A DNA stretch of 64,000 nucleotides from a virus, in the IMG/VR virus record IMGVR_UViG_3300028559_000026, positions 1-64,000 of that record; one strand, written 5' to 3'. The notes under the pieces are model-generated. The model was given only the letters and a program-made list of their open reading frames with translations, did no database searches and was not told where the DNA came from. Every line of letters begins with the position of its first letter. The stretch's first letter is position 1. Position numbers and translations under genes: made by a program. This document shows positions 1 to 64,000 of this stretch, piece after piece.

Positions 1-1607
1 ATTCCAAGGGTGGTGAATCCTGTCTTGTTTACAAAGAAATCGCTATCGGTAAAGGTGTAAGTAAAAGTTGGTGTGTTATCAATTGAGATTTCGAGAGTTT
101 GTGGCGATGACAAAGCCTTCCAAAATGCTGATGGATTTCCCTTGACAATCGCCTGTCTTCCATCCTTCGATAGAAGACGATCGTTTTTATAGAGTTTTAG
201 TGAGTAAGTTTTACCTCTTGGTACTCCTAGCCATTGGTTGGCATCAATACCATTTGGTGTTGCAAGTTCAATATCTTCATTTGTGTCAGTCTTAGCGAAG
301 AAAGCAACATAAGTACCATGATTAACAGTACGAGCTGACCAATTCAAATCCTTATTCGAGTTAACGCTAGCAACTACCTCATACGCAGAAGCATTGCCGA
401 TTTCAGTAAACCCAGCATCAAACGTATGCTCAGTAACGATACCTGCTACAGAGAAAGCCTGCTTGCTACCAGCCACCAAGGTAAATGGTGCAGCAATAGA
501 AGTGACCAGGAATGCCTTAGCCACGGGGCGATTGACAAGCTCAAAGTCAGTCTCGCCACCAATTGCATCATCTACGATCACTTCGATCGGGACGCCCTGA
601 GAACTTTCCTCATAACCACTACCATCATCAACGTACAGTACGCTTGGGCTCTCATCAATACCGCGTACAAAGCTGGCTGATACTACCTTGCTGTTTTCGT
701 CTGGCGCTACTGCCCCGATGGGTGCTGTGACAAGAGCTAGTACGGTGCCCTTGGACTTGCTATTACGGACCGCTGCAATACGCTCGGAGTACTCTTCATC
801 ATCCTCGGTCTTGTTACCATTGGTAAAGGGAAGTGGATTAACCACCGTGGCACCAGTAAATGGTACGCTGGCAAATTGACGAATGGATGTAGCGGGTACA
901 TTGCCCACCAAACCCGATACCTGTGCCACTACTGGTACATTATATACAAATACCTCACCATCTGGAATAGTGGCCGTGTATATAGTGGTGAAACGTACTG
1001 CATCACGAGCATTGCCCGGTGGGGTCTGTACGATGGTCCCTGATCCTATAATTCGATTTCCACCTTGTGCAAGTACCACAGTCTCGTTTTGATTATGGAA
1101 TCGAAGAGATGGGTTAACCAGCGTCAAGGTCCAGTTGGTACCATTATCAGTAACGGCACTATAGGCAAGGGGACCTTCATAATTGGTGGTGCTCCGACCA
1201 ATATAGATATTGCCAGAAGCTGGAAACTGTGATCCATCCACAATGTCGATCGCTACGCTGCCAGCGATAGGTGCTGGTGAAGCCTGCGAGATGCTTGTGG
1301 AAATCTTGGTGAAGTTCTGATCACCAATGTCTACCAGACCACTGGATGGCGATTCTAGTTGACGTGGTACATTCTCGTCTGCTCCAATACGATCCAAAGC
1401 AACACCCTTGGCACGCTTCAGGGAATTGGAATTGAGAAGGGAGAAAGTGTCTTGACTATTTCTCATGTCCGACTGTGCGGCAGCTTCCAGGATGGAAAGT
1501 ACTGCAGAGCCCTTCTTCATGCTGCGAATACCATAACGCGACAGAAAGCTGTCCGCTAGTTGGCCCAGGACTTCTGGAAATGCGCGTGGTGTAGGTGTCG
1601 TCGCCAT
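1..1607 (-). CDS. Baseplate J-like protein (C-terminus beyond left edge)
   Basis: The ATG is at 1607 and the frame is open to base 1, so at least 535 residues are visible and the C-terminus is missing. The N-terminus (FPEVLGQLADSFLSRYG, then GSAVLSILEAAAQ and KGVALDRIGADENVPRQ) follows the usual start of the baseplate J / T4 gp6 family: a helical region ending in LDxIG..ENVPR, followed by a beta-rich body. Family members form the wedge ring that joins tail fibres to the hub and drives sheath contraction. It is the last virion gene visible of the minus baseplate block, downstream of the gp25-like protein. AGGAG at 1617-1621 serves as ribosome site; AATCT lies 16 nt from the start, farther than at other unit heads. 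Confidence 0.8.
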   Translation of the reverse strand, partial: MATTPTPRAFPEVLGQLADSFLSRYGIRSMKKGSAVLSILEAAAQSDMRNSQDTFSLLNSNSLKRAKGVALDRIGADENVPRQLESPSSGLVDIGDQNFTKISTSISQASPAPIAGSVAIDIVDGSQFPASGNIYIGRSTTNYEGPLAYSAVTDNGTNWTLTLVNPSLRFHNQNETVVLAQGGNRIIGSGTIVQTPPGNARDAVRFTTIYTATIPDGEVFVYNVPVVAQVSGLVGNVPATSIRQFASVPFTGATVVNPLPFTNGNKTEDDEEYSERIAAVRNSKSKGTVLALVTAPIGAVAPDENSKVVSASFVRGIDESPSVLYVDDGSGYEESSQGVPIEVIVDDAIGGETDFELVNRPVAKAFLVTSIAAPFTLVAGSKQAFSVAGIVTEHTFDAGFTEIGNASAYEVVASVNSNKDLNWSARTVNHGTYVAFFAKTDTNEDIELATPNGIDANQWLGVPRGKTYSLKLYKNDRLLSKDGRQAIVKGNPSAFWKALSSPQTLEISIDNTPTFTYTFTDSDFFVNKTGFTTLG

Positions 1608-1614
1608 TTAATAC

Positions 1615-1642
1615 TTGCTCCTTAGATTGGGTGTGATATAGT
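1615..1642 (+). promoter_or_regulatory. Sigma70-like promoter for the plus-strand accessory operon
   Basis: TTGCTC at 1615-1620, a 16 bp spacer and TATAGT at 1637-1642 preceded by TG at 1634-1635 (extended -10). It sits between divergent starts at 1607 and 1662. The predicted transcript would start near 1649, about 13 nt before the ATG. Confidence 0.55.
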
Positions 1643-1661
1643 AGAGATTGGGGTGAATACC

Positions 1662-1979
1662 ATGGATTACCAAGTCTCAAGTCTCTTCAATACCAGAATA
1701 CTCTTCTGTGATAGCAACGGAAAATATGTGGAGTTATGCCCCACTGGACAGTATCGGTGGGAACCTGGACAGGTGTTGTGTAAATCATTACAAAAGATAA
1801 CTGTATACAATCATAAGACACGTAACGACGATGTGGTAGGGTATGTGGCTCATATGAATGGTTGGTGGACATCTATTGCGTGGTCCCTGTCTGGTCATAA
1901 CGCCCAAATAGGCAAGAAAGAACGTAGTCGTGATGTCGCCATTGCGGTTATCCTTGACTATGTAAAATCAAATGGATAA
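1662..1979 (+). CDS. Hypothetical protein, first gene of the plus-strand operon
   Basis: 105 residues from ATG 1662, which has GGGGTG 6 nt upstream; an in-frame GTG at 1653 lies inside that ribosome site and is less likely. The protein is rich in Trp and Tyr (MNGWWTSIAWSLSGHNAQ) and ends in a basic amphipathic stretch (KKERSRDVAIAVILDYVK). I do not recognise the family. The -1/+1 context and promoter support expression. Confidence 0.6.
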   Translation: MDYQVSSLFNTRILFCDSNGKYVELCPTGQYRWEPGQVLCKSLQKITVYNHKTRNDDVVGYVAHMNGWWTSIAWSLSGHNAQIGKKERSRDVAIAVILDYVKSNG

Positions 1980-2039
1980 ATCGGGCATTTTTAATGATAT
2001 TAGACGTATCCTTGGGCTTCCGTGTATTTCACGAAAGAA

Positions 2040-2249
2040 ATGATGCAACTGATTGACGAGCTATACGAAGTCAAGAAGAAAGCACGGACATCCTATTGTT
2101 TTTACTGTGTAGGTAGAAAGACCACTATCCCTCCATATGTAGATGGTAATGGTGTCGGGCACGCTGCTAATTGTGGCAATACGAATTGCATGGACAAAGA
2201 TGCACGAATGGTGGTAAACCAAATGCAATCAAAGGAACAACATCAATGA
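2040..2249 (+). CDS. Small Cys-containing protein
   Basis: 69 residues from ATG 2040 (an in-frame GTG at 2022 is the alternative). Contains CFYC and later HAANCGNTNC, a possible four-Cys zinc site. Its TGA overlaps the ATG of the next gene (ATGA at 2246-2249), which supports translational coupling. No family recognised. Confidence 0.55.
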   Translation: MMQLIDELYEVKKKARTSYCFYCVGRKTTIPPYVDGNGVGHAANCGNTNCMDKDARMVVNQMQSKEQHQ

Positions 2250-2605
2250 CAGCTTATTTTGACAAGAAACACGAGCAGCTACGAAAGCTAGCGGCTCAAT
2301 TCCGGGAACATGATGATTTTGGTGCGATTGGTGAAGCCATTGAGATGGAAGAAGAGATGCTGTTTGAGGTCAATCTGGTGTGTACTTTTCCAGATTTTCC
2401 GCAAGACATTGCTGATGGTATTCAACTTACTATTGCTGCCTACGCTACAGAACCTCTGGGCTTTAACTTTCATAATGAAGATGATCATGCTATTTTCGCT
2501 CGGCTGGACCGTTTGGTCTTTGACCTACACGCCTTAACATCTCCAGTCACATACTTGGAAATGTCAAGTGGAATCATCAGATCAGCAGCCTTGCGTTCAC
2601 GTTAA
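2246..2605 (+). CDS. Hypothetical acidic protein
   Basis: 119 residues from ATG 2246, coupled to the preceding stop by an ATGA overlap, with AAAGGA 10 nt upstream. The body is acidic and mainly helical (EAIEMEEEMLFEVN, NEDDHAIFARLDRLVFDLHAL). Extending to ATG 2171 would overlap the previous gene by 79 nt and is less likely. Family unknown. Confidence 0.6.
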   Translation: MTAYFDKKHEQLRKLAAQFREHDDFGAIGEAIEMEEEMLFEVNLVCTFPDFPQDIADGIQLTIAAYATEPLGFNFHNEDDHAIFARLDRLVFDLHALTSPVTYLEMSSGIIRSAALRSR

Positions 2606-2783
2606 TCTAGTCCATAAGAATCTCGAATACTCAGACAGTCCGAAATCTTGTTTGTGGGCAAGGTCTAATACAACAGAAGAACGACGGATATTTCTAATGA
2701 GACAGAATCCTAAGCATGCCAAATATATGGCTGAATACGATGCGTGCCTCGCTAAAATAGAAGCACAACTTAAGGAGCCATAG
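2568..2783 (+). CDS. Possible small basic protein
   Basis: Up to 71 residues from GTG 2568, overlapping the previous gene by 38 nt. The C-terminal half (EERRIFLMRQNPKHAKYMAEYDACLAK style) looks like a genuine helical peptide, so the reading frame is probably used, but the start is unclear: ATG 2697 would give only 28 residues. Confidence 0.35.
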   Translation: MESSDQQPCVHVNLVHKNLEYSDSPKSCLWARSNTTEERRIFLMRQNPKHAKYMAEYDACLAKIEAQLKEP

Positions 2784-2918
2784 ATGGAACTATCGCACGA
2801 AGCGTGGACAGTTATATTGATACTGTGGACGGTGGCATGGCTAATGATGCTGCTTGTTAGTGATTGTTGCGCTGTTAACCATAGATATAGTGATCTTGAT
2901 GATTATTTTCCAAATTGA
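2784..2918 (+). CDS. Single-pass membrane peptide, with open frame beyond its UGA
   Basis: 44 residues from ATG 2784, with AAGGAG 6 nt upstream. Residues 8-27 form a hydrophobic Trp/Leu-rich membrane segment. After the TGA at 2916-2918 the same frame stays open for 48 more codons to 3065 and contains a second hydrophobic segment with no ATG of its own. The two halves together resemble a two-helix membrane protein interrupted by a nonsense codon. Readthrough is possible but TGA is an ordinary stop elsewhere here. Confidence 0.5.
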   Translation: MELSHEAWTVILILWTVAWLMMLLVSDCCAVNHRYSDLDDYFPN

Positions 2919-3067
2919 TGGACTAAACGACATCATGCAATTATCACGCTATTCTTTCCGGGGACGTACCTACTATCAGTGCCATACTGGCTATTTATAG
3001 GACTACGCATCATATGTCAGCGTGTCCGCAAACTATGGATTTTGGCAACCACAATTAAGGAGTGAGG

Positions 3068-3532
3068 ATGACTATTAATGAGCAAGTACAAGAAACCATT
3101 GCCAACACCGTCGAGGCTTTGGTTAAAGAGGCGGTAATTGCTGTAGTGAGTAAACCGCTGCTAGAGAAATTGATCAAAGAGAAGATCACGAAGGTTATTA
3201 CAGACTTGGTGATTGCTTGCTGCCCAAATCATGACGATATCAGGACTGCGTTCACTAACGAGCTGAAGCCTATTGTCCGTGAACAAGCGCAGTTGGCTGC
3301 TGCTAAGCTCAAAGCAATTGTACCAGAACGCATCCAGTCTGCTATTGACAAGACGGCATCCTGGGAAATCGAGAATATGGCCAAGGAAGCCGTGGTACAT
3401 ATCATGCGCCAACAGATTGGTGTCATGATTGGTAAGAAAGTGGCCCTGTTGTCGGAGCTATTCGAGAAGGCCATCAATACCACACCTATGGCAGAGAATT
3501 CGGACCCATTCAAACTTCACGACAAGGGCTAG
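3068..3532 (+). CDS. Hypothetical helical protein
   Basis: 154 residues from ATG 3068, with AAGGAG 9 nt upstream. Almost entirely amphipathic alpha-helix with repeated short heptad-like stretches (EALVKEAVIAVVSKPLLEKL, IVREQAQLAAAKLKAIV). No membrane segment or catalytic motif. It may be an oligomeric accessory protein; no function can be assigned. Confidence 0.65.
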   Translation: MTINEQVQETIANTVEALVKEAVIAVVSKPLLEKLIKEKITKVITDLVIACCPNHDDIRTAFTNELKPIVREQAQLAAAKLKAIVPERIQSAIDKTASWEIENMAKEAVVHIMRQQIGVMIGKKVALLSELFEKAINTTPMAENSDPFKLHDKG

Positions 3533-3534
3533 CT

Positions 3535-3765
3535 ATGCGGCCACCACGTCAGGACGAGATAGACCTATGGAATTCTTTTGGACCAAGAAAGAAGCATAGA
3601 TGCCCACGAGAAGCCATCGAAGAGATGGGTATGAATTGGAAACGTGCCAGTTATCTACTACTTAAGTGGGCTAACCAAGGTCGGTATGACTATGGCGTCA
3701 GTCTGTCTTTGGGATGGAAGGTTGAATCTGGTACGGTCGCCATTGCCATGCGTAAAGTCTCGTAA
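3535..3765 (+). CDS. Small basic protein, possible winged helix
   Basis: 76 residues starting 2 nt after the previous stop. EEMGMNWKRASYLLLKWANQG followed by a glycine turn and beta-like GVSLSLGWKVESGTVAI resembles a helix-turn-helix with wing, so DNA binding is possible. This is inferred only from the pattern. Confidence 0.5.
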   Translation: MRPPRQDEIDLWNSFGPRKKHRCPREAIEEMGMNWKRASYLLLKWANQGRYDYGVSLSLGWKVESGTVAIAMRKVS

Positions 3766-3819
3766 CTACTCAGAACAAAACTCTTGCATTGTCTGTCCAG
3801 GTCAAGTATTCTCTGATTC

Positions 3820-4353
3820 ATGGGCATAAAACTTATACGCCGTAAATATTACGTCGAATTCCCCGACGCTGCTATTATAGGTTCTGATACATTTGGAATA
3901 CTTGTGGGTTGGGAGCAAGATGCCAACGATCCCGGATATTTTCATATCCAACGTTCCGTGTCATACAAATACATTCACTCGCGACCAACAGATGGGCACT
4001 GTATAGATTGCCTATCCAATACAGGTAAATGTCTTGGTTGGACTCGCGGTCCATGTGATTGTGTATTTATTATGATGATAACAGAGACAAGAAAACATCT
4101 GTGTATCAGTTATGAGGGTGTACAAGAGCTAGATTTGATAGCATCAAACGGTCGTGTTGTGAAAAACGCTAAGATTGATTTGTTGGACTCTCGAAAGAGA
4201 GAGCTTGACAGTGCGCACGATACTATTGTTAAGATGCGGGAAGAGGATGCGAAACTGAGGGCCGAAATCACACGCCTAACGCAAATTATCGAAAATATTG
4301 GCAAGTCACCAAAGACTGACACAGCATGTTTTGGTCTACTGGAGATTGATTAA
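3820..4353 (+). CDS. Cys-rich protein with C-terminal coiled coil
   Basis: 177 residues. The N-terminal two thirds is beta-rich with cysteines at about residues 64-85 (CIDC, KCLGW, CDC) that could bind metal. Residues about 125-160 form a charged coiled coil (SRKRELDSAHDTIVKMREED and on). The TAA overlaps the ATG of the AAA+ gene by one base, so the two are likely co-translated. Family unknown. Confidence 0.6.
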   Translation: MGIKLIRRKYYVEFPDAAIIGSDTFGILVGWEQDANDPGYFHIQRSVSYKYIHSRPTDGHCIDCLSNTGKCLGWTRGPCDCVFIMMITETRKHLCISYEGVQELDLIASNGRVVKNAKIDLLDSRKRELDSAHDTIVKMREEDAKLRAEITRLTQIIENIGKSPKTDTACFGLLEID

Positions 4354-5591
4354 TGTTGTATCTGAAAATTCACCCGGACTCGCAATTTGCAGAACTTCTA
4401 AAGCGGCTGATAGTTAACCCAACTATTAGAACACAAGAGGTTATATCTAGCTGGCAGCACAAAGCTAGAGGTGGTGGTACCACGGACATCTCTGGTACTA
4501 GGGCAGCTTTCCTGTTAGACCTGATTGGTGAGGCGGTTACAGGTAGTTGGATTGATAAAGCCACCAAAGGTGTCATTACCATCGATGTTAAAGATGCACT
4601 TCTAGCTGATGCCCCGGTTAATGCAACCACAGTCACAGTATCACCAGCACCAGCCGATGACAGTATGGTTAAAGCACTTGAGAAGCGCATCCAGGAGCTT
4701 GAGAAGGAGCTTAAAGCGGCCAGTGGTGTCACCACCAAGGTGACACCACAAACTGCCCCAGCAGTCAAAGCAGAACCATTGGTGACACCCACCATATTCC
4801 CTTCGGTGCCTGTTAATCGTGCTAGCTTGGGTGCCAAGTTCATTGCGCCTAGTTGGTACAGTATTATGTGTGATGCACTTACATCTGGGCGTCATGTATC
4901 CATTGCTGGGCCTCCTGGTCCTGGCAAGAGTACAGCACCCGAAGAGTACTTCATAGATAAGGGCCAGCCATACATCATAGTCAATGGTGATGGTGGGCTA
5001 CGGCGTAGGGATTTGGAGGGCACCAAGGAAATTGGTGGTGGTTCGTCATTCTTTCAGGTTGCAGAATTTGCAGCAGCAGCTATTATGGGATGGGGGGCGA
5101 TACTAAATGAAGTCAATGCTGCTGAGCCTGATGCTCTTTTACTTATTAATGGAATTATCGAAACTCCAAGATGCGTTACCGTAAATGGTAAGACCTATCC
5201 GGTGCATAAAGACTTCCGATTGGTGGTCACGTACAATCCTGGTCTTGCTGGTACCAAGCCATTGCCACCAGCTTTCAAGGATAGGTTCTTCCCTATCAAG
5301 CTCGGGTTTGTAAGCAAGTCTTTTTTGAAGAAAATGTTGGTGGTGCATGGCATGCCAGATAATGCGCCATACAGTGATTTACTGATTGACTTTGCACAAG
5401 AGCTATGGAAGACTCAGGAGTCTGGTAGTATGAGGTATCAGATATCGCCCCGACGTTTGTTTGATGCTGTATTTTTGATTGAGAAAGTCAAGAGGTCGCC
5501 CAAGCAAGCTGTCCAGCAGGCCGTGGTGGACGCTATTGACAGCCATAGCGATTGTGCTGTAATTAATGCCATTATCGACAAGATGTTTTAG
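4353..5591 (+). CDS. MoxR/CbbQ-type AAA+ ATPase
   Basis: 412 residues. The N-terminal 150 are a phage-specific region with a short coiled coil (about 105-121). The ATPase core has Walker A GPPGPGKST (186-194), a Walker B-like strand ILNEVN (250-255), sensor 1 VVTYNPG (291-297) and an arginine in KDRFF (309-313). This order matches MoxR/CbbQ/NorQ proteins, which remodel partners together with a VWA-domain protein; a VWA gene lies three genes downstream. The Walker B aspartate before Glu is replaced by Asn (LNEVN rather than LDEV/LDEI), so hydrolysis may be altered although the catalytic Glu is kept. Likely a cytoplasmic ring ATPase; its substrate is unknown. Confidence 0.85.
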   Translation: MLYLKIHPDSQFAELLKRLIVNPTIRTQEVISSWQHKARGGGTTDISGTRAAFLLDLIGEAVTGSWIDKATKGVITIDVKDALLADAPVNATTVTVSPAPADDSMVKALEKRIQELEKELKAASGVTTKVTPQTAPAVKAEPLVTPTIFPSVPVNRASLGAKFIAPSWYSIMCDALTSGRHVSIAGPPGPGKSTAPEEYFIDKGQPYIIVNGDGGLRRRDLEGTKEIGGGSSFFQVAEFAAAAIMGWGAILNEVNAAEPDALLLINGIIETPRCVTVNGKTYPVHKDFRLVVTYNPGLAGTKPLPPAFKDRFFPIKLGFVSKSFLKKMLVVHGMPDNAPYSDLLIDFAQELWKTQESGSMRYQISPRRLFDAVFLIEKVKRSPKQAVQQAVVDAIDSHSDCAVINAIIDKMF

Positions 5592-5602
5592 GAGTTTTTA
5601 TT

Positions 5603-6151
5603 ATGAAAATGACAGTATGGAAAATTACTGATTCATCTAATTACACAACAGCATATCACCATATGGAACTTATACACGAATTGCAATGGGGACCGATGGT
5701 GACTCACACAGCCGCTGGTCCAGACTTGGAATTATGTACAAATGGCGCTATTCACGCCTATTTGCACCCTATGTTAGCGGCACTTCTTAACCCATTGCAT
5801 AGGCTATGGATAGCAGAAGCTGATATTGATGGTGGTATTGTACCGCCAAACTGGCAGACTGATTGTTCTAAAATTGGTGTTCGTACTTTAACCACCATCA
5901 AAACAGTCGATTTTCCCCAAATTATGGTTGGGGATATTATGAAACTGATTGACGCTGCTGGCATATCTCCCGAAGACCTCAATCATCAAAATTATGGGTT
6001 TTTTAGATACTGGAACAAGCATTTTCGACACAAACAGATCGCCTGTAATTATCGAGCGGCATCTTTCATGGCGGAGCTGATTCAGCTATGTCCGAATATC
6101 TTGCATATTCTCAATGAGAATTGGCCCGTCAACCAGGATGGTGTTGTATGA
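5603..6151 (+). CDS. Phage conserved protein, paralogue of the next gene
   Basis: 182 residues with GGAG 9 nt before the ATG. It shares with the next gene an N-terminal VWKIT/LWKLT strand, DLELCTNGAIHAYLHP, LAALLNP.H and IGVRTLTTIK. The pattern LC..G.IHAY..P.LA.LLNPIH is known to me from many phage hypothetical proteins but has no established function. Tandem copies lie between the AAA+ and VWA genes, so they may be adaptors or substrates of that pair. The stop overlaps the next start (ATGA). Confidence 0.7.
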   Translation: MKMTVWKITDSSNYTTAYHHMELIHELQWGPMVTHTAAGPDLELCTNGAIHAYLHPMLAALLNPLHRLWIAEADIDGGIVPPNWQTDCSKIGVRTLTTIKTVDFPQIMVGDIMKLIDAAGISPEDLNHQNYGFFRYWNKHFRHKQIACNYRAASFMAELIQLCPNILHILNENWPVNQDGVV

Positions 6152-6759
6152 GACTATGGAAGCTGACTACTCAGGATAATCGTACGTGGGCACCAAGAGG
6201 TAGCCACTGTCTACTTTGGGGTGAGAATATCACTCATATCGCTGAGGGGCCAGCACTAGAGCTGTGTACTAGCGGTGTCATTCATGCTTATGTACATCCC
6301 GTACTAGCCATACTCTTGAATCCAATTCATGGAAACTATGAAGATCCTAAGCTATGGTTAGCTGAGGGTAATATGGCTGGTACTGATAAACAAGGACCAG
6401 TGGATTACAACAACACTAAGGTCGGCGTCAAAACACTGACCACTATCAAGCAGATACCATATCCCAAAATTACCAAGCGTCAATTGGTCGAAGCTGCATT
6501 GATGTTTGATGAAATTGAAGACCTACAAAAGTCTGGGAGCAACATACCTAAACTCCTCGTTCATGACTGTTGGAAATTTAATTGTGCTCCCGAGGAGCAC
6601 TATGCTAGAGCTGTAAGTTGGGTCAATTTGATGAGTAGTGATTCTATTCACCAGTACCATCGTTTAGGACCAGGGCGACCTTATACACATGCCATGGATG
6701 TATTTAACAAAATCTGGCCTGTAGATCCACTATCTACTGGACCACGGTTTGAGCTATGA
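6148..6759 (+). CDS. Phage conserved protein, second paralogue
   Basis: 203 residues from ATG 6148, chosen because it overlaps the preceding TGA (ATGA) and starts the conserved MRLWKLTT strand. It has ALELCTSGVIHAYVHP and LAILLNPIHG aligned with its neighbour, then a divergent C-terminal region of about 90 residues. Its end again overlaps the VWA gene start by 4 nt, indicating a tightly coupled four-gene operon. Confidence 0.7.
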   Translation: MRLWKLTTQDNRTWAPRGSHCLLWGENITHIAEGPALELCTSGVIHAYVHPVLAILLNPIHGNYEDPKLWLAEGNMAGTDKQGPVDYNNTKVGVKTLTTIKQIPYPKITKRQLVEAALMFDEIEDLQKSGSNIPKLLVHDCWKFNCAPEEHYARAVSWVNLMSSDSIHQYHRLGPGRPYTHAMDVFNKIWPVDPLSTGPRFEL

Positions 6760-7673
6760 GCGACCAAACAGAACAGACTAGAAAAGTTAATGCTCAATGG
6801 ATTAAAAAGCGTGACAATTATCAGAAACGATTGATCGATGAAGCATCACGCTCTGCCAATAAAGAAGCTGATTTTCTATCTGAATTCGCTCTCTCTTTGA
6901 GGCGAAAGGAAAGGATTGGTCTGGCTGATGGTGCCTGGATTGAAGAACCTGACCGGCTGTATAGCGATGGGTGTGTATTTGGTGAAGAAGCGAAGTCTGT
7001 ACAGCTTAAACTACAAATAGCCTTGTGTATTGACGTGTCTGCAAGCACGTACAATAACAATGTGGCGCATATGATTGGCCAAGCCGTTATCGGGCTTGAC
7101 ATGGCTATCAGAAGGGCAGCTATGGACCTGCCAGAAGGCGCTATCACCTACCAAGTCTTCGCCTTTAACAGAAACACCTATCGTGTCAGCCAAGCAGATG
7201 TCAAGAACTTTGCCGTGACCGAAGATGGGTGTTTCAAGTGGGGATATTTTACCACCACCATCCAGGGTCGAAGATACGAGCATCAAACAAGTCAAGCCCT
7301 AAATACTTTGATCCTTAAATCAAAGCTAACCAAACTGCCCCACATCGAGTACGAAGATGATTGGATGGAGACTTACCTTTTCCCTCTATTCTTAGAGATA
7401 AAGAAGTGGGAAGGTGAAAACGATGCAAATATCAAATTAGATATTATCTTAACAGATGGCCAGTTTGATGATGCTGATGATATACATAAAGCTGATATGG
7501 TGCAGGACAGGCGTGATGGTAAAATCACTACCATTGTGCTTAACTTCCTAAAGAGGGATGAGTGGAAGACATCTACTCTACCTAATAGGTGTCTCCAGTA
7601 TGAAGCTAACGGGGATAATTTAGGGAATCAAATCAAGCAGATTCTAAGTAGACAGCTTACTGCTCTTACGTAG
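6756..7673 (+). CDS. von Willebrand factor A (VWA) domain protein
   Basis: 305 residues. A MIDAS metal-binding motif DVSAS (93-97) follows the strand QIALCI, and LTDGQFDD (232-239) matches the second MIDAS segment. The layout resembles CbbO/NorD-like partners of MoxR ATPases, with a charged helical N-terminus of about 85 residues. With the upstream AAA+ gene it probably forms an ATPase-adaptor chaperone pair; the client is unknown. The gene ends convergently, overlapping the minus-strand membrane gene by 30 nt. Confidence 0.8.
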   Translation: MSDQTEQTRKVNAQWIKKRDNYQKRLIDEASRSANKEADFLSEFALSLRRKERIGLADGAWIEEPDRLYSDGCVFGEEAKSVQLKLQIALCIDVSASTYNNNVAHMIGQAVIGLDMAIRRAAMDLPEGAITYQVFAFNRNTYRVSQADVKNFAVTEDGCFKWGYFTTTIQGRRYEHQTSQALNTLILKSKLTKLPHIEYEDDWMETYLFPLFLEIKKWEGENDANIKLDIILTDGQFDDADDIHKADMVQDRRDGKITTIVLNFLKRDEWKTSTLPNRCLQYEANGDNLGNQIKQILSRQLTALT

Positions 7674-7892
7674 TCGTATCAAGTTTCGGATAGAAATTAG
7701 ACTCCACACCGTAGAACCAATCGCCCATATCTGAAGTCCATATCGAATATTGAAAACTACATAACCTAGTTGTGCTGCTAGCCAGACATATTCTTTACGG
7801 ATTGGATTGGGAATCAGCAAAGAGACGGTACTACCAGCTAGCAGCACAAACTGGCCAATATTTTTAACCAAATCAATATTGGCCATATCCAT
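7644..7892 (-). CDS. Small membrane protein, holin-sized
   Basis: 82 residues. Two hydrophobic segments (about 12-27 and 38-65) and a basic C-terminus (RNLIRLRKSSK). It starts directly after the stop of the 303-residue gene (TAGATG). Size and topology would fit a holin or other small inner-membrane protein, but no lysis gene lies beside it, so this is only a possibility. Confidence 0.55.
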   Translation of the reverse strand: MDMANIDLVKNIGQFVLLAGSTVSLLIPNPIRKEYVWLAAQLGYVVFNIRYGLQIWAIGSTVWSLISIRNLIRLRKSSKLST

Positions 7893-8804
7893 CTAGTTAG
7901 CCTTCTTCTTGTCGAATGGTGGCTGGTCGCCATTCATATTCACAACCTTGATCTTCAGAGACTTCGGGGCTGTCTTCAAGCTATTCAGTAAATCCATAAC
8001 TTTTGGGAGGCGTGATGTAGCAGTAACGCTGTCATCCTTAAGGAGACTCACAAGCTCTGTCAAAACCTTCTCGTGCTGCGCATTAGTAGTATCACTAATC
8101 TTAGATGCTTTGGGCTTGGCGGTGGCTACATCCAATAGCTTGATCAATTCATCCATAGCTGCCACTTCCTTTGGAGTGTATCGAGTCTTTGGGATGTTCA
8201 AAACATCCTTCGGGACGGTCTGTTGGGCCTCAGTGCTATTCTGGGCAACAGTAGCCTTCATGCTGTCGATATGCTTCATGCAATCATTGTATAGACTGGT
8301 AGGCTTGTCGCTGGTTGAACGTGCGGTGCAGTTAGGGCAAGCGAGGCCGTGTAGCTTGTCTGCCACCTTCTGTACTCGCTGGTCTGCATCACGCAGCTCT
8401 TGGGCCAGGACAGTGATGATGTTGTTAAAACCAGGCTGCGTGCTGTTGTGGACATCCTGGTAAGCTGCCTGGATGGCGTCAGGCAATGCCTTGATCTTAA
8501 GAGTACTGACCGCACGACCAACCACGGCACTAAGAGCGGTGGCGTAAGCTGCCTCATTATCGCTACTCATCGCAGTGTCAGCGGTAGAGAACATCACAGC
8601 CAGGGCACCAGTTAACTCAGAGCTGGTCAGCACGGGGCTGTCGTCACGGATCTGGTCAGACGCGATACAGTACACAGCCTTAATTGATGCTGGGTCGTCA
8701 AGTGGCTCTGGGACGTTGGCAGTAGTCGATGCCATAAGGTGCAGGTAGTACGAGTACAGGGAATTTGGGCGCTTCTTAGTCTCGGTCTTCTTCTTGGTAG
8801 TCAT
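7893..8804 (-). CDS. Hypothetical protein, baseplate-cluster associated
   Basis: 303 residues, basic N-terminus (TTKKKTETKKRP), mostly helical, with CPNC around residue 157 as a possible partial metal site. Ribosome site AAAGGA precedes the ATG and partly overlaps a hairpin. Located directly downstream of the LysM/gp25-like baseplate gene. I do not recognise it; a structural or assembly role is inferred from position. Confidence 0.6.
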   Translation of the reverse strand: MTTKKKTETKKRPNSLYSYYLHLMASTTANVPEPLDDPASIKAVYCIASDQIRDDSPVLTSSELTGALAVMFSTADTAMSSDNEAAYATALSAVVGRAVSTLKIKALPDAIQAAYQDVHNSTQPGFNNIITVLAQELRDADQRVQKVADKLHGLACPNCTARSTSDKPTSLYNDCMKHIDSMKATVAQNSTEAQQTVPKDVLNIPKTRYTPKEVAAMDELIKLLDVATAKPKASKISDTTNAQHEKVLTELVSLLKDDSVTATSRLPKVMDLLNSLKTAPKSLKIKVVNMNGDQPPFDKKKAN

Positions 8805-8814
8805 AGCCGTATCC

Positions 8815-8839
8815 TTTGGGTAGAAGTTCGTTACCCAAA
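8815..8839 (-). promoter_or_regulatory. Hairpin overlapping the ribosome site of the 303-residue gene
   Basis: TTTGGGTA at 8815-8822 pairs with TACCCAAA at 8832-8839 across a 9-nt loop. On the minus transcript it starts 2 nt after the 837-codon gene's stop, and its second arm contains the AAA of the AAAGGA ribosome site. It has no U run, so a translational control or RNA processing hairpin is more likely than a terminator. Confidence 0.45.
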
Positions 8840-8841
8840 TT

Positions 8842-11355
8842 CTATAGCGTACTTTTTAGAGAGCGTGGGCAGTCAACACTTACGGGGATGTATTGAGAAA
8901 TACCACGAACACCGACAGACATAGCTATGGATGCGACTGGACCAGCCTTAGAAATAGCCACCGAGGACACGCCAGTAAAGGTAGAATCACCCTCAAAGAG
9001 ATCACGGGCTGCTGCAGCCAATTCTTTCACATCGAGATCAGCAGTACTAACACCCACAGGAATATCCAAACCGAATTCTGGATGGTGCAGCAAAGAGCCC
9101 TTAGGTGTAGAGAGGGCAATGCGTGTGTACTGCACAATATTCCCCAAGCCCTGTGCAGTTGGTGTATCACCCTCTGGGGTCACTACCAGATCACCAGATG
9201 GCGAGAGTAACAGATCCATTCCAGCCACTGCCAAGAGTGAGTCAAATTCATGCAGATCGGGGATGCTCTTGGTCTTATAATCATCCTCAGATGGTTCTGT
9301 ATCGGATGGGATATAGATGACCTGACGGCAATTGACTGTATCGGGTAGATAGGCATGGATGAATGATTTGTCTGCCAGCTTAAAGCCCGAAACATTCTGG
9401 TCCATGGTGATAATGGTCATACCGGGCGATACCACATCTATCCTTACAACCACACACTTCAAGCGAGGTCTTCGGTCGGACATTAGGGTAACTGTCTGGC
9501 CTACACGAAGTTTAAGGGGCGATGAAACCGTAACCCGATTATCCACACCATTTGTAATCAGGTCGATATTGTACCCAAACTCATCTATAAACGGACTTCG
9601 TAGACCGTTGAGGGCTGCTATCTCCCCCCACCTATCAGGGTCGCCCAGATAGCGTTGCGCAAGCCTTTCCAGGGTGATCCCGTAGGGGAATGGGATGGCA
9701 AATTTGGATTTGGGAATCTGGAAAGCGATACCCGACCGTGAAGCTAGACCTGCAATGTACTCCATGGAGGATACTGTAAACCTCTCCACTGCACTGGCAG
9801 CAAGGTGGTCAAGCTCGATCAGTGATTGATTGATCGAGTAGAGAACATCAAAGTCATCATCGTTTGCTTGTCTTTGTGCGCTACCTTGTTTGCGATTGTA
9901 GATTTTGTCATAGACCGCATTGCCTACATTGAGTGCATCAGCGAATACATCGGACACCGCCTTGAGTGAATCTCTCGCCTGTTCAAAATCGGGACGTGTT
10001 AACCTCTGCACTCTTTGACGCTCACGAACAAGTGCATTGATAGTGCTTACATCGAGATTCAAATCTCCTGGCTTGATAACGGAAAACAGGTCGTAATGAT
10101 TCTCGGGCTCAGTGAAAATCTTATTGGCTGGATGTGACTCCAGTATTCTCAATATCTGAATGTCACCAGCTTTGGTATCCGACTTGGAAAGCTGAGAACC
10201 GAGGTCACGTAGTAGTTCCACGTCCTTCTGGTATTGGGCACTGGTTGCGGCCAGTGTTGCTCCTGCAGCTTGAAAGGTGTTCTTTACCGAGAACAGCTCA
10301 AGGATTGCTGTCCTAGCACCCAGGATGATTTGGCGTGGAAAGTCAGCAATCGACACAACGGCTCCTACACCATCTTTGAGGAATAAGCAAACTTCTCGTA
10401 GAGGTCGTAGAACAGCATCAGTCAAGTCACCAGTAAAGGCACGCATTGTATTGACAGAGTTATGCAGTACACGCCTAGAGTCGTTTAGAGCCTTCAGCGC
10501 CTTGGACATCTTGTCTGGGGTACTCGTAATTGGCTCTAGGTGAAGTTCAGTGTTGGCATAGGGTATCTTGTTAGACCCAGCACCTTGAGTCAAAGCAACA
10601 CGTCTCCAAGCCTTAAGGGAGAGTGAATATTGATACTCCCATACCTTGGGTACTGCTCTGCGTACGGAAAACTCTTGTGGAGTGACTAAGTAAACAGCCT
10701 CTTCTTTCCATACAGCAAAAGCTAGCCGGTAATTCTTATTAACATCATGCTTCTTGAATTCGACATATCGCTCCAGAAACTGCTGTAATAGGCGTAGCTG
10801 ATAATAGCCGCTGGTGCGTCCTACTTCAGTAGTATCATTAAAAGCACTCTTCTCGATCAGTACAGATGGTTGGTTCTGTGTTACGAAGTTATTGGCAGTA
10901 TCAGTTGCTGCTGTAGCCACGTTACTGGCCTGTTGTAGAGTACCAGCAAAGATGGTGTCTGTTACAGTGAATGGGGTAAGAGCTGGGGCCGAGCCACGCA
11001 ATGGGAGCACTCCCATACTGCCTGAGATATTAATCATGCGTATAGGAGCACCTGAGTGCTGTTCTACTACACCGCCTTGAGTCAGTGCCAAATCAATAGC
11101 AAATGGCATACTGACAGTCATTGCTTGTGGTGGTATAGGTAGTGTAAAGCTCCACTTCTGGTCTGGTACGTAAGTACCATCAGCCATTTGCTGGACTACA
11201 AGCAATTGATAAGGAAATTGCTTGTTCCAGTTGGCAGCATTTATCTGCTTTGTCTGATACCAGAATGGAGTGGATTGAGCTGGAGAGATATTACCAAAGG
11301 CAGCTAGTGATGCTGCCCCTTGGTTATTTGGAAGAGATGGTGCTTGGTATGCCAC
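8842..11355 (-). CDS. Baseplate protein with LysM-like and gp25-like domains
   Basis: 837 residues starting at GTG 11355, the codon placed 7 nt after AATCT. The N-terminal half is an unrecognised baseplate region. About residues 555-590 resemble LysM (YGITLERLAQRYLGDPDRW, then IAALNGL), a fold common in tail and hub proteins. The last ~100 residues (GLGNIVQYTRIALSTPKGS, HHPEFGLDIPVG) match the T4 gp25 / P2 gpW wedge family, the EPR-like LHHPEFG strand being the best landmark. A fusion of hub-binding and wedge functions in one chain would be consistent with the upstream hub and downstream J-like genes. Confidence 0.75.
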   Translation of the reverse strand: MAYQAPSLPNNQGAASLAAFGNISPAQSTPFWYQTKQINAANWNKQFPYQLLVVQQMADGTYVPDQKWSFTLPIPPQAMTVSMPFAIDLALTQGGVVEQHSGAPIRMINISGSMGVLPLRGSAPALTPFTVTDTIFAGTLQQASNVATAATDTANNFVTQNQPSVLIEKSAFNDTTEVGRTSGYYQLRLLQQFLERYVEFKKHDVNKNYRLAFAVWKEEAVYLVTPQEFSVRRAVPKVWEYQYSLSLKAWRRVALTQGAGSNKIPYANTELHLEPITSTPDKMSKALKALNDSRRVLHNSVNTMRAFTGDLTDAVLRPLREVCLFLKDGVGAVVSIADFPRQIILGARTAILELFSVKNTFQAAGATLAATSAQYQKDVELLRDLGSQLSKSDTKAGDIQILRILESHPANKIFTEPENHYDLFSVIKPGDLNLDVSTINALVRERQRVQRLTRPDFEQARDSLKAVSDVFADALNVGNAVYDKIYNRKQGSAQRQANDDDFDVLYSINQSLIELDHLAASAVERFTVSSMEYIAGLASRSGIAFQIPKSKFAIPFPYGITLERLAQRYLGDPDRWGEIAALNGLRSPFIDEFGYNIDLITNGVDNRVTVSSPLKLRVGQTVTLMSDRRPRLKCVVVRIDVVSPGMTIITMDQNVSGFKLADKSFIHAYLPDTVNCRQVIYIPSDTEPSEDDYKTKSIPDLHEFDSLLAVAGMDLLLSPSGDLVVTPEGDTPTAQGLGNIVQYTRIALSTPKGSLLHHPEFGLDIPVGVSTADLDVKELAAAARDLFEGDSTFTGVSSVAISKAGPVASIAMSVGVRGISQYIPVSVDCPRSLKSTL

Positions 11356-11367
11356 ACACTAGAGATT
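11353..11367 (-). promoter_or_regulatory. AATCT-N7-GTG promoter-like element
   Basis: AATCT (11363-11367, minus), spacer CTAGTGT, then the GTG start. This is the only member with a GTG start; there is no purine-rich ribosome site. Confidence 0.6.
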
Positions 11368-11371
11368 AATC

Positions 11372-12298
11372 CTAGAAGTCGTTAGCATCAAAACGGTGGC
11401 GGATATAGTTGATTGGGATAATCGGGTTGGGGTTAGCACCCGAGTTAACAACCACACCAAACGTCTTAGGACGGATGGTGGTAGCGGTCAAATCCTGTTC
11501 CTTAAGAATGACCTTTTGGCCGTTAGCGAATCGGACCGAGACGCGATACACATTGCCCTTCTTGGAGATCTGGAACTGGTTGGGATGATTACCTGTAGTG
11601 GAAACCAGCGCATTGCCACCAACACTGAATGGAACAGGCTGTACGTTACCCTCTTGGTATACAGCAGTGGAGGACATCGCAGTATAATCCACTGCAAGGA
11701 AGCATGCTAGATACGCCTCGTTATCCCATCCACCAGGAGCGGCTACATCCTCATTGGCCATGAAGATTAGACAGGTAATATCGGGGGCTACAGCATTCAG
11801 ACGGTTAACACCAAACGACATACCAACAGTCATCGTCCAGTTTTCTGGCACAGTATCCGAGATCAGCTTGCCAGCAATACCACCAAAATCAGTAATGTCA
11901 TTGCCGGGCTGAATGCAAAGGGCTGATGGATTGCCTGCGGTTCCGAGCTGGTATCGGTATACGGGGCCAGACTCATTGGCAAACTCTGAGAGCACAGCCT
12001 CAGTCCAGGTGACGGTATGGGCACTGGCTACATGGGAAAACAGTTTCCACTTAGGGTCAAGCACAGTCCCATCAAATTCGTCGTCATCTGGGCCAAGGGT
12101 CTGGGGTGGGGCTTCTGGGGAGTAGAAGCTGTTAAAGTTAGCTGCAGGGGCAAGGGAAGCTAGATAATCTCCAATCTTAGGTTTGACACAGAGGTCAGTA
12201 GGCTGGAAACCTACCGTGGTGCGCCAAATGGCAAAAAGTGGGTCGCCGAAAAAACGGTTCAAAAGATCAATATGGTTTACTGGTAGTGTATCTGACAT
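11372..12298 (-). CDS. Virion protein with concanavalin-like (LamG/glucanase-like) fold
   Basis: 308 residues from ATG 12298, preferred over the upstream ATG 12355 because it lies 7 nt after AATCT and avoids overlapping the preceding gene. DDEFDGTVLDPKWKLFSH at about residues 72-89 is the typical start of ConA-like lectin/glucanase domains (F.dg.ld.kW), and the rest is all-beta. Such domains in baseplate or fibre proteins often bind surface polysaccharide; no catalytic glutamates can be assigned. Probably a baseplate-attached recognition or decoration protein. Confidence 0.6.
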   Translation of the reverse strand: MSDTLPVNHIDLLNRFFGDPLFAIWRTTVGFQPTDLCVKPKIGDYLASLAPAANFNSFYSPEAPPQTLGPDDDEFDGTVLDPKWKLFSHVASAHTVTWTEAVLSEFANESGPVYRYQLGTAGNPSALCIQPGNDITDFGGIAGKLISDTVPENWTMTVGMSFGVNRLNAVAPDITCLIFMANEDVAAPGGWDNEAYLACFLAVDYTAMSSTAVYQEGNVQPVPFSVGGNALVSTTGNHPNQFQISKKGNVYRVSVRFANGQKVILKEQDLTATTIRPKTFGVVVNSGANPNPIIPINYIRHRFDANDF

Positions 12299-12310
12299 AC
12301 CAATTAGATT
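12296..12310 (-). promoter_or_regulatory. AATCT-N7-ATG promoter-like element
   Basis: AATCT at 12306-12310 (minus), spacer AATTGGT, ATG at 12298. It decides the start of the ConA-like protein. Confidence 0.65.
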
Positions 12311-12314
12311 ATTC

Positions 12315-12836
12315 TCAATAGTTCCAGGATAGATGAAAAATTTGCACAGTACCAATTACATTGGAACAGCTAATATACAAATCATATAAACCGTCACTTG
12401 GTATAGCTATGTTTGCTACAGTGCGTAACTGTGGAGAACCTTGTGCTTGGCCAAGCTGTACTATTTGCAAATTATCAGAGTGCCTTTTAATATCCAAATA
12501 GGATGTGTCTAATGGATCATCACAACCAAGCACCAGACGCATAATACTGATAGTGCCAGCAGAAAGTAGGATGCTACCTATCAATTTCTGAGCATTACCA
12601 ATTGAAGATTGCGCCATCGGTATATTGCCGCTTTTGGTGCCATCTAACATACCAGAACGTAGTGTCGAAAGGACGGTTGACAAAAATGCGCTTTTAATCA
12701 TCTCCTTGTAAGGTGAAGTAATTGGGGCATCATATCCAGTCATCTTAAGGATTGTGCCAGCACCATCAGTCAAGGCTTGCTCTAAGATGATATTAGCCTT
12801 ATTGATTGCTTCTTGCTCGATTTGGGTGATGTCCAT
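12315..12836 (-). CDS. Hypothetical baseplate-cluster protein
   Basis: 173 residues. N-terminal half helical (AINKANIILEQALTDGAG), C-terminal half beta-rich (NIAIPSDGLYDLYISCSNV). It begins at the stop of the spike gene (TAAATG), so it is translationally coupled to it. No family recognised; a baseplate component by position. Confidence 0.6.
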   Translation of the reverse strand: MDITQIEQEAINKANIILEQALTDGAGTILKMTGYDAPITSPYKEMIKSAFLSTVLSTLRSGMLDGTKSGNIPMAQSSIGNAQKLIGSILLSAGTISIMRLVLGCDDPLDTSYLDIKRHSDNLQIVQLGQAQGSPQLRTVANIAIPSDGLYDLYISCSNVIGTVQIFHLSWNY

Positions 12837-13832
12837 TTAGTCGTTCTCGTTATTAGAGGAGAGGTAGCTTCCATTCTCAAACACCCTAATGGCTTGTATG
12901 GTAAGTTTAATGAGCTGGGTGACTCCGGTTAGCTGTACTGAGATAGCGGCGAAAGATGGTGCTGCCAATGTACCGCCTACTACTGGAACAGCTATTAGTC
13001 CTGATGCGGTCTTGAGCTGGGTGGCCATCGTTTCGTTTAATGTAGACAGAAACGTCAAAATATTGACCATGGTATTGTGCATGCTGGATTCTGACCGACG
13101 GTAATCACTAAACAGTGGGAACTTGTTTGTTGCTCTACCTACTTTAATGCCATTATCAGCCTTCAATTCCACAGTCTTATTTGGTTGATTGATGGCTATG
13201 GTTTGGTTGTCGGTATTGGCAGTGACAGAACCATTAGAGGAAAAAGAAAGTGTTGACTTTTTCTCAGTATTGGTGTGCTTGCCATCTATACCAGTAGGCC
13301 CCGTCCTAGACAAAGTGATCTCGCCCTTGGCATTTATGGATAAAATCACACCATTAAGTTCAGACTGGAAAACGATGTTATTGTCAAGGAAATTCTGGTC
13401 GCCACTGTCCTTTTCATCTCTAAGACCACCCAGGATAATAGCTTGGTTGTGCTCACTGTTCACACAAAGCAATAAAACCTTAGAGCCCATACCCAAGCCT
13501 TCACTGTCCCTTTTGTTGTCAGCTCGTAGCTGCATAAAGCTACGATCCGCTAGGCCAGCTAATGGATTGATTAAAACGCAGTTGGAGTATTCCCTAGAGG
13601 TTCCGGTACGTGTTTCGGGATCTAGATACTGAGCTTGCACTCTATACTCTACAAACAGCTTAGACAAACTACTGGCGCTAGAAGGCAATATCACTTCTAC
13701 CACTTCACCAACCTTTAGAGTGGTATCACTAAAAGCCCCATCATTCTTAGGCGTGTGTAGCTCTAAGTAATGTGGTAGTATTGATTCTGGGGATAGGCTA
13801 CCACCTGTATATGATGTAGGGCGTGATATCAT
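12837..13832 (-). CDS. Baseplate spike protein (gpV/gp5-like)
   Basis: 331 residues from ATG 13832, 2 nt after the hub gene's stop; the longer in-frame start would overlap the hub gene. An N-terminal OB-like beta barrel (KVGEVVEVILPSS, LGMGSKVLLLCVN, AIILGGLRDEKDS) is followed by short repeated beta strands (VILSINAKGEITLSRTG, NGSVTANTDNQTIAI, KTVELKADNGIKV) typical of the triple beta-helix in gp5/gpV spikes. A helical, partly hydrophobic C-terminal region follows. It would trimerise at the tail tip and pierce the envelope. Confidence 0.75.
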   Translation of the reverse strand: MISRPTSYTGGSLSPESILPHYLELHTPKNDGAFSDTTLKVGEVVEVILPSSASSLSKLFVEYRVQAQYLDPETRTGTSREYSNCVLINPLAGLADRSFMQLRADNKRDSEGLGMGSKVLLLCVNSEHNQAIILGGLRDEKDSGDQNFLDNNIVFQSELNGVILSINAKGEITLSRTGPTGIDGKHTNTEKKSTLSFSSNGSVTANTDNQTIAINQPNKTVELKADNGIKVGRATNKFPLFSDYRRSESSMHNTMVNILTFLSTLNETMATQLKTASGLIAVPVVGGTLAAPSFAAISVQLTGVTQLIKLTIQAIRVFENGSYLSSNNEND

Positions 13833-13834
13833 AA

Positions 13835-15844
13835 TTAAAAGGTTGTTATCGACGGGTCGTCGATATCCTGGGACCACTGCTTGACCGAATCAATATCATT
13901 GATTTTATCCCTAAACCCTTCATTGGTTAAACCAGGGTCCATATCTCTTTGATCTTTTTGATTGATTCCAGAGTATAGATAAGAATCATCATCAATGCGA
14001 CCTTCTTGATAAACTTCATCGGTATCAGTCCTCATTCCATGTGTAATAGTGATAGTGGTTGTAAAACTGCTAGTAGGGCGTTCAGTATGGTATGACCTAC
14101 TGCAGTTATGTGTTACTGATTCGATATGACCAATAATACCATCCCATTCTATGTTATCGCCGTGGATAATAGGTGACTGGACACCAAGCATAACGATACT
14201 GCCATTCATGGTCATGTTTTGGCCCATGAGCCAGTCGCTAGCTATTTCCATCCACTTACGTGGTCCTCGTGCAGAATCCTCCAGTGAACATGCCACCATG
14301 GTCATATATGGTCTTAGACCGTTTCGCTGGATATCGAGATCATCCCTAATGGGTGGATTGCGGACAAGCTGATAAGTCAGGTTATTGTTCTTCTTGGGTG
14401 GTGGGGATGACTGACCATAGATATGGATAAAGTTGAATCTAGCAGCATCCGATCTGCCTAGCTGGTCCTCATATACCAATGACGGATGTATTACCCACCT
14501 TGGTATCTCTAGGTATGGAGTCAAGACAATATTGCTCTTTTCCATATTCTTCGTGGTCACTTCAGTGGAAAATGGCATTTGACGTACCACTACTGTGGGT
14601 ACTACGTCGCCAATTTCATTTACCCTCAAAGCTGTATACATCTCATTGATGGTTGGGTTAAGCCATTGTTGAAGGACGGTCCATAAGGGTTTGTTGCTAA
14701 AATCTGGAATGGTGGGCACAAATTGGCCAAGCATTCCTTTGCCAGTCCTCTTATGAGGCTTCACATAATTACCACCTGGAACAGCCTCTATGTTCTGGGC
14801 AATGCCATCTGGAACGAATACAGACCATGGTGCCACATCCCCTGGCTGTGTACCTGCTACACCGGAAAAGCGCTGTACACCAGTCAATAGCTCCATGATG
14901 TCGGCAAAAGCCAAAATCTCAGTCTTGGATCTGGAAGTCTTACCAAGTAACTGCCCTACTTCACTTGGTACTAGATAGGCGTATGGTGCCTCTACGCTAT
15001 CGCCTTGAACACCACCAGTCACAATTCGTAGGTGTGAGTCCTGGCCTGGATTGGCATATCTTTGTGGAATACCATCGCCTAGAATCAGGTCTACAAAGAA
15101 TGGGATTACTTCATTAATATCTATAGCTGCTGTGGAAGCAAAGTCATTGGATGGTGTATTGAGTAATTGTGAAATACTCTTACCTAATTTAGCCAACCAA
15201 GATCCCATCAGCTTGTTACTCTCGGCCAAATGTGGATCATAGAAAATCATGGTATCCAATTCTTGGAAACCTACTGCGGACAAGGCGTAGTGTACTGTGG
15301 TAGTTCCACCACCTCGATCCCTCTGTCGCATTCTGCGCACATCATGGACACGACCAATAAACTTCAAACCATCATCAAACTTATTGACTTTTTCTAAATT
15401 GCGAATTCTCTTGACAATATCCTTGCACTTATCTTGTGATTGCGTCATCCATGCCATCACCCAATCTCCTGGGAGAATCGCGGACATATAATTATTTTCA
15501 GAACCTAGTAGCTGTGCTGATAAAGATGATGTATGCTGTGATTTGGATGAAGTCACCATCATTTCTACGCAGTCATCAGTAATGACCAGTACTGGACCTC
15601 TAGTGTGTACACCATCAGCAGGGTTCTTAGAGATACTTACAGTGTCGCCAGGAGATGATGCCAGGAGCTTGTTTCGGTCTAGTGATACAGGTCGTGATAG
15701 CCGAATGACCGCTATAACCCAGGACGCTGAGACACTTATCTCCTCAGCGGCAGTCTCTCTTTCCTTATTGGTCTTGGGGCGATTGAGTAGAAAGTCATCC
15801 ACCAAGTGGTATCGGGGAGCAAGCGAGCCGGTACGTTCTAACAT
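13835..15844 (-). CDS. Baseplate hub protein (gpD/gp27-like)
   Basis: 669 residues. Several features fit the hub family that caps the tail tube: early strands WVIAVIRLSRPVSL and GDTVSISKN, a beta-barrel pattern (VLVITDDCVEMMVT, ILPGDWVMAWM, FIGRVHDVRRM), and position immediately upstream of the spike gene and downstream of the tape measure. I see no catalytic motif. Assignment rests on layout and context more than on a diagnostic motif. Confidence 0.65.
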   Translation of the reverse strand: MLERTGSLAPRYHLVDDFLLNRPKTNKERETAAEEISVSASWVIAVIRLSRPVSLDRNKLLASSPGDTVSISKNPADGVHTRGPVLVITDDCVEMMVTSSKSQHTSSLSAQLLGSENNYMSAILPGDWVMAWMTQSQDKCKDIVKRIRNLEKVNKFDDGLKFIGRVHDVRRMRQRDRGGGTTTVHYALSAVGFQELDTMIFYDPHLAESNKLMGSWLAKLGKSISQLLNTPSNDFASTAAIDINEVIPFFVDLILGDGIPQRYANPGQDSHLRIVTGGVQGDSVEAPYAYLVPSEVGQLLGKTSRSKTEILAFADIMELLTGVQRFSGVAGTQPGDVAPWSVFVPDGIAQNIEAVPGGNYVKPHKRTGKGMLGQFVPTIPDFSNKPLWTVLQQWLNPTINEMYTALRVNEIGDVVPTVVVRQMPFSTEVTTKNMEKSNIVLTPYLEIPRWVIHPSLVYEDQLGRSDAARFNFIHIYGQSSPPPKKNNNLTYQLVRNPPIRDDLDIQRNGLRPYMTMVACSLEDSARGPRKWMEIASDWLMGQNMTMNGSIVMLGVQSPIIHGDNIEWDGIIGHIESVTHNCSRSYHTERPTSSFTTTITITHGMRTDTDEVYQEGRIDDDSYLYSGINQKDQRDMDPGLTNEGFRDKINDIDSVKQWSQDIDDPSITTF

Positions 15845-15856
15845 ATAAGCAAGATT
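15842..15856 (-). promoter_or_regulatory. AATCT-N7-ATG promoter-like element
   Basis: AATCT at 15852-15856 (minus), spacer TGCTTAT, ATG at 15844; no ribosome site. The divergent plus gene starts only 24 nt away and its GGAG adjoins the element. Confidence 0.65.
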
Positions 15857-15868
15857 GGAGTGTGTTTG

Positions 15869-16108
15869 ATGAAATTTACATACGGCGGCATTAGTATTGA
15901 TGACGATACATGGGCTAGTGCATCACCATTTCCATGCGATAACCAGGATGGGTCTTATATTAAAGTGGAGTTTAATGGATCACCTCCTGTATGTCTAACT
16001 GAGAAATTCTTGATTCACGCTCTGGGATTACTCAAATTTGATGCCAACTACAAGAAATACACAGAATGTGTAGATCGTATCAATAAGTCTATGGAGTTAT
16101 CTAAGTAA
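15869..16108 (+). CDS. Small hypothetical protein
   Basis: 79 residues from ATG 15869 with GGAG 8 nt upstream; the in-frame GTG at 15860 overlaps that site. A beta-rich first half and helical end (ECVDRINKSMELSK). Its TAA overlaps the next ATG by one base. Confidence 0.55.
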   Translation: MKFTYGGISIDDDTWASASPFPCDNQDGSYIKVEFNGSPPVCLTEKFLIHALGLLKFDANYKKYTECVDRINKSMELSK

Positions 16109-16302
16109 TGCTCTCTTATAGAGATACTAGACAAGCAATCCTTTGTCGTCTTAATTTCGATAGGGCACAAGGTGTCAGTGAGAAGGATTTGCAAGCACTT
16201 ACTGGTCTAAACGCACAAGAGGTAGATACAGTACTGTCGGACCTGGAAAACGAAGGTGTTATCCGATGGTCCAGACTTATCAAAGAATGGATTATCGTTT
16301 AG
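16108..16302 (+). CDS. Small winged-helix-like protein
   Basis: 64 residues. A helix-turn-helix pattern (GVSEKDLQALTGLNAQEVDTVL) is followed by a short wing (EGVIRWSRLIKEWII), typical of MarR/PadR-type minimal winged helices, so a DNA-binding regulator is plausible. It is coupled to the preceding gene and ends convergently with the tape measure gene (11 nt overlap). Confidence 0.6.
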   Translation: MLSYRDTRQAILCRLNFDRAQGVSEKDLQALTGLNAQEVDTVLSDLENEGVIRWSRLIKEWIIV

Positions 16303-18892
16303 GTGTGGCTTGGCGACTGGAAGGCAGACCTCTGATACGACGCTCTGCAGTTTGGATAGCGTCGGTTAGACCGTTAAGTGCCGCTGCTACTTGGTCTGCT
16401 GCCATACCAACCGATTGACCTACTCGGTTCAGGCTTTCCATGCTTTGCCTACGCTCTGAGATCATACCCTGGATATGGCCAGTACTTTGCTCGATCCACT
16501 TCTCATTGTCACCTTCAAATTCCGATGTCTTAGCTAACTGCTTAAGCTGATCGGAGCCTTGTGCTGGGTCGCCTACACCACGTCCAGAAACTCTCTTGCC
16601 ATTAACATAGCTGCCATTGGTGCCTAGACCACCCTGGATACGAGCTAGTGACTGACCAGCCATATCAGAGTTTGCCCAGCCGATATCTTGGTAAAACGCC
16701 CCCTGATTAACAAAGGCACGATCCTGGAATGCTTTGGCGTCTTTACCTGATAAACCTAAGCGCTGTGGTGCATCTTGTAGGAACTTCTTGAAGTTGCCAC
16801 CATATTGCTCAGTAACTATCTTGGCTTGTTTTTGGACATCGTTTAGGCCAGCTTGTTCTGGACTGGCTCCAATATTGCGATCATACGCTCTAGCAAAAGT
16901 CTTCTTGGCGAACTGCTCTACTGATTCAGAAGTAATACCTCTAGCTTTCAATTCTGCTGGTACACGACCTGTGGCTAGTACTTCGGCAATGGTGGCCGGA
17001 TCTAGTGTAGCTAGATACTCTTGGGACATTACACTACCACCGGGTAGAGCCTGGATAGCATTGAGTAGGTTGGAACCTGACTGGTAAGCGTCGATCTTAC
17101 CACCAGTCACATTGCCCATCGCACCCAAGCCTTGCGGCATGAAGTTCTGTAGGAGCATGTCCTGGGCACCATTCGCACCACGACCATACTGATACATGGC
17201 ACCAAGCATGCCCTGACCGGACGTGATCGGATTGCCACCCATAAGGGCACCAGAAAGCGTCCCAGCCATTCTGGAAGCTGCCCCCCTATCCATGCCCCCA
17301 TTGCCACCAATCGCGCCTGTAAACTGATCCCAGAGTCCTGGGTTGCCTACTAGGGCTGCAGTGCCCGCCATCAGTCCGGCGTTAGGTAGATGGCCACCGA
17401 GGTTTCCATAAATGGCTCGATGCCGGTATTGTTGCCCAGCTTGATAGCCCGCTACACCAGCAACAGCATGTTGCCCACCAATAACCTCTTCAGGGCTGAT
17501 TGCATTGTTTTGGTAGCTACGCATAATACGACTTGCATAGTTACGCTTTTCAATTGGATCGCCACCCATAATGCTTGACAACCCCTGCATAATGGGATTG
17601 CCAGAAGTGGACCAGTTTTCTCTAAAGACCTTGGTACCTGCACCAAGACCACGCATATGACTAATAACACTGCCAGCATTCTCTTGGAAGTGACGGACAC
17701 CAGCGAATTCAAGTGGATTGGCTTGCTCCATTTGCTGTGCGTACTGCAACATAGAACCAGCTTGCTCTACAGGGATATTGTCTTTGGTTCTTACAGCTTC
17801 ATTGACTGCACCAAACGGGTCTAGGCCAAATACACCACGCTTAACTGCCCTACCCATAATGTCCCACATACGGGAGTTAGAACGGTTAAACTCAAAACCG
17901 CCATTTCGATTGGTGGTGCCACCACTTGGAGCCCAAGCACCAAAACCGTGGCCATACATCGCCCTGGAACCTTCGCCAAGTCTGCCAAAGTCCTCGGTAA
18001 AGTACTGGTTAGACCTCATCACCCCCATTGCATGCAGCAGTGTTAGATCGCCACCCCTGATGCCCATGGCTGCATTACCATAAGCACCGCCCTGCTTTAC
18101 AGATCGAGCTATGAAGTCATGCGGGGACGCTTGTGCTTCTGCCTGGGTGGATCGAAGAGTGTTGACGATGGTTTTACCTACAATGTACCCAAAGACTGCT
18201 GCACCGCCAGCCTTCATCATTCCGTCAGATACACCGAGGCGGTTGACAATATCACGTACTCCACCGCCACCAGAACCAGGGGCACCAGCCATTGCCCCGC
18301 CACCAGCACCAGCTCCTCTACCACCACCATAGCCGTTAAGCTGTGCATATCTCTGTTGCAGCATCCCCTCACGGGATTGTGCAGAACCTAGTTCCTCGAA
18401 TTTGTCAAGCATTTTCCCGCGTACTTCTTCGGGATTGCCGACATACAAACGCCCCGCACCCTTATATTTCTCCATATGTGCGTATTCGCGGTTAAGGTCT
18501 TCGATATCCTTCTTTAACCTACGTATGTCCTGCTGCTGTTTGCCTACCTCATCCTTTAGAGCACCCGACATTACACGTAGCGCATCCTTGGACGAAGAAG
18601 CTATGGTCTGAAATAACTGCTTGTTTTCCAGGATCTGTTTTGTTAGCATTCCACCAGCACCAGCCATGGAGCCGCTTTTGATGGCTTCATTAGCTGGGTT
18701 GAACTTGGTTGCTGACTGACCACTCATCTGGGCACCAGCACGACCATTGGTGCCACCCAACACACGATTCAGGTCTTGTGTGGTTTTCTGTGCTTCTCTG
18801 GCTAGTTCACGTAGCAGGTTCACACCCTTACGGACGCTAGCTTCATCCATGCCGAGTGTAAATTTTAGTTCCTTGTCTTGCGGTGTACCCAT
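16292..18892 (-). CDS. Tail tape measure protein
   Basis: 866 residues. An N-terminal coiled coil (VGKQQQDIRRLKKDIEDLN) is followed by Gly/Ala/Met-rich low-complexity sequence and a hydrophobic stretch (VFGYIVGKTIVNTL), then further helical Gly-rich sequence. It follows two small chaperone-like genes and precedes the hub and spike genes, the standard tail order. The protein sets tail length and is ejected with DNA. At roughly 1.5 angstrom per residue, 866 residues suggest a tail near 130 nm, modest for a large myovirus. Confidence 0.8.
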   Translation of the reverse strand: MGTPQDKELKFTLGMDEASVRKGVNLLRELAREAQKTTQDLNRVLGGTNGRAGAQMSGQSATKFNPANEAIKSGSMAGAGGMLTKQILENKQLFQTIASSSKDALRVMSGALKDEVGKQQQDIRRLKKDIEDLNREYAHMEKYKGAGRLYVGNPEEVRGKMLDKFEELGSAQSREGMLQQRYAQLNGYGGGRGAGAGGGAMAGAPGSGGGGVRDIVNRLGVSDGMMKAGGAAVFGYIVGKTIVNTLRSTQAEAQASPHDFIARSVKQGGAYGNAAMGIRGGDLTLLHAMGVMRSNQYFTEDFGRLGEGSRAMYGHGFGAWAPSGGTTNRNGGFEFNRSNSRMWDIMGRAVKRGVFGLDPFGAVNEAVRTKDNIPVEQAGSMLQYAQQMEQANPLEFAGVRHFQENAGSVISHMRGLGAGTKVFRENWSTSGNPIMQGLSSIMGGDPIEKRNYASRIMRSYQNNAISPEEVIGGQHAVAGVAGYQAGQQYRHRAIYGNLGGHLPNAGLMAGTAALVGNPGLWDQFTGAIGGNGGMDRGAASRMAGTLSGALMGGNPITSGQGMLGAMYQYGRGANGAQDMLLQNFMPQGLGAMGNVTGGKIDAYQSGSNLLNAIQALPGGSVMSQEYLATLDPATIAEVLATGRVPAELKARGITSESVEQFAKKTFARAYDRNIGASPEQAGLNDVQKQAKIVTEQYGGNFKKFLQDAPQRLGLSGKDAKAFQDRAFVNQGAFYQDIGWANSDMAGQSLARIQGGLGTNGSYVNGKRVSGRGVGDPAQGSDQLKQLAKTSEFEGDNEKWIEQSTGHIQGMISERRQSMESLNRVGQSVGMAADQVAAALNGLTDAIQTAERRIRGLPSSRQATPKR

Positions 18893-18904
18893 AAATGGAA
18901 GATT
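18890..18904 (-). promoter_or_regulatory. AATCT-N7-ATG promoter-like element
   Basis: AATCT at 18900-18904 (minus), spacer TCCATTT, ATG at 18892. No ribosome site. It adjoins the -35 of the divergent plus promoter. Confidence 0.65.
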
Positions 18905-18906
18905 GC

Positions 18907-18934
18907 TTGACAGGCGCTATGAATTTGATACTAT
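18907..18934 (+). promoter_or_regulatory. Sigma70-like promoter with extended -10
   Basis: Perfect TTGACA at 18907-18912, 16 bp spacer, TACTAT at 18929-18934 preceded by TG at 18926-18927. AGGAG follows at 18942-18946 before the ATG at 18956. Confidence 0.65.
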
Positions 18935-18955
18935 AAGTGGAGAGGAGTTGTAAAC

Positions 18956-19462
18956 ATGGAAAATGAACGATGGGAGCGGGACTTTGAAATTACTCTACGC
19001 TTTCTTCTAAACACCCAGAAGGATGGTGTTTGGATGATGGTGAATTACCAGACTGGTGAGTTTGAGAGGGCTGATGAATGGCTAGCTAAGAATGGCAAGA
19101 CTAGCATGAACATTGACCTGCCCAGTATGTTTTCAGGGGCGGTTGGTGCGCGTGGGTTTTCGCTAAGCGACGACCAGAAACAAGAATACCGAAATAAGTA
19201 TCACAATGTACGCTTGTGTGAGGTTATGGAGTTTGATGGCCTCAAGATTCTAGCGCCCAGGAATGAGCACAAGCTCATCACACTTTTTTTGACGAAGTGG
19301 AGTGGTGAGGAGTGGCTATACAAAGATGATTTTATTGAGGAAGTACAAAAATGGCCACAGCAGGCCTTTGTGCCCGTCCGTATTGACCTAGTACCAAATA
19401 CAGGTATGCCAGTTATGGATGCCATGAAGAAGTTGTTTTTTGCAACCATTATGGAGGAATAG
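18956..19462 (+). CDS. Hypothetical protein
   Basis: 168 residues with AGGAG 9 nt upstream of the ATG. Mixed alpha/beta, Trp-rich (WSGEEWLYKDDFIEEVQKWP), no motif I can name. First gene of the plus cassette ending with the HD hydrolase. Confidence 0.65.
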   Translation: MENERWERDFEITLRFLLNTQKDGVWMMVNYQTGEFERADEWLAKNGKTSMNIDLPSMFSGAVGARGFSLSDDQKQEYRNKYHNVRLCEVMEFDGLKILAPRNEHKLITLFLTKWSGEEWLYKDDFIEEVQKWPQQAFVPVRIDLVPNTGMPVMDAMKKLFFATIMEE

Positions 19463-19709
19463 ATGAAAGTATATGTACTGATTGAGGTAGATGTGGATGA
19501 AAACCACAAAGGCCGCTAACGGTAGGGATTATTTTCGGGACGGTGTTGAGGTTCTAAACGGAATCGCAGTGTCAGTTTCCAAGAAAGAGATGATTCTTAA
19601 GCATTTTCGTGAATGGAAATCCAAGTTTTTTGGTGAATGGCCGTCCCGTATTGTAGACACCACCTTTACTTCTCCGCCACGAGAAATACTCCTTCCACAT
19701 TCTTACTAG
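19463..19709 (+). pseudogene. Small gene apparently broken by a +1 frameshift
   Basis: ATG 19463 with GGAGG 4 nt upstream opens MKVYVLIEVDVDE and stops after 18 codons. A different frame then continues to 19709 (GRDYFRDGVEVLNGIAVSVS and a helical end). Removing one A from the AAAA run at about 19500-19503 joins both into one 81-residue protein. Alternatively the downstream frame starts by itself at ATG 19491 or 19497. Sequencing error, mutation or programmed frameshift cannot be separated here. Confidence 0.5.
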
Positions 19710-19717
19710 GGAACCAA

Positions 19718-20404
19718 ATGAGCGAACCAGCTATGGAAAAAGAGATGTTAAGTAAATCTATTCAAGAGGTTATCTGCAAGGAGGATGCTTCGGCATGTGT
19801 CCTGTTGGGGCGACTGTGCCTACAATTTGGCCAAGTTAATCGTATCACCAAACATCCAGATGGTGAGCTAGAGAGCGATACCGACCACACTTTCATGCTA
19901 ACCACGCTGGCGTGTTCCTTCGCGTCTAAGTACCGTCCAGACCTGGACATTGGCCTGATTGCGCAGTATGCGACTGTACATGATTTTGTGGAAGTGTATG
20001 CAGGCGATACTGATACGCTGTCCTCATTTGATGCAAATCAGAAGCATGACAATGAGGAACAAGCACTACGCAAGCTAAAGTCGGGCTTCGATCATTCTTT
20101 GCCATGGGTTAGTAAGACTATTGAGGCATACAATCGACTAGATACACCAGAAGCGCGTTTTGTCAAGTTTATGGATAAGATTTTGCCCAAAATCACGCAT
20201 TTGCTTAACGGCGGTGGTGTTATTTGGGAACATGGCATGTCGATCGACAGCATTAATAAACGAAATCAACAACAGCTTGCCACGATCTGTGCTACGTATG
20301 GTAAGGATTTTCCAGAAGTCAAAGAATTGTTTGAGAAGACGCACGGACTACTCATGGCTTTTCTAACTACCCACCAGGGTCATCCTCAAATTCCATCTGG
20401 ATAA
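19718..20404 (+). CDS. HD-domain phosphohydrolase (YfbR-like)
   Basis: 228 residues from ATG 19718; upstream in-frame ATG 19637 overlaps the previous gene. The HD metal motif appears as DTDHTFMLTTLA (first His) and VHDFVEVYAGD (His-Asp) with a later Asp in RLDTPEARFVKFMDKI, as in HD_3/YfbR 5'-nucleotidases. Such enzymes dephosphorylate deoxynucleoside monophosphates, which would fit the dUTPase and dCMP deaminase genes elsewhere in the window. The 3' end overlaps the minus-strand chaperone gene by 38 nt. Confidence 0.75.
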   Translation: MSEPAMEKEMLSKSIQEVICKEDASACVLLGRLCLQFGQVNRITKHPDGELESDTDHTFMLTTLACSFASKYRPDLDIGLIAQYATVHDFVEVYAGDTDTLSSFDANQKHDNEEQALRKLKSGFDHSLPWVSKTIEAYNRLDTPEARFVKFMDKILPKITHLLNGGGVIWEHGMSIDSINKRNQQQLATICATYGKDFPEVKELFEKTHGLLMAFLTTHQGHPQIPSG

Positions 20405-20927
20405 CTGGCGGTAATTGCTCCATATCTGCCAGTTTCTGTTCTCCCCCCAAAGCATTTTTCATCTTATTGATCTTACCTGCTAAATTCAGGAGTTTTTGCT
20501 CCTGCTCTGCAGCGGCCTGGATTCCTGATGCCGGGTCTGATCTAAATGCTTTACCCTTCCACAATGCTTGCTGTTCTTGCTCGACCATGCGCTGTAGCTT
20601 ATCCCCCTTGTGCTTGTCATCCTCATCCTTAGCCACTCTGACTTTGCGCTCTGCTTCAGTTTCGGACAGGATGTCCCTTTCTCTTGTCAAGAAGGGTCTT
20701 TGGTCCTGGTCCTTTTCATCGGGTTCTAGGTCTTCAAGTTCCTCATACTTGGCTTCAAAGTAGTTTTGAAGCACATCGTCTAGGGGTAGTGCGGATACTT
20801 CGTGTAGTGGTGTGCAAAAGTGTGTGCTATACCACCTAAAGATTCTTCTCAGCTCATATCCTGGATCGGAACCAGGAAACATGACACTGCTGAGCGCATT
20901 GATCCTATGAGCTGAGAAGATATCCAT
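20367..20927 (-). CDS. Probable second tail assembly chaperone
   Basis: 186 residues. The N-terminus (PGYELRRIFRWYSTHFCTPL) and the long charged coiled-coil C-terminus resemble the downstream partner of tail assembly chaperone pairs. It lies between the first chaperone and the tape measure. Unlike lambda gpG/gpGT, it has its own ATG 2 nt after the preceding stop, so no frameshift is required. Confidence 0.6.
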   Translation of the reverse strand: MDIFSAHRINALSSVMFPGSDPGYELRRIFRWYSTHFCTPLHEVSALPLDDVLQNYFEAKYEELEDLEPDEKDQDQRPFLTRERDILSETEAERKVRVAKDEDDKHKGDKLQRMVEQEQQALWKGKAFRSDPASGIQAAAEQEQKLLNLAGKINKMKNALGGEQKLADMEQLPPVIQMEFEDDPGG

Positions 20928-20929
20928 GG

Positions 20930-21355
20930 TTATGATGCCTGATCTTGTTCCTCATCCTTATGCTTTGCGTCACGTAGCTTGGCTTGGTTGGCTAGTGCTT
21001 TCTTGGCCACTGCATCAATCAAGTCCTGTTCTGGCTTGATAGCTTCGGGGTAGACCGCCTGGATAAAGGCTACGGACGGCTTGGGACCGCTCATCAGGCT
21101 TGTCCACAGGGGCGGGGAGGACACGATACGGGTGTTGATGGCTGCCAGCATGAAAGCCACCGCATAGGTGTTCTCGCTGGCGTTCTTGGGGTCGCCAGAC
21201 AGGTACTCTCTGAGTAGCTTGTCTTGGCGGAACACATCTTCTGCACTGAGCTTGATCTTGAAAGTAAACTCTGCAGACAGCGTGTCGCCGTAAAGGTCTG
21301 TAATGCTTATCGTTACCGGTTTTGATTCATTTAGGAAGCTATTTGGAAAGCCCAT
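20930..21355 (-). CDS. Probable tail assembly chaperone
   Basis: 141 residues. Beta-rich N-terminus (TISITDLYGDTLSAEFTFKIKL) then helices and a charged tail (RDAKHKDEEQDQ). Size, two-gene arrangement and position upstream of the tape measure are those of the small tail chaperone that coats the tape measure during tail assembly. AAAGGTGA precedes the ATG. Confidence 0.6.
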   Translation of the reverse strand: MGFPNSFLNESKPVTISITDLYGDTLSAEFTFKIKLSAEDVFRQDKLLREYLSGDPKNASENTYAVAFMLAAINTRIVSSPPLWTSLMSGPKPSVAFIQAVYPEAIKPEQDLIDAVAKKALANQAKLRDAKHKDEEQDQAS

Positions 21356-21370
21356 GCGTCACCTTTCTTG

Positions 21371-21399
21371 TTGCGTCTCAAAATATTTAATGCTATATA
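21371..21399 (+). promoter_or_regulatory. Sigma70-like promoter with extended -10
   Basis: TTGCGT at 21371-21376, 17 bp spacer, TATATA at 21394-21399 preceded by TG at 21391-21392. It lies between divergent starts at 21355 and 21441. Confidence 0.55.
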
Positions 21400-21440
21400 G
21401 TAATAGTTACTGTTCCTCAAACCACTCAAGGAGATTGTCT

Positions 21441-21965
21441 ATGAAGAAGCTGTCGATCCAAACGTATTTTAGTCGTGCATGCACCGAGTTTGCCGTGTCT
21501 CTGCTAGATAGCGCTCACAAGATTGTATCTGGACCTATTCCTGGTGTGATTGCAAGTGACATCGCTTTTGTCAATGGCAAAGCCATCAATGTTTTTGGCA
21601 AGATTACCGAGCTTGCCCAGAAGCAGGCAGAGCTGTACGCTAAAGACGACATCGAGAGCGATGCTAAGCGTGCTGCACTACAAGGTGTGGCCGCTCCGGT
21701 CGCTAAGCCCGTCCCGCGCCTTGTCCAGCCTCGCAAGATGAATGGTGTATCGTCCCGTAACGTATTAGCGCTTTGTCTTGGTGTCTCGAATGAGGAGATT
21801 CCAGAGAAGATTGTCAATCTTATCAATGATTTGAATGCAGCCAGTACTATGAATGATGATGTATATCTGAAGATTATCCAGCTCGGCAACGCCCTAGTGA
21901 ATGACGGCACCATTGGTCGTAAGCCTGGCAAGCCTCGCAAGGCTGTAGCTACTCCTGCAGTTTAA
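21441..21965 (+). CDS. Hypothetical protein
   Basis: 174 residues from ATG 21441 with GGAG 7 nt upstream; in-frame ATGs further upstream overlap the divergent promoter. Helical, with a basic Pro-rich linker around residue 92 (PVAKPVPRLVQPRKMNG) and a basic tail (GRKPGKPRKA) that could contact nucleic acid. Family unknown. Confidence 0.65.
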   Translation: MKKLSIQTYFSRACTEFAVSLLDSAHKIVSGPIPGVIASDIAFVNGKAINVFGKITELAQKQAELYAKDDIESDAKRAALQGVAAPVAKPVPRLVQPRKMNGVSSRNVLALCLGVSNEEIPEKIVNLINDLNAASTMNDDVYLKIIQLGNALVNDGTIGRKPGKPRKAVATPAV

Positions 21966-21981
21966 CTGTCAAAGGACAACC

Positions 21982-22401
21982 ATGACTAAAAATCAAAAAA
22001 TCCGTAGTATTGTAGAGCGATTGCTTGTACTTGCTAGTAACCCTAAGATGCTACGTCTAACCCTTAGAAGTAGTGTTCCGCAGGACCGATTTGCGGTAAT
22101 TGTCAAGACACTTCGATGGATGCCACGTAGTGTACGCAAAACACAGCAGCTTAATAGCTGGTCGGATATTGACAGCCTTCTGAGTGCTCGTGAAGTGTTG
22201 GCAATGTTGATGGGGACGTGTGATTGTGAACTACCTATCAGTGTCCTGAAGTCTTTGGGCGACCTGTCCATGGTCAAAGCTAGTGGCGTTCCTGATGCGC
22301 TCAAGCGGCTAGCGGAAGTACTCGCCAACATGGATAAGCAGGAGCAGCACTATCGTGTAGAAGCTGGTCCAGACGGTCTTCTCTTCTTTCCTATTCGCTA
22401 A
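21982..22401 (+). CDS. Hypothetical basic protein
   Basis: 139 residues, AAAGGA 7 nt before the ATG, in operon with the preceding gene. Strongly basic helical N-terminus (KIRSIVERLLVLASNPKMLR). No motif recognised. Confidence 0.6.
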   Translation: MTKNQKIRSIVERLLVLASNPKMLRLTLRSSVPQDRFAVIVKTLRWMPRSVRKTQQLNSWSDIDSLLSAREVLAMLMGTCDCELPISVLKSLGDLSMVKASGVPDALKRLAEVLANMDKQEQHYRVEAGPDGLLFFPIR

Positions 22402-22419
22402 ATCCTCGTATTTCCTGCC

Positions 22420-22449
22420 TTTACACTTCGCAGTGAAGTCTGGTATATT
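22420..22449 (+). promoter_or_regulatory. Sigma70-like promoter with extended -10
   Basis: TTTACA at 22420-22425, 18 bp spacer, TATATT at 22444-22449 preceded by TG at 22441-22442. AGGAG follows at 22458-22462. Confidence 0.5.
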
Positions 22450-22471
22450 CTTTTCATAGGAGATCATCCCA

Positions 22472-22674
22472 ATGAAAACCAGACCCAATCAAGCTATCCG
22501 AAACACTGTTACTCAGATTATCCGCCGGGATGGGTGCTAGAGGCTGGACGATCTGCAGTGGTGGCAGATGATAAGAAGAAAGCGCAGCGTCGGGAAATTG
22601 TTAATAAACAACGGCGGGCACGCACCAGCGCCATGCAATCTCTTGGTATAGTTAAGTCATCCGAGGTTTATTGA
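22472..22674 (+). pseudogene. Small basic gene apparently broken by a -1 frameshift
   Basis: ATG 22472 has a promoter and AGGAG but the frame stops after 22 codons (RNTVTQIIRRDGC). The -1 frame continues without its own good start to 22674, ending in a very basic helix (DDKKKAQRREIVNKQRRART) and LGIVKSSEVY. Adding one G to the GGG run near 22534 restores one 67-residue protein. The 3' end overlaps the RNase H gene by 23 nt. Confidence 0.45.
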
Positions 22675-23338
22675 GTCTGCCCCGGTTGGCTAATCTATCC
22701 GCTAGCTCATTCTCTGGATGACCTGAATGGCCTTTGATATGGCTAAAGGTCACATGTCCTGGAAATTGATTGCGTTTATATATCTCATGCCTAATTCTTG
22801 CCACTAACTCATGATTCGACTTGATTTTCCACGAGAAGTCAGAAGCGCACCCGATTGCATACATAGAGTCAGGTCGGATCATGATAGTTGCAGACAAACA
22901 TGGGATGGCATAAAACACTCTCATTACCGCTGATAGCTCGGCATGGTTATTGGTCCCATTACCGCACGATTCCGCAATTTCCGTTTTAGAGAATACATTG
23001 CCAGATACGTCCTGCTCTATAATCACCACACCTATACCTGATGGCTTATCAGGACTGGTACCACTACCATCTGTGTAGGCGGTGTATGACCGTGATGGCT
23101 GTTGAATGCTTATTCCATTAAAGGTGCGGATACTGGCTAGTGTGTTTTCGATTGGGTAGTGCCGATAAAACGCGAAGTGTCTGTTGGTGCCTGGGCGACC
23201 AGTATAGATACCGATATCACTTACACTAAATGAATCTAGGTTGTGCTCGATAAGAGCTGAGTGGATGTCAAGTAAAAGGCGACGGGGCCAGCCGAGTTTT
23301 AATGCCTCGCTGGCGTGTGATCTATCTAGTCCAGACAT
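22652..23338 (-). CDS. rnhA: Ribonuclease HI
   Basis: 228 residues. The RNase H core begins near residue 85: catalytic Asp in YTDGSG (D90), Glu in NNHAELSAV (E134), Asp in RPDSMYAI (D157), then HIKGHSGHPENELADRLA giving His204 and Asp214. All four acidic residues and the histidine are present, so the enzyme should be active. The N-terminal 80 residues are additional and may include a substrate-binding region (TGRPGTNRHFAFYRHY). It degrades RNA in RNA:DNA hybrids, for example replication primers. Followed by a membrane protein and an exonuclease gene. Confidence 0.9.
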   Translation of the reverse strand: MSGLDRSHASEALKLGWPRRLLLDIHSALIEHNLDSFSVSDIGIYTGRPGTNRHFAFYRHYPIENTLASIRTFNGISIQQPSRSYTAYTDGSGTSPDKPSGIGVVIIEQDVSGNVFSKTEIAESCGNGTNNHAELSAVMRVFYAIPCLSATIMIRPDSMYAIGCASDFSWKIKSNHELVARIRHEIYKRNQFPGHVTFSHIKGHSGHPENELADRLANRGRLNKPRMT

Positions 23339-23339
23339 A

Positions 23340-23570
23340 TTAGTGCTTGTGGTTACAGTGTTTGTGGTTTCGGCTATGCCAATAGCGATCAGCCACCAGG
23401 ATTACTGCAGAAGTAAGAACACCTAGCCCGAGATACAGAGGCAAGTTTTCCTTGTGGTCATGGCTAGCCACAGCACCAACACCCAGGATGGATGCAATCA
23501 GGCTCAAGTGTGCAGGGCACAGCAAGCAGAACAGAAGCGGAGTACATACAGCGGCAATTTTAGCTTTCAT
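23340..23570 (-). CDS. Small membrane protein with His-rich tail
   Basis: 76 residues: two hydrophobic segments (about 5-35 and 45-62), LLCPAHLS in the first, and a C-terminus rich in His and Cys (HSRNHKHCNHKH). The pattern suggests metal contact and recalls small metal-transport membrane proteins such as MerC/MerT, but I cannot confirm the family. Sits one base upstream of the RNase H start, same operon. Confidence 0.5.
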   Translation of the reverse strand: MKAKIAAVCTPLLFCLLCPAHLSLIASILGVGAVASHDHKENLPLYLGLGVLTSAVILVADRYWHSRNHKHCNHKH

Positions 23571-23574
23571 TGGT

Positions 23575-24204
23575 TTACCTTATCGAATGGTTTAGATCTA
23601 GATGCTCGATCAACATACGCATGAACATCTCGCCCTGTTCAATAGCGTCATCAATGCCGACATGAGTGTGTGGACGCTCAGCAGAGAACCACCGTGGTGG
23701 CATCTCTCTTTTACCTACACGGTGATATGGTGTCTTCAGTACAGCAGCGGCGTAGGTCTTTGAGTCTAGTGCGCTGAAGCCAAGTGGGCTGTACTTAAAG
23801 AAACGAATTAGGTACCAGTAGGCCCACATGAAATCGAATCCTGCGGGATACCCAACAAAGACAGGCCGAATTTTGCGGTCAGTGGCGCTCTGTTGTGTAG
23901 AGACTACTTTCTCGATCCAGGCAGCAAAGTTACGCATACCAGCAACAGGCGCTTCTGTGTTTTGCCTAGTAGCTGTGTAGGCGTCTGGATGCTTAGCCCA
24001 AAATTCCATAGTATCGGGGCATTCAGTGGCATCGGATAATGTCTCTAAGTTGACGCTGAAAGTTGAGAGTAATACGAAGGTGTTATTACTATTCAGCCGA
24101 TACGCTGCCGATCCCAGACTAAGCATCGAGAATAGGCCTGGAATTGGACCGTTAGTCTCAACATCAGTACTGAAGTAAATCTCATTAAAATGTGGGTCGG
24201 TCAT
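23575..24204 (-). CDS. DnaQ-like 3'-5' exonuclease (DEDDh)
   Basis: 209 residues. DEDDh motifs are visible: FSTDVETNG (Asp14, Glu16), GYPAGFDFMW (Asp near 125) and HTHVGIDDAIEQG (His and Asp near 185-190). Related phage proteins trim 3' ends of DNA or RNA (exonuclease/RNase T superfamily). It overlaps the start of the preceding small gene by one base, indicating a co-translated unit. Confidence 0.8.
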   Translation of the reverse strand: MTDPHFNEIYFSTDVETNGPIPGLFSMLSLGSAAYRLNSNNTFVLLSTFSVNLETLSDATECPDTMEFWAKHPDAYTATRQNTEAPVAGMRNFAAWIEKVVSTQQSATDRKIRPVFVGYPAGFDFMWAYWYLIRFFKYSPLGFSALDSKTYAAAVLKTPYHRVGKREMPPRWFSAERPHTHVGIDDAIEQGEMFMRMLIEHLDLNHSIR

Positions 24205-24413
24205 TACTTGCGCTCCATAATCTTGCGGACTGAACCAGCAGACACCAAGGTTAACGTACTAGCGTCCACACAATTATTCACTCTGAATGGCTTATTTCTT
24301 CTAATGGTCGGAGTGACGCTCTCAATCCAAACCCTATCACTGTCCTTATAGGACGTAGTGACTAGGTATACACCATCCTTATCTTTCACTTTGTCGCCTC
24401 GATAGAACTTCAT
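24204..24413 (-). CDS. Small beta-barrel-like protein
   Basis: 69 residues from ATG 24413 with GGAG 9 nt upstream; a longer frame to 24479 would overlap the divergent gene. KFYRGDKVKDKDGVYLVTTSY resembles small SH3/KOW-like barrels, close in style to the protein encoded at 24812. Function unknown. Confidence 0.55.
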   Translation of the reverse strand: MKFYRGDKVKDKDGVYLVTTSYKDSDRVWIESVTPTIRRNKPFRVNNCVDASTLTLVSAGSVRKIMERK

Positions 24414-24440
24414 CTGATTTGGCTCCGCTATGACTGAATT

Positions 24441-24731
24441 ATGGAATCTATAGTAGCACCAACGATCCAGAAACGTCAACGTAAAAATTTAGGAAAAGTG
24501 AAAGCCTTGTTTGAAAAGGCTTCCGTGCCGCAGGAGGCGGCTGTATACATCGAGGGTGATGGTGAACACGCCATGCTTTGTGTCCGGGTGGTTCATTCAA
24601 GACAGGTGTATCGGCAACTTCTATCAGAAATTGCTCACTCTTTGGTTGAAAGGACGATTGTTCAGGATGTGGCGGCAAACCCTGTCAAGAAAAAAAGAAG
24701 GTTTTTTGCTAAGCGTGGACTTTTAAGGTAA
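24441..24731 (+). CDS. Hypothetical basic protein
   Basis: 96 residues. Basic ends (KRQRKNLGKVKALF and NPVKKKRRFFAKRG) flank a beta-alpha core (AAVYIEGDGEHAMLCVRVV). Only 27 nt separate it from the divergent gene at 24413. No ribosome site is obvious. Family unknown. Confidence 0.55.
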   Translation: MESIVAPTIQKRQRKNLGKVKALFEKASVPQEAAVYIEGDGEHAMLCVRVVHSRQVYRQLLSEIAHSLVERTIVQDVAANPVKKKRRFFAKRGLLR

Positions 24732-24811
24732 GTGCCCGATATAATTGATAACAAAGTTATTGACTATTATCATGGTGGCAGGTAGGATGAGTTATCAAAG
24801 GCGGTGATTTT

Positions 24812-25278
24812 ATGTTTAGACTTGGCGACAAAGTTCGAGTAATTGGTAATCCTGCATGGAAAGCTGATGTAATGGCTAGCATTGTAGGTATGGTGGGTGA
24901 ATACTAGATGCCAAAGGATGCGATATTTCCTCGCTTGAAAATATCGACGTTACAAGCACTTCCATCCTTATGGAAGATGCGGACGGCATGGAATGGGCGT
25001 GGAAACCGAATTGTCTGGAGCTTGCTTATGAGAGCAGCGAATCGAAAATTGACCGATTAGTCAATGATGTTCTCTCATTAATCAAGAGTCGCGAGGCTGA
25101 AGGCGAGACTGACTTGGAAATTAAGGTTTTGCCGAATGGTTGCGTACCATTGATCTCAAGACTGGTGCGGTCGAGCATCAATGGAGTGAGTCGCAAGAAA
25201 ATTGCATCAAATGTGGCGACCACTGGTTTATGTCTAGTCTTACATGTCTGGGTGATATCAGGAAAGACCAATGCCTAG
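24812..25278 (+). pseudogene. SH3-like barrel protein apparently broken by a -1 frameshift
   Basis: ATG 24812 (GGCGGTG 6 nt upstream) opens FRLGDKVRVIGNPAWKAD and reaches MVGEY before TAG at 24905. Re-reading base 24901 gives MVGEILDAKGCD and runs to 25278 through MEDADGMEWAWKPNCLEL, which is how GD.VRV...GEI..LEDG..W.....LE barrel proteins end. One missing A in GAATAC would explain it. The C-terminal part (about 100 residues after LEL) is of unknown nature and may not be native throughout. Confidence 0.5.
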
Positions 25279-25366
25279 TAATACTACCGATTGCATTATT
25301 TCGATACTAGATGCACTAACTGCTATTATCTTACTAGTTGCCCTCTTTAAGACCAGGAGTCGATAA
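25271..25366 (+). CDS. Tiny membrane peptide
   Basis: 31 residues, MPSNTTDCIISILDA followed by a hydrophobic stretch (LTAIILLVALF) and a basic end (KTRSR). Its TAA overlaps the next ATG by one base. Likely membrane-inserted; function unknown. Confidence 0.45.
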   Translation: MPSNTTDCIISILDALTAIILLVALFKTRSR

Positions 25367-25782
25367 TGCCTATCCGTTTTCAGAAGATGATCTATCGCAA
25401 GGATTTGCGATCCAATCCTAACACCCTGTATGTGTTTGGCGATAATTTGAAGCGTCAGGGAATGGGTGGGCAAGCTGCAGAAATGCGGTACGAGCCTAAT
25501 GCTTGTGGTGTGGCGACTAAGAAGTCACCTGGAACTAGCCCTGCCGATTACTTTCGCGATAATGAATATATAAAGAATTTAGAGATTTTCCATAACGATT
25601 TAGATCGTGTAGAAAATCATCTTAAGGTTGGTGGTGAAGTCGTATTTCCTACCAATGGTTTGGGTACTGGCCTGTCTAGGTTGACGCAAACAGCGCCGCA
25701 ATCGTATCAGGCATTGACAGACATTATTGCTGAATTTGTAAAAAAATATGGTATGGTTGATATGAGTGAGCCGGAATATTAA
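25366..25782 (+). CDS. Conserved phage protein of unknown function
   Basis: 138 residues with AGGAG 7 nt upstream. Contains YRKDLRSNPNTLYVFGDNL, RQGMGGQAAEMR and PTNGLGTGLSRL, a set of motifs that recur in many phage and bacterial hypothetical proteins. Glycine-rich loops after beta strands suggest a Rossmann-like or macro-like nucleotide-binding fold, but this is an inference. Confidence 0.65.
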   Translation: MPIRFQKMIYRKDLRSNPNTLYVFGDNLKRQGMGGQAAEMRYEPNACGVATKKSPGTSPADYFRDNEYIKNLEIFHNDLDRVENHLKVGGEVVFPTNGLGTGLSRLTQTAPQSYQALTDIIAEFVKKYGMVDMSEPEY

Positions 25783-25827
25783 CCATGCGAAGATCTGCTC
25801 AATCATTTTGCAGGAGCTTTTTTATTG

Positions 25828-26022
25828 ATGACTCTTACGAGTGCTAAGCCCGAATCACACCAACCCACTCCAGTAATGGAAGGCTTCCACCAGGATTCAC
25901 GGACGTATGGCCAGTGTGGCGATTGTGAACTTACATTCTGGGAAGACGAGCTTGAGTCTGATGGACATCTTCATTTTCCCAGACGTTTATGTAAAGATTG
26001 CTTAGGGCGGGATAGGTATTAG
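25828..26022 (+). CDS. Small zinc-ribbon protein
   Basis: 64 residues from ATG 25828, AGGAG 11 nt upstream. CGDCELTF near residue 30 and CKDCLG near residue 55 form a four-Cys zinc ribbon. Such small ribbons in phages often bind host polymerase or nucleic acid; no specific role is visible. It ends 20 nt from the convergent tail tube gene. Confidence 0.6.
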   Translation: MTLTSAKPESHQPTPVMEGFHQDSRTYGQCGDCELTFWEDELESDGHLHFPRRLCKDCLGRDRY

Positions 26023-26042
26023 ACTAGATATAGTACATTTCC

Positions 26043-26513
26043 TTACGGAAGGGACGTGCTATCATTTGGTTCGTGGTTATCAGTGGACTCATCATCGACG
26101 ATAATGCCAATATAGGGCATCGACATCTGCGTTAATTGACGTGCCGCAAAAGATGAGTTATAACCCAACGGACGCACATCCCGAATGGTCGCGACCGACA
26201 CAAGCGATTGACGATCCACAATACCGATCTGGATATACTCGTGATTGAGCAGATCTTTGATATTAGGTACCCGACCTTCGATATGTGCTCCATGGTTAAC
26301 TACACGCCAACCCGATGCAGTGCAGTTGACCGGCTCAACCGAGGTATAGTCGATTGAGGCAGCAGTGAACCGACCCAGGATAAATGCTGGCGTAGCATCA
26401 TACTGGAGCCCGTAAGAAAAGTTATCGTAAATTCCGACTACTAGGACTTGCTTTGTATTGGGGTCTACCATGCCAACTTTGGCTCTGGCACCCGACATAA
26501 TTTTTGGGGGCAT
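26043..26513 (-). CDS. Tail tube protein
   Basis: 156 residues, immediately downstream of the sheath gene, the standard place of the tube subunit. The beta-rich sequence (KQVLVVGIYDNFSYGLQ, AFILGRFTAASIDYT) fits the gp19/FII-like tube fold. It would stack in hexameric rings around the tape measure. Assignment is mainly from context and size. Confidence 0.7.
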   Translation of the reverse strand: MPPKIMSGARAKVGMVDPNTKQVLVVGIYDNFSYGLQYDATPAFILGRFTAASIDYTSVEPVNCTASGWRVVNHGAHIEGRVPNIKDLLNHEYIQIGIVDRQSLVSVATIRDVRPLGYNSSFAARQLTQMSMPYIGIIVDDESTDNHEPNDSTSLP

Positions 26514-26522
26514 TGTTACTCC

Positions 26523-29030
26523 TTATCCACTAGCCGATGAACTTACTTGAGAGATTTTCAAATTGATTGGTACAAAGTAGATTAGACCAGCTAATTTACT
26601 CTCGACATTCACGATAGCCGCAGTACCCTTAATTTCGACTCTGGCATTCTTATAGCCGCCCGGTGCGTCATCTGATGGGGCGGTCAGCTTAAGGCGTAAA
26701 CACTCGCCCATGATCGACTTGAGGACGTTTAGAGCCTGTGCTGCGGTGATGTCTGCCTGCGACTCTCCTACCAAAGCGTCTTCCAGGTCGCGGGATAGCT
26801 TGAGTGCAATCTGGTCGCCAACATACACAGCCTGAACACTGTTCCAGTAGAAATTAGCGTCCTTGGTGTAGGTGGTCTGATCAGAAGCCCATACGAAATT
26901 GTCGCTATCATCCGTCTTGATCGGAAGTAGACCAGCAAGCAGCGCTCTCTCTACATCTGCCAGATCCGATGGGTCATAACTACCATCACGCATAACAACA
27001 CCATTCTGATTAGGTGTGCGATGCACAATTCCCTTATAGAAGCCTGCAGCTTGCATACCTGCAGCGATTACTGCCGACATCCAAGGCTGATACTGCACAA
27101 TGCCCTGGCCCACAGAAGGACGGATAAAGTCAAGGAAGCTGAGTGATACTCGCCCATGCGCGAGCTGATTAGCTGCATTCTGGTCATTCGTGAATGAATC
27201 CAGGAGCGACAGAAACGCTTGGCGATGCCGTTTACGTCGCATAGTGGACATATTGATAACGTGGGTACGTACCAGTGCGTTGATATTGGCAATCGTATAG
27301 GTAGAGCTGCTGTCCGTTTCACCATCAGCGATATCTGCAGAAGCGTCACGAGACATCAGAGGAACCACGAAGTTAACTCGCAGCTTCTCTAGTGCGGTAA
27401 TTGCTGCCTCAATACCAGCTTCGGTAGTTCCACCCTTAGTACCACCACTCAGATACGTAGTAGCGCTCACAACTGCTGGGAGTCCAGAAACCGCTGGGAT
27501 ATTCGTAGCAGTCGTAGTGCCTAGCTGCAGAGCAGACGACAGAGTTTGAACATTGGTGAAGAAGGTAACTGCATCAACCTTCAGACGACCAGTTTTATTT
27601 CCGAAGTCACTGCAAATACCAAGTGCAGAAACCTCATCCAGCATGGTAGGAGCCTTCTGGCCCAGCAGTGTGGTAGTTACACTGCAAGTATACCCAGGCT
27701 GTGCATTGATGAAGGTACACAGATCCGAGATGGTTGGGTACTTAGAGAAGGTAAGGTTTAGATTTGAGCCAGCGCCACCAGTGACGGTGGTTGATAGGCC
27801 CGTGGCAGTCACAGTCAGGGTAGCGGTGGTTCCTTTATAGCCGATTGACATAGCAATCTGGCCACCAGCGGTAATGGCTTCTACCACATTGTCAAGCGAA
27901 CGTGCTACATTCAGAGTGACTGAATACTCAGAAGCACTGGTCAACAGCTTAGGAGTAGTAGACTTGCTGATCCAAGTAACCTTCGTGGTGTTTAGGCTGT
28001 AGCACAGATCGGTAAATCGACCAGTGCTGGAAGTCAGCTCGTTAACCTCAAGATTCTTGCCAGCACCATCAATTGGTAGTGCAGTCTCAAGAGTCACGGT
28101 CAGAGGAGAATAAGCCTCCACATCCGTAACAGCCACCGCAGCGGTCGCTGCGACACTTTCTGGAGCGGTGAGGGCACCAGCACCACCCGAGTCATCCAAG
28201 AGCTTTGTAGCAACAACCACGGTGTTTGTGACTGAGGTTACGACATATGAGCCACGGTTCTTGTTGGTTGCGCCCTGGATAACAGACCCGGAAGGAATGT
28301 ACAGCGTGTCACCCACAACAGGGTTAACAGCCCACGCAATACTACGGGTGATGGCTACAGAGTTACCAGTTGCAGCCAAAGCTAGTGTACCAGCCACAGT
28401 CAAAATGGCTCGGTTTACACCACCAGTACAAGCAATGCCGCTCAGTGCATCTAGCTGGGCCTGGATTGTATCAGGCGTGTCCAGTGCGGTTAGCTGGGTA
28501 GAAACTGCAGTACCACCATTCGCTCTAAACGTGATATCTGTTGCGTTGTTTGGCACCAGCAGAGTAAACAGACCAGTGGTCGGAATTATCTCTGGGGTCT
28601 TCTGAGCGATGGTAAAGGAATACAGATTCCCATTCTCGCCATAGTTACGATCGGCAAGAGTGTGATACGTGCCACCAGCGAGATTCAGAATGACCTTAGA
28701 AGCCTTGTCGCTGACATTGGTTTTGACCAGATAGATGCGGGTCGGAGCACCAACCAGCTTCACATCAGCACTAGGAGTGACTGCCGCCACAAAAGCGTCA
28801 ACCAGTCGTCCCGTACCATATTTAGCTCGTACATCACCATCCTGGGTGGGGCTAAACCAATTCTGTGATAGTGCAGTCTCTTGACTATATGCAGGGCCTG
28901 CATCGGACTCGCCCATCAATACCATGACGCCGCTTACGGGTAGTCCGCTAGCGGAAGCCTCAACTTCAATATTCGGGTACGCTCCTGGTACAATGAGAGT
29001 CCCCTGCGGGGTTTGATATGCCTGTGCCAT
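26523..29030 (-). CDS. Contractile tail sheath protein
   Basis: 835 residues. The N-terminus (GTLIVPGAYPNIEVEASASG, then VMVLMGESDAGP) is typical of sheath proteins (PGVYx.E... and GExx.GP). The C-terminal third carries the conserved core (VNFVVPLMSRDA, RTHVINMSTMRRKRHRQAF, LARDLEDALVG-like helix) and a final strand IVNVESKLAGLIYFVPINLKI that links neighbouring subunits. The middle contains extra beta domains, making it longer than the 400-650 residues of many sheaths. AATCT lies 24 nt upstream and GAAAGG supplies a ribosome site. Confidence 0.9.
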   Translation of the reverse strand: MAQAYQTPQGTLIVPGAYPNIEVEASASGLPVSGVMVLMGESDAGPAYSQETALSQNWFSPTQDGDVRAKYGTGRLVDAFVAAVTPSADVKLVGAPTRIYLVKTNVSDKASKVILNLAGGTYHTLADRNYGENGNLYSFTIAQKTPEIIPTTGLFTLLVPNNATDITFRANGGTAVSTQLTALDTPDTIQAQLDALSGIACTGGVNRAILTVAGTLALAATGNSVAITRSIAWAVNPVVGDTLYIPSGSVIQGATNKNRGSYVVTSVTNTVVVATKLLDDSGGAGALTAPESVAATAAVAVTDVEAYSPLTVTLETALPIDGAGKNLEVNELTSSTGRFTDLCYSLNTTKVTWISKSTTPKLLTSASEYSVTLNVARSLDNVVEAITAGGQIAMSIGYKGTTATLTVTATGLSTTVTGGAGSNLNLTFSKYPTISDLCTFINAQPGYTCSVTTTLLGQKAPTMLDEVSALGICSDFGNKTGRLKVDAVTFFTNVQTLSSALQLGTTTATNIPAVSGLPAVVSATTYLSGGTKGGTTEAGIEAAITALEKLRVNFVVPLMSRDASADIADGETDSSSTYTIANINALVRTHVINMSTMRRKRHRQAFLSLLDSFTNDQNAANQLAHGRVSLSFLDFIRPSVGQGIVQYQPWMSAVIAAGMQAAGFYKGIVHRTPNQNGVVMRDGSYDPSDLADVERALLAGLLPIKTDDSDNFVWASDQTTYTKDANFYWNSVQAVYVGDQIALKLSRDLEDALVGESQADITAAQALNVLKSIMGECLRLKLTAPSDDAPGGYKNARVEIKGTAAIVNVESKLAGLIYFVPINLKISQVSSSASG

Positions 29031-29060
29031 TTGTTACCATTACCTTTCTAATGAAGATTA

Positions 29061-30281
29061 TTACTTTGTTTTAACGGGTGGAGCCACAGCGGAAGTCCTA
29101 GATCCAAAAATCCCACTACGGATACGTGCCAATACAGATCCGGCAGCTTGTGGTTTAGGGATAAGTGGATTAGCGCCAGTAGGACCATCAGCGGGCTTTA
29201 CTGAGCTTTGCGTAGTAGACGCAGGCACCCCATTGGGACGATTGAAGTCAAGGCTCTGTGCAGGCTTCACACTGGAGCTGATCGGAATTGAACGAAAATT
29301 GCCCGCTGGACCCTTAACGCCCGGAAGTGTTTTATTTGGTGCGTTGGCTGGCAGTTCGGTATTCTTTGGCAGTAGACCGAGTAGGGCCTTGAATAGTTCC
29401 TCTACAGGTGCATCTTTGGAATAACCCTTATAACCAGTAAACTCAAACTTAACCAGCTTCTCTGCTTTCTTCTCAGTCTCAGCGCTAGGACCGGTCCAGG
29501 ATGCGTTATTGCCCATTAGACGCTCATACATAATAAGCATGTTTGCGTGCTGACTGGCTGAAACCTCATCCTTGTAGCTAATAGACTTGTTTAGACCATT
29601 AAGGTGATGTGCAGCACCACTAAGCAATTCAGCCTTGGACATCGAAGCGGGCATATGCTTAATGCGGAGTGCTTCAAACTGTTTCTCGGTTTCATTCTTC
29701 ATTACCGAAGTTGATACACTGACACGGGAAGTAGTAGAGGTGGATGCTGCTTTAGGTGGCTTAGCGGTAAGCACCTTAGACTTGGCAGAGAGCTTGGGTG
29801 AACCACCAGCGCCCGGTGGCTTAGCTGCAGGCACTTCAGCCTTTGTGGTTTTGTCTGGTTGCTTCTGTTGCTCTAGTGGCTTTACTTCTTTATGCTCTTG
29901 TGGTAGTGCGGCAATGGGCTGCTGCATCATACCGATACCCAGACCGGTTACGAATGAGCCTACACTCTTCTTAACAGGCTTGCCCGTACCCTTACACATC
30001 TTGCAAAGAGAACTTGACTTTCCTTTGCAACCAGAGCAGGTTTCGGTAAGTGCCATCTCGTCCTTGCCGAGCTTAGGCTTTCCACCACCAGAACCATCGC
30101 CGTTATCTACAGACTTCCCAGCCTTGGGCATACTTTTCAGCCCTTGTCCACCGATATTTTTATAACGATTCTTATCGGAATCATTTGCGTTATTCAGATT
30201 AATCAGGTCTTCGGACTTGAGAATATTAGTCAAACTCTTCTCAAGTCTTGAAAGTTGCTTTTCGATGTTTGTGTAATCCAT
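29061..30281 (-). CDS. Head-cluster protein with DnaJ-like zinc knuckle
   Basis: 406 residues from ATG 30281, fixed by AATCT 7 nt upstream; a GTG two codons earlier is the alternative. Residues about 85-105 contain CSGCKGKSSSLCKMCKG, two CxxC knuckles as in DnaJ/zinc ribbons. Residues about 215-260 (AAHHLNGLNKS, ASQHANMLIMYERLMG) align with a similar HH...Y...LG helix pair in the gene at 36354. Long Pro/Ala/Lys linkers separate the segments. An N-terminal KSED motif resembles those of other head-cluster proteins. Function unknown; a minor virion protein is likely. Confidence 0.6.
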   Translation of the reverse strand: MDYTNIEKQLSRLEKSLTNILKSEDLINLNNANDSDKNRYKNIGGQGLKSMPKAGKSVDNGDGSGGGKPKLGKDEMALTETCSGCKGKSSSLCKMCKGTGKPVKKSVGSFVTGLGIGMMQQPIAALPQEHKEVKPLEQQKQPDKTTKAEVPAAKPPGAGGSPKLSAKSKVLTAKPPKAASTSTTSRVSVSTSVMKNETEKQFEALRIKHMPASMSKAELLSGAAHHLNGLNKSISYKDEVSASQHANMLIMYERLMGNNASWTGPSAETEKKAEKLVKFEFTGYKGYSKDAPVEELFKALLGLLPKNTELPANAPNKTLPGVKGPAGNFRSIPISSSVKPAQSLDFNRPNGVPASTTQSSVKPADGPTGANPLIPKPQAAGSVLARIRSGIFGSRTSAVAPPVKTK

Positions 30282-30293
30282 AAACACAAGATT
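30279..30293 (-). promoter_or_regulatory. AATCT-N7-ATG promoter-like element
   Basis: AATCT at 30289-30293 (minus), spacer TGTGTTT, ATG at 30281. The spacing selects this ATG over the upstream GTG. Confidence 0.65.
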
Positions 30294-30301
30294 AATTCGG
30301 T

Positions 30302-31312
30302 TTATGGTGGTTGCGGTAGTCCATATATATCTATGTCATCATCCTCATCACCAACAATAGGTGCATCATTGTCTGGCTGACTTAAGAACTTACCACCACC
30401 AATTACTTTAGGGCGAGCTAGCGTGTTATTGATTCTGTCATCCTCAGACTCCACCCACCACTGGAGTATGGCACCGCTGATAGAAATGAATCGGGTAAAA
30501 ATGGGTTGTGCTTCCACACCTTCAAAGTATCGAGCTAAGCCAAAGTCACCAGAGTCTAATGCTGTAACCTCAAAGCCTCGGCCTTCTATTAATGCTTTAC
30601 GGTTTCTGAGCAGCACGAAAGTTAGAATGGAATGTAGGTATGTGAGATGTATAGCTTCTGACTGGACATGGGTACCTATTGCGTAAGTCTCCTGGAACCG
30701 AGCATTACCAAACATCAATAGCTTTGGTGGAAATGCTCCTCTAAACACTGACCCATTAAACTCATCGTTAATGTTGGTGTCTAAAACGATGGTGTTAGGA
30801 TTGTCTTTGCTACGTGATATAACTTCTAGTATCTTGTACTGATTACCATTGCGAGTGACCAGTATTTGGCCAGCGGTTAACAGAAGCTGCTTGGATATCG
30901 CTTCTGGAATTACCATAATACCTGTTGATCGGTTGTAAGAAAGTGGATTGAATGAATCAGAGATATTGTTCCATCCAGTTAACTGTGACGCCTCTCTCTT
31001 TTCATAGTTAACATCTGCTAGCGTGTTATTGCTTTCACTGGACTTCATAATGGCAATAGTGATACAGGGGAATTGGACCTCACCGAGTCTCCGATTAATT
31101 ACCACTGCGACATCAGTTGACAGAAACCAGCGCTTGGCTTCAGCAATTTCCTTTTCACCATAACGATTTTTGGTAAGGTCGTCTTTGGCAAGACTAGCAA
31201 AGCAAAAGTCAAGCAAATAAGGCTTCAACCTCATTTCGTGTAGACCTGCCATAATAGCGGTTCTAATGATGATGTCCGACTGGAAAATACCAAGAGCTTT
31301 TGTTTCGACCAT
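30302..31312 (-). CDS. Putative neck or tail-completion protein
   Basis: 336 residues, mixed alpha/beta with an acidic C-terminus (GDEDDDIDIYGLPQPP). It lies between the sheath/zinc-knuckle genes and a gp10-like neck gene, where tail terminator or sheath-completion proteins are expected. A beta core (ILVTRNGNQYKILEVIS, TIVLDTNINDEFNG) is visible. No diagnostic motif; role inferred from position. Confidence 0.5.
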   Translation of the reverse strand: MVETKALGIFQSDIIIRTAIMAGLHEMRLKPYLLDFCFASLAKDDLTKNRYGEKEIAEAKRWFLSTDVAVVINRRLGEVQFPCITIAIMKSSESNNTLADVNYEKREASQLTGWNNISDSFNPLSYNRSTGIMVIPEAISKQLLLTAGQILVTRNGNQYKILEVISRSKDNPNTIVLDTNINDEFNGSVFRGAFPPKLLMFGNARFQETYAIGTHVQSEAIHLTYLHSILTFVLLRNRKALIEGRGFEVTALDSGDFGLARYFEGVEAQPIFTRFISISGAILQWWVESEDDRINNTLARPKVIGGGKFLSQPDNDAPIVGDEDDDIDIYGLPQPP

Positions 31313-31324
31313 ACAGAAGAGATT
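31310..31324 (-). promoter_or_regulatory. AATCT-N7-ATG promoter-like element
   Basis: AATCT at 31320-31324 (minus), spacer CTTCTGT, ATG at 31312; no ribosome site. Confidence 0.65.
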
Positions 31325-32087
31325 AAAGTCTAGCCTCTATATATTTTACAAGTGACGGAGCAATGAGGTTATCCCACTGTTGTTGCGCCCAATCAGAAGC
31401 CTCATTCATAAAGTTCATAGGGGCAGTACCTGGATGGTCCCATTTATCAGCAGACTCTACATGCTTAGATGAAGCTATACGAAATGTCATAATAGATCTT
31501 TGCACATGGTCATTACCTTTTTTATCCTTGACCTTGTGCTGATATATCTTGGCACCTTTCAAGATTGGAAAGTTCTGTAATGGTGATGGAAAGTTAATGG
31601 AATGGAGCATGCCGAGTTTGGGCTGTCCAGTTTCCTTATCCTTCTCTATTTTTCCAAACGGTATACGCGACTTCTTTAGTTCCTGCTTGATAGTGGCCAC
31701 AATATTGGCTTGTGCTGGTGTAGCCACACTTGGTCCTACATTATGCTTAAACGGTATAGCAAGATACTTAGAACCATCCTTAGCTGTTTTGGCTTTAGGT
31801 GATGCTAAAAGATCTAGCAGCATATTGTGCTCTGATACACCTTCCTCAATCCATCTAGCTTCACCATCTAGTGTGATAAGAAATGTGTGTTCATTGACCT
31901 GGGAGTGATGCAACGCCTCAATATACATCTCTCTTCTGGAGTGTAGTTTTTGGGCAGCCTGTTCTACTATTCGGGCATGCGTCATGATAGTAAGCTGCTG
32001 CCCAGTCTTTTCAATTTCGCTCTTGATAGCGTCAGGCAGACTTAGCATCTTATCTAGCGGAGTTAAATCTAGGTTAACAAAGAACAT
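31323..32087 (-). CDS. HK97 gp10-like head-tail joining protein
   Basis: 254 residues. The N-terminal half matches the gp10-like pattern: helical AQKLHSRREMYIEALHH, then a strand HTFLITLDGEARWIEEG followed by EHNMLLDLL and KYLAIPFKHN. Such proteins sit at the neck and join head and tail. It is longer than the usual 130-180 residues, with a C-terminal basic extension. TTAGGTGA provides a ribosome site. Confidence 0.7.
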   Translation of the reverse strand: MFFVNLDLTPLDKMLSLPDAIKSEIEKTGQQLTIMTHARIVEQAAQKLHSRREMYIEALHHSQVNEHTFLITLDGEARWIEEGVSEHNMLLDLLASPKAKTAKDGSKYLAIPFKHNVGPSVATPAQANIVATIKQELKKSRIPFGKIEKDKETGQPKLGMLHSINFPSPLQNFPILKGAKIYQHKVKDKKGNDHVQRSIMTFRIASSKHVESADKWDHPGTAPMNFMNEASDWAQQQWDNLIAPSLVKYIEARL

Positions 32088-32110
32088 GAATCACCTAATG
32101 GTCATACTTG

Positions 32111-35100
32111 CTAATCGGATGGCCGAAGCGAGCTGGTGGGATGTCCATAGTCAGCAGCCGCTGTTTCTGGTTGCTTAGACATAATTAAACCGGTCCTACC
32201 CTCTTTCCATCTCTCACCAGTAGGCGTCAACACCTTAAATCGACCAGAAGACTCAATTACAGTGCCTACTGGCAGCTTAATACGTGGTTTCTTTGGTGCA
32301 TGTGGCATGGGTAAGCCAGCCTTCTCTAAATGGCTTGCGTATGCTGCTTTTAGCTTCTTTATCAATTCTGGATCTTTGGCATTAGGGGATAACTCATCCT
32401 TTAAGGTGTAGCCATACCCACCAAACTTCTCATCATACGGTCCTTCTGGTTTATCTACTGCTTTATCGCCAGACAGTACCTTAACTCCACTATGGAAAGC
32501 ATGTGTCATTAAAGACTCATACATGGCAGAGCCCAGGCCCATCTTGCGATGCTCTGGATGAACCTCTGAATGTGCAATCTTTAGTATACCGTTATTAATA
32601 AGACCATTACAAAAACCTATATGCTTGCCATCTTTAATAACATTTGCCTCGACTTCCTTACGATTAATCCATCCTGGGACCGAGGACTCGTGTACTACTA
32701 GGTTGTATCCAGGACTCGCCATGTGTGAATAGTCGTAGCTCTTATTGTCCTTTCCAGCTAGCTGACTAACCAATGGGTCTAGTGCCCCAACAGGAGCATC
32801 CACGGTATCGTCGTTCTCCTCGTTATCCAGAGTAGATGCAAATCTATGACCATTAGCAAAGCTATCTGTATACGACGTAGAATTAGGATGTGACACTGTA
32901 ATGTGTTTATGGTTGAGATCGCCAGTGACATGAGCACTATATCCATATGGCAAGCTATACTGTTTTCCACCATTAGCTGTACCAGTCAGTGTAGGCGTGA
33001 TTAACTTTCCCACCTGATTGTTGGCTAAAGCCATTTTCGTTAATGGCTCAGACTTAGCTGTCGGCTCCAATTCATCCTTCAAGGTGTAATTATATGGTTG
33101 AAACTTGTTGTCGTACGGACCAGTTGGAACCTCATCAGCTCCTGGATATTTTTGTGGTCGGTACTTCATTCCATGCTTACGTGCCAATGCGGCATGGGTA
33201 GCACTAGCCAAAGAGGAGTGAGTGCTACCAATAACTCTTTTATAGCCATTATGATAAGCGTGAGTCATCAACGCTTCATACATAGCAGAACCTAGACCTT
33301 TTTGGCGGTGTTTGGCATCTATACGTGCATAATCAATGGTTAGTGCTCTTTTCTTGTAATGTGGATAAGGCCCCATTTCTACGTTAGCCATTCCGCCTTC
33401 ACAAAAACCCACATAATTACCGTTATGCAGGATATGTGCGGTTACTTTTTTTCCAGTATGATTGACTATCATCTTATACTCTTTGCCATTAGGTGGCAAT
33501 AGGTGTGAATAGTCATAAGCATGACTTTGTTCCAATAGAGGAATGCCGGTGTGCTTACTCACTAAATCATCAACCATAGCAGATACGACATTACCCATAT
33601 TACTCATATGAGCATCACGACCCATTTCCATAGATGACGATTCGCCGCTATACGCAATGTGTTTAAGTGGATAGATATTCTTGTCTTTGAGGGTGGTGTT
33701 GTATTCGTGGTCTGTGGGGCTTTGTCCTGGAGCATGCACTAGGGCGTTAACAAATTTACTACCACTACTTTTGGGTGCAATACTCACAGTGTGGCCGGTA
33801 GGTAACTGATAGTTTTTACCACCATCACTAGAATCTGGTAGTGGTTTGGGCTCAATCGGTTTGCCCGGTGTATTGTCTGCCAAAGCCATCTTTGCTAGTG
33901 GCTCTGATTTAAGGGCATAGCTGTATGGGCCAAACCTTTCATCGTATGGACCAGGAACGGACTCGCCATTTGGATTTACCTTGGGCTTGTAATTCATCCC
34001 ATGTTGCTCAGCTAGTCTTTTGTGTACTGACGACGCCATAGAAGAATGTACATCGCCTTCAACATTCTTGTATCCATTATGAAAAGCATGTGTCATTAAT
34101 GCTTCATACAATGCTTTACCGAGCCCTTGTCCTCGATGATTGGGATTTAACTTGGAATGTCCAATATGCAAAGAACCATTAGTGAGGAATCCGGCACAAA
34201 AGCCGACATGCTCACCATTGCGAAGAATATGCGCTTGTATCTTAATAGGTGATAATTTAGAAAATGAATTAGATTGATGATTTAGTAAAAGAGTATATGA
34301 TTTATCTGGCAGTAGATGTGAGTAGTTGTAACTGGCACGATTTAGATCTTCCGTCTTCATGCCAGTCAACGACTCCACTATGCCATGTACGGCTGTATGC
34401 AATGGACTGCTGGTGGTATTATCACTATCCATGATATTACCCTTACTGTCCTTAAAATACTTTTGGGTGAACACGTTTCCTTTCACTCTATGACGAACCA
34501 GGGCGGTAGCAACATGACTAGTACTTTCATCATGTATTTTCACTTCAGCAGTGTGATTATCTGGAAGTTGAAAGTGTTGAATATTTGCGCTTGGGGAACC
34601 ATCATTGGCTAATTCTGATAAATGCGGATATTGCTCCTCAAACTTCTTCGGGACAACCACTTGACCAGTCTTATTATCAGCCAATGCCATTTTGGACAGG
34701 TCTTCTGACTTGGCTAGATCAGGCTTATTGACTTCGGGCGATAAGCTACGAGCCATATCAATGACGTTTTGGGTCAAACCAATAAGGATTTGATATACCT
34801 CTGGTGACTTCTCTCTAAGCTGCTCTAACTCTGGAGCCTTCATTCTCATAGCCTGAAGGACTTGGGCTATCTTCTGTTTGAGCTGATTGGATTCCTGAAT
34901 AACTCTTTCAGTTTGCTCGGCATCCACCATATCTTGTTTCTGTGCATACTCGTGTAGAGCACTTTCAAAAGTGGGCGATGGGGATGGTTCTGATTTGTCA
35001 AGCTCCTTTAGCTCATTTTTCATGGATGGAGAATAGATCAGTACTCGGCCACCACCACGACCCTCTGCAGTCCTGCATGCAATTTCTGCATCAGCCAATG

Positions 35101-35383
35101 AACTACCTACACCAACAGACATAGGTGTACTAATAACTTGCTGGTATGCTTCTACACGCTCTATTAGTTCGTGTAGATGATTAGCTGGTAGTGTTGCTCT
35201 ACCACCCATACTGTCAATAATGGTAATGCGACCCCCTACAGCTTCCAGCCAAGCCTTCCAGGTATTCTTAGCAGTCTCCATGGATTGACTAGCGTTGTTC
35301 AAACCTTCGGTATCTTCACGCATAGCCATACCAGTCAGCTTCTTAGGAATTTGGTCGTTTGACCATGAAATATAAAGTTGCAT
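32111..35383 (-). CDS. Triple GNAT acetyltransferase-like protein with degenerate GGDEF-like N-terminus
   Basis: 1090 residues. Three tandem GNAT units lie near 375-470, 645-760 and 905-985. Each has a strand GxxVGFC.G, a beta-4 strand ending in H/D, and the acetyl-CoA loop: NHRGQGLGKALYEALMTHA, KHRQKGLGSAMYEALMTHA, EHRKMGLGSAMYESLMTHA (R/Q-x-x-G-x-G/A). Units are separated by repeats KSE(P/D)L.KMALA(D/N)N and a beta segment Y.LP.G....I. The N-terminus (VGGRITIIDSMGGRA, then ISTPMSVGVGSSLADAE) resembles the second half of a GGDEF domain. Encoded in the head cluster with neck genes, it may be a virion-packaged protein acetylating host or virion targets; that role is inference. Confidence 0.75.
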   Translation of the reverse strand: MQLYISWSNDQIPKKLTGMAMREDTEGLNNASQSMETAKNTWKAWLEAVGGRITIIDSMGGRATLPANHLHELIERVEAYQQVISTPMSVGVGSSLADAEIACRTAEGRGGGRVLIYSPSMKNELKELDKSEPSPSPTFESALHEYAQKQDMVDAEQTERVIQESNQLKQKIAQVLQAMRMKAPELEQLREKSPEVYQILIGLTQNVIDMARSLSPEVNKPDLAKSEDLSKMALADNKTGQVVVPKKFEEQYPHLSELANDGSPSANIQHFQLPDNHTAEVKIHDESTSHVATALVRHRVKGNVFTQKYFKDSKGNIMDSDNTTSSPLHTAVHGIVESLTGMKTEDLNRASYNYSHLLPDKSYTLLLNHQSNSFSKLSPIKIQAHILRNGEHVGFCAGFLTNGSLHIGHSKLNPNHRGQGLGKALYEALMTHAFHNGYKNVEGDVHSSMASSVHKRLAEQHGMNYKPKVNPNGESVPGPYDERFGPYSYALKSEPLAKMALADNTPGKPIEPKPLPDSSDGGKNYQLPTGHTVSIAPKSSGSKFVNALVHAPGQSPTDHEYNTTLKDKNIYPLKHIAYSGESSSMEMGRDAHMSNMGNVVSAMVDDLVSKHTGIPLLEQSHAYDYSHLLPPNGKEYKMIVNHTGKKVTAHILHNGNYVGFCEGGMANVEMGPYPHYKKRALTIDYARIDAKHRQKGLGSAMYEALMTHAYHNGYKRVIGSTHSSLASATHAALARKHGMKYRPQKYPGADEVPTGPYDNKFQPYNYTLKDELEPTAKSEPLTKMALANNQVGKLITPTLTGTANGGKQYSLPYGYSAHVTGDLNHKHITVSHPNSTSYTDSFANGHRFASTLDNEENDDTVDAPVGALDPLVSQLAGKDNKSYDYSHMASPGYNLVVHESSVPGWINRKEVEANVIKDGKHIGFCNGLINNGILKIAHSEVHPEHRKMGLGSAMYESLMTHAFHSGVKVLSGDKAVDKPEGPYDEKFGGYGYTLKDELSPNAKDPELIKKLKAAYASHLEKAGLPMPHAPKKPRIKLPVGTVIESSGRFKVLTPTGERWKEGRTGLIMSKQPETAAADYGHPTSSLRPSD

Positions 35384-35395
35384 AAATTGAAGATT
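35381..35395 (-). promoter_or_regulatory. AATCT-N7-ATG promoter-like element
   Basis: AATCT at 35391-35395 (minus), spacer TCAATTT, ATG at 35383; no ribosome site. Confidence 0.65.
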
Positions 35396-35415
35396 GCTTT
35401 CTCGCGGTATTTAAT
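35387..35415 (+). promoter_or_regulatory. Sigma70-like promoter overlapping the divergent AATCT element
   Basis: TTGAAG at 35387-35392, 17 bp spacer, TTTAAT at 35410-35415. AGGAGG follows at 35420-35425. The -35 shares bases with the minus-strand element, so the two promoters may exclude each other. Confidence 0.45.
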
Positions 35416-35431
35416 AGCAGGAGGACCGACG

Positions 35432-35911
35432 ATGCAGACACCAAAGTTTGAGACAAAGGATTCTGGAAGTAAGGATAAGACGGCCACGGGCGCTAAACGC
35501 GATTCAGAGGCTGGCAAGGGTCGCCCTGACCTACTGCCATGGGAGTGGATCGAAAAGCTGTCTCAAGCAATGGAGAACGCAGATCCAGACGCTTTAGAAG
35601 GGCTGAAGCTGGTACCTGTAAGCTGGCTGATTCGGCTGGCTAGTTTGTACGGGCGTGGTGCTAAGAAGTACGGTGCCAATAATTGGAGGAAAGGTTTTCC
35701 ACTAAGCCGGACATTTTCATCTATGATGCGGCACGCAATGAAATGGGCTCAGGGCTGGAATGATGAGGACCACCTGATCGCTGTCATTTGGAATGCCATC
35801 ACTATTATTGAGACGGAATATATGATTGATGCCCCTGCGTCAGTTATTCCTAAAGAGTATGCAGATTTTGGTCCTAATAAACCCAGGCTGAAAGAGGATG
35901 TAGGAGAGTAA
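35432..35911 (+). CDS. dATP/dGTP diphosphohydrolase-like protein (DUF5664 type)
   Basis: 159 residues from ATG 35432 with AGGAGG 7 nt upstream. [52 protein letters not shown] and [18 protein letters not shown] are the hallmarks of the phage family annotated as dATP/dGTP diphosphohydrolase N-terminal/DUF5664. Family members are linked to purine deoxynucleotide pool control. It is followed 2 nt later by dUTPase, supporting a nucleotide-pool role. Enzyme activity is not proven by the motifs I see. Confidence 0.7.
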
Positions 35912-35913
35912 GA

Positions 35914-36357
35914 ATGGATACCCCAATTAAGATCAAGAAACTGCGTGATAATGCTCAAATCCCTCAGTACCAGACCGCTGGTTCTGCTGGTGCCGATCTA
36001 GTGTTTGCACCAGAAAACCGCCATGCCGTTGCAATGCTAGATCCTATGGACCGATTTCTGCTAGAAACAGGTCTGTCAGTAGAGATTCCACCTGGATACG
36101 AAATCCAGATTCGACCGCGTAGTGGTCTAGCTAACAAGTATGGTATTACTGTCCTTAACTCTCCTGGCACTATTGATAGTGATTATCGGGGAGAAATCAA
36201 AGTATTGCTCGTTAACCTGGGCGATACACCAGCCATTATCAATCCTGGTGATAGAATTGCACAAATGGTGGTAGCTATGGTACCACGAGCTATGTTTGTT
36301 GAGACTGAACTAGAGGAGTCGGTAAGGGGCGCTGGGGGATTTGGTAGTACTGGTTAG
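35914..36357 (+). CDS. dut: dUTPase
   Basis: 147 residues. All five trimeric dUTPase motifs are present: TAGSAGADL (22-30), [13 protein letters not shown] (66-78), [14 protein letters not shown] (82-95), GDRIAQMVV (111-119) and [10 protein letters not shown] (138-147). It hydrolyses dUTP to dUMP and pyrophosphate, keeping uracil out of DNA and feeding dTMP synthesis. The stop overlaps the convergent minus gene by 4 nt. Confidence 0.95.
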
Positions 36358-37070
36358 ACTCTCTTCAAATTCTTCACATTGATATGTCGATATGGATGCT
36401 TCTTTACGTACTCCTGATATTCAGAATCACCCTGGTATCCAGCCATCTGTTGTGGGCTATCGCGGCGTTCACTTACTGCGACGTGCCCCGCCCTGCCACA
36501 CATATCACAGTCGCACTGTTGAACAGTCCAGGTTTTGCTTCCATCAGCGCCCTTAGCTTGGCCAGTAGAAGCCAGGAAATTGGGAGTTAGGCGTACTTTG
36601 GCACCCACAGCAATGGGTGCTGATTTGTCTTGACCTTTAGATAGCTTTACAACATCAACCAATAGCTTGGCTAGTGGTAGAATTTGATTAAGTTCGCTGC
36701 GGAGCAGTGGTAGTTGGTCGGCTGCATGTGCCATAAATTTCACCCTTTTCTGATTAATATCCGGTATTACTTGCTTGACTTCTGGTGGAACAGGTCCTGC
36801 CGGGTTATGTCCTAGAGCCCTCATATAAACATCATACATCATCTTGTGTTCTTTGGATGATGGGTCTGCAACTGCTGATGCTGCAGTAAAAGCCTTCCAG
36901 TGATGTGCTGCAGCTTCAATATAGTTCTTGACCCTGTACGATTTGTATGCCTTCTCTTCGGCGTCCTGGCGTGGCATGTTCTGCCCAAATTCAAGCTCAG
37001 CAGCATGGCGGTCTAGGTGTTCCGCATGTTTCGGGTCTAGTATATCCTTGCCTCTCCATTGGGTAAGCAT
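36354..37070 (-). CDS. Head-cluster protein with zinc knuckle
   Basis: 238 residues. N-terminal helices include [16 protein letters not shown] and [15 protein letters not shown], matching a segment in the gene at 29061. The middle has [21 protein letters not shown], nearly the same as LQEVLPLARLLLDVMKLSKA in the gene at 39576. A C-terminal [11 protein letters not shown] is a possible zinc knuckle. The repeated parts suggest a family of modular minor virion proteins; function unknown. Confidence 0.6.
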
Positions 37071-37852
37071 TATCTTAGCTCCAAAGCAAGCATCATTAAC
37101 GCTTCCGTGTCTTTGGGTGCTGTCAAGATAAATCCGTCTGTCGTAGGGGTTGTGGTTGCATGCTTAGCTAGTTCAGAGTAGCAGAAGCACCCCACAAACT
37201 TACCAGCCTTAAATCGGGTAGTCTTACATAGCTTACATTCCTGCATAGACTGACTCTTTGTTACCTTAACAGTCTTACCTGGAATAGCACCTTTCTTTGG
37301 TGTTTGGGTAGCTACACTCTTAGGGGCTACTGGTGCCATTGCGTTCGTGGCGTTTGCGGGTGGGTTAGCGTTTGTTGGCTTGGCAGTGGTGCCCTTGGGT
37401 TCTGCCTTACCGATCTGCAGTTTGTGGAGAGGGGACTTTTGCATGACACTACGCACTGCCGCACGATTCTCATTCTTGATTACTGTACCAATCATCTGAT
37501 CAAGCGATTTGCCTAGCTTGACGATATCTTCTGATTTAGCCATCACGTCAGGAATTTCAGCTCCTAGACTGATCGAGACGTATGCACCAATCTCCATCGC
37601 CGACTTCTGGCTATACTCCAACACCTTGCCATTTAGAGTGGCTGAGCCCGTATATAGACCATTAGTCCTTTCAAACTTAATCATATTCTTGGTGCCGGGT
37701 ACCAAGCCTTCATACCTTTCACCTACTGCACCGATCCATGACAGAATAGCTCTTGGCAGTAACACAGCACCAAGCTGGGAATGTTTCCTAACCACACTCT
37801 CTAGCGCTTCTGAACAATGTTTACCCAGCAAAGCCTCTAAAAATACATTCAT
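37070..37852 (-). CDS. Head-cluster protein with C-terminal zinc knuckle
   Basis: 260 residues from ATG 37852. Central AKSEDIVKLGKSLDQMIG and GKAEPK motifs are followed by an Ala/Pro/Thr-rich linker and a C-terminal ECKLCKTTRFKAGKFVGCFC four-Cys site. It overlaps the next gene by one base (both coordinates 37070). AATCT lies 10 nt upstream rather than 7. Function unknown. Confidence 0.6.
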   Translation of the reverse strand: MNVFLEALLGKHCSEALESVVRKHSQLGAVLLPRAILSWIGAVGERYEGLVPGTKNMIKFERTNGLYTGSATLNGKVLEYSQKSAMEIGAYVSISLGAEIPDVMAKSEDIVKLGKSLDQMIGTVIKNENRAAVRSVMQKSPLHKLQIGKAEPKGTTAKPTNANPPANATNAMAPVAPKSVATQTPKKGAIPGKTVKVTKSQSMQECKLCKTTRFKAGKFVGCFCYSELAKHATTTPTTDGFILTAPKDTEALMMLALELR

Positions 37853-37876
37853 GATAAACAATAGATTGACTTTCTG

Positions 37877-37895
37877 TGCTATACTTATTTCAATG
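37877..37895 (+). promoter_or_regulatory. Extended -10 placed 7 nt before an ATG (leaderless promoter candidate)
   Basis: TGC-TATACT with TATACT at 37880-37885, then 7 nt and the ATG at 37893-37895. A start 7-8 nt past the -10 would fall on the ATG itself. No clear -35. Confidence 0.5.
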
Positions 37896-38030
37896 ATTGA
37901 TATTATGATAGCTATGCCATCTATTGTATGGTTGGTGATTATACCAACCGCAATGGCTATATGCTGGTGGGTGGTGGTTAAAACGTCTTCTATGCTCGAA
38001 AGGAAATTTCATGCGACCAGAATGGAATAA
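37893..38030 (+). CDS. Small membrane protein
   Basis: 45 residues, MIDIMIAMPSIVWLVIIP followed by more hydrophobic residues and a basic tail (LERKFHATRME). One membrane-spanning segment. It overlaps the start of the deaminase gene by 20 nt. Probably co-expressed with it; function unknown. Confidence 0.5.
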   Translation: MIDIMIAMPSIVWLVIIPTAMAICWWVVVKTSSMLERKFHATRME

Positions 38031-38433
38031 GTATTTTATAGATATGGCAGTAGTGGTATCCAGTAGAGCAAGCTGTCCAAGACGTTCTGTTGGCTGTCTG
38101 ATTGTAAGTGTTGATCATCGAATCCTGGGAAGCGGTTATAATGGCGCCCCAGCTCACCTACCACATTGCATTGATCTTGGGTGTGATTTGGTTGAGGGTC
38201 ATTGTGTACGAGCCAATCATGCTGAAACTAATGCTATTTCACATGCAGCTAAATATGGCGTGTCCATTAATGGTGCTTCAGCCTATATTACTACATATCC
38301 GTGCTGGCCTTGTTTCAGACAATTGATCTCTGCGGGAATTAAGAAGGTGGTGTTTAAGGATATCTATAGACCAGATGAGCGTGTGGCTAATGCGGCTAGA
38401 TTAGCTGGTGTGCATATTGAAATGCTAGCGTGA
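38011..38433 (+). CDS. dCMP deaminase family protein
   Basis: 140 residues, GGAAAT upstream of the ATG. The zinc deaminase signature is complete: HAETNAI (His and catalytic Glu near 71-73) and YPCWPC (two Cys near 97-100), with SVGCLIV and GSGYNGAP in the expected positions upstream. It converts dCMP to dUMP for dTMP synthesis (ComEB/Dcd-like), complementing dUTPase. Its end overlaps the convergent minus gene by 9 nt. Confidence 0.9.
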   Translation: MRPEWNKYFIDMAVVVSSRASCPRRSVGCLIVSVDHRILGSGYNGAPAHLPHCIDLGCDLVEGHCVRANHAETNAISHAAKYGVSINGASAYITTYPCWPCFRQLISAGIKKVVFKDIYRPDERVANAARLAGVHIEMLA

Positions 38434-39255
38434 ACCGAAGTCTAGTGTTTCTTTGGGCGGTCTTACCTGTCTAGCTTTGTTTGAGTTTGCTACAGCCAAT
38501 TCATCGTTATCTTGATTTTCAAAGAAAAACTCTCTCTGAATCACTGCAAACTGCGGCATCTTGGTAACTTGCTTAGTGCCATTCAAATAGTCCTCTTCTG
38601 AGGAGCCTACGCGGATTTCATGTGGCAGATGGACAATATACCAATAAGGATGGTATGTGTAACGAATACTGTATACTGTGCCACGGTTTTCATCTGCAAT
38701 GAATCTAGGCTGCCTAGAGCCCCAGCGTATACGACCATCCACAACAGAAAAGTCTACACCCTCTGCATACCTTTCCATGTCTGCATCAATCAGGTCGATA
38801 ACTTTGCTAACTGGAAAATTCAGCTTATCAGTGCCGGACATACCAACTTCGGCAAGTTGCCAAAACGGGACTGTAATACCGTCCTCATCTAGATATAGGC
38901 GGTCAAATGGTGCCACCATAACCAGTTCCATGCTCTCATCATAATGTCTTGGAACAGTAATGCTGGCAGAGGCTGAGTTAATCAAGCCTGGGTCATCCGA
39001 TCGAGACGACATAGAGTTACCAGTGAAAAGACAGGTGATGCGGCCTGCCATAGTGTAGAGATAGCCGTTAGAGCATCCAGAGTGGTCTGGGTGAGGTCTA
39101 CGAATATCCTTTGGATCTACTAGGCCAACAGGGCATTTCATGGCTCTCCAATGTTTGAATTGGACACCATGATTTTTGATAGCAGCATCAAATGCCGCTA
39201 CATCAAATCGCACTTCTTTCTCAGGTAAGTCTATTTGCCAAACAGGGTCTGCCAT
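38425..39255 (-). CDS. Conserved virion protein of unknown function
   Basis: 276 residues. An early metal-site-like segment has CPVGLVDPKDIRRPHPDHSGC then RITCLFTGNS. The rest is beta-rich (ASITVPRHYDESMELVMVAPFDRLY, VYSIRYTYHPYWYIVHLPH). Such proteins occur among neck and minor head genes of several phages, but I cannot assign a role. It overlaps the preceding gene by 25 nt. Confidence 0.55.
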   Translation of the reverse strand: MADPVWQIDLPEKEVRFDVAAFDAAIKNHGVQFKHWRAMKCPVGLVDPKDIRRPHPDHSGCSNGYLYTMAGRITCLFTGNSMSSRSDDPGLINSASASITVPRHYDESMELVMVAPFDRLYLDEDGITVPFWQLAEVGMSGTDKLNFPVSKVIDLIDADMERYAEGVDFSVVDGRIRWGSRQPRFIADENRGTVYSIRYTYHPYWYIVHLPHEIRVGSSEEDYLNGTKQVTKMPQFAVIQREFFFENQDNDELAVANSNKARQVRPPKETLDFGSR

Positions 39256-39566
39256 TGTCCTGGATACTCCCCTTGCAATTTCCTGGTAAGCACTCTAGCG
39301 TCTGGTAGGTATTCGGCCATCTCATGGATTGACAGCGAGTCTGATTTAAGTAGCTTATCCACCACCATATTGGGTTCAGCCTTTTCAGCCAAGAAACGTG
39401 CAATACCAATATGAGGACCAGCTCCAAGAGTGCGATAAGTGCCCTTGTCTTTCTGGACGGCGACTACCATGTGTAGTCCACCGCTGGTAGCTATATGAAA
39501 AACGTCGGCATCATCCAGATGTCCGATTCGCTGTTTGGTGGAGATATGCTTTTTTTCTAGGTTCAT
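39231..39566 (-). CDS. Hypothetical head-cluster protein
   Basis: 111 residues. Beta-rich start (HIATSGGLHMVVAVQKDKGTY) and helical end (IHEMAEYLPDARVLTRKLQGEY). Contains EKAEPN and LLKSDS, related to the K-S/A-E motifs seen in neighbours. It starts 9 nt after the preceding gene; function unknown. Confidence 0.55.
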   Translation of the reverse strand: MNLEKKHISTKQRIGHLDDADVFHIATSGGLHMVVAVQKDKGTYRTLGAGPHIGIARFLAEKAEPNMVVDKLLKSDSLSIHEMAEYLPDARVLTRKLQGEYPGQWQTLFGK

Positions 39567-39575
39567 TTTGCAATC

Positions 39576-39836
39576 CTACGGTCTGTTATAAATGCCCTTG
39601 ACAGATTGATATGGCGTATACCACCCTTTAGGTTTTGGGGCCGCTGCATGCTTGATTTGGTCATGTTTTGGGTCGTTATGCTTCCAGGAAAAGGAATCGG
39701 AATGGAATGTAATTTTCCCCTTGCATTCATGGCATGGAGATACATCACCATTACGTGGCTCTGCTTTGGATAGCTTCATCACGTCAAGTAATAGTCGGGC
39801 TAGTGGGAGTACTTCTTGTAATTGATTAGATACCAT
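39576..39836 (-). CDS. Small head-cluster protein with zinc knuckle
   Basis: 86 residues. LQEVLPLARLLLDVMKLSKA is shared with the gene at 36354, then CHECKGKITFHSDSFSWKH gives two Cys and two His for a metal site. It heads a transcription unit. Confidence 0.6.
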   Translation of the reverse strand: MVSNQLQEVLPLARLLLDVMKLSKAEPRNGDVSPCHECKGKITFHSDSFSWKHNDPKHDQIKHAAAPKPKGWYTPYQSVKGIYNRP

Positions 39837-39848
39837 AAAAAAGAGATT
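39834..39848 (-). promoter_or_regulatory. AATCT-N7-ATG promoter-like element
   Basis: AATCT at 39844-39848 (minus), spacer CTTTTTT, ATG at 39836; no ribosome site. Confidence 0.65.
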
Positions 39849-39920
39849 GTTATGCGTAAAGCCGCTTCTGTCTTGATGTAATCTACAAAATCTACATTAA
39901 CATAACAACTGAATCCTTCT

Positions 39921-39935
39921 AATCTCTTATAGATG
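39921..39935 (+). promoter_or_regulatory. AATCT-N7-ATG promoter-like element, plus strand
   Basis: AATCT at 39921-39925, spacer CTTATAG, ATG at 39933. One of two plus-strand cases, both before small Cys-rich genes. Confidence 0.6.
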
Positions 39936-40142
39936 AAGGGTCGCATTAACGGTCTGGTGCGTTATGTACCAGAAGCTCGGAAATGTAGCACACACGGTAT
40001 CACAGCACATCTGTGCGATGTGATATGTCAGTGCGGCCACAAGTGTCGTAGTCATCGGCGTAATCATCCACGTCAATGCCTATTTTATGCTTTACCACAT
40101 AAGTCGTGTAGATGTACGAGATTTATGGGTAAAATTATTTAA
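39933..40142 (+). CDS. Small Cys/His-rich protein
   Basis: 69 residues with eight Cys and seven His (CSTHGITAHLCDVICQCGHKC, CLFYALPHKSCRC), basic throughout. Likely binds zinc and perhaps nucleic acid. It faces the kinase-like gene convergently with 8 nt overlap. Lack of a ribosome site with an AATCT element suggests late timing, unlike most plus genes. Confidence 0.5.
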   Translation: MKGRINGLVRYVPEARKCSTHGITAHLCDVICQCGHKCRSHRRNHPRQCLFYALPHKSCRCTRFMGKII

Positions 40143-41406
40143 CCCACAACATATTAATACTCAAATCCAGGTCTGCCAGTGGCAATAGCTTGACTGTTTT
40201 GATACGGTCAAGCACTTCATTAGGCTGTAGATGATACATGGTAATAGTTTTAGATACTTTGTCTGTATCTATCTGATTAATCCATTGGTATATCTCGGTG
40301 ATTGCCATCTGGTTAGTGCGTGGCATTATCTTGGCCTTATCCTCTAAGGATAGGTTATTGAACTTAGACAACGCCCATGCACGTAGATAGAACGGGACGA
40401 ATGAATACTTATCTCGTGCTGGATCAAAACCTTCTCTGAAAGTCGCCCCATGGTCGATAAGTGCCACTTTCTTTTCATGCGACACCATCATATTACGGCC
40501 ATGTCTATCAGGATTAGCTAGTATCCAATCAAGAACAGCCCAACGATGTAGTGCCCCACTATCCAGGTATGGCTTTAGGGCAAGTCTTGATAGTCCTGGG
40601 TTGCTTTCCTCTTCATCTTCCAGCAGATGGAAAGTATTGTTAAGCATTTTGATAGCTGCCATTTTATTGACACCAATCTGGAGCCAATCAGCCTTTGGTA
40701 TGTATTGACCTAGAGCTAATTCCTCTGCCACATAGTAAAAGGCGGCTTCTTTTTGTGCCTGTCCCGAGCTGTCGTCTGGCTTAAGAAAGAATGTGGTTTG
40801 TGTTTCTGGATCGGTACCAACCATAGCGCCAGTCGAGTGCTTGCCATGAAAGGACGCTGTAAAGACCTTATTGTCATTAAAGGCCCTGGTTAAGGCCTCT
40901 GCGGAATCCTTACCCTCCGGTACTACTGATAGAGCAGATATTGGCTCTACTTCTTGTTTGACTGATGCCTCTGGCACTCTATTAGAAATATTGATCCATG
41001 CAGCCACCGCCTTGACATTTTCGTCCGAAACGGGCTGTTTGTATGCTTGCAGTGCGGCCTTCTTACTATCACCATCCTCATCCCATAAGAATGCGCGCAT
41101 TTCATCATTACTGATGGGCTTGCCATTAGTCATGAATCGCACTGCTTCAAAAGCCTTGTCTTTGTCTAATATCTCATTCTTTATCAATTCAGGCTCTACA
41201 TCAGACAATAGGCCGTCATCCTCTTCAATATGAAGATCAAACATCTGCTGTGCTGAAACTATATGTAGCAAATCAATCAATGTTGTTTCGCTACCATATT
41301 GCGATAGCCATGGCATTTCAATCATTAGTTGATTGCGGATATCCTCCGATGTACCCTCTATCGGGGTGGATGTATCGAGATACACATTATGTAGGATTAT
41401 TTTCAT
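40135..41406 (-). CDS. PI3K/HipA-fold kinase-like protein
   Basis: 423 residues. The kinase-like domain covers about 185-400: FFLKP near 208 (possible ATP-binding Lys), KEAAFYYVAEELALGQYIP (helix with Glu), hinge-like AAIKML, catalytic DWILANPDRHGRNMM (about 293-307) and metal-binding ALIDHGATF. The D-x-x-x-x-N plus IDHG order is that of PI3/4-kinase and HipA-type enzymes. The N-terminal 180 residues are unrelated and unassigned. Two other genes in this head cluster carry the same module. Likely phosphorylates protein or a small molecule; target unknown. Confidence 0.7.
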   Translation of the reverse strand: MKIILHNVYLDTSTPIEGTSEDIRNQLMIEMPWLSQYGSETTLIDLLHIVSAQQMFDLHIEEDDGLLSDVEPELIKNEILDKDKAFEAVRFMTNGKPISNDEMRAFLWDEDGDSKKAALQAYKQPVSDENVKAVAAWINISNRVPEASVKQEVEPISALSVVPEGKDSAEALTRAFNDNKVFTASFHGKHSTGAMVGTDPETQTTFFLKPDDSSGQAQKEAAFYYVAEELALGQYIPKADWLQIGVNKMAAIKMLNNTFHLLEDEEESNPGLSRLALKPYLDSGALHRWAVLDWILANPDRHGRNMMVSHEKKVALIDHGATFREGFDPARDKYSFVPFYLRAWALSKFNNLSLEDKAKIMPRTNQMAITEIYQWINQIDTDKVSKTITMYHLQPNEVLDRIKTVKLLPLADLDLSINMLWVK

Positions 41407-44318
41407 TTCTTGTTTTCCTGTTCATAGCGATCCAGCCACTGCATAAGTTGTCTTGGAGTTTGATGGTTAGTGAGGTTACTACTTTGATTTCTATTGGTAA
41501 TCCTATACTTACCACCATATTCCTCATAATTGATATCATGCCCCTTAGCCTGCATACCCTCAATGCGTGTATGTAGAGCACGATACGTCACTCTGGGTAA
41601 AGCAGGGGCTGTCGGCGGTTTGACGATTTCTGGGTTCAGTGAATCGTGATACCATCTATCCCCAAAGTTCTCTACACCAAATTTACCAATATCATCAAGC
41701 ATATCTGCGCGTTGATGAAAATTAGTGCGGATATGCTCTCTGATACGTTCATTCTTAATATGCCTTAATTGGTTATCCATCTCTGCTCTAACCTTAGAGC
41801 CGTTTTCTCCCCACCACTCAAATGCTGGACGATAGTTGTCCATTAGCTTCATTTTTTCGTCAGGACCCGATGGGTGTGGTGAATTAGTCGCTGTACTGCG
41901 ACCGACGCTATATGGATCAACAGTGCTGATGGCTGTATCAAAATGGTAATTCGAGAAGTTGTCTTCTTTGTGTCGATCTTGTGCTACTTCAGTATCTGAC
42001 GACCTGCTGTGGCGTTTAGCTCTGTGATACTGGAAGGATCGGGGATGGTCAATGGCAAGGATTTGTCCTTGATCGTTATACATCAAGTTTCCGCCATGCC
42101 GATCATGGTTGTTGGTTAAAAAATCCATGATAGCTATCTTACGGACATCAGCTCTTGATTGATCAGTGGTTGGTCTTTGTTTTTCCTGATTTAACATCAT
42201 TACAGGCTTAAAACCATGGTCCATCTTAATAACTAGGGATGGTTCATTCTCGAATCCCGGCCCCATATTATGCTCTTGAACATGCACCTTTTGATGTAGA
42301 TGGCCTATACCACCAGCATGGTAGAGTGCTTGGTTGGCCATTTCAGCCCATCCCTGAATGGGGTGTTTCTGGTATCTAATATTCCTCTCTAGGAGTTTTT
42401 CATGGTATGGTTTAACCATATATCTGGTATTGTTAGGCTCACCAGCGATTGGCTCAGTACCATACACCAACTTCCTAGAAATACCCATATCCCTTGAGGT
42501 TTCTTTAGCTTTGTGAGGCTTCACTACTCCTGGTGCATTCACAATATTGGTGTGGTAGTTGTCTACAAAATGTTGAATAGATGATGGGTGTGCATCCATC
42601 TGTCCTTTGTGGTCTACTACATCTCGTCCAGCAGTGTCAGTAGCGCGCACAATGGACTTGAAATGTCCGGGGTCCACACTTTTGGCTAGTGTCTCAGATT
42701 TCTGCACATCCGTCTTACCAGACATTGCCATATACGCTTGGTTCTGTTCTGGTGTGGCTACTCGTGACTTGATAGCTCTAGCAATCAAATCCAGGTCTGC
42801 ACTAGCAATGGCATTGTCTACGTAAGATGAGTTAAGATCGGGTGATGGTGACTCAAAGACAGCAGCTCTGACATCTGGGTGTATGTCTCTCAAAGCATTG
42901 TCTAGATGCTTGGCAGTGACGTTATAGCCCGTAAGCGCGTTGCGGCGTACTTGTGCGTCAGAGTCAGGGTCAGCACTGGCAGTTTGGCCATGGGCTAGAA
43001 TATCGTCAATCAGATCTGGCGGCAGGTCCGGGTTGGATGATGCAGCTAGTCTCAGACCAATCTGGTTGCTCTGTAGAGCGGCGCGGAGTGATTGTGGCGA
43101 CACTGCCCCATGCTTCAAAGCGTCCACCGCCATAGAGCCTTGCAGGGGCGTTGCTGACGATAGGGCTGCGCTTACTACACCATCTAAAATATCGGGTGGG
43201 CAGACTGGATGCCGCACTACCAGATGTCTAATGTCTTCACACGAAGGATTGGACCACATATCTCTCAGCAGGGATCTGTTAAGTTGTGGGTGTGAGGCGA
43301 TTGCTTGAAATACCGCGCGGTCCTGCACATCGCCTGGATTATGGCTTACCGTATCGTATAGAGCTGATAGATGGTCTGGTCCAATATCATCTCTGCTTAG
43401 TGCGTCTAGCTGAAGTGCATGTCGATTCTTAATACGCATCAACAGCATTAACAGGTCGCCCTTCATATCATTGTGATGCAGGGCGGCTTGCTGAAGTGTG
43501 GGGTCTTCACTGTATAGACCCTTAGCAATCTGTTGTGGAGATACACCATCCAGTTTCAAAGCCATTGAGCGTTCGTGTGGATTGGGATGATTCATTAAAT
43601 CATCAATCTCGTTTTTCACCAGCAATGGTTGTGGCTTAGAATCAGTCAAAACAGGATTTTCAAACTCCTCAGTTAGAGACTTGACAATATCCAAAACCAC
43701 AGGTGTGTTAGGTGAGTGACCGATAAACCCATCTTGGTCATGCCACTCGATATACATCGTACCTGGATAGTATGGATCAATACGCACCTTTGCTTTGATG
43801 TTCGACTTCCCACACCATTCAGCCTTATCCATGTGCTGAATAAAGGACGCTAGAAAAGCAGGCTCAAACTTCTCGATGGTTTCTTTCTGAAGACCAAGTA
43901 GCCGCAAGGTGATGTTTTTAGGTGCGTGTAAGTTGCTAGCCACCTTGTCTGGAAGTCCATTAGAGATATCAATCCACTCCCATGTCTCGACCTCATTGTC
44001 TGGGTCGTTTTCACTGGTTGGGGTTTGGTCAGTGACAGTGCGATAGGAGTGGATACGGTACTTGCCCGATGTACCTTCACCAAGTCTTGTAAGGTCATGC
44101 GCGTCAATTCCAGCCTCTTCCTTGGCTTCTCTACGCGCACCACCTTCTGGCGATTCATTCTCTTCCAGATGTCCACCAGGAGTGGTGTATTTACCAGAAT
44201 CTCGCCTCTTACCCATCAGTATGGCTGTACCTTCGGTATTGAAAATAGCTATGCTGGCCACATCAATAGGGTCTTTGACTCTTTCGGACTTGCCCAATTT
44301 TCGGAATTTATTATACAT
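41403..44318 (-). CDS. Nudix hydrolase - helical repeat - kinase-like fusion
   Basis: 971 residues from ATG 44318, which follows the upstream stop by overlap; the longer frame to 44372 lies inside the upstream gene. A complete Nudix box G-x5-E-x7-REAKEEAGI is at 49-71 after the strand TAILMGKRRDSGKYTTPGGH. Residues about 245-530 form HEAT/LRV-like helical repeats (HPNPHERSMALKLDG, HPQLNRSLLRDMW, HPVCPPDILDGVV, NPDLPPDLIDDIL). About 615-780 is a kinase-like domain (RYMVKPY, WAEMANQALYHAGG, DFLTNNHDRHGGNLMY, ILAIDHPRSF). It starts with GKSERV and includes QKSETL and DKAEWC. Fusing nucleotide hydrolysis with a kinase fold in a head cluster suggests a packaged effector, which is inference. Confidence 0.75.
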   Translation of the reverse strand: MYNKFRKLGKSERVKDPIDVASIAIFNTEGTAILMGKRRDSGKYTTPGGHLEENESPEGGARREAKEEAGIDAHDLTRLGEGTSGKYRIHSYRTVTDQTPTSENDPDNEVETWEWIDISNGLPDKVASNLHAPKNITLRLLGLQKETIEKFEPAFLASFIQHMDKAEWCGKSNIKAKVRIDPYYPGTMYIEWHDQDGFIGHSPNTPVVLDIVKSLTEEFENPVLTDSKPQPLLVKNEIDDLMNHPNPHERSMALKLDGVSPQQIAKGLYSEDPTLQQAALHHNDMKGDLLMLLMRIKNRHALQLDALSRDDIGPDHLSALYDTVSHNPGDVQDRAVFQAIASHPQLNRSLLRDMWSNPSCEDIRHLVVRHPVCPPDILDGVVSAALSSATPLQGSMAVDALKHGAVSPQSLRAALQSNQIGLRLAASSNPDLPPDLIDDILAHGQTASADPDSDAQVRRNALTGYNVTAKHLDNALRDIHPDVRAAVFESPSPDLNSSYVDNAIASADLDLIARAIKSRVATPEQNQAYMAMSGKTDVQKSETLAKSVDPGHFKSIVRATDTAGRDVVDHKGQMDAHPSSIQHFVDNYHTNIVNAPGVVKPHKAKETSRDMGISRKLVYGTEPIAGEPNNTRYMVKPYHEKLLERNIRYQKHPIQGWAEMANQALYHAGGIGHLHQKVHVQEHNMGPGFENEPSLVIKMDHGFKPVMMLNQEKQRPTTDQSRADVRKIAIMDFLTNNHDRHGGNLMYNDQGQILAIDHPRSFQYHRAKRHSRSSDTEVAQDRHKEDNFSNYHFDTAISTVDPYSVGRSTATNSPHPSGPDEKMKLMDNYRPAFEWWGENGSKVRAEMDNQLRHIKNERIREHIRTNFHQRADMLDDIGKFGVENFGDRWYHDSLNPEIVKPPTAPALPRVTYRALHTRIEGMQAKGHDINYEEYGGKYRITNRNQSSNLTNHQTPRQLMQWLDRYEQENKK

Positions 44319-45174
44319 TGCTAGAAAACACCTTGAGTCCTGATAGGTTTTTGATTTTTTTGATATACGCATCTCTTTCCTGGGAGAGCTTATTTACCAA
44401 AGTATCGTATACTTGTGGTCCTGGGCCAGATGTGGATTGCGACAATCCATCAATCCCTAAACTAGCTGAAGTAGCCAAACCTGCAGAAGCTGCTAGCATT
44501 GCTAGAATATCTATAGCAGCAACAATACCAATCAGATAGTTAAGGACACGGGGCAGCATTCCATCTTTATATCCACAAGTATACGAAATCTGCCAAAAAG
44601 CCGGTATCCAGTGCTTGTAGGACATGAATGAAAGAAACGCAGCACCACCACCAGCTTGGCTGTTTACCACAAGGCCGTTCATATCTGGGGTCGAAATGGT
44701 CATAGGAATAATGTTGATTTGCCCCCGGATAAGGTACGCAGTTTCAACCCACTCCAAAGGCACGGTAAATACATCAACGCCATTACTAGGCGTGACGGTT
44801 AGACTTTCAATGGACGATACAGGTCGATTCTTAGTCATCATATAACCAAACGACTCATATTGATTGCGGTCAAATGGATACTTCTCTTTGAAAGAGACTG
44901 GAAAGATAATGGTGCCAGTTAGCATTTCGACCTTGCTAACTGCAACTAAAATTAATCCCTTTATATCCTCATCCGTGATTTCACTTCTCTTCTTAGTGAC
45001 TGGATGTGGTATCCAGCTTACAAGGGGAATGCCAAACAAATGCCGACGGCGTAAGGTAGCTGCATCAATAAGCGGTTCTAGTCGGTCCCAACCCGCAGTG
45101 TCAATTGCGTTTTGTGGATATATCTCACCAGCCTTGGAGCCAGTGGCATACTTGGATTTAGAGAAATCGGTCAT
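44311..45174 (-). CDS. Putative neck/head-tail connector protein
   Basis: 287 residues. Contains ILVAVSKVEMLTGTIIFP, a beta core (SSIESLTVTPSNGVDVFTVP, GQINIIPMTI), YKHWIPAFWQISYTCGYKDGMLP and then a helix rich in Ala/Ile, a layout seen in phage head-tail connector proteins of this length. It is next to the capsid-proximal genes. No diagnostic motif, so the role is tentative. Confidence 0.5.
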   Translation of the reverse strand: MTDFSKSKYATGSKAGEIYPQNAIDTAGWDRLEPLIDAATLRRRHLFGIPLVSWIPHPVTKKRSEITDEDIKGLILVAVSKVEMLTGTIIFPVSFKEKYPFDRNQYESFGYMMTKNRPVSSIESLTVTPSNGVDVFTVPLEWVETAYLIRGQINIIPMTISTPDMNGLVVNSQAGGGAAFLSFMSYKHWIPAFWQISYTCGYKDGMLPRVLNYLIGIVAAIDILAMLAASAGLATSASLGIDGLSQSTSGPGPQVYDTLVNKLSQERDAYIKKIKNLSGLKVFSSNV

Positions 45175-45582
45175 TTAGACACCACTATCTGCAGCAGCAA
45201 TTGCTGGTTGTAAAGTGCCGTAAAGCGTTTGTGACCCCTCTACTAGCTTCAAACGCATTTGGACTGTACCCCTAATTTTGTCGGTAGGCAGTAGGGTAAT
45301 TTTCCAAATGCTGCTGTCTTGGTTAGGATATGGCAATGTAGCCATTCTGATAATGGTTTTGGCACTATCCAATGACTCAAAGGTGATTTGAAGTGTGGCT
45401 CCTACCGCAGCAGCGTATCGGCGATACGCTGGCTTGAAGCCTTCATCAGAAGTGTCTAGTGTAGTATCAATAAGCTGTAGGTAGAGGGGTGCTGTATCAC
45501 CGACTGACATCTGCCAAACATCGGTGGTTCTATATCGGTTTACACTACATATATCTTTAAGTGGGCGGGCTGATAACGACAT
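45175..45582 (-). CDS. Hypothetical virion protein
   Basis: 135 residues. Beta-sandwich-like pattern (TAPLYLQLIDTTLD, ATLQITFESLDSAKTIIRM, GTVQMRLKLVEGSQTLYG). Coupled to the connector-like gene (TAAATG). Position suggests a head or neck component. Confidence 0.5.
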   Translation of the reverse strand: MSLSARPLKDICSVNRYRTTDVWQMSVGDTAPLYLQLIDTTLDTSDEGFKPAYRRYAAAVGATLQITFESLDSAKTIIRMATLPYPNQDSSIWKITLLPTDKIRGTVQMRLKLVEGSQTLYGTLQPAIAAADSGV

Positions 45583-45594
45583 ATCAGCAAGATT
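45580..45594 (-). promoter_or_regulatory. AATCT-N7-ATG promoter-like element
   Basis: AATCT at 45590-45594 (minus), spacer TGCTGAT, ATG at 45582; no ribosome site. Confidence 0.65.
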
Positions 45595-45599
45595 GGTAC

Positions 45600-45950
45600 T
45601 TAATTGAGTAGTGCAGCTTTACGACGTGCTTCAGAGTCCAGAAGTTCTCCGATAAGACGGTCAGATAGGCGGCGATAATAACTGTCTGATGCTCTACACT
45701 TGTTTGAGCAGTACAGTTTAGTGGTGGTAGGGAACTTGGCATTAACCAGAATTCGGAAAGACTTATTGCATCGACCACTCATGCACTTAAATACACCAAA
45801 CGATTTGACTGGAAGCCAGCCAACACTATTTCTGAGTATAGAAAGCTCAAAACGAAATGGCATCTTGTTAACGCGGATAACAGTTGTTGTGTCCCAATGT
45901 GGAGTAGGAAGATGTTTGAGAGCGATGCTGAAACCTTGTTTTTCGTTCAT
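45600..45950 (-). CDS. Zinc-finger-like small protein
   Basis: 116 residues. CMSGRCNKSF followed by KLYCSNKCRASDSYYRRLS gives a four-Cys site; such CxxxC...CxxxC proteins with a basic helix are common near phage homing elements and as DNA-binding proteins. TATAAA lies 5 nt upstream of the ATG and there is no ribosome site, so a near-leaderless transcript is possible. Downstream of, and opposite to, the endonuclease VII-like gene. Confidence 0.5.
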   Translation of the reverse strand: MNEKQGFSIALKHLPTPHWDTTTVIRVNKMPFRFELSILRNSVGWLPVKSFGVFKCMSGRCNKSFRILVNAKFPTTTKLYCSNKCRASDSYYRRLSDRLIGELLDSEARRKAALLN

Positions 45951-45994
45951 ACAGCTTTATAGCGCAATGAATTTGGCTACGCTATTTGGAAGGT

Positions 45995-46272
45995 ATGAAA
46001 ACTCCTGAACAGAAGAAAAAGAAGAGAAAAATAGTAAATGTAAGATCTGTTTCTCTACAGAACCTAAAGGTTTTGGTAGATTTCATGTTGATCACGATCA
46101 TCAAACGGGCAAAGTACGAGGTCTACTATGTAGTCATTGCAATGTGGGCTTAGGACACTTCAAAGAAAATGCCGCACTCTTGCGAGATGCGGCATCTTAC
46201 GTAGAAACTGAAGGAGTGGACATGATCCACACCTATGTACCTGATTTAGCTGCCGAAAACAGCACCACGTAG
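45995..46272 (+). pseudogene. Endonuclease VII-like HNH gene with a -1 frameshift
   Basis: From 46030 the frame reads SKCKICFSTEPKGF, then HVDHDHQTGKVRGLLCSHCN and VGLGHFKENAALLRDAASY, a textbook recombination endonuclease VII (T4 gp49 / homing) domain with both CxxC pairs and the HVDHDH metal site. No start codon exists in that frame. ATG 45995 in another frame gives MKTPEQKKKKRK, typical for this family's N-terminus, and a -1 shift in the AAAAAG/AAAAA run (46012-46031) joins the two to about 92 residues. The 3' end overlaps the major capsid gene by 27 nt. Either a decaying homing gene, an assembly indel or programmed frameshifting. Confidence 0.65.
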
Positions 46273-47658
46273 GTTGTCGATCAGTACATTGCGTCTCGGC
46301 TGAAAGCACTTCAACGTGCAAAACCTAAAATGACATTCTGGCTGACTCAGATCGGTCACTGCCAGCTTCAGACGGGAGTACGGGGTAAGCTCCGCAATCT
46401 CCATCGTATCACCCTGCAGCAAGAAGCCAGTCACGAAACCCGGAACCTTATTGCCAAGGTCATCAAAAATGGTGGTGCCAGCGCCACCATCCAGAACCAC
46501 TCGGCCAATGTAACGCGCCTTGCTGCCACCAGCCTCAGTACGATACACATTGAAGAACCGAGCCACACCGCTAACTGGATGCGTGATAGTGAGGCGAAGG
46601 ACATCGCCAGCAGCAGCCACAGTGACAGTCACAGCCGCAGTACGTGGGCTCTCACCAATCTCATTGCCCGAGGTCACAAAGTACGTATACTTCTCAGCAG
46701 CCGCGAAGGCAGTAACAACATTGGCAACCGTAACAGAAGCCACAGCGAGGTTGGCAGGGGCAGCAGGACCGTTGGGACGGGGACGTGCTGGTGAGGTCTT
46801 GCCACTGAGGAAACGTGAAGCCTCGATAGCGATCTGCTCGCCTGAAGTCCACTGCTTACGAAGCGATGCGCCAGTTGCCTCCTGAGGAGAGCCAGCCAGC
46901 ATAACACGCTGCATACCGTACACAATCTTGTTGTACGCACTGAGAACCTTCGGATCAACAACCAGCTTGTCAGCGCTACCCATGTTCATCGCAGAACGAA
47001 CCTGAGCATCTTCGATATTCGCCTGGGTGAGCGTCCCGCCACCGGGGATCACAACCGACTCATCCGAGCCATATTCCGAGAACATCAGATCCTGGGTATT
47101 AGCCTGGGCATCCGACTGACGAATCTGGAGATCCAGACCACGCATGTTAGGCAGAGCTGGGATAGCACCAGGATGGCCATCGAAAACACCACCATTGCTA
47201 AAGTCTGCACAACCCCGGAACAAATCAAACTCAATGTCCCCTGCGATGCGCTTTGCCGCATCAGTTGCCATACGCTCCGAACCCTTAACACCATCAACAG
47301 TATCAACCATATCGGCAACAATCGTCACTCGACGCACTTCCGAATAGAAGCACATTGGGACCGTGATGCGGACAAAGTTGCTAGTCTCTTCATTACCAAC
47401 GCCGCCTTCAAGCTGGGCGCTACCACCAAACTGGCCATAGCTTAGCTGACGAGTAAACTGCGCCAGATTCGACTTACACGACTTCACCTTCAGCATACGC
47501 TGCAGCTTAATGGCGCTATCATCGTAGGTCACGTTGTGCATGACGGGCGACAAGTCTTCAATCTGAATTGCACTGCCCTGCGTCAATGTCCCCGGCGCGG
47601 CATTGTACGAGCCCGCTTCAAGGGCTTTGATTAGATCCTGAATTTGATTCATTTCCAT
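46246..47658 (-). CDS. Major capsid protein with inserted Ig-like domain
   Basis: 470 residues, directly downstream of the scaffold gene. N- and C-terminal parts fit an HK97-like coat protein of the kind with a long N-arm (DLSPVMHNVTYDDSAIKL, FGGSAQLEGGVGNEETSNF, SADKLVVDPKVLSAY, MEIAELTPYSRLKLAVTDL). About residues 290-390 form an inserted beta domain (APANLAVASVTV, KYTYFVTSGNEIGESPRT, FFNVYRTEAGGSK) like FN3/Ig domains that protrude from capsids. LIKALE near residue 13 might be a protease site. AATCT is 3 nt from ATG 47658 (9 nt from ATG 47652), with AAGGA further upstream. Confidence 0.85.
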   Translation of the reverse strand: MEMNQIQDLIKALEAGSYNAAPGTLTQGSAIQIEDLSPVMHNVTYDDSAIKLQRMLKVKSCKSNLAQFTRQLSYGQFGGSAQLEGGVGNEETSNFVRITVPMCFYSEVRRVTIVADMVDTVDGVKGSERMATDAAKRIAGDIEFDLFRGCADFSNGGVFDGHPGAIPALPNMRGLDLQIRQSDAQANTQDLMFSEYGSDESVVIPGGGTLTQANIEDAQVRSAMNMGSADKLVVDPKVLSAYNKIVYGMQRVMLAGSPQEATGASLRKQWTSGEQIAIEASRFLSGKTSPARPRPNGPAAPANLAVASVTVANVVTAFAAAEKYTYFVTSGNEIGESPRTAAVTVTVAAAGDVLRLTITHPVSGVARFFNVYRTEAGGSKARYIGRVVLDGGAGTTIFDDLGNKVPGFVTGFLLQGDTMEIAELTPYSRLKLAVTDLSQPECHFRFCTLKCFQPRRNVLIDNLRGAVFGS

Positions 47659-47672
47659 AGTAGATTTTTCCT

Positions 47673-48446
47673 TTACTTTACGAACAAGCCCGCGAGGCCA
47701 GTAATGGTTTGAAGGAGAGCTGGGTTCTGCTGTCCTCGGTTATAATAATCATTGATAAGATCACGCTCATGCTTACTCAGCTTCGACTGGTCTGGGTCAC
47801 GACACAGAGCAACCAGCTTGGCATGCAGCTCTGCCTTGTTTAGTGGCTTGGCAGGAGCAGCCGCAGTACCTAGACGAGCAGCAGCGTTAGCACCGGTAAC
47901 AGCCTTCTGACCAACACGGGGAGTAGGCTTACGCGAATCTTCCAGGGACTTCTTCAAATCAATGCAGACAGCTTTCAGATTGGCAATCTCACTCTTCATG
48001 GCTGCCATCTCTGGACCACCCTGTGGGGGCGGGGAAGCCTGTCCTTGACCCTGTGGCGGGCCACCAGCACCTGCAGCACCAGCCGCAGCTTGATATGCCT
48101 GCGTAGCCGCTTCCAGGTGCATCTTCAGCTCCTCTGGAGGCAACTGTGAATACTGCTGTACCAATTCCTCCATCGAAGGAGGTGCATCATCACCAGGAGC
48201 GCCACCGGGGGCACCTTGTTCAGCACCGGACTCTTCACCAGGAGCGGTACCAGGAGGGGCATCCGAAGCGCCTGGAGTCTCTGCAGCACCCTCAGAAGCT
48301 GGGGGAGCACCACCACCATCGGCAGCGCCGGGACCATCAGTGTCATCCTCTTCGCCAAGACCCTTCTTGAGCGAATTCACCTCATTAAGCAAAAGGCTGG
48401 AGAGAATCCCCTTAACCTCTTGGACTGTTTGATCTAGATTTTTCAT
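47673..48446 (-). CDS. Scaffold / capsid assembly protein
   Basis: 257 residues. Low-complexity acidic Ala/Pro/Gly-rich N-terminal half, a Gln/Gly-rich linker, then a coiled coil (EMAAMKSEIANLKAVCIDLKK cut short here) and helical C-terminus. This composition and the location just upstream of the major capsid gene are those of tailed-phage scaffolds, which direct shell assembly and are removed by the prohead protease. GGAGTG precedes the ATG. Confidence 0.75.
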   Translation of the reverse strand: MKNLDQTVQEVKGILSSLLLNEVNSLKKGLGEEDDTDGPGAADGGGAPPASEGAAETPGASDAPPGTAPGEESGAEQGAPGGAPGDDAPPSMEELVQQYSQLPPEELKMHLEAATQAYQAAAGAAGAGGPPQGQGQASPPPQGGPEMAAMKSEIANLKAVCIDLKKSLEDSRKPTPRVGQKAVTGANAAARLGTAAAPAKPLNKAELHAKLVALCRDPDQSKLSKHERDLINDYYNRGQQNPALLQTITGLAGLFVK

Positions 48447-48459
48447 ATGGTCACTCCTA

Positions 48460-48915
48460 TTACTGCTGAGCCGTCATCTTGTTGTATAGATCGGCCTCAA
48501 TCACAGCGGTGATATTGGCGTCAATGAATTGGGCCGCAGAAGGTGCAGTGCCGTTGGTGGACTGATACAGACGGACCTTGGTGCCACGAACCGACAAAAC
48601 AGAAACAATGGTCATAATGAGGTAGTCAACATTCAGAGCCACACCAGCCTCACGGACAAACTGAATCTCGTGAACCGAATACACGCGCTGGGGAAGACCA
48701 ATAACATCAACAGGCAGCGGCCAATCAAGAGGCTTGACCTTAACCAGACCACCAGCCGCACCAATAACACCAGTACCGATCTTAATCAGTGGGTTCTGGT
48801 CGGTATCAAAACTCATTTCGGCAACCACTACCGGGGTAGGGATCTTCTGCAAACGCAGATTTAGCTCGTCCCGCAGAGCACGGGCAATTTCAGTCGCTTT
48901 CGTCGTTGTAGCCAT
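48460..48915 (-). CDS. Hypothetical head protein
   Basis: 151 residues, helical start (ATEIARALRDELNLRLQKI) then beta strands (PLIKIGTGVIGAAGGLVKVK, TIVSVLSVRGTKVRLYQS). Coupled to the scaffold gene by a 13-nt gap. A head decoration or assembly role is possible from position only. Confidence 0.5.
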   Translation of the reverse strand: MATTTKATEIARALRDELNLRLQKIPTPVVVAEMSFDTDQNPLIKIGTGVIGAAGGLVKVKPLDWPLPVDVIGLPQRVYSVHEIQFVREAGVALNVDYLIMTIVSVLSVRGTKVRLYQSTNGTAPSAAQFIDANITAVIEADLYNKMTAQQ

Positions 48916-48995
48916 ATTTGGGAATCCTTTACGTTAAATGTTAACTAACAGCTAATTAACAGATTATGGCAATATTTATACAAAAAATTTGACAC

Positions 48996-49010
48996 AATCT
49001 AAGGATTATG
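48996..49010 (+). promoter_or_regulatory. AATCT-N7-ATG promoter-like element, plus strand
   Basis: AATCT at 48996-49000, spacer AAGGATT, ATG at 49008. The 15 bases are identical to the element before the minus gene at 50058, apart from orientation. Confidence 0.65.
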
Positions 49011-49307
49011 AAATGCAGAACTTGTTATTTAGATTTGGATGAATTGCAGTTTCATAACAATGGGGAGGGGTTCTCACCACAATGCAAGAAGTGTCGTTCT
49101 GACCTGTACTTCAGTAAGAAGTATGGTCAGTGCTCACAATGTTTAAGACATAGGAAGACGTACCAAAACAGTCTATGTAATGACTGTAATGAATCTTTGG
49201 GCGTTAGAGAGTGTAGGCAGTGTGGATTGTTGTTATGTGTAGCTTTCGCTTTTCATAACATCAGAAAGACCTGCATAGACTGTAGAAGAATTAGGAGGCG
49301 AGTGTAG
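49008..49307 (+). CDS. Cys-rich zinc-finger protein
   Basis: 99 residues with five CxxC pairs (CRTC, CKKC, CSQC, CNDC, CRQC, CIDC), basic, ending RRIRRRV. It resembles strings of treble-clef/zinc-ribbon knuckles as found near HNH homing genes and RNA-binding proteins. Likely nucleic-acid binding; no catalytic His motif seen. It faces the convergent gene at 49291. Confidence 0.65.
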   Translation: MKCRTCYLDLDELQFHNNGEGFSPQCKKCRSDLYFSKKYGQCSQCLRHRKTYQNSLCNDCNESLGVRECRQCGLLLCVAFAFHNIRKTCIDCRRIRRRV

Positions 49308-49665
49308 CTGGTACTGATTGTTCTAGCTTATCAGTCAATTCGAGTAAAGTTGCTCGCTGCACTTCTGGAAGCTGTGGATGTGCAGCCTCTTGCCGGATTT
49401 CGTGTATGTATGTTTTAAGCTCCCATGGAGGGACATACCACATATATACTGATATTCCAGTTGAAAGTAGATGGGAGATTAAATACCGATACTCTACATT
49501 GTAATATCGTGTATTTTCTGGTCCTTTGACACCACAGAATTGGTAAGTAATATAACCATCGGTGCTTAGCGGGTCTTTTATTGCCGTTTTTAGATCGTCT
49601 AATAGAGATAGGAGTTGATCTCTATTGAGGACTGTCTGAATTACGCCTTGTCCCGATTCCGTCAT
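49291..49665 (-). CDS. Hypothetical head-cluster protein
   Basis: 124 residues with AGGAG before the ATG. Helices (LLSLLDDLKTAIKD, ATLLELTDKLEQS) around a beta core with many aromatics (YYNVEYRYLISHLL, VYMWYVPPWELK). Not recognised. Confidence 0.5.
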   Translation of the reverse strand: MTESGQGVIQTVLNRDQLLSLLDDLKTAIKDPLSTDGYITYQFCGVKGPENTRYYNVEYRYLISHLLSTGISVYMWYVPPWELKTYIHEIRQEAAHPQLPEVQRATLLELTDKLEQSVPATLAS

Positions 49666-49674
49666 ATTAGGCTC

Positions 49675-50058
49675 CTACTTGATTTTAGTGATAATGAGCG
49701 TGGAATTTGCTGCCCCATCCCACTGTATAGCAATAGCCTTCTTCTCATTAGAAGGGTCTAGCTCGGGGTCCATACCCACGATAAACGATGATGCAGAATC
49801 CCTAGAATCAAACGCCTTGGGGCCAGAGTCCGCTGCTGGTAGTGCCATATCTGCATCAGTTGGCGTATCAGTTGGTTTGCAATATAGGATTTGGACACTT
49901 TTACCAAATACACCATTAGGTACACGGCAGAGATAGTAGCCGGGAGCTAGTGCGACTACTTGAGGTGCTGTGCCAGTTTTGTTAAGTGTGGCTATTCTGG
50001 TCTGGGACTGTGAAGTGACAATACCATATGAGGCTGTGCGGGAATCGAGTGGTAACAT
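49675..50058 (-). CDS. Putative decoration or minor head protein
   Basis: 127 residues, beta-rich (ASYGIVTSQSQTRIATLN, VALAPGYYLCRVPNG, AIAIQWDGAANSTLIITKI). Small all-beta proteins in this location often decorate capsids, but no motif confirms it. Confidence 0.45.
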   Translation of the reverse strand: MLPLDSRTASYGIVTSQSQTRIATLNKTGTAPQVVALAPGYYLCRVPNGVFGKSVQILYCKPTDTPTDADMALPAADSGPKAFDSRDSASSFIVGMDPELDPSNEKKAIAIQWDGAANSTLIITKIK

Positions 50059-50070
50059 AATCCTTAGATT
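50056..50070 (-). promoter_or_regulatory. AATCT-N7-ATG promoter-like element
   Basis: AATCT at 50066-50070 (minus), spacer AAGGATT, ATG at 50058. It overlaps the stop codon of the GGDEF gene, so it is an internal promoter; AAGGA also forms a ribosome site. Confidence 0.6.
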
Positions 50071-51046
50071 ACTTGCCTACGAGACTATCACCCGCAACAT
50101 AGACAGAATCAGACGCCTGCTCATTAGAATCTTTATATTTACCATGTTTAGCTATGACCATTGCCTGTCTAGCGGATTCCAAGGAATTTCCAATACCTGC
50201 GGACATGGTAATTTTGTACGAACCACCTACTGCGGGTAATTCTTTCTCACCCTCAATTAGCTGGCGTAGAAACAGAAAAGCATCCTCTTTGGAGTCCATA
50301 AAAAGCACAAAGCAATCGCCACCATCCCGAAAACTATCACCATGAGCTAACTTAGCTACCAAGCCACCAAACGCCACAATTGCTTCATCAGCCTCTTTCC
50401 AGCCAACTTCGTTAGCCTTATGGAAATCATTAAGGTCCAGGCTGATAACCACGTTGGTTGGCTTAGAGCGCTCTAGTGCCAGAAGGTTTCCAAAGGAAGG
50501 TATCATCATATCTCTAGTCAAGTCATCATCCTTTGGTTCTGGGGCTTTCTCTTCAGCTTTATGTAGTGCATCGGGTGGGCGATGGTATCTAAGTGTAGCC
50601 ACACCTTTATGCACATTACTCAGAATAGTCGATGCTTCTGCTGGTGAAAGGGCATGACCATTTAGAATCAACACATCGCCTTGTGATTCAAGAATTTGTG
50701 GTTGTGACATGCCGACCTTCATATACTCAAATACAGAAGGTATTTCATTGGCCACATCTTTTGGCATTTCCTCTAGCTTCGCTTCTGGGATTTCTGAATC
50801 ATCCTTGTCTTGCATGTATGAATCCCACGGACGTACCAAGATATACCTGGAATTCATCTGGTGAAGCAATGCGTTGCGGGCAGTTTCATTAAATGGACCA
50901 TCTGGCATAGCCTGTCTAAGTCTATGACCATGATAGTCCTCAATCACTTTGGTCTTGCCATCACCCACCACCACCCGGCCCATACGGTTTTTAAGTAGTT
51001 GGCTGCCAGAAGTCTTTAGTCTGAAAAAGCTGTAAATTCCATTCAT
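50069..51046 (-). CDS. Degenerate GGDEF-domain protein
   Basis: 325 residues. The C-terminal 160 residues align with GGDEF cyclases: VVISLDLNDFHKANEVGW (metal Asp, substrate Asn), a helix with ADEAIVAFGGL, then FRDGGDCFVLFM (near 237-248) and SAGIGNSLESARQAMVIAKHGK. The signature reads GGDCF, so the catalytic Glu/third position is Cys; the inhibitory RxxD before it appears as SFRDGG. It may be an inactive sensor, a binder of cyclic dinucleotides or a cyclase with altered specificity. The N-terminal 165 residues are unassigned. Located among head genes. Confidence 0.7.
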   Translation of the reverse strand: MNGIYSFFRLKTSGSQLLKNRMGRVVVGDGKTKVIEDYHGHRLRQAMPDGPFNETARNALLHQMNSRYILVRPWDSYMQDKDDSEIPEAKLEEMPKDVANEIPSVFEYMKVGMSQPQILESQGDVLILNGHALSPAEASTILSNVHKGVATLRYHRPPDALHKAEEKAPEPKDDDLTRDMMIPSFGNLLALERSKPTNVVISLDLNDFHKANEVGWKEADEAIVAFGGLVAKLAHGDSFRDGGDCFVLFMDSKEDAFLFLRQLIEGEKELPAVGGSYKITMSAGIGNSLESARQAMVIAKHGKYKDSNEQASDSVYVAGDSLVGK

Positions 51047-53061
51047 TATTTGCGCTCCGGCAATGCTGCTGTAAATACCTGTTTACGTGTCGGTTGTCCA
51101 TGTCCGCGAATTGCACCTTGCACACTACGCAGTCTGTGTCCCGCTTCTGCAGCCAAATCGGCATCTACACCATTCTTGATGAGGCTGGCTTCTAGGTGTT
51201 TACTGTCTAGCTTGTTAGCCCACTCTATGGCTGCTGGGTGTATTGGGTTTGGTCCAGTATCCACGTTACCCTTGTCGCTTAATTCCCAATAATGCGGTAG
51301 CGACCTAGAGCTGTTTTCAAATAGCATCTCATTATCTATTAGATGTAGTCCATTTTTAGAAAACAGGTAATTATTGGCATGGCGGTCATGTGACCCCATC
51401 ACTGCATCCATAATCCCTAACTTATCCAAATCACCATTACCGGTAAGATTAGAAATTATATTTTTTTGATGCGAAGAGTCGCGAAGTTTTGAATAATCAG
51501 GCCAATGCACATCAGCATGCTCTGCACCATCCACAGCGTTCTGAATAGTGAATCTGTTGTTACCATATATCGACGTAGTGGGATGTGAAAAAGCTGCTGT
51601 GGTTGGTACGTATTGGCCTAGACCAAAGAAGTCTCTAGCCATGTTATGAAAAACAGCCTCGTGTCCATTGCCAGACTCATCATGCTTCATATACGCCAAA
51701 CCACCTTTAGGTGAACGGACCCATCCACTTTGTTCTTCATTGATACCAGCCAAAAAGTGTGATGGTTCAGAAGCACGCCAAGTAGCTGTATCAGCACCAT
51801 GAATCAAAGCTCTTTGCTCTGGTGATGTATTAAGATGTGCTATGCCGTGCTTATCTGCATCCATCTTAGGTTTGAAAGAATTATTCATCCAGACCTCATG
51901 GGCATATGCAACATTTTTGAAATGGGTACCCTCTTTGTTCTTAGGCAGCTTGACTACAGTATTTGGCTCCTTGCTTGGAATAGCTAGGTAATGTGTCTTA
52001 TTATCCTTGACAATGGTGTATTGCTCGTCTTTTGAGTGTGCAATGCCGGGATGGACGGGCTCACCACGAAAATATATAACCTTAGCTGCGGGCTTGGCTT
52101 GATTATCCATATCATTTTTAAGTAGCATTACCACCTGTTCCATCTTGAACAGAGCCATACTGTCAGTCGATGCAACAATGACTGGTACACAGTACAGATG
52201 GTAGGCGAGTAGTGATGCGACCAACCCACATTGCTGCCGGACCTCTTCCAGAATTTGAATGAATTTGCTAGACTGTGTACCAACATCAGCCTTTTCAAGA
52301 GTGTTGATGCCATACTTGTCAACAATATGTGCTATCTGGCCCATTACATTGCCATGCAAAGCAGAACCGGATAGCTGTGCATCGTACAATGGCCGAATTA
52401 GCCTGTCGAGAATGACTGCGGGAAATAGAGCCTGTTCTGGGTCATCCGTTAGCGCTGGATACTTGTTAACCACAAAGTGATATGCCGGGTGGTCTTCCAT
52501 CGACATATCATTAGTGCGAGTAGCTTTGTCATCCAGCTCTTGGATAGAATCATAAACAGGCATATTCCCGACACCCAGCATACATAATGCCAAGAGTGGG
52601 ATATTAGGCCATTCCAGTCCGTCTTCCCTAGCTGTCTGGGATAGTTCTGTTAGCTCATTTTGCTTTTGGTCGATTGTTTTGAGCTTGGCGACATCTGGAA
52701 TGTGTTTTTCATTTCTCGAAAAAACGGTGTTAGCCTTGTAGTAAGCTCTATTCCATTCTGGAAGTTCACCACCATTAGCACCTTTGACAAATACGTCAAT
52801 GTTGATGGGTTGTGCTAGATCAGTGCCAGTAATAGCATCCATCAAATGACCATAGTTTTTAACCTCTGGTATTGAATTGAAATTTGGCATAGCGGCAGCT
52901 ACAAAAGCAGCTTGACGGATAAGATACGGCGAAGACCTACCAAGAGACAGGGCATGGTTAAGTGGAAGCCATTGGGCCATAAATCGACCAAACTGCTTCA
53001 AATCAGCGCTGTTCAATATAGTGTTGTAGGTATCTACATCGTCGATATTGTAATCATACAT
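51046..53061 (-). CDS. Large head-cluster protein with kinase-like C-terminus
   Basis: 671 residues. The first 300 are helical and unassigned. About 420-600 carry the kinase-like module: GGLAYMKHDE (possible Lys), GHEAVFHNMARDFFGLGQYVP (Glu helix), DAVMGSHDRHANNYLF (about 555-570) and GLHLIDNEMLFE (metal Asp). A C-terminal helical region ends in a basic tail. One-base overlaps with both neighbours (51046 and 53061) indicate a single operon. Function unknown; it forms the third member of the kinase-like set. Confidence 0.65.
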   Translation of the reverse strand: MYDYNIDDVDTYNTILNSADLKQFGRFMAQWLPLNHALSLGRSSPYLIRQAAFVAAAMPNFNSIPEVKNYGHLMDAITGTDLAQPINIDVFVKGANGGELPEWNRAYYKANTVFSRNEKHIPDVAKLKTIDQKQNELTELSQTAREDGLEWPNIPLLALCMLGVGNMPVYDSIQELDDKATRTNDMSMEDHPAYHFVVNKYPALTDDPEQALFPAVILDRLIRPLYDAQLSGSALHGNVMGQIAHIVDKYGINTLEKADVGTQSSKFIQILEEVRQQCGLVASLLAYHLYCVPVIVASTDSMALFKMEQVVMLLKNDMDNQAKPAAKVIYFRGEPVHPGIAHSKDEQYTIVKDNKTHYLAIPSKEPNTVVKLPKNKEGTHFKNVAYAHEVWMNNSFKPKMDADKHGIAHLNTSPEQRALIHGADTATWRASEPSHFLAGINEEQSGWVRSPKGGLAYMKHDESGNGHEAVFHNMARDFFGLGQYVPTTAAFSHPTTSIYGNNRFTIQNAVDGAEHADVHWPDYSKLRDSSHQKNIISNLTGNGDLDKLGIMDAVMGSHDRHANNYLFSKNGLHLIDNEMLFENSSRSLPHYWELSDKGNVDTGPNPIHPAAIEWANKLDSKHLEASLIKNGVDADLAAEAGHRLRSVQGAIRGHGQPTRKQVFTAALPERK

Positions 53062-56000
53062 TACATACTCCCGCGACCTTCTCTAATCCTGGCTTGCTCT
53101 AGTAGCTTAGGAATAGCGTAGCGATAATAAAGAGTCAGGGCTGGCATCTCACCATATTGTCTAACCCAATCGGCATGCTGTTTAGCAGTCTGTGCAGGCA
53201 CTGTGGTATCAATCTCACTCTTCTTTACATTCAGAAAAGGATTGACAGCTTCCCAATACGGTGTGTGGTCTGTATCGGCATTCATACCAAAGGTTTTCAT
53301 TCCTCTGGCTTCCTCATGTGGAACAATACTCATCCAGTGTTTCCAGAATGCTGGAAATACCGCAGATTCATCGTTGTGAAATAAACCTGCGTACTTGGGA
53401 TGATTGCGCATATGCTTAACAGCGTCATGGTGTTTGGCGTAATACCTGTCAATGCCGTTCATAACTTCGGAGTTATTGGGCTCCCACAAAACACTCTTTA
53501 GATGCTCAATAGTATTAGCATCAGCACCTTTCTCTAGGCCGAATAGATGACGGACAAAATGCGTATCGGGCACAACTGAGTTAGCACCACCAAGCATGCC
53601 ATACATATATCTAGCGGTCTTAGGAGCTAATCCAGGCACATCTGGACCGTTATAGGGGCCGATATCTGGCTTGCCTGCAGAAATAGCCCTATCACGCTTA
53701 GCCTTATGCTTCTGGCTATTCTCTTTATGCAGCATCAGCTCTTGGATAGCTGAGCGGGTATCGTCCTTGTGGCGGTTTACTAGGTCTACAAGCGATTGGT
53801 GTAGGCCATGGTATTGGGCCATGTTTTTCAGCTTGTTATTAGCAAGCATAAAACTCTGTACTTGTCCAGCGGTGCGACCAACTTTACCAGTAGTGGCTGA
53901 AACATAAGGCTTGGTACTGCTCTGATATTGGCCGTTAACCAATTTACCAATACGCACGGATGGACCAAGGTTTTCAAAATAAGATCTTCCAGTCACTGGC
54001 AGGGTATCGGGCTTGTCACGGCTAAGCCAATCTGGTCCCACTTCACCTTCAAACTTAGGGCTGGTGGCGTCGATACCCTTATCCTTCATGGAATCAACTA
54101 GATGGCTATTGCTAGTGATAATGCCGTTAGGCAGTAGGAAGTTGTGCTTTACGTGGGCAACTTCAAGATCGTACATTTGTCGTTGGCCCACGGGACGCCA
54201 TCGTACAACGCCCCGACACACCAAATTCCTGGTGTTGGAGATTGGAGAATCCGAGTAAGCCAGATCATGGCACCTTCCTTCATTTTCTTGGTTCTGCTTG
54301 AGAAATTCTCCATCGAGAGACGGATTAGAGTGATATCGCCCCTCCGTAAAGCCTCTTGATTTAGAAGCATGTCCCGGTGCTGGCGATATTGCAGATTTTT
54401 CACAGCCGATTCTTTTTCCGAACCTGAAAAAAAATGCCAAAATCCGTCCACTTCTATCCATATGTTTTCGTGGACTAAATCCACCTGTTTGACAATATCT
54501 CCACATTGAATCAGTCCCGATGTCCAACCCAGTTGCCCTTTTAACTCCTCTTCGATATAGGAATGAGAAGAAGCTGAAGTTTGACCAGCGGCGATAAACT
54601 TTCTTGCAATATTCCCGAATTCCTCTGGATGGGTTTCGCGCCATTCCTGGCCCAGAATCGACAATTGGGTATAGTTGTCCCGAAACTCCTCTGGATGTTC
54701 CAGTCTCCACTTCTTGGCCGCCGCTGTTAATTTCATGGCATGCCATTGGACCATGGCTGGATGCCTCTTTTGCCATTTCAGCATTGCTTGACTGGCCTTC
54801 TTTTGGCGCTCCAGAAACTCGTCTCTCTTTTCCACTTCCCATTTGCGAATCCCCACCATCATCAATTCGGGATTCTGTTCTTTCCATATTTTCTGTGCAG
54901 CATGGGCTTGTTGAAGTAATGCCTTGGATTTCTCGGGATTCTGAACATGCCATTGCTTTGCCGATTCTACACGGGCTGTGGCGCGTATATCCTTGCATGC
55001 CTGACACTCTTTCCGATGCGCCTTGAACAGCACTTCTGTCCGAAATGTTTGACCACAACGGCTGTCCCAGCCCGTCGTCCTTGGTTTTTGTGGCACTAAA
55101 AATCTCCAATCCAGAAGCAATTATTTGGGAAATCGGCACCATTCCTTGGGTGGTCAAAAACTTGTGATTTTGAGAACAAACCACACGATAACCATCCGAA
55201 AACTCGACTTCTATAGCTTCCATAGCGCCGTGGTTGTGGAGTGCTACTACTTCCGTAGTAATAACTTCCCCATTCTGACTTACTCCAAAAACCTTGTCCC
55301 CTGGTAGAAAATTCTTGATTTTCTTGATTGTGTTGTCGCATGTGCTTAAATTTGTGTCCTGATCGAGACAAAACATGATTTCCTGCATCGGAACTGGCGT
55401 GTTTCCAGTTACGCATACATGACCACTTCTTCTCATAAAGAAAAAGGTGTTAGGCACTACTGGACACCACATACCGACCTTACCTACATATCGACGGATA
55501 TGTCTCTTGTCTAGCTTAGCGTGCTTCTGTCGTAGCTTAGTAACCCAAAACTGAGTACCATCATGTGTTATCGAGGATGCGTGACCCAATATAGTGAGAA
55601 AAGCCTGCTCGGCATCAGCGCGTTCTTTGCTCTTGGTCACCATGGTTTTGGTATTATACTTACGGGTATAGGCTGCCCACTCCCCATCTTTATCAACCAC
55701 TGCCATATGTTGATACAGACTCGATATATGCGATACGTCTGGGGTAAAGCCATTATCGTCCAGTCGGGATTTGGCAGTGCGATGAATTAGGTCTGATGGA
55801 TTAATAGTTACAGAGGTTTTCTCCTGTACATTATTCCGACCAGACTTAACCAACCAGCGATGGTCAGGCGTAGTGATGGCATGAAACGACCTTGACTTAA
55901 GCTCGACCAGAGGGCCTTCATAATCCGGGAAGAATCGCAGATCAGTGGGCTTTTGCCATTCCGCCATGCCAGTCTTGGGATTCTTGGTTAAAATCCAATC

Positions 56001-57347
56001 ATCCATAGTTAGATCGAAACCCTTGACCCACCCTCGTTTCGTCAGTGCTTCCGTCTCGGCATCCAGGCAGTTAGGGCTAAGTTGTGAAAACAAAGTACCG
56101 TGCATAACCACTTCTGGCGGCAACTGTCCAGCTTTTAGCAATCCATTGACCTTGGACCAATTGTCCATGGCCTTGTCGTGGAAAGCTGACACCTTGGGAT
56201 CATTCATAATTTTATCGAACGATTCCTTACCCCTTGCATCAGGATCACGCGAAGGGATGTACATAGGGAAAGAGCCTTGTGGCGTGTGTAGTACACCAGT
56301 GCCCTCATCAAAGAAACTCTTAGAGAGGTGCTGATTGGGCGCTACCTCCTTGCCACGAATGGTTAAATTAGTGCTTGGAGTGGCTGCAGGCGCTTCTGTG
56401 GGCCCTGTTTCCTGTGCTGGTGGTGGAGTGACCACAGCTGGCGGCTTCTTGGCCTTGGGCTTCTTTGCGGGCTCAGCTTTCGCTAGTGACTTTTTGACCT
56501 GATAGTCCTCAGCTAGATCGGCGAAGCGATCCAGAAACGAGTCGTCAGCTTCTGGGAGTCGGGACTTGAGAAGTTCACGAAATTCAGCTTTTACAAACGG
56601 TTTGGAGTAATCCCTAATGGTTGCCAGAACCACACCTTTCATACGCTTCATTACATCCTCCCTTACCAATGGGGATGACGCAGGAGCGCTCCCGTTTCCA
56701 GCAGTCAAAGTCTTAGATAGCACAATTGGATCAAAAGCAACTGTTACCGCACCAAAGGTTTTGATAATATCGCCATTTTCGTTTCTGGCTAAAATCCCCT
56801 CAATTAGAGAGGATGATGCGTCTTTCTTTTTATCTGATTGCGGATCGAAGACTACACCAGATACACATGACTTATTACATGGCTTAACAGTACAGGCTAC
56901 TTTGCGGGCGATGGATCGCTCTAGGCGGTTGCCATTCTTCTTAAGAGTAGAGCCCTCGATACTATAACGGCACAGTATTTTCTCATTGTTCTTGACGTGA
57001 TCACGGATTTGTGCTGCTAGTGCGATGGCTCCTGGATGGCCTGAGCCATCATACAGGCGTGACTTAATGTAGATGTATGGCAACTTAACCATATTCCAGT
57101 AGTTACGCTGTCTCTGGTCCGAGGCGTCTTCCTCTTTGAAAATCTTTTTGGCATAAATGATATGGCCTACATTGTCGTTTGCTGACGCACCTTTAGCATC
57201 CTCGCCTCGGTGTTCCCAATTCAGTAGACCATCGCCATTTTCTAAAGATGAAATATCGCATCCTTCAACATCTAGGATTTCACCACTAGAGTCAATCGCT
57301 TCAGACGCTGCAATACCATCAATTATCATTCCCGTTCCCGTCGTCAT
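53061..57347 (-). CDS. Prohead protease-like fusion protein interrupted by two inteins
   Basis: 1428 codons; 784 residues after removal of two inteins (residues 427-649 and 660-1080). The N-terminal ~190 residues fit XkdF/prohead serine proteases (IDSSGEILDVEGCDISSLE, GLLNWEHRGE with the candidate His, GHIIYAKKIF, and CRYSIEGSTLK with the candidate Ser). A Lys/Ala/Pro-rich linker containing LAKAEP follows. The C-terminal half resembles HhH-GPD DNA glycosylases (MHGTLFSQLSPN, KTARYMYGML, then PDTHFVRHLFGLEKG), with an end VKKSEIDTTVP. Both inteins sit in the LFSQLSPN...SHLVDSM segment, a conserved spot as inteins prefer. Splicing would control protease or glycosylase maturation. The glycosylase call is tentative. 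Confidence 0.7.
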   Translation of the reverse strand: MTTGTGMIIDGIAASEAIDSSGEILDVEGCDISSLENGDGLLNWEHRGEDAKGASANDNVGHIIYAKKIFKEEDASDQRQRNYWNMVKLPYIYIKSRLYDGSGHPGAIALAAQIRDHVKNNEKILCRYSIEGSTLKKNGNRLERSIARKVACTVKPCNKSCVSGVVFDPQSDKKKDASSSLIEGILARNENGDIIKTFGAVTVAFDPIVLSKTLTAGNGSAPASSPLVREDVMKRMKGVVLATIRDYSKPFVKAEFRELLKSRLPEADDSFLDRFADLAEDYQVKKSLAKAEPAKKPKAKKPPAVVTPPPAQETGPTEAPAATPSTNLTIRGKEVAPNQHLSKSFFDEGTGVLHTPQGSFPMYIPSRDPDARGKESFDKIMNDPKVSAFHDKAMDNWSKVNGLLKAGQLPPEVVMHGTLFSQLSPNCLDAETEALTKRGWVKGFDLTMDDWILTKNPKTGMAEWQKPTDLRFFPDYEGPLVELKSRSFHAITTPDHRWLVKSGRNNVQEKTSVTINPSDLIHRTAKSRLDDNGFTPDVSHISSLYQHMAVVDKDGEWAAYTRKYNTKTMVTKSKERADAEQAFLTILGHASSITHDGTQFWVTKLRQKHAKLDKRHIRRYVGKVGMWCPVVPNTFFFMRRSGHVCVTGNTPVPMQEIMFCLDQDTNLSTCDNTIKKIKNFLPGDKVFGVSQNGEVITTEVVALHNHGAMEAIEVEFSDGYRVVCSQNHKFLTTQGMVPISQIIASGLEIFSATKTKDDGLGQPLWSNISDRSAVQGASERVSGMQGYTRHSPCRIGKAMACSESREIQGITSTSPCCTENMERTESRIDDGGDSQMGSGKERRVSGAPKEGQSSNAEMAKEASSHGPMACHEINSGGQEVETGTSRGVSGQLYPIVDSGPGMARNPSRGIREYCKKVYRRWSNFSFFSFLYRRGVKRATGLDIGTDSMWRYCQTGGFSPRKHMDRSGRILAFFFRFGKRIGCEKSAISPAPGHASKSRGFTEGRYHSNPSLDGEFLKQNQENEGRCHDLAYSDSPISNTRNLVCRGVVRWRPVGQRQMYDLEVAHVKHNFLLPNGIITSNSHLVDSMKDKGIDATSPKFEGEVGPDWLSRDKPDTLPVTGRSYFENLGPSVRIGKLVNGQYQSSTKPYVSATTGKVGRTAGQVQSFMLANNKLKNMAQYHGLHQSLVDLVNRHKDDTRSAIQELMLHKENSQKHKAKRDRAISAGKPDIGPYNGPDVPGLAPKTARYMYGMLGGANSVVPDTHFVRHLFGLEKGADANTIEHLKSVLWEPNNSEVMNGIDRYYAKHHDAVKHMRNHPKYAGLFHNDESAVFPAFWKHWMSIVPHEEARGMKTFGMNADTDHTPYWEAVNPFLNVKKSEIDTTVPAQTAKQHADWVRQYGEMPALTLYYRYAIPKLLEQARIREGRGSM
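54108..55370 (-). other. Intein 2 (421 residues, hosts an out-of-frame endonuclease gene)
   Basis: Begins at Cys (CLDQDTNLSTCDNTIKKIK; block A) and has block B VEFSDGYRVVCSQNHKFLTT. Block F/G lies near the end (RQMYDLEVAHVKHNFLLPNG, then IITSN) and is followed by Ser. The penultimate residue is Ser, not the usual His. The roughly 290 residues between block B and F have no LAGLIDADG or HNH motif. Their composition (Ser/Gly/Arg/Cys-rich, TGTSRGVSGQLY style) is that of a shadow frame, because a real endonuclease is encoded there in the +1 frame. The frame has no stop across the whole region. Confidence 0.85.
54149..55096 (-). CDS. Vsr-like (EDxHD/DUF559-type) homing endonuclease nested in intein 2
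   Basis: 315 residues from GTG 55096 with GGAG 7 nt upstream, in a frame different from the surrounding intein. The N-terminus has a zinc-finger-like CGQTFRTEVLFKAHRKEC. Residues about 45-165 repeat KxWxxxHPEEF/NPE motifs (IWKEQNPEL, KWRLEHPEEF, EWRETHPEEF), probably DNA-binding. Residues about 173-265 form the nuclease: SYIEEELKGQLG, QVDLVHENIWIEVDGFWHF, QYRQHRDMLLNQEALRRGD, with Asp, E-V-D and W-H as in Vsr/EDxHD homing enzymes. The last ~30 residues overlap intein block F codons. It would cut intein-less alleles and promote homing. Confidence 0.8.
   Translation of the reverse strand: MPQKPRTTGWDSRCGQTFRTEVLFKAHRKECQACKDIRATARVESAKQWHVQNPEKSKALLQQAHAAQKIWKEQNPELMMVGIRKWEVEKRDEFLERQKKASQAMLKWQKRHPAMVQWHAMKLTAAAKKWRLEHPEEFRDNYTQLSILGQEWRETHPEEFGNIARKFIAAGQTSASSHSYIEEELKGQLGWTSGLIQCGDIVKQVDLVHENIWIEVDGFWHFFSGSEKESAVKNLQYRQHRDMLLNQEALRRGDITLIRLSMENFSSRTKKMKEGAMIWLTRILQSPTPGIWCVGALYDGVPWANDKCTILKLPT
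55401..56069 (-). other. Intein 1 (223 residues, no recognisable endonuclease)
   Basis: Begins at Cys (CLDAETEALTKRGWVKGFD; block A), block B VELKSRSFHAITTPDHRWLV with the T-x-x-H element, and ends GHVCVTGN before Thr, so the +1 nucleophile is Thr. The penultimate residue is Gly instead of His. The ~110-residue linker (SLYQHMAVVDKDGEW and on) is too short and lacks LAGLIDADG, HNH or Vsr motifs, so it is a mini-intein. Ten extein codons (TPVPMQEIMF) separate it from intein 2. Confidence 0.85.
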
Positions 57348-57359
57348 GTTGAGTAGATT
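57345..57359 (-). promoter_or_regulatory. AATCT-N7-ATG promoter-like element
   Basis: AATCT at 57355-57359 (minus), spacer ACTCAAC, ATG at 57347 of the protease gene; no ribosome site. Confidence 0.65.
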
Positions 57360-57375
57360 AGGCGGGACAAAGGAT

Positions 57376-57540
57376 TTATCGGACGGGCGGTTTGCGTAGT
57401 TCTTCTAGAATTAGATCTGCATCGTCTTGTACGTCTTTAGCAGCTTTCTCAATAACTGGTATCTCTTCTGCTGCATTCTTAGCTCTTTTGCTTTTCAATG
57501 CTGCCCATAAGTCTTTAATAATATCTAATAGAGCACCCAT
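57376..57540 (-). CDS. Small charged helical protein
   Basis: 54 residues, MGALLDIIKDLWAALKSKRA, then an acidic helix (IEKAAKDVQDDADLILEEL) and PPVR. It begins right after the lipoprotein stop (TAAATG), indicating coupling. Too short for the six-frame list cutoff but the start and context support it. Function unknown. Confidence 0.55.
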   Translation of the reverse strand: MGALLDIIKDLWAALKSKRAKNAAEEIPVIEKAAKDVQDDADLILEELRKPPVR

Positions 57541-57843
57541 TTACCATCTCCCACATGCGGTATTGGCAAGTACCAATCGGCCAGCAGCTTCTGCTTCAAG
57601 GTCGATACCAACCTCACCAACTGCTTGTTGCTTTTTAGCTGCCAGAATAGCTGTGATAGCTGCTGTAGCAGTGGTAGAGCAACCACCAGCTTCTTTGCAT
57701 AGACCGTTATTCTTCTTACAGTCCAGTGCAGCTCTATGCACCTTATTCTGCAATCTGTTGACTTGCGAAATGGTACTGACACATCCAGACAGCAATACAC
57801 AAAACACAATAGCTGATAGCAACTTACTGATTAGAGTATTCAT
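57541..57843 (-). CDS. Small lipoprotein
   Basis: 100 residues with a signal peptide and lipobox LLSGC (Cys21) after a hydrophobic stretch (LLSAIVFCVLLSG), so it should be lipidated and exported. Cys-containing mature part (DCKKNNGLCKEAGGCS). Small phage lipoproteins can be o-spanins or superinfection-exclusion proteins, but no inner spanin partner is visible. It overlaps the minor head gene by 20 nt. A lipoprotein implies a host that processes them, and location in the head cluster is unusual. Confidence 0.65.
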   Translation of the reverse strand: MNTLISKLLSAIVFCVLLSGCVSTISQVNRLQNKVHRAALDCKKNNGLCKEAGGCSTTATAAITAILAAKKQQAVGEVGIDLEAEAAGRLVLANTACGRW

Positions 57844-58573
57844 CGTGGTCCTTTTTAATAAAGGTTACTCGCCCGTCGTCGCCAAAGCCATATCCAGGCA
57901 GGAGCATGACTAATGAACAACGGCAGTATGGATGAAGACCGCTAACGCTAGGTTTATTATCGCCTTTCTTGTGATATCCGTGTTGTAGATCGCTCATTTT
58001 CCAGACAATTGGCTTGCCATCAGGGCGAAGGTGTAATCGACGACATTCTTTGCACATAAACCCATCACGAACAGTGACAAAGTATACTGATGGGTCGTCG
58101 ATGTTCATTGATGAACTAACTTTGACAATGCCGTCCAAAGTACCAGTATTTCGAGCAGTGGTGCTTTCAGTGTCGATAATGCGCTTGACTGCATCAGAAG
58201 TTTTAGCAAAGATTTCCACCAATTGTCCACCTAGCAAGGTATTTGGATTGCCTTCAGGATTGGTCCTAACGAAATTTTCAATCGTTTTGACTACAACAGC
58301 CTTAGCTGTATCCCGTTGTGAATTGATATGATTTTCAGCTATACTCATCACTGAATTTAGCAGTTCTTTATCTGGGGACGTATTGCCCTCGTTTACTGAT
58401 GAGGAAACATACAAATTGGGCAAGGAAAACTGCATACCAACCTGTTTCCTGGTCAGTCTCAGAGAATCGGATTTATCTGCTGGCTTGCCTAAGAACTTAT
58501 CCTTAAGGCGAGAAAACACAGCATCAATACCTTTCTCTATTTTAGAGATTTGGGCTGGTGATAGAACTTTCAT
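57824..58573 (-). CDS. Minor head protein (SPP1 gp7 / Mu gpF-like)
   Basis: 249 residues. Helical N-terminal two thirds, then the family signature: DTESTTARNTGTL, VYFVTVRDGFMCKECRRLH and SGLHPYCRCSLV, matching the E.....N, D..vC..C and P.HP.CRC blocks. Members sit inside the portal vertex region and aid DNA packaging or ejection. Encoded directly after the portal (ATGA overlap at 58570-58573), its normal location. Confidence 0.85.
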   Translation of the reverse strand: MKVLSPAQISKIEKGIDAVFSRLKDKFLGKPADKSDSLRLTRKQVGMQFSLPNLYVSSSVNEGNTSPDKELLNSVMSIAENHINSQRDTAKAVVVKTIENFVRTNPEGNPNTLLGGQLVEIFAKTSDAVKRIIDTESTTARNTGTLDGIVKVSSSMNIDDPSVYFVTVRDGFMCKECRRLHLRPDGKPIVWKMSDLQHGYHKKGDNKPSVSGLHPYCRCSLVMLLPGYGFGDDGRVTFIKKDHDEYSNQ

Positions 58574-60723
58574 AGAGTGTCCAAGGTTTCAGTCACCAGT
58601 TTCTCAAAATCCGTATTTAGACTTTGTATCAGTGACTGAACCATATTTCTTTGTTTAGCCAGCATCTTCTTTTTGGATGGTGGTAATTGTTTTTCACTCT
58701 TAGATAGCAGACCAAGAGCCTGATCAATGGATCGAGTCAAATCGGTTGTCTGCGGCTGCTGGTCGTTTTGTACGGGGTCTTCGTCCCCCGCATTTGTAGC
58801 CTGTGCTGCGCCTTGCGGAGCTTGGTCCCCTGGCTGGCCTTGGGAAGCCTCTGCAGGCTGTGCCTGACCACCCCCTTGGGGTTGCCCTTGCTGCTGTCCT
58901 GGAGCGCCTTGCTGTGCCTGCTGCATTTGTTGCTGCTGCATTTGCTGCTGTGCTTGCATAGCTTGCTGTTGCTGGAAAAAGAATGGATCGCGTACGTAAT
59001 TCCATTTCGGGTCTTTGGAGGCATTAGCCATACCAAAGAAGGTTTCCAAAATAACACCTACAGGCACGTACTTATCCATAATGGCCTGCAACTGCTGATT
59101 TAAGGGGAAGTCGCCGCCGACCATATTAGGCAAGGGCTTCTTTTCCACACGACCCAAGATTTCGTTGTAGGTCATATGGACGGCCATATCTTGCTGGATA
59201 CGGACACTTTCTTTTTCTGCAGTTTCTGCATCCAAACCGACCAGCTTTAGCACACAAATCTTGCTTAGCTCGTAGTCGATAAGGGGCATGATGTCAGTAT
59301 TGAGAAAGTCCTCAAACTGCTTGACTAGGGGACGTATACCTAAGTCACGATGCGCCTCAAGGCGGTACTCGTTATTGCTTTCAGACAGTGCTTGGTTGTT
59401 GGTACCCTTGCTGAGATAGGCCCACCCAGGCAATTCTTCAGGACTCATCTGGAATGCGGACAGAATCGCTCTGGCGTTCATATCTGATAGATACTGAAAC
59501 TCCATATCCCGAGTACCAGAATCAATGGCCTGCCAAGCGACTTCATCTTCACTACCAACACCAAAGACAGGCATTCTCCACGAATTCTGGACAGAGTTAA
59601 TGGATGCCTGAAACTGTTGCTTAATGTGAGACACCATATGTTCGTCGGCATCATCACTCTTAATAACAATCATGCCACGGGTGGCGCGACCAGATTGAAA
59701 ATATAGTTTATTGTGCGACGTGATATTGATGTGTGTCGTCACCTGAGTCAGCATTGTATCCAGTGGGGTAACTGGATATCCATTCATCTCCCAATCCAAA
59801 ACTGGATAGAAATTCTTTACCAATAACTCATCATCAGTGAATGCCTGACGGGGAGTGCCTTCAATAACCTGAATCCACTGATACTCATCATCAACAAAAC
59901 GGTCGGGATTTAGCTTTTCATTACGAACCTGCTCAAGCAAGCTCTTGCTTGATTCACGGATACTTTGTGCTGCGTTACCATGTGGTACACTCTTATAGAT
60001 AGTTCCAGCATCAACTGGTCTAAAACCATAAAATTCCCACTCGCCAGTTTGCTCATCTAGGTTGCGCACTACTTCTACAGCAATACGACCCACAACCAGT
60101 GCGTTTCGGGTAGTCTGATACAGAAATTCATTAAAGGACAGGCGTGCTTCTTTATCCCACCCCTCCTGAATACCACAGTTATTAACCAGCTTAACTGCCT
60201 TACTGATACGCTTCTGGATACCTTCTTTCTCCTCGGTAGTCATATTTTGGAGATGTGACTTGGTGGGCTCAATCACAAAACCTGGACTAAAACGGTCATC
60301 TCGTGGTCTACCAAACACCGACATTTGGTTAGAACGTGCCTGTACAATACAAGCCACCAGCTCATCTTGAATGGAGATACGCTTCAATACGCTGTCAGGC
60401 AGTAGGCGGGTCTTTTGCTTATAAATACCGTGATACTGGTCCCCATTGGTGGGGTCTACTTCAAAAGCCAGCCGCTCGATGGAATTGGATTCACCATCGA
60501 GCTTACGATTAAGTGCTTGTGCTTTGGATAGCTTTACAGTCTTGTCAGTTTCATCCTTAAACATATCCGATTCATCAAGCCTATCAACAAAACTTACCTT
60601 AACGCTTTTAGGCTTAGGTTTTACAGCAGATAGTGTGGTAATGGCCTGCTGAGCTTTGGATAGCTCTGAACGAGTATCATCCAAACTCTTCTTTAAGGTT
60701 TCAAATTCTTTGTTCTTACGCAT
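58570..60723 (-). CDS. Portal protein
   Basis: 717 residues. A coiled-coil start, the portal core (HGIYKQKTRLLPDSVLKRIS, LVVGRIAVEVVRNLDEQTG, EFYGFRPVDAGTIYK, LSKGTNNQALSESNNEYRL, LRPLVKQFEDFLNTDIMPL-like) and a Gln-rich, then charged, C-terminal tail (QQQAMQAQQQMQQQQ segment near 580-640). The core is about 500 residues, typical of phage portals; the Gln/Pro/Gly-rich tail is an extension. It forms the dodecameric DNA entry channel. Gene neighbours (terminase upstream, minor head downstream) agree. LSKSEK occurs near the end. Confidence 0.9.
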   Translation of the reverse strand: MRKNKEFETLKKSLDDTRSELSKAQQAITTLSAVKPKPKSVKVSFVDRLDESDMFKDETDKTVKLSKAQALNRKLDGESNSIERLAFEVDPTNGDQYHGIYKQKTRLLPDSVLKRISIQDELVACIVQARSNQMSVFGRPRDDRFSPGFVIEPTKSHLQNMTTEEKEGIQKRISKAVKLVNNCGIQEGWDKEARLSFNEFLYQTTRNALVVGRIAVEVVRNLDEQTGEWEFYGFRPVDAGTIYKSVPHGNAAQSIRESSKSLLEQVRNEKLNPDRFVDDEYQWIQVIEGTPRQAFTDDELLVKNFYPVLDWEMNGYPVTPLDTMLTQVTTHINITSHNKLYFQSGRATRGMIVIKSDDADEHMVSHIKQQFQASINSVQNSWRMPVFGVGSEDEVAWQAIDSGTRDMEFQYLSDMNARAILSAFQMSPEELPGWAYLSKGTNNQALSESNNEYRLEAHRDLGIRPLVKQFEDFLNTDIMPLIDYELSKICVLKLVGLDAETAEKESVRIQQDMAVHMTYNEILGRVEKKPLPNMVGGDFPLNQQLQAIMDKYVPVGVILETFFGMANASKDPKWNYVRDPFFFQQQQAMQAQQQMQQQQMQQAQQGAPGQQQGQPQGGGQAQPAEASQGQPGDQAPQGAAQATNAGDEDPVQNDQQPQTTDLTRSIDQALGLLSKSEKQLPPSKKKMLAKQRNMVQSLIQSLNTDFEKLVTETLDTL

Positions 60724-61685
60724 TATTCCACACTAATTATTGTGACATTCATAAACTTGGACGACCGATTAGTAACCTCTAAAGACCAAATAGGTCCGCT
60801 CTTACCATACCAGCCAACACCTTCTGTCGATCCAGGATTGAGTGGTGATACACGGTCATTTGTACCACCATTTGCCTTGACAAAAGCGTCCTGATCCACT
60901 TCTACATATACCATCATTTTGGACGATACATAAAACTGGATTCCAGAAATAGTGGGTACACCGACCTGATATGATGGTAGCGGACCGGTCGCCAATACCT
61001 CAAACCATTGACTGGTGGCAGCTACCACTTCATACGCCTGATGTACTGAGGAAGTAAAACCGTTGAGAACGTCTACTGTATCGCCCACAAGCAGGCCGTT
61101 AACCGAGAATGCTTGCAATTGAGTGTTAGCTGCCAGCACTACAACTTCGTCCAGACCCTGATAGGCTTGTTCTGGTGGTCTTTGTAGATACAGAATAGTG
61201 GATGTAACATCTTTACCAATCACAACCCACTGACCAACATTGATTTCGTCAAATACGGTTGCCGTATCGCCAGTAGTCACTCCTGGTATCCACACTATAT
61301 CCGAAACCACTACTGCAGTGAAATCACCTACAGTGGAGGATGTGCAGCTTACTGTACCGTTTGGAATGGTCGCCATTGTAATGGTGTGACCAACACAAGT
61401 AAGTGCCCTATCGGTCCTAAATACTGGATTAGTGCCACCTGTCCAAGTAAACCGATACCGATTCGGGTCGATTGGGCTTAAAGTAAGTGTTAGCTGAGTG
61501 GTGTTATCTAGGGCAAGACTTCGTACACCATTAAACACTACAGTAGTTGCACTAGGCGCTACTTGATAATTAGTGATTTGTGGATTGGTACAAGGGATGT
61601 TTGATGAAGTACGACGCCAATCAAAGAATTTACGATAAGTAGCATCCTGAGACGACAATACGATAGCGACACTGTAATTCGACAT
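60723..61685 (-). CDS. Hypothetical virion protein between terminase and portal
   Basis: 320 residues, almost all beta strands (TTVVFNGVRSLALDNTTQLT, ITMATIPNGTVSCTSSTVGD, AYEVVAATSQWFEVLATGP). No family recognised. It may be a head fibre, decoration or packaging-associated protein. Its last base coincides with the portal start region (60723), showing coupling. AATCT lies 8 nt upstream of the ATG. Confidence 0.55.
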   Translation of the reverse strand: MSNYSVAIVLSSQDATYRKFFDWRRTSSNIPCTNPQITNYQVAPSATTVVFNGVRSLALDNTTQLTLTLSPIDPNRYRFTWTGGTNPVFRTDRALTCVGHTITMATIPNGTVSCTSSTVGDFTAVVVSDIVWIPGVTTGDTATVFDEINVGQWVVIGKDVTSTILYLQRPPEQAYQGLDEVVVLAANTQLQAFSVNGLLVGDTVDVLNGFTSSVHQAYEVVAATSQWFEVLATGPLPSYQVGVPTISGIQFYVSSKMMVYVEVDQDAFVKANGGTNDRVSPLNPGSTEGVGWYGKSGPIWSLEVTNRSSKFMNVTIISVE

Positions 61686-61698
61686 TACCCTAAAGATT
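61683..61698 (-). promoter_or_regulatory. AATCT-N8-ATG promoter-like element (variant spacing)
   Basis: AATCT at 61694-61698 (minus), spacer TTAGGGTA, ATG at 61685. Spacing is 8 rather than 7. Confidence 0.5.
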
Positions 61699-61702
61699 CG
61701 TC

Positions 61703-63610
61703 TTACATGGAAAAGAAAAACCTGCCATTGCCTCGCTTTTTCTCTGGTGCGGCGGTGGATATAGGGCCTTCTGGCATAACATATTCCATAACCTGCTGAT
61801 TCCAGATTTGCTGGTTCGTAGGTTTGGATGGTGTATCGTTTAGCTTGGGCGCTTCTTTGCCCACAACAATTTTGGTGTTTTTGGGTGAAAACACGTTCAT
61901 CATTAAATATCTAAAAGCGTCGCACGAGTCATCATCCACCTTAGCTGGTTCTTCTAGCCATCTACCTGCAGCGTCCTGCTTTTTATGGTAGGCTTTCAGC
62001 TTCTTGACTAATGACAATACCCCCTCATCTTTCAGAAAGAAGACCTCTGGCTCACTGAGGGGTGGACGCAGCTTCATACGCACTATCTGGATACCACCAA
62101 TAACGCTATCCGGTCCTTTCTTCCACTTACGCATTCTAAAGCCAGCTCTGTGGAATGATTTGATATTCGACGGATATGCTGGGTCCGGCCATATATTTGG
62201 CGACCATACAAGTTTCTGTTGACATTGCTGGATCTGTTGTGGTAGTTCCAGGCCCGCTACTTCGATCACATCAAAGATAAACGCTCTATTGCCGTCAATA
62301 GCTCCGCTAACTACGCTGAAATTATGGGTGAAACCGAAGTCCATTCCGGCCTCTTGTCGGAGCTTGCGAGTGGCAAAGAGCTTAAGCAGGTCTTCTTTGG
62401 TGAAGTTCACTGGATACTCAGTGCCAGTTATCTTCTCAGCCATCTCTGCAGCAGACAATACATGGATATCGCCATCTAAACGTGGATAGATCAAACCTTC
62501 GGAAGATGGACGCCAACACATTAGCTCAGCTTTGGCCAGATCAGGATCACCCACTAATTTCCTGAATTGTCCTTGTGTGGCAATGACCGGTTTAAGAAGT
62601 TTGCTGGTACCCTTCTGGTCGGCTAGTCGCCCCTTGCATACTGCAAACATACGGCAATTTTGTAGACAGCCCTGGTAGCCATCATTTTTGTCGTAATTCG
62701 ACTGTAGCGCAGGAGTTAGTAGGTTGTAATCGGATTCCGAAATAGCTTTCAGATCGTTATTGGTATAAATCGGCAGCTTGGGTAGTTTGGGTAGATGTCG
62801 ATCTGCAGGGCACTTCTCAGTGACATCAATTACATTCCAATGCCTTACCTGTAGTCCTGACTCTGCAGCCTCATCCAGCTCTCTCTGTACCAGACCAACA
62901 CTGGTCTTTCTGGTTGAGATGTACAAAGTGATTGGTAGCTGGTCCCCAGATGGGTCAGGAATCAACTTGCTTTGCTTATAAGCCTTTTCATTTTGTACGA
63001 CATCTACCTCATCCACCACCATAAAGGTGGAGTGTTTACTGTTCGACCCAGCCATTGTACAAATGGCTATTTCGATTTTGAGATCAATCTTCTCGTATCT
63101 TGCCTGATCCTCTGTGCTGAGCTGTGACCATTCTTTGTAAGTAAGGTTTTCTGTACCTTCACTGTTCTTAAGCTCATATCTTAAGAATTCGACAGTTCGT
63201 TCGTTATCACCTACCTTGAATTGGACAAAGTATGGCTTATCAAAGAATTGCTTGACATACTCCTGGCACTTCTGGGCCTGTTCTTTGATAGCTGCCATAT
63301 GCACAACTGCACGTTTGGCATGCACTATCATCAGAAACTCTATGATTGCTGCAGAAAGCGTCTTAAATGCTGCTCTAGCAGCGTAAAACATAAACGATGA
63401 TGCTTCTTTAAGTGAAGCGTTTAGATAAATTGCAGTATTATAGACCTCCCATATCATATCCATAGGGGAGGCGTTTGAGTCTGGATCGACTAGGGTGTCT
63501 GGGACATCAATATTTAGATATGCCAAAATATAGCTATGCAAGTCATCTTTGTTCTTGCATGGCTTAAAGCGGTGTCTCTTCTTGTACTTATCTATCTCTT
63601 CTGGGGTCAT
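61703..63610 (-). CDS. terL: Terminase large subunit
   Basis: 635 residues. ATPase: deviant Walker A AARAAFKT (77-84), Walker B MVVDEVD (197-203) and motif III ISTRK (231-235). Nuclease (RNase H-like): GMDFGFT (Asp424), WPDPAYP (Asp476) and VDDDSCDAF (Asp561, Asp564). A Cys-rich insert between the two domains (CLQNCRMFAVCKG, 315-326) may hold a metal ion. It powers DNA packaging through the portal and cuts concatemers. It overlaps the preceding gene by 4 nt (ATGA). Confidence 0.92.
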   Translation of the reverse strand: MTPEEIDKYKKRHRFKPCKNKDDLHSYILAYLNIDVPDTLVDPDSNASPMDMIWEVYNTAIYLNASLKEASSFMFYAARAAFKTLSAAIIEFLMIVHAKRAVVHMAAIKEQAQKCQEYVKQFFDKPYFVQFKVGDNERTVEFLRYELKNSEGTENLTYKEWSQLSTEDQARYEKIDLKIEIAICTMAGSNSKHSTFMVVDEVDVVQNEKAYKQSKLIPDPSGDQLPITLYISTRKTSVGLVQRELDEAAESGLQVRHWNVIDVTEKCPADRHLPKLPKLPIYTNNDLKAISESDYNLLTPALQSNYDKNDGYQGCLQNCRMFAVCKGRLADQKGTSKLLKPVIATQGQFRKLVGDPDLAKAELMCWRPSSEGLIYPRLDGDIHVLSAAEMAEKITGTEYPVNFTKEDLLKLFATRKLRQEAGMDFGFTHNFSVVSGAIDGNRAFIFDVIEVAGLELPQQIQQCQQKLVWSPNIWPDPAYPSNIKSFHRAGFRMRKWKKGPDSVIGGIQIVRMKLRPPLSEPEVFFLKDEGVLSLVKKLKAYHKKQDAAGRWLEEPAKVDDDSCDAFRYLMMNVFSPKNTKIVVGKEAPKLNDTPSKPTNQQIWNQQVMEYVMPEGPISTAAPEKKRGNGRFFFSM

Positions 63611-64000
63611 GATTTACCAGCTAAAAGTGCTAATACCTTGCTATCATCAGTTATTTCTTCCACATAAGCCTGTACCGTGTCTGGATTGCCAAGGTTTGAA
63701 GTTTCTGGCTTATTAGGTGCCTTACCAGACATCATTTGATAAATTGCTACCAGTGCTTGATAGTCTCGGACCTTTTCCATAGGAAACGGCAAATCACTTT
63801 CCATCTTGGTTTCTAAGTATTTCCTAGCCTTTTGGCCCAAGAAGTGATTTGACGCTGATAATACGTCTATCGCTGTTCTAGCCGTCTCCATTCCTGCTAG
63901 AACCAACTGGTCAATCATTGAATCGCGAAGTCTTTGTCTATATTGCTTGACACCCACATCCCATAGATCCACCACTCTGGCATGTACAATCTGGCCTAGT
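63607..64000 (-). CDS. Putative terminase small subunit (5' end beyond right edge)
   Basis: The frame is open to the right edge, so the N-terminus is missing; at least 130 residues are visible. Helical throughout (VKQYRQRLRDSMIDQLVLAG, ARTAIDVLSASNHFLGQKA, EKVRDYQALVAIYQMMSG), and directly upstream of terL with ATGA overlap, the normal location of terS. GTG/ATG codons inside the frame could also be starts, but the open frame upstream argues against it. Function is inferred from position. Confidence 0.55.
   Translation of the reverse strand, partial: LGQIVHARVVDLWDVGVKQYRQRLRDSMIDQLVLAGMETARTAIDVLSASNHFLGQKARKYLETKMESDLPFPMEKVRDYQALVAIYQMMSGKAPNKPETSNLGNPDTVQAYVEEITDDSKVLALLAGKS

What the first reader, a model, noticed from the sequence alone, without database searches (positions are those of the whole stretch)
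54149..55370. Homing endonuclease gene nested out of frame inside an intein
Intein 2 is open across 421 codons, but its central ~290 residues look like a shadow translation. The +1 frame carries a complete ORF with GTG start, GGAG 7 nt upstream, a zinc-finger-like start, repeated W..HPEEF motifs and a Vsr-like nuclease (VDLV...EVDGFWHF...HRD). Inteins normally carry the endonuclease in frame as one polypeptide. Here the same DNA must keep an open intein frame, and in block F both frames are constrained. It would be a dual-coding solution that uncouples splicing from endonuclease expression. I know of no described example, though free-standing Vsr-like enzymes with fractured genes and split inteins are known.
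Basis: partly seen in the sequence, partly recalled or inferred. Interest (0 to 1): 0.93.

Follow-up and report, generated by a model that had tools for sequence, protein, structure and literature searches.

The report
Endonuclease gene hidden inside an intein
In a group of uncultured phages, a DNA-cutting enzyme gene is written in a second reading frame across the middle and tail of a self-splicing protein insert, so one stretch of DNA encodes both; this arrangement, found here in 19 separate places, seems not to have been described for inteins before.

Summary
Intein 2 (54108-55370, minus strand, 421 codons) has DnaE-type splicing domains at both ends. Its middle is a shadow of a complete +1-frame gene (GTG 55096, stop 54149, 315 aa) encoding a zinc-finger/helical-repeat/Vsr-like nuclease. 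Relatives are nested in the same +1 frame in 19 non-redundant loci on 18 phage contigs, in three host genes: dnaE, a sigma-like gene and the window's head gene. All 19 intein frames are open. Synonymous permutation of the endonuclease codons predicts about 267 stops there; 0 are seen. Three homologous endonucleases from fractured (split-intein) dnaE genes, a natural control, carry 96 stops (about 110 expected). The shadow is not conserved beyond chance. The C-terminal splicing domain is constrained in both frames at once. Most starts carry a Shine-Dalgarno site. In six gutted relics the intein frame stays open while the endonuclease frame decays. Likely mechanism: the whole intein frame is translated and spliced, with the shadow as hydrophilic filler, while the endonuclease is made by internal initiation and drives homing. 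The nearest precedent is the ShiLan out-of-frame HNH insertion, which lacks splicing domains. Splicing, initiation and cleavage remain untested.

The parts
53061..57347 (-). Host ORF, 1428 aa: head-gene product (head maturation protease-like, weak) carrying two inteins, next to the MuF-like and portal genes
   Evidence: Intein-free homologues L002-L005 define the insertion points SPN|TPVPMQE(L/I)M(Y/F)|(G/S)HLVD. phrog_1028 E 0.003 on L005; portal phrog_15361 E 3.5e-17 for 58570-60723.
54108..55370 (-). Intein 2, 421 codons, open throughout; C1 ... SN|S
55095..55370 (-). N-terminal splicing domain (IntN, blocks A-B), 92 aa
   Evidence: Aligns to Npu DnaE intein, TIGR01445, alignment A3
54243..55094 (-). 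Shadow segment of the intein frame, about 284 aa; open but not conserved, hydrophilic filler
   Evidence: Intein-frame identity across loci 19.2% vs 17.7% expected from the endonuclease sequence alone; third frame 21.0 vs 19.9; hydropathy as expected from the overlap
54108..54242 (-). C-terminal splicing domain (IntC, blocks F-G), 45 aa; its first part is coding in both frames
   Evidence: Npu 109-139; both frames conserved beyond expectation
55104..55107 (-). Shine-Dalgarno-like GGAG, 7 nt before the endonuclease GTG
   Evidence: similar sites in 11 of 16 loci vs 8.7% background
54149..55096 (-). Out-of-frame (+1) endonuclease gene, GTG start, 315 aa plus stop
   Evidence: homologues in alignment A2
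54995..55069 (-). Endonuclease: zinc-finger-like motif W...C...H...CxxC
   Evidence: Conserved in most of alignment A2; weak CTCF zinc-finger profile match E 0.035
54587..54955 (-). Endonuclease: tryptophan/NPE-HPE helical repeats, putative DNA-binding region
   Evidence: Sequence; AlphaFold2 helices at aa 54-172
54242..54574 (-). Endonuclease: Vsr/EDxHD-like nuclease domain (invariant E182, K203, D206, E215, D217, H221)
   Evidence: Foldseek 1vsr prob 0.77; viral homing, restriction and mismatch endonucleases prob up to 1.0
54152..54242 (-). Dual-constrained overlap: endonuclease tail SPTPGIWCVGALYDGVPWANDKCTILKLPT over IntC
   Evidence: HEG frame 49.6% vs 24.6% null, intein frame 56.7% vs 27.3% null across 16 loci

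Best explanation
Intein 2 belongs to a family of phage inteins in which the homing endonuclease is encoded out of frame (+1) by a gene nested between, and overlapping, the two splicing domains. Two products come from the same DNA. (1) Ribosomes reading the host gene pass straight through in the intein frame; the roughly 290-residue shadow forms a hydrophilic loop at the usual endonuclease-insertion (DnaE split) site, the DnaE-like halves pair, and the intein splices itself out to restore the host protein. (2) Ribosomes starting at the GTG/ATG just after IntN, usually helped by a Shine-Dalgarno site, make a separate zinc-finger/repeat/Vsr-like nuclease that cuts intein-free alleles, so repair copies in intein and endonuclease together. 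Shown by sequence: both open frames, stop avoidance, the dual constraint over IntC, conservation across loci and host genes, and decay of the endonuclease frame alone in relics. Inferred: splicing, internal initiation, cleavage and homing.
For: 19 non-redundant nested loci on 18 contigs, all with the same frame offset and an open intein frame. Zero intein-frame stops where synonymous permutation gives 8-21 per locus, about 267 in total. Homologous endonucleases of split inteins have normal stop counts, 23/36/37 vs 31/47/33 expected. In the first nine loci, T-ending codons before AA/AG/GA codons are 0 of 505 vs 500 of 1438 elsewhere. Shadow unconstrained, IntC constrained in both frames. Starts at the IntN end with a Shine-Dalgarno site in 11 of 16 loci vs 8.7% background. 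HEG and splicing-domain distances co-vary (Mantel r 0.74, p 2e-4) and the HEG tree groups by insertion site. Intein-free alleles exist. Relics keep the intein frame and lose the endonuclease. Nuclease fold.
Against: No experiment shows splicing, separate translation or cleavage. Five of 16 loci lack a clear Shine-Dalgarno site by the rule used, and start codons were partly chosen with such sites in mind. The Vsr assignment rests on fold (best PDB match E 0.06) and motif, not on a curated profile (no Pfam Vsr match). Several inteins begin with Thr rather than Cys or Ser, which may splice poorly. All nested loci are metagenomic phage contigs; no cultured phage was found.
Confidence: 0.88

Rival explanations
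1. The endonuclease is reached by programmed +1 frameshifting from the intein frame, giving an IntN-endonuclease fusion rather than a separately initiated protein.
For: The offset is +1 in all nested loci and the two frames overlap.
Against: Start codons lie at the end of IntN, mostly with Shine-Dalgarno sites. In L016 and L017 the endonuclease frame is closed by a stop only three codons before the ATG, and that stop overlaps or abuts the Shine-Dalgarno sequence. No shared slippery sequence was seen by eye; none was tested formally.
Confidence: 0.07
2. Only the intein frame is functional now; the +1 ORF is a chance or dead relic.
For: Dead relics do exist in the family (L024, L026, L027/L047, L039, L050, L054).
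Against: The +1 frame is intact in 19 diverged loci (36% mean identity in the central part, 16 loci) with invariant nuclease residues, is conserved beyond what the intein frame explains, and folds with pLDDT 80.6.
Confidence: 0.03
3. Only the +1 frame is functional; the host gene is interrupted, or the segment is removed at RNA level by an intron, and the open intein frame is accidental.
For: The shadow itself is unconserved.
Against: 0 stops seen where about 267 are expected, against normal stop counts in split relatives; conserved splicing blocks at both ends that match DnaE inteins; IntC conserved in its own frame; the intein frame stays open in relics. No dedicated RNA-family (intron) search was run.
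Confidence: 0.02

Closest known systems
Fractured genes: split inteins with a free-standing Vsr-like (EDxHD) endonuclease between the halves (Dassa et al. 2009, recalled; paper not held)
   Same: Homologous endonuclease at the same place between DnaE-type IntN and IntC. L075, L078 (IntN, endonuclease, IntC) and L079 (IntN, endonuclease; no IntC seen in the stretch shown) look like this kind and share the endonuclease family.
   Different: In the window family the intein is not split: its frame runs open through the endonuclease gene, which therefore avoids stops in that frame and overlaps IntC.
ShiLan domain and Pacc40 insertion, out-of-frame HNH endonucleases in phage methylase genes (PMC11855218, 2025)
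   Same: Endonuclease out of frame inside an insertion that stays open in the host frame; GTG start near the insertion's beginning; homing-like distribution.
   Different: No splicing domains in ShiLan, so the insertion is thought to stay in the host protein; HNH rather than Vsr-like; no Shine-Dalgarno site reported.
Bifunctional inteins with an in-frame LAGLIDADG or HNH endonuclease domain
   Same: Splicing domains plus endonuclease at the conserved insertion site.
   Different: Endonuclease is in another frame and, as inferred here, made as a separate protein.
EDxHD phage homing endonucleases, e.g. I-Bth0305I (PMC3943268)
   Same: Phage-borne; Vsr/PD-(D/E)xK-like catalytic domain tethered to elongated DNA-binding modules.
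   Different: I-Bth0305I is intron-associated (own knowledge); this one overlaps an intein.

Membership tests
Inteins (Hint splicing domain) | N- and C-terminal splicing blocks matching known inteins | tested here: met
Inteins (Hint splicing domain) | In-frame insertion in a host gene whose intein-free alleles exist | tested here: met
   L002-L005 lack it at the same point
Inteins (Hint splicing domain) | Protein splicing activity | not testable with these tools
   Inferred from conserved blocks only
Bifunctional inteins with endonuclease domain in frame | Endonuclease encoded in the intein reading frame | tested here: not met
   No endonuclease match in the intein frame; shadow unconserved
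Fractured genes with split intein | Host gene and intein split into two ORFs | tested here: not met
   Window intein frame open over 421 codons; the split state was seen in the relatives L075 and L078, and in L079 as far as the stretch shows
Vsr-like / EDxHD homing endonucleases | Vsr-type nuclease fold | tested here: inconclusive
   1vsr is the highest-probability PDB match (0.77, E 0.062); viral homing, restriction and mismatch endonucleases prob 0.97-1.0; the Pfam Vsr model has no match in the window's genome, and no Pfam nuclease hit on the protein
Vsr-like / EDxHD homing endonucleases | Conserved acidic and histidine catalytic residues | tested here: met
   E182, K203, D206, E215, D217, H221 invariant in nine homologues; their one-to-one match with the EDxHD active site was not tested
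Vsr-like / EDxHD homing endonucleases | Site-specific cleavage of the empty allele | not testable with these tools
   Needs biochemistry
ShiLan-type out-of-frame endonuclease insertions | Out-of-frame endonuclease inside an insertion open in the host frame | tested here: met
ShiLan-type out-of-frame endonuclease insertions | HNH endonuclease, no splicing domains | tested here: not met
   Splicing domains present; nuclease is Vsr-like

The most novel reading that the evidence does not exclude
Dual-coding inteins are the continuous counterpart, and possibly the evolutionary source, of split inteins. Because the shadow frame is held open only by stop avoidance, a single stop in it plus a start before IntC would turn such an intein into a fractured gene with a free-standing endonuclease. 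The endonuclease tree holds both states, with one transition between them; its direction is not resolved.
Probability: 0.45. Interest if true: 0.95.

Novelty: new variant of a known kind. Interest (0 to 1): 0.91.

Why it matters
It breaks the rule that an intein's endonuclease is part of the intein polypeptide. It is a rare case of long, old, statistically clear overprinting, in which one DNA stretch must code for a splicing domain and a nuclease tail at the same time. It links in-frame inteins, out-of-frame insertions and fractured genes, and makes the origin of split inteins testable. It also offers DnaE-type inteins that seem to tolerate a 200-300 residue unstructured insert, and it warns that annotation pipelines will miss such endonucleases because only the long frame is called.

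Tried and rejected
Single-protein searches with the window endonuclease found nothing: phages by tblastn, viral contigs, genome contigs, nuclease domain against phages at E up to 10 (only chance-level). IntN alone as a single query found nothing in viral contigs. The first relative came from a degenerate DNA pattern for E-x-D-G-x-W-H. Genome contigs with the three-protein alignment gave no relative, so no prokaryotic-genome member is known; that search is limited. AlphaFold2 without an alignment failed (pLDDT 43.8) and was replaced by the nine-sequence model. Chance openness and an assembly artefact were rejected by 19 non-redundant loci. Extra selection on shadow hydropathy was tested and not found (mean z 0.1). 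A conserved hairpin over the Shine-Dalgarno site was looked for: present in L017 (z -3.6) and L016 (z -2.0), weak in L011, absent in the window copy (z +2.2), so not a general feature. Direct Vsr family comparison gave no locus to align. Conservation simulations ignore phylogeny; the third frame was used as control.

Full report
1. The observation. The window lies in a 76,487-base virus record. On its minus strand a 1428-aa ORF (53061-57347) contains two inteins; intein 2 is 55370-54108, 421 codons without a stop. Its first ~92 and last ~45 residues are splicing domains: Pfam Intein_splicing E 3.9e-9, TIGR01445 and TIGR01443, and Npu DnaE, whose residues 31-97 and 109-139 align with intein residues 26-91 and 390-421. 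The roughly 290 residues between gave no family match.

2. It is not chance. With the endonuclease protein fixed and its synonymous codons permuted, the intein frame gets 13.4 stops on average and never zero in 20,000 trials; the real gene has none. The other alternative frame has 16 stops, 16.4 expected. In 26 other window genes the same frame never stays open beyond 99 codons.

3. Relatives. Searches with the single protein failed. A degenerate DNA pattern for the nuclease motif found one locus, whose phage contig carries two copies, one in dnaE and one at the very same site of a homologue of the window's host gene. Alignments then gave more. After removing duplicates there are 19 nested loci on 18 contigs: three in the window's host gene (window, L011, L035), two in a sigma-factor-like gene (L014, L019; spliced extein of L014 matches phrog_351 at E 7e-4) and fourteen in dnaE (L016, L017, L018, L020, L022, L043, L044, L049, L051, L052, L053, L072, L073, L074; DnaE domains confirmed for L016, L018 and L049, the rest recognised from the FNK|SH site and flanks). 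In every one the endonuclease is in the +1 frame and the intein frame is open. The first endonuclease-based scan did not ask for an intein, yet all 11 of its loci had one. No member was found in the genome-contig collection (84,980 prokaryotic species) at that sensitivity.

4. Stop avoidance, with a natural control. Over the 19 loci synonymous permutation predicts about 267 stops in the intein frame (8 to 21 each); there are none. In the first nine loci, codons ending in T before AA, AG or GA are 0 of 505, against 500 of 1438 elsewhere. The last scan also found three homologous endonucleases in fractured dnaE genes. In L075 and L078 an N-extein-IntN ORF ends, the endonuclease follows, and an IntC-C-extein ORF begins with MAKII...; in L079 the IntN ORF ends and the endonuclease follows, with no IntC in the stretch shown. 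These have 23, 36 and 37 stops in the same alternative frame, where 31, 47 and 33 are expected. So stop avoidance appears exactly where the intein is continuous.

5. Which part of which frame matters. On 16 loci, with the endonuclease proteins fixed and codons redrawn, expected intein-frame identity in the central part is 17.7% and observed 19.2%; the non-coding third frame shows the same small excess (19.9 vs 21.0). The shadow is therefore filler. In the last 45 intein codons the expectation is 27.3% and the observation 56.7%. In reverse, with the intein protein fixed there, expected endonuclease-frame identity is 24.6% and observed 49.6%. Both frames are under selection over IntC. In most loci the endonuclease stop falls 8 or 11 nt before the intein end, so nearly all of IntC is double-coded; the window copy stops 41 nt before it. 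The filler is hydrophilic (Ser, Gly, Glu, Arg rich), as the overlap alone would make it.

6. Expression. The start codon sits at the end of IntN in most loci, with a Shine-Dalgarno-like site in 11 of 16 against 8.7% of background start codons (starts were partly chosen with such sites in mind). In L016 and L017 the endonuclease frame is closed three codons before its ATG, which leaves little room for frameshifting. Two loci show hairpins over the site, not the window copy.

7. The endonuclease. Nine homologues share invariant E182, K203, D206, E215, D217, G218 and H221. The model from nine sequences has mean pLDDT 80.6, with a helix-three strands-helix-strand-helix nuclease core behind long helices. 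E. coli Vsr (1vsr) has the highest probability among PDB matches (0.77), though its E-value is only 0.06. Predicted viral proteins named homing, restriction and DNA mismatch endonucleases match at probability 0.97-1.0. No curated profile recognises it. Function as a homing endonuclease is inferred.

8. Mobility and decay. Intein-free alleles of the window's host gene exist (L002-L005). Endonuclease and splicing-domain distances co-vary (Mantel r 0.74, p 2e-4) and the endonuclease tree groups by insertion site, with the head-gene and sigma copies as sister clades. Six relics have lost part of the endonuclease: the intein frame has no stop in any, the endonuclease frame has stops in five of six. 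This fits the late stage of a homing cycle and separates the two functions.

9. Mechanism. Host-gene ribosomes read through the shadow and the intein splices; internally initiated ribosomes make the nuclease; the nuclease opens empty alleles and the whole element is copied in. Reading frames, stop avoidance and dual constraint are shown from sequence. Splicing, initiation and cleavage are inferred.

10. Novelty. Open-access papers were searched with several term sets. The only close precedent is the ShiLan domain and the Pacc40 insertion (PMC11855218): out-of-frame HNH or HNH-like endonucleases in insertions open in the host frame, with no detectable splicing domain. Fractured genes with free-standing Vsr-like endonucleases are known (Dassa et al. 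2009, from memory; not held). A true intein that double-codes its endonuclease was not found. Most subscription papers are not held, so an earlier report cannot be excluded. The tree contains both continuous and split states separated by one change of unknown direction.

Noticed in passing
55401-56069 (-): A second intein in the same host ORF, a 223-aa mini-intein at SPN|TPVP, only ten extein residues upstream of intein 2; no endonuclease seen in it.
   Followed up: partly
L010 and L011 (contig IMGVR_UViG_3300037520_002447): One phage contig carries two dual-coding inteins of the family, in dnaE and in the head gene.
   Followed up: yes
L075, L078, L079: Fractured dnaE genes with a free-standing homologue of this endonuclease; in L075 and L078 an IntC ORF starting MAKII follows, in L079 no IntC was seen in the stretch shown.
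   Followed up: yes
L020, L022, L049, L051, L052, L054: Inteins of the family that begin with threonine instead of cysteine or serine.
   Followed up: no
L016:5941-6040, L017:5929-6028: Hairpins that bury the Shine-Dalgarno site of the endonuclease start (z -2.0 and -3.6), a possible translational control.
   Followed up: partly
L044:5275-6336: The endonuclease frame runs 49 nt past the intein end into the dnaE C-extein.
   Followed up: no
51046-53061 (-): Neighbouring ORF with a weak PI3/PI4-kinase (HipA-like) match (E 0.01); the intein-free homologue L002 has a similar match within one fused ORF.
   Followed up: no
50069-51046 (-): ORF with a weak minimal CRISPR polymerase/GGDEF-like match (mCpol, E 0.008) in a phage head-gene cluster.
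   Followed up: no
L004:2630-3304 (+): By eye a LAGLIDADG-like free-standing endonuclease ORF between the MuF-like gene and the host-gene homologue that lacks inteins.
   Followed up: no
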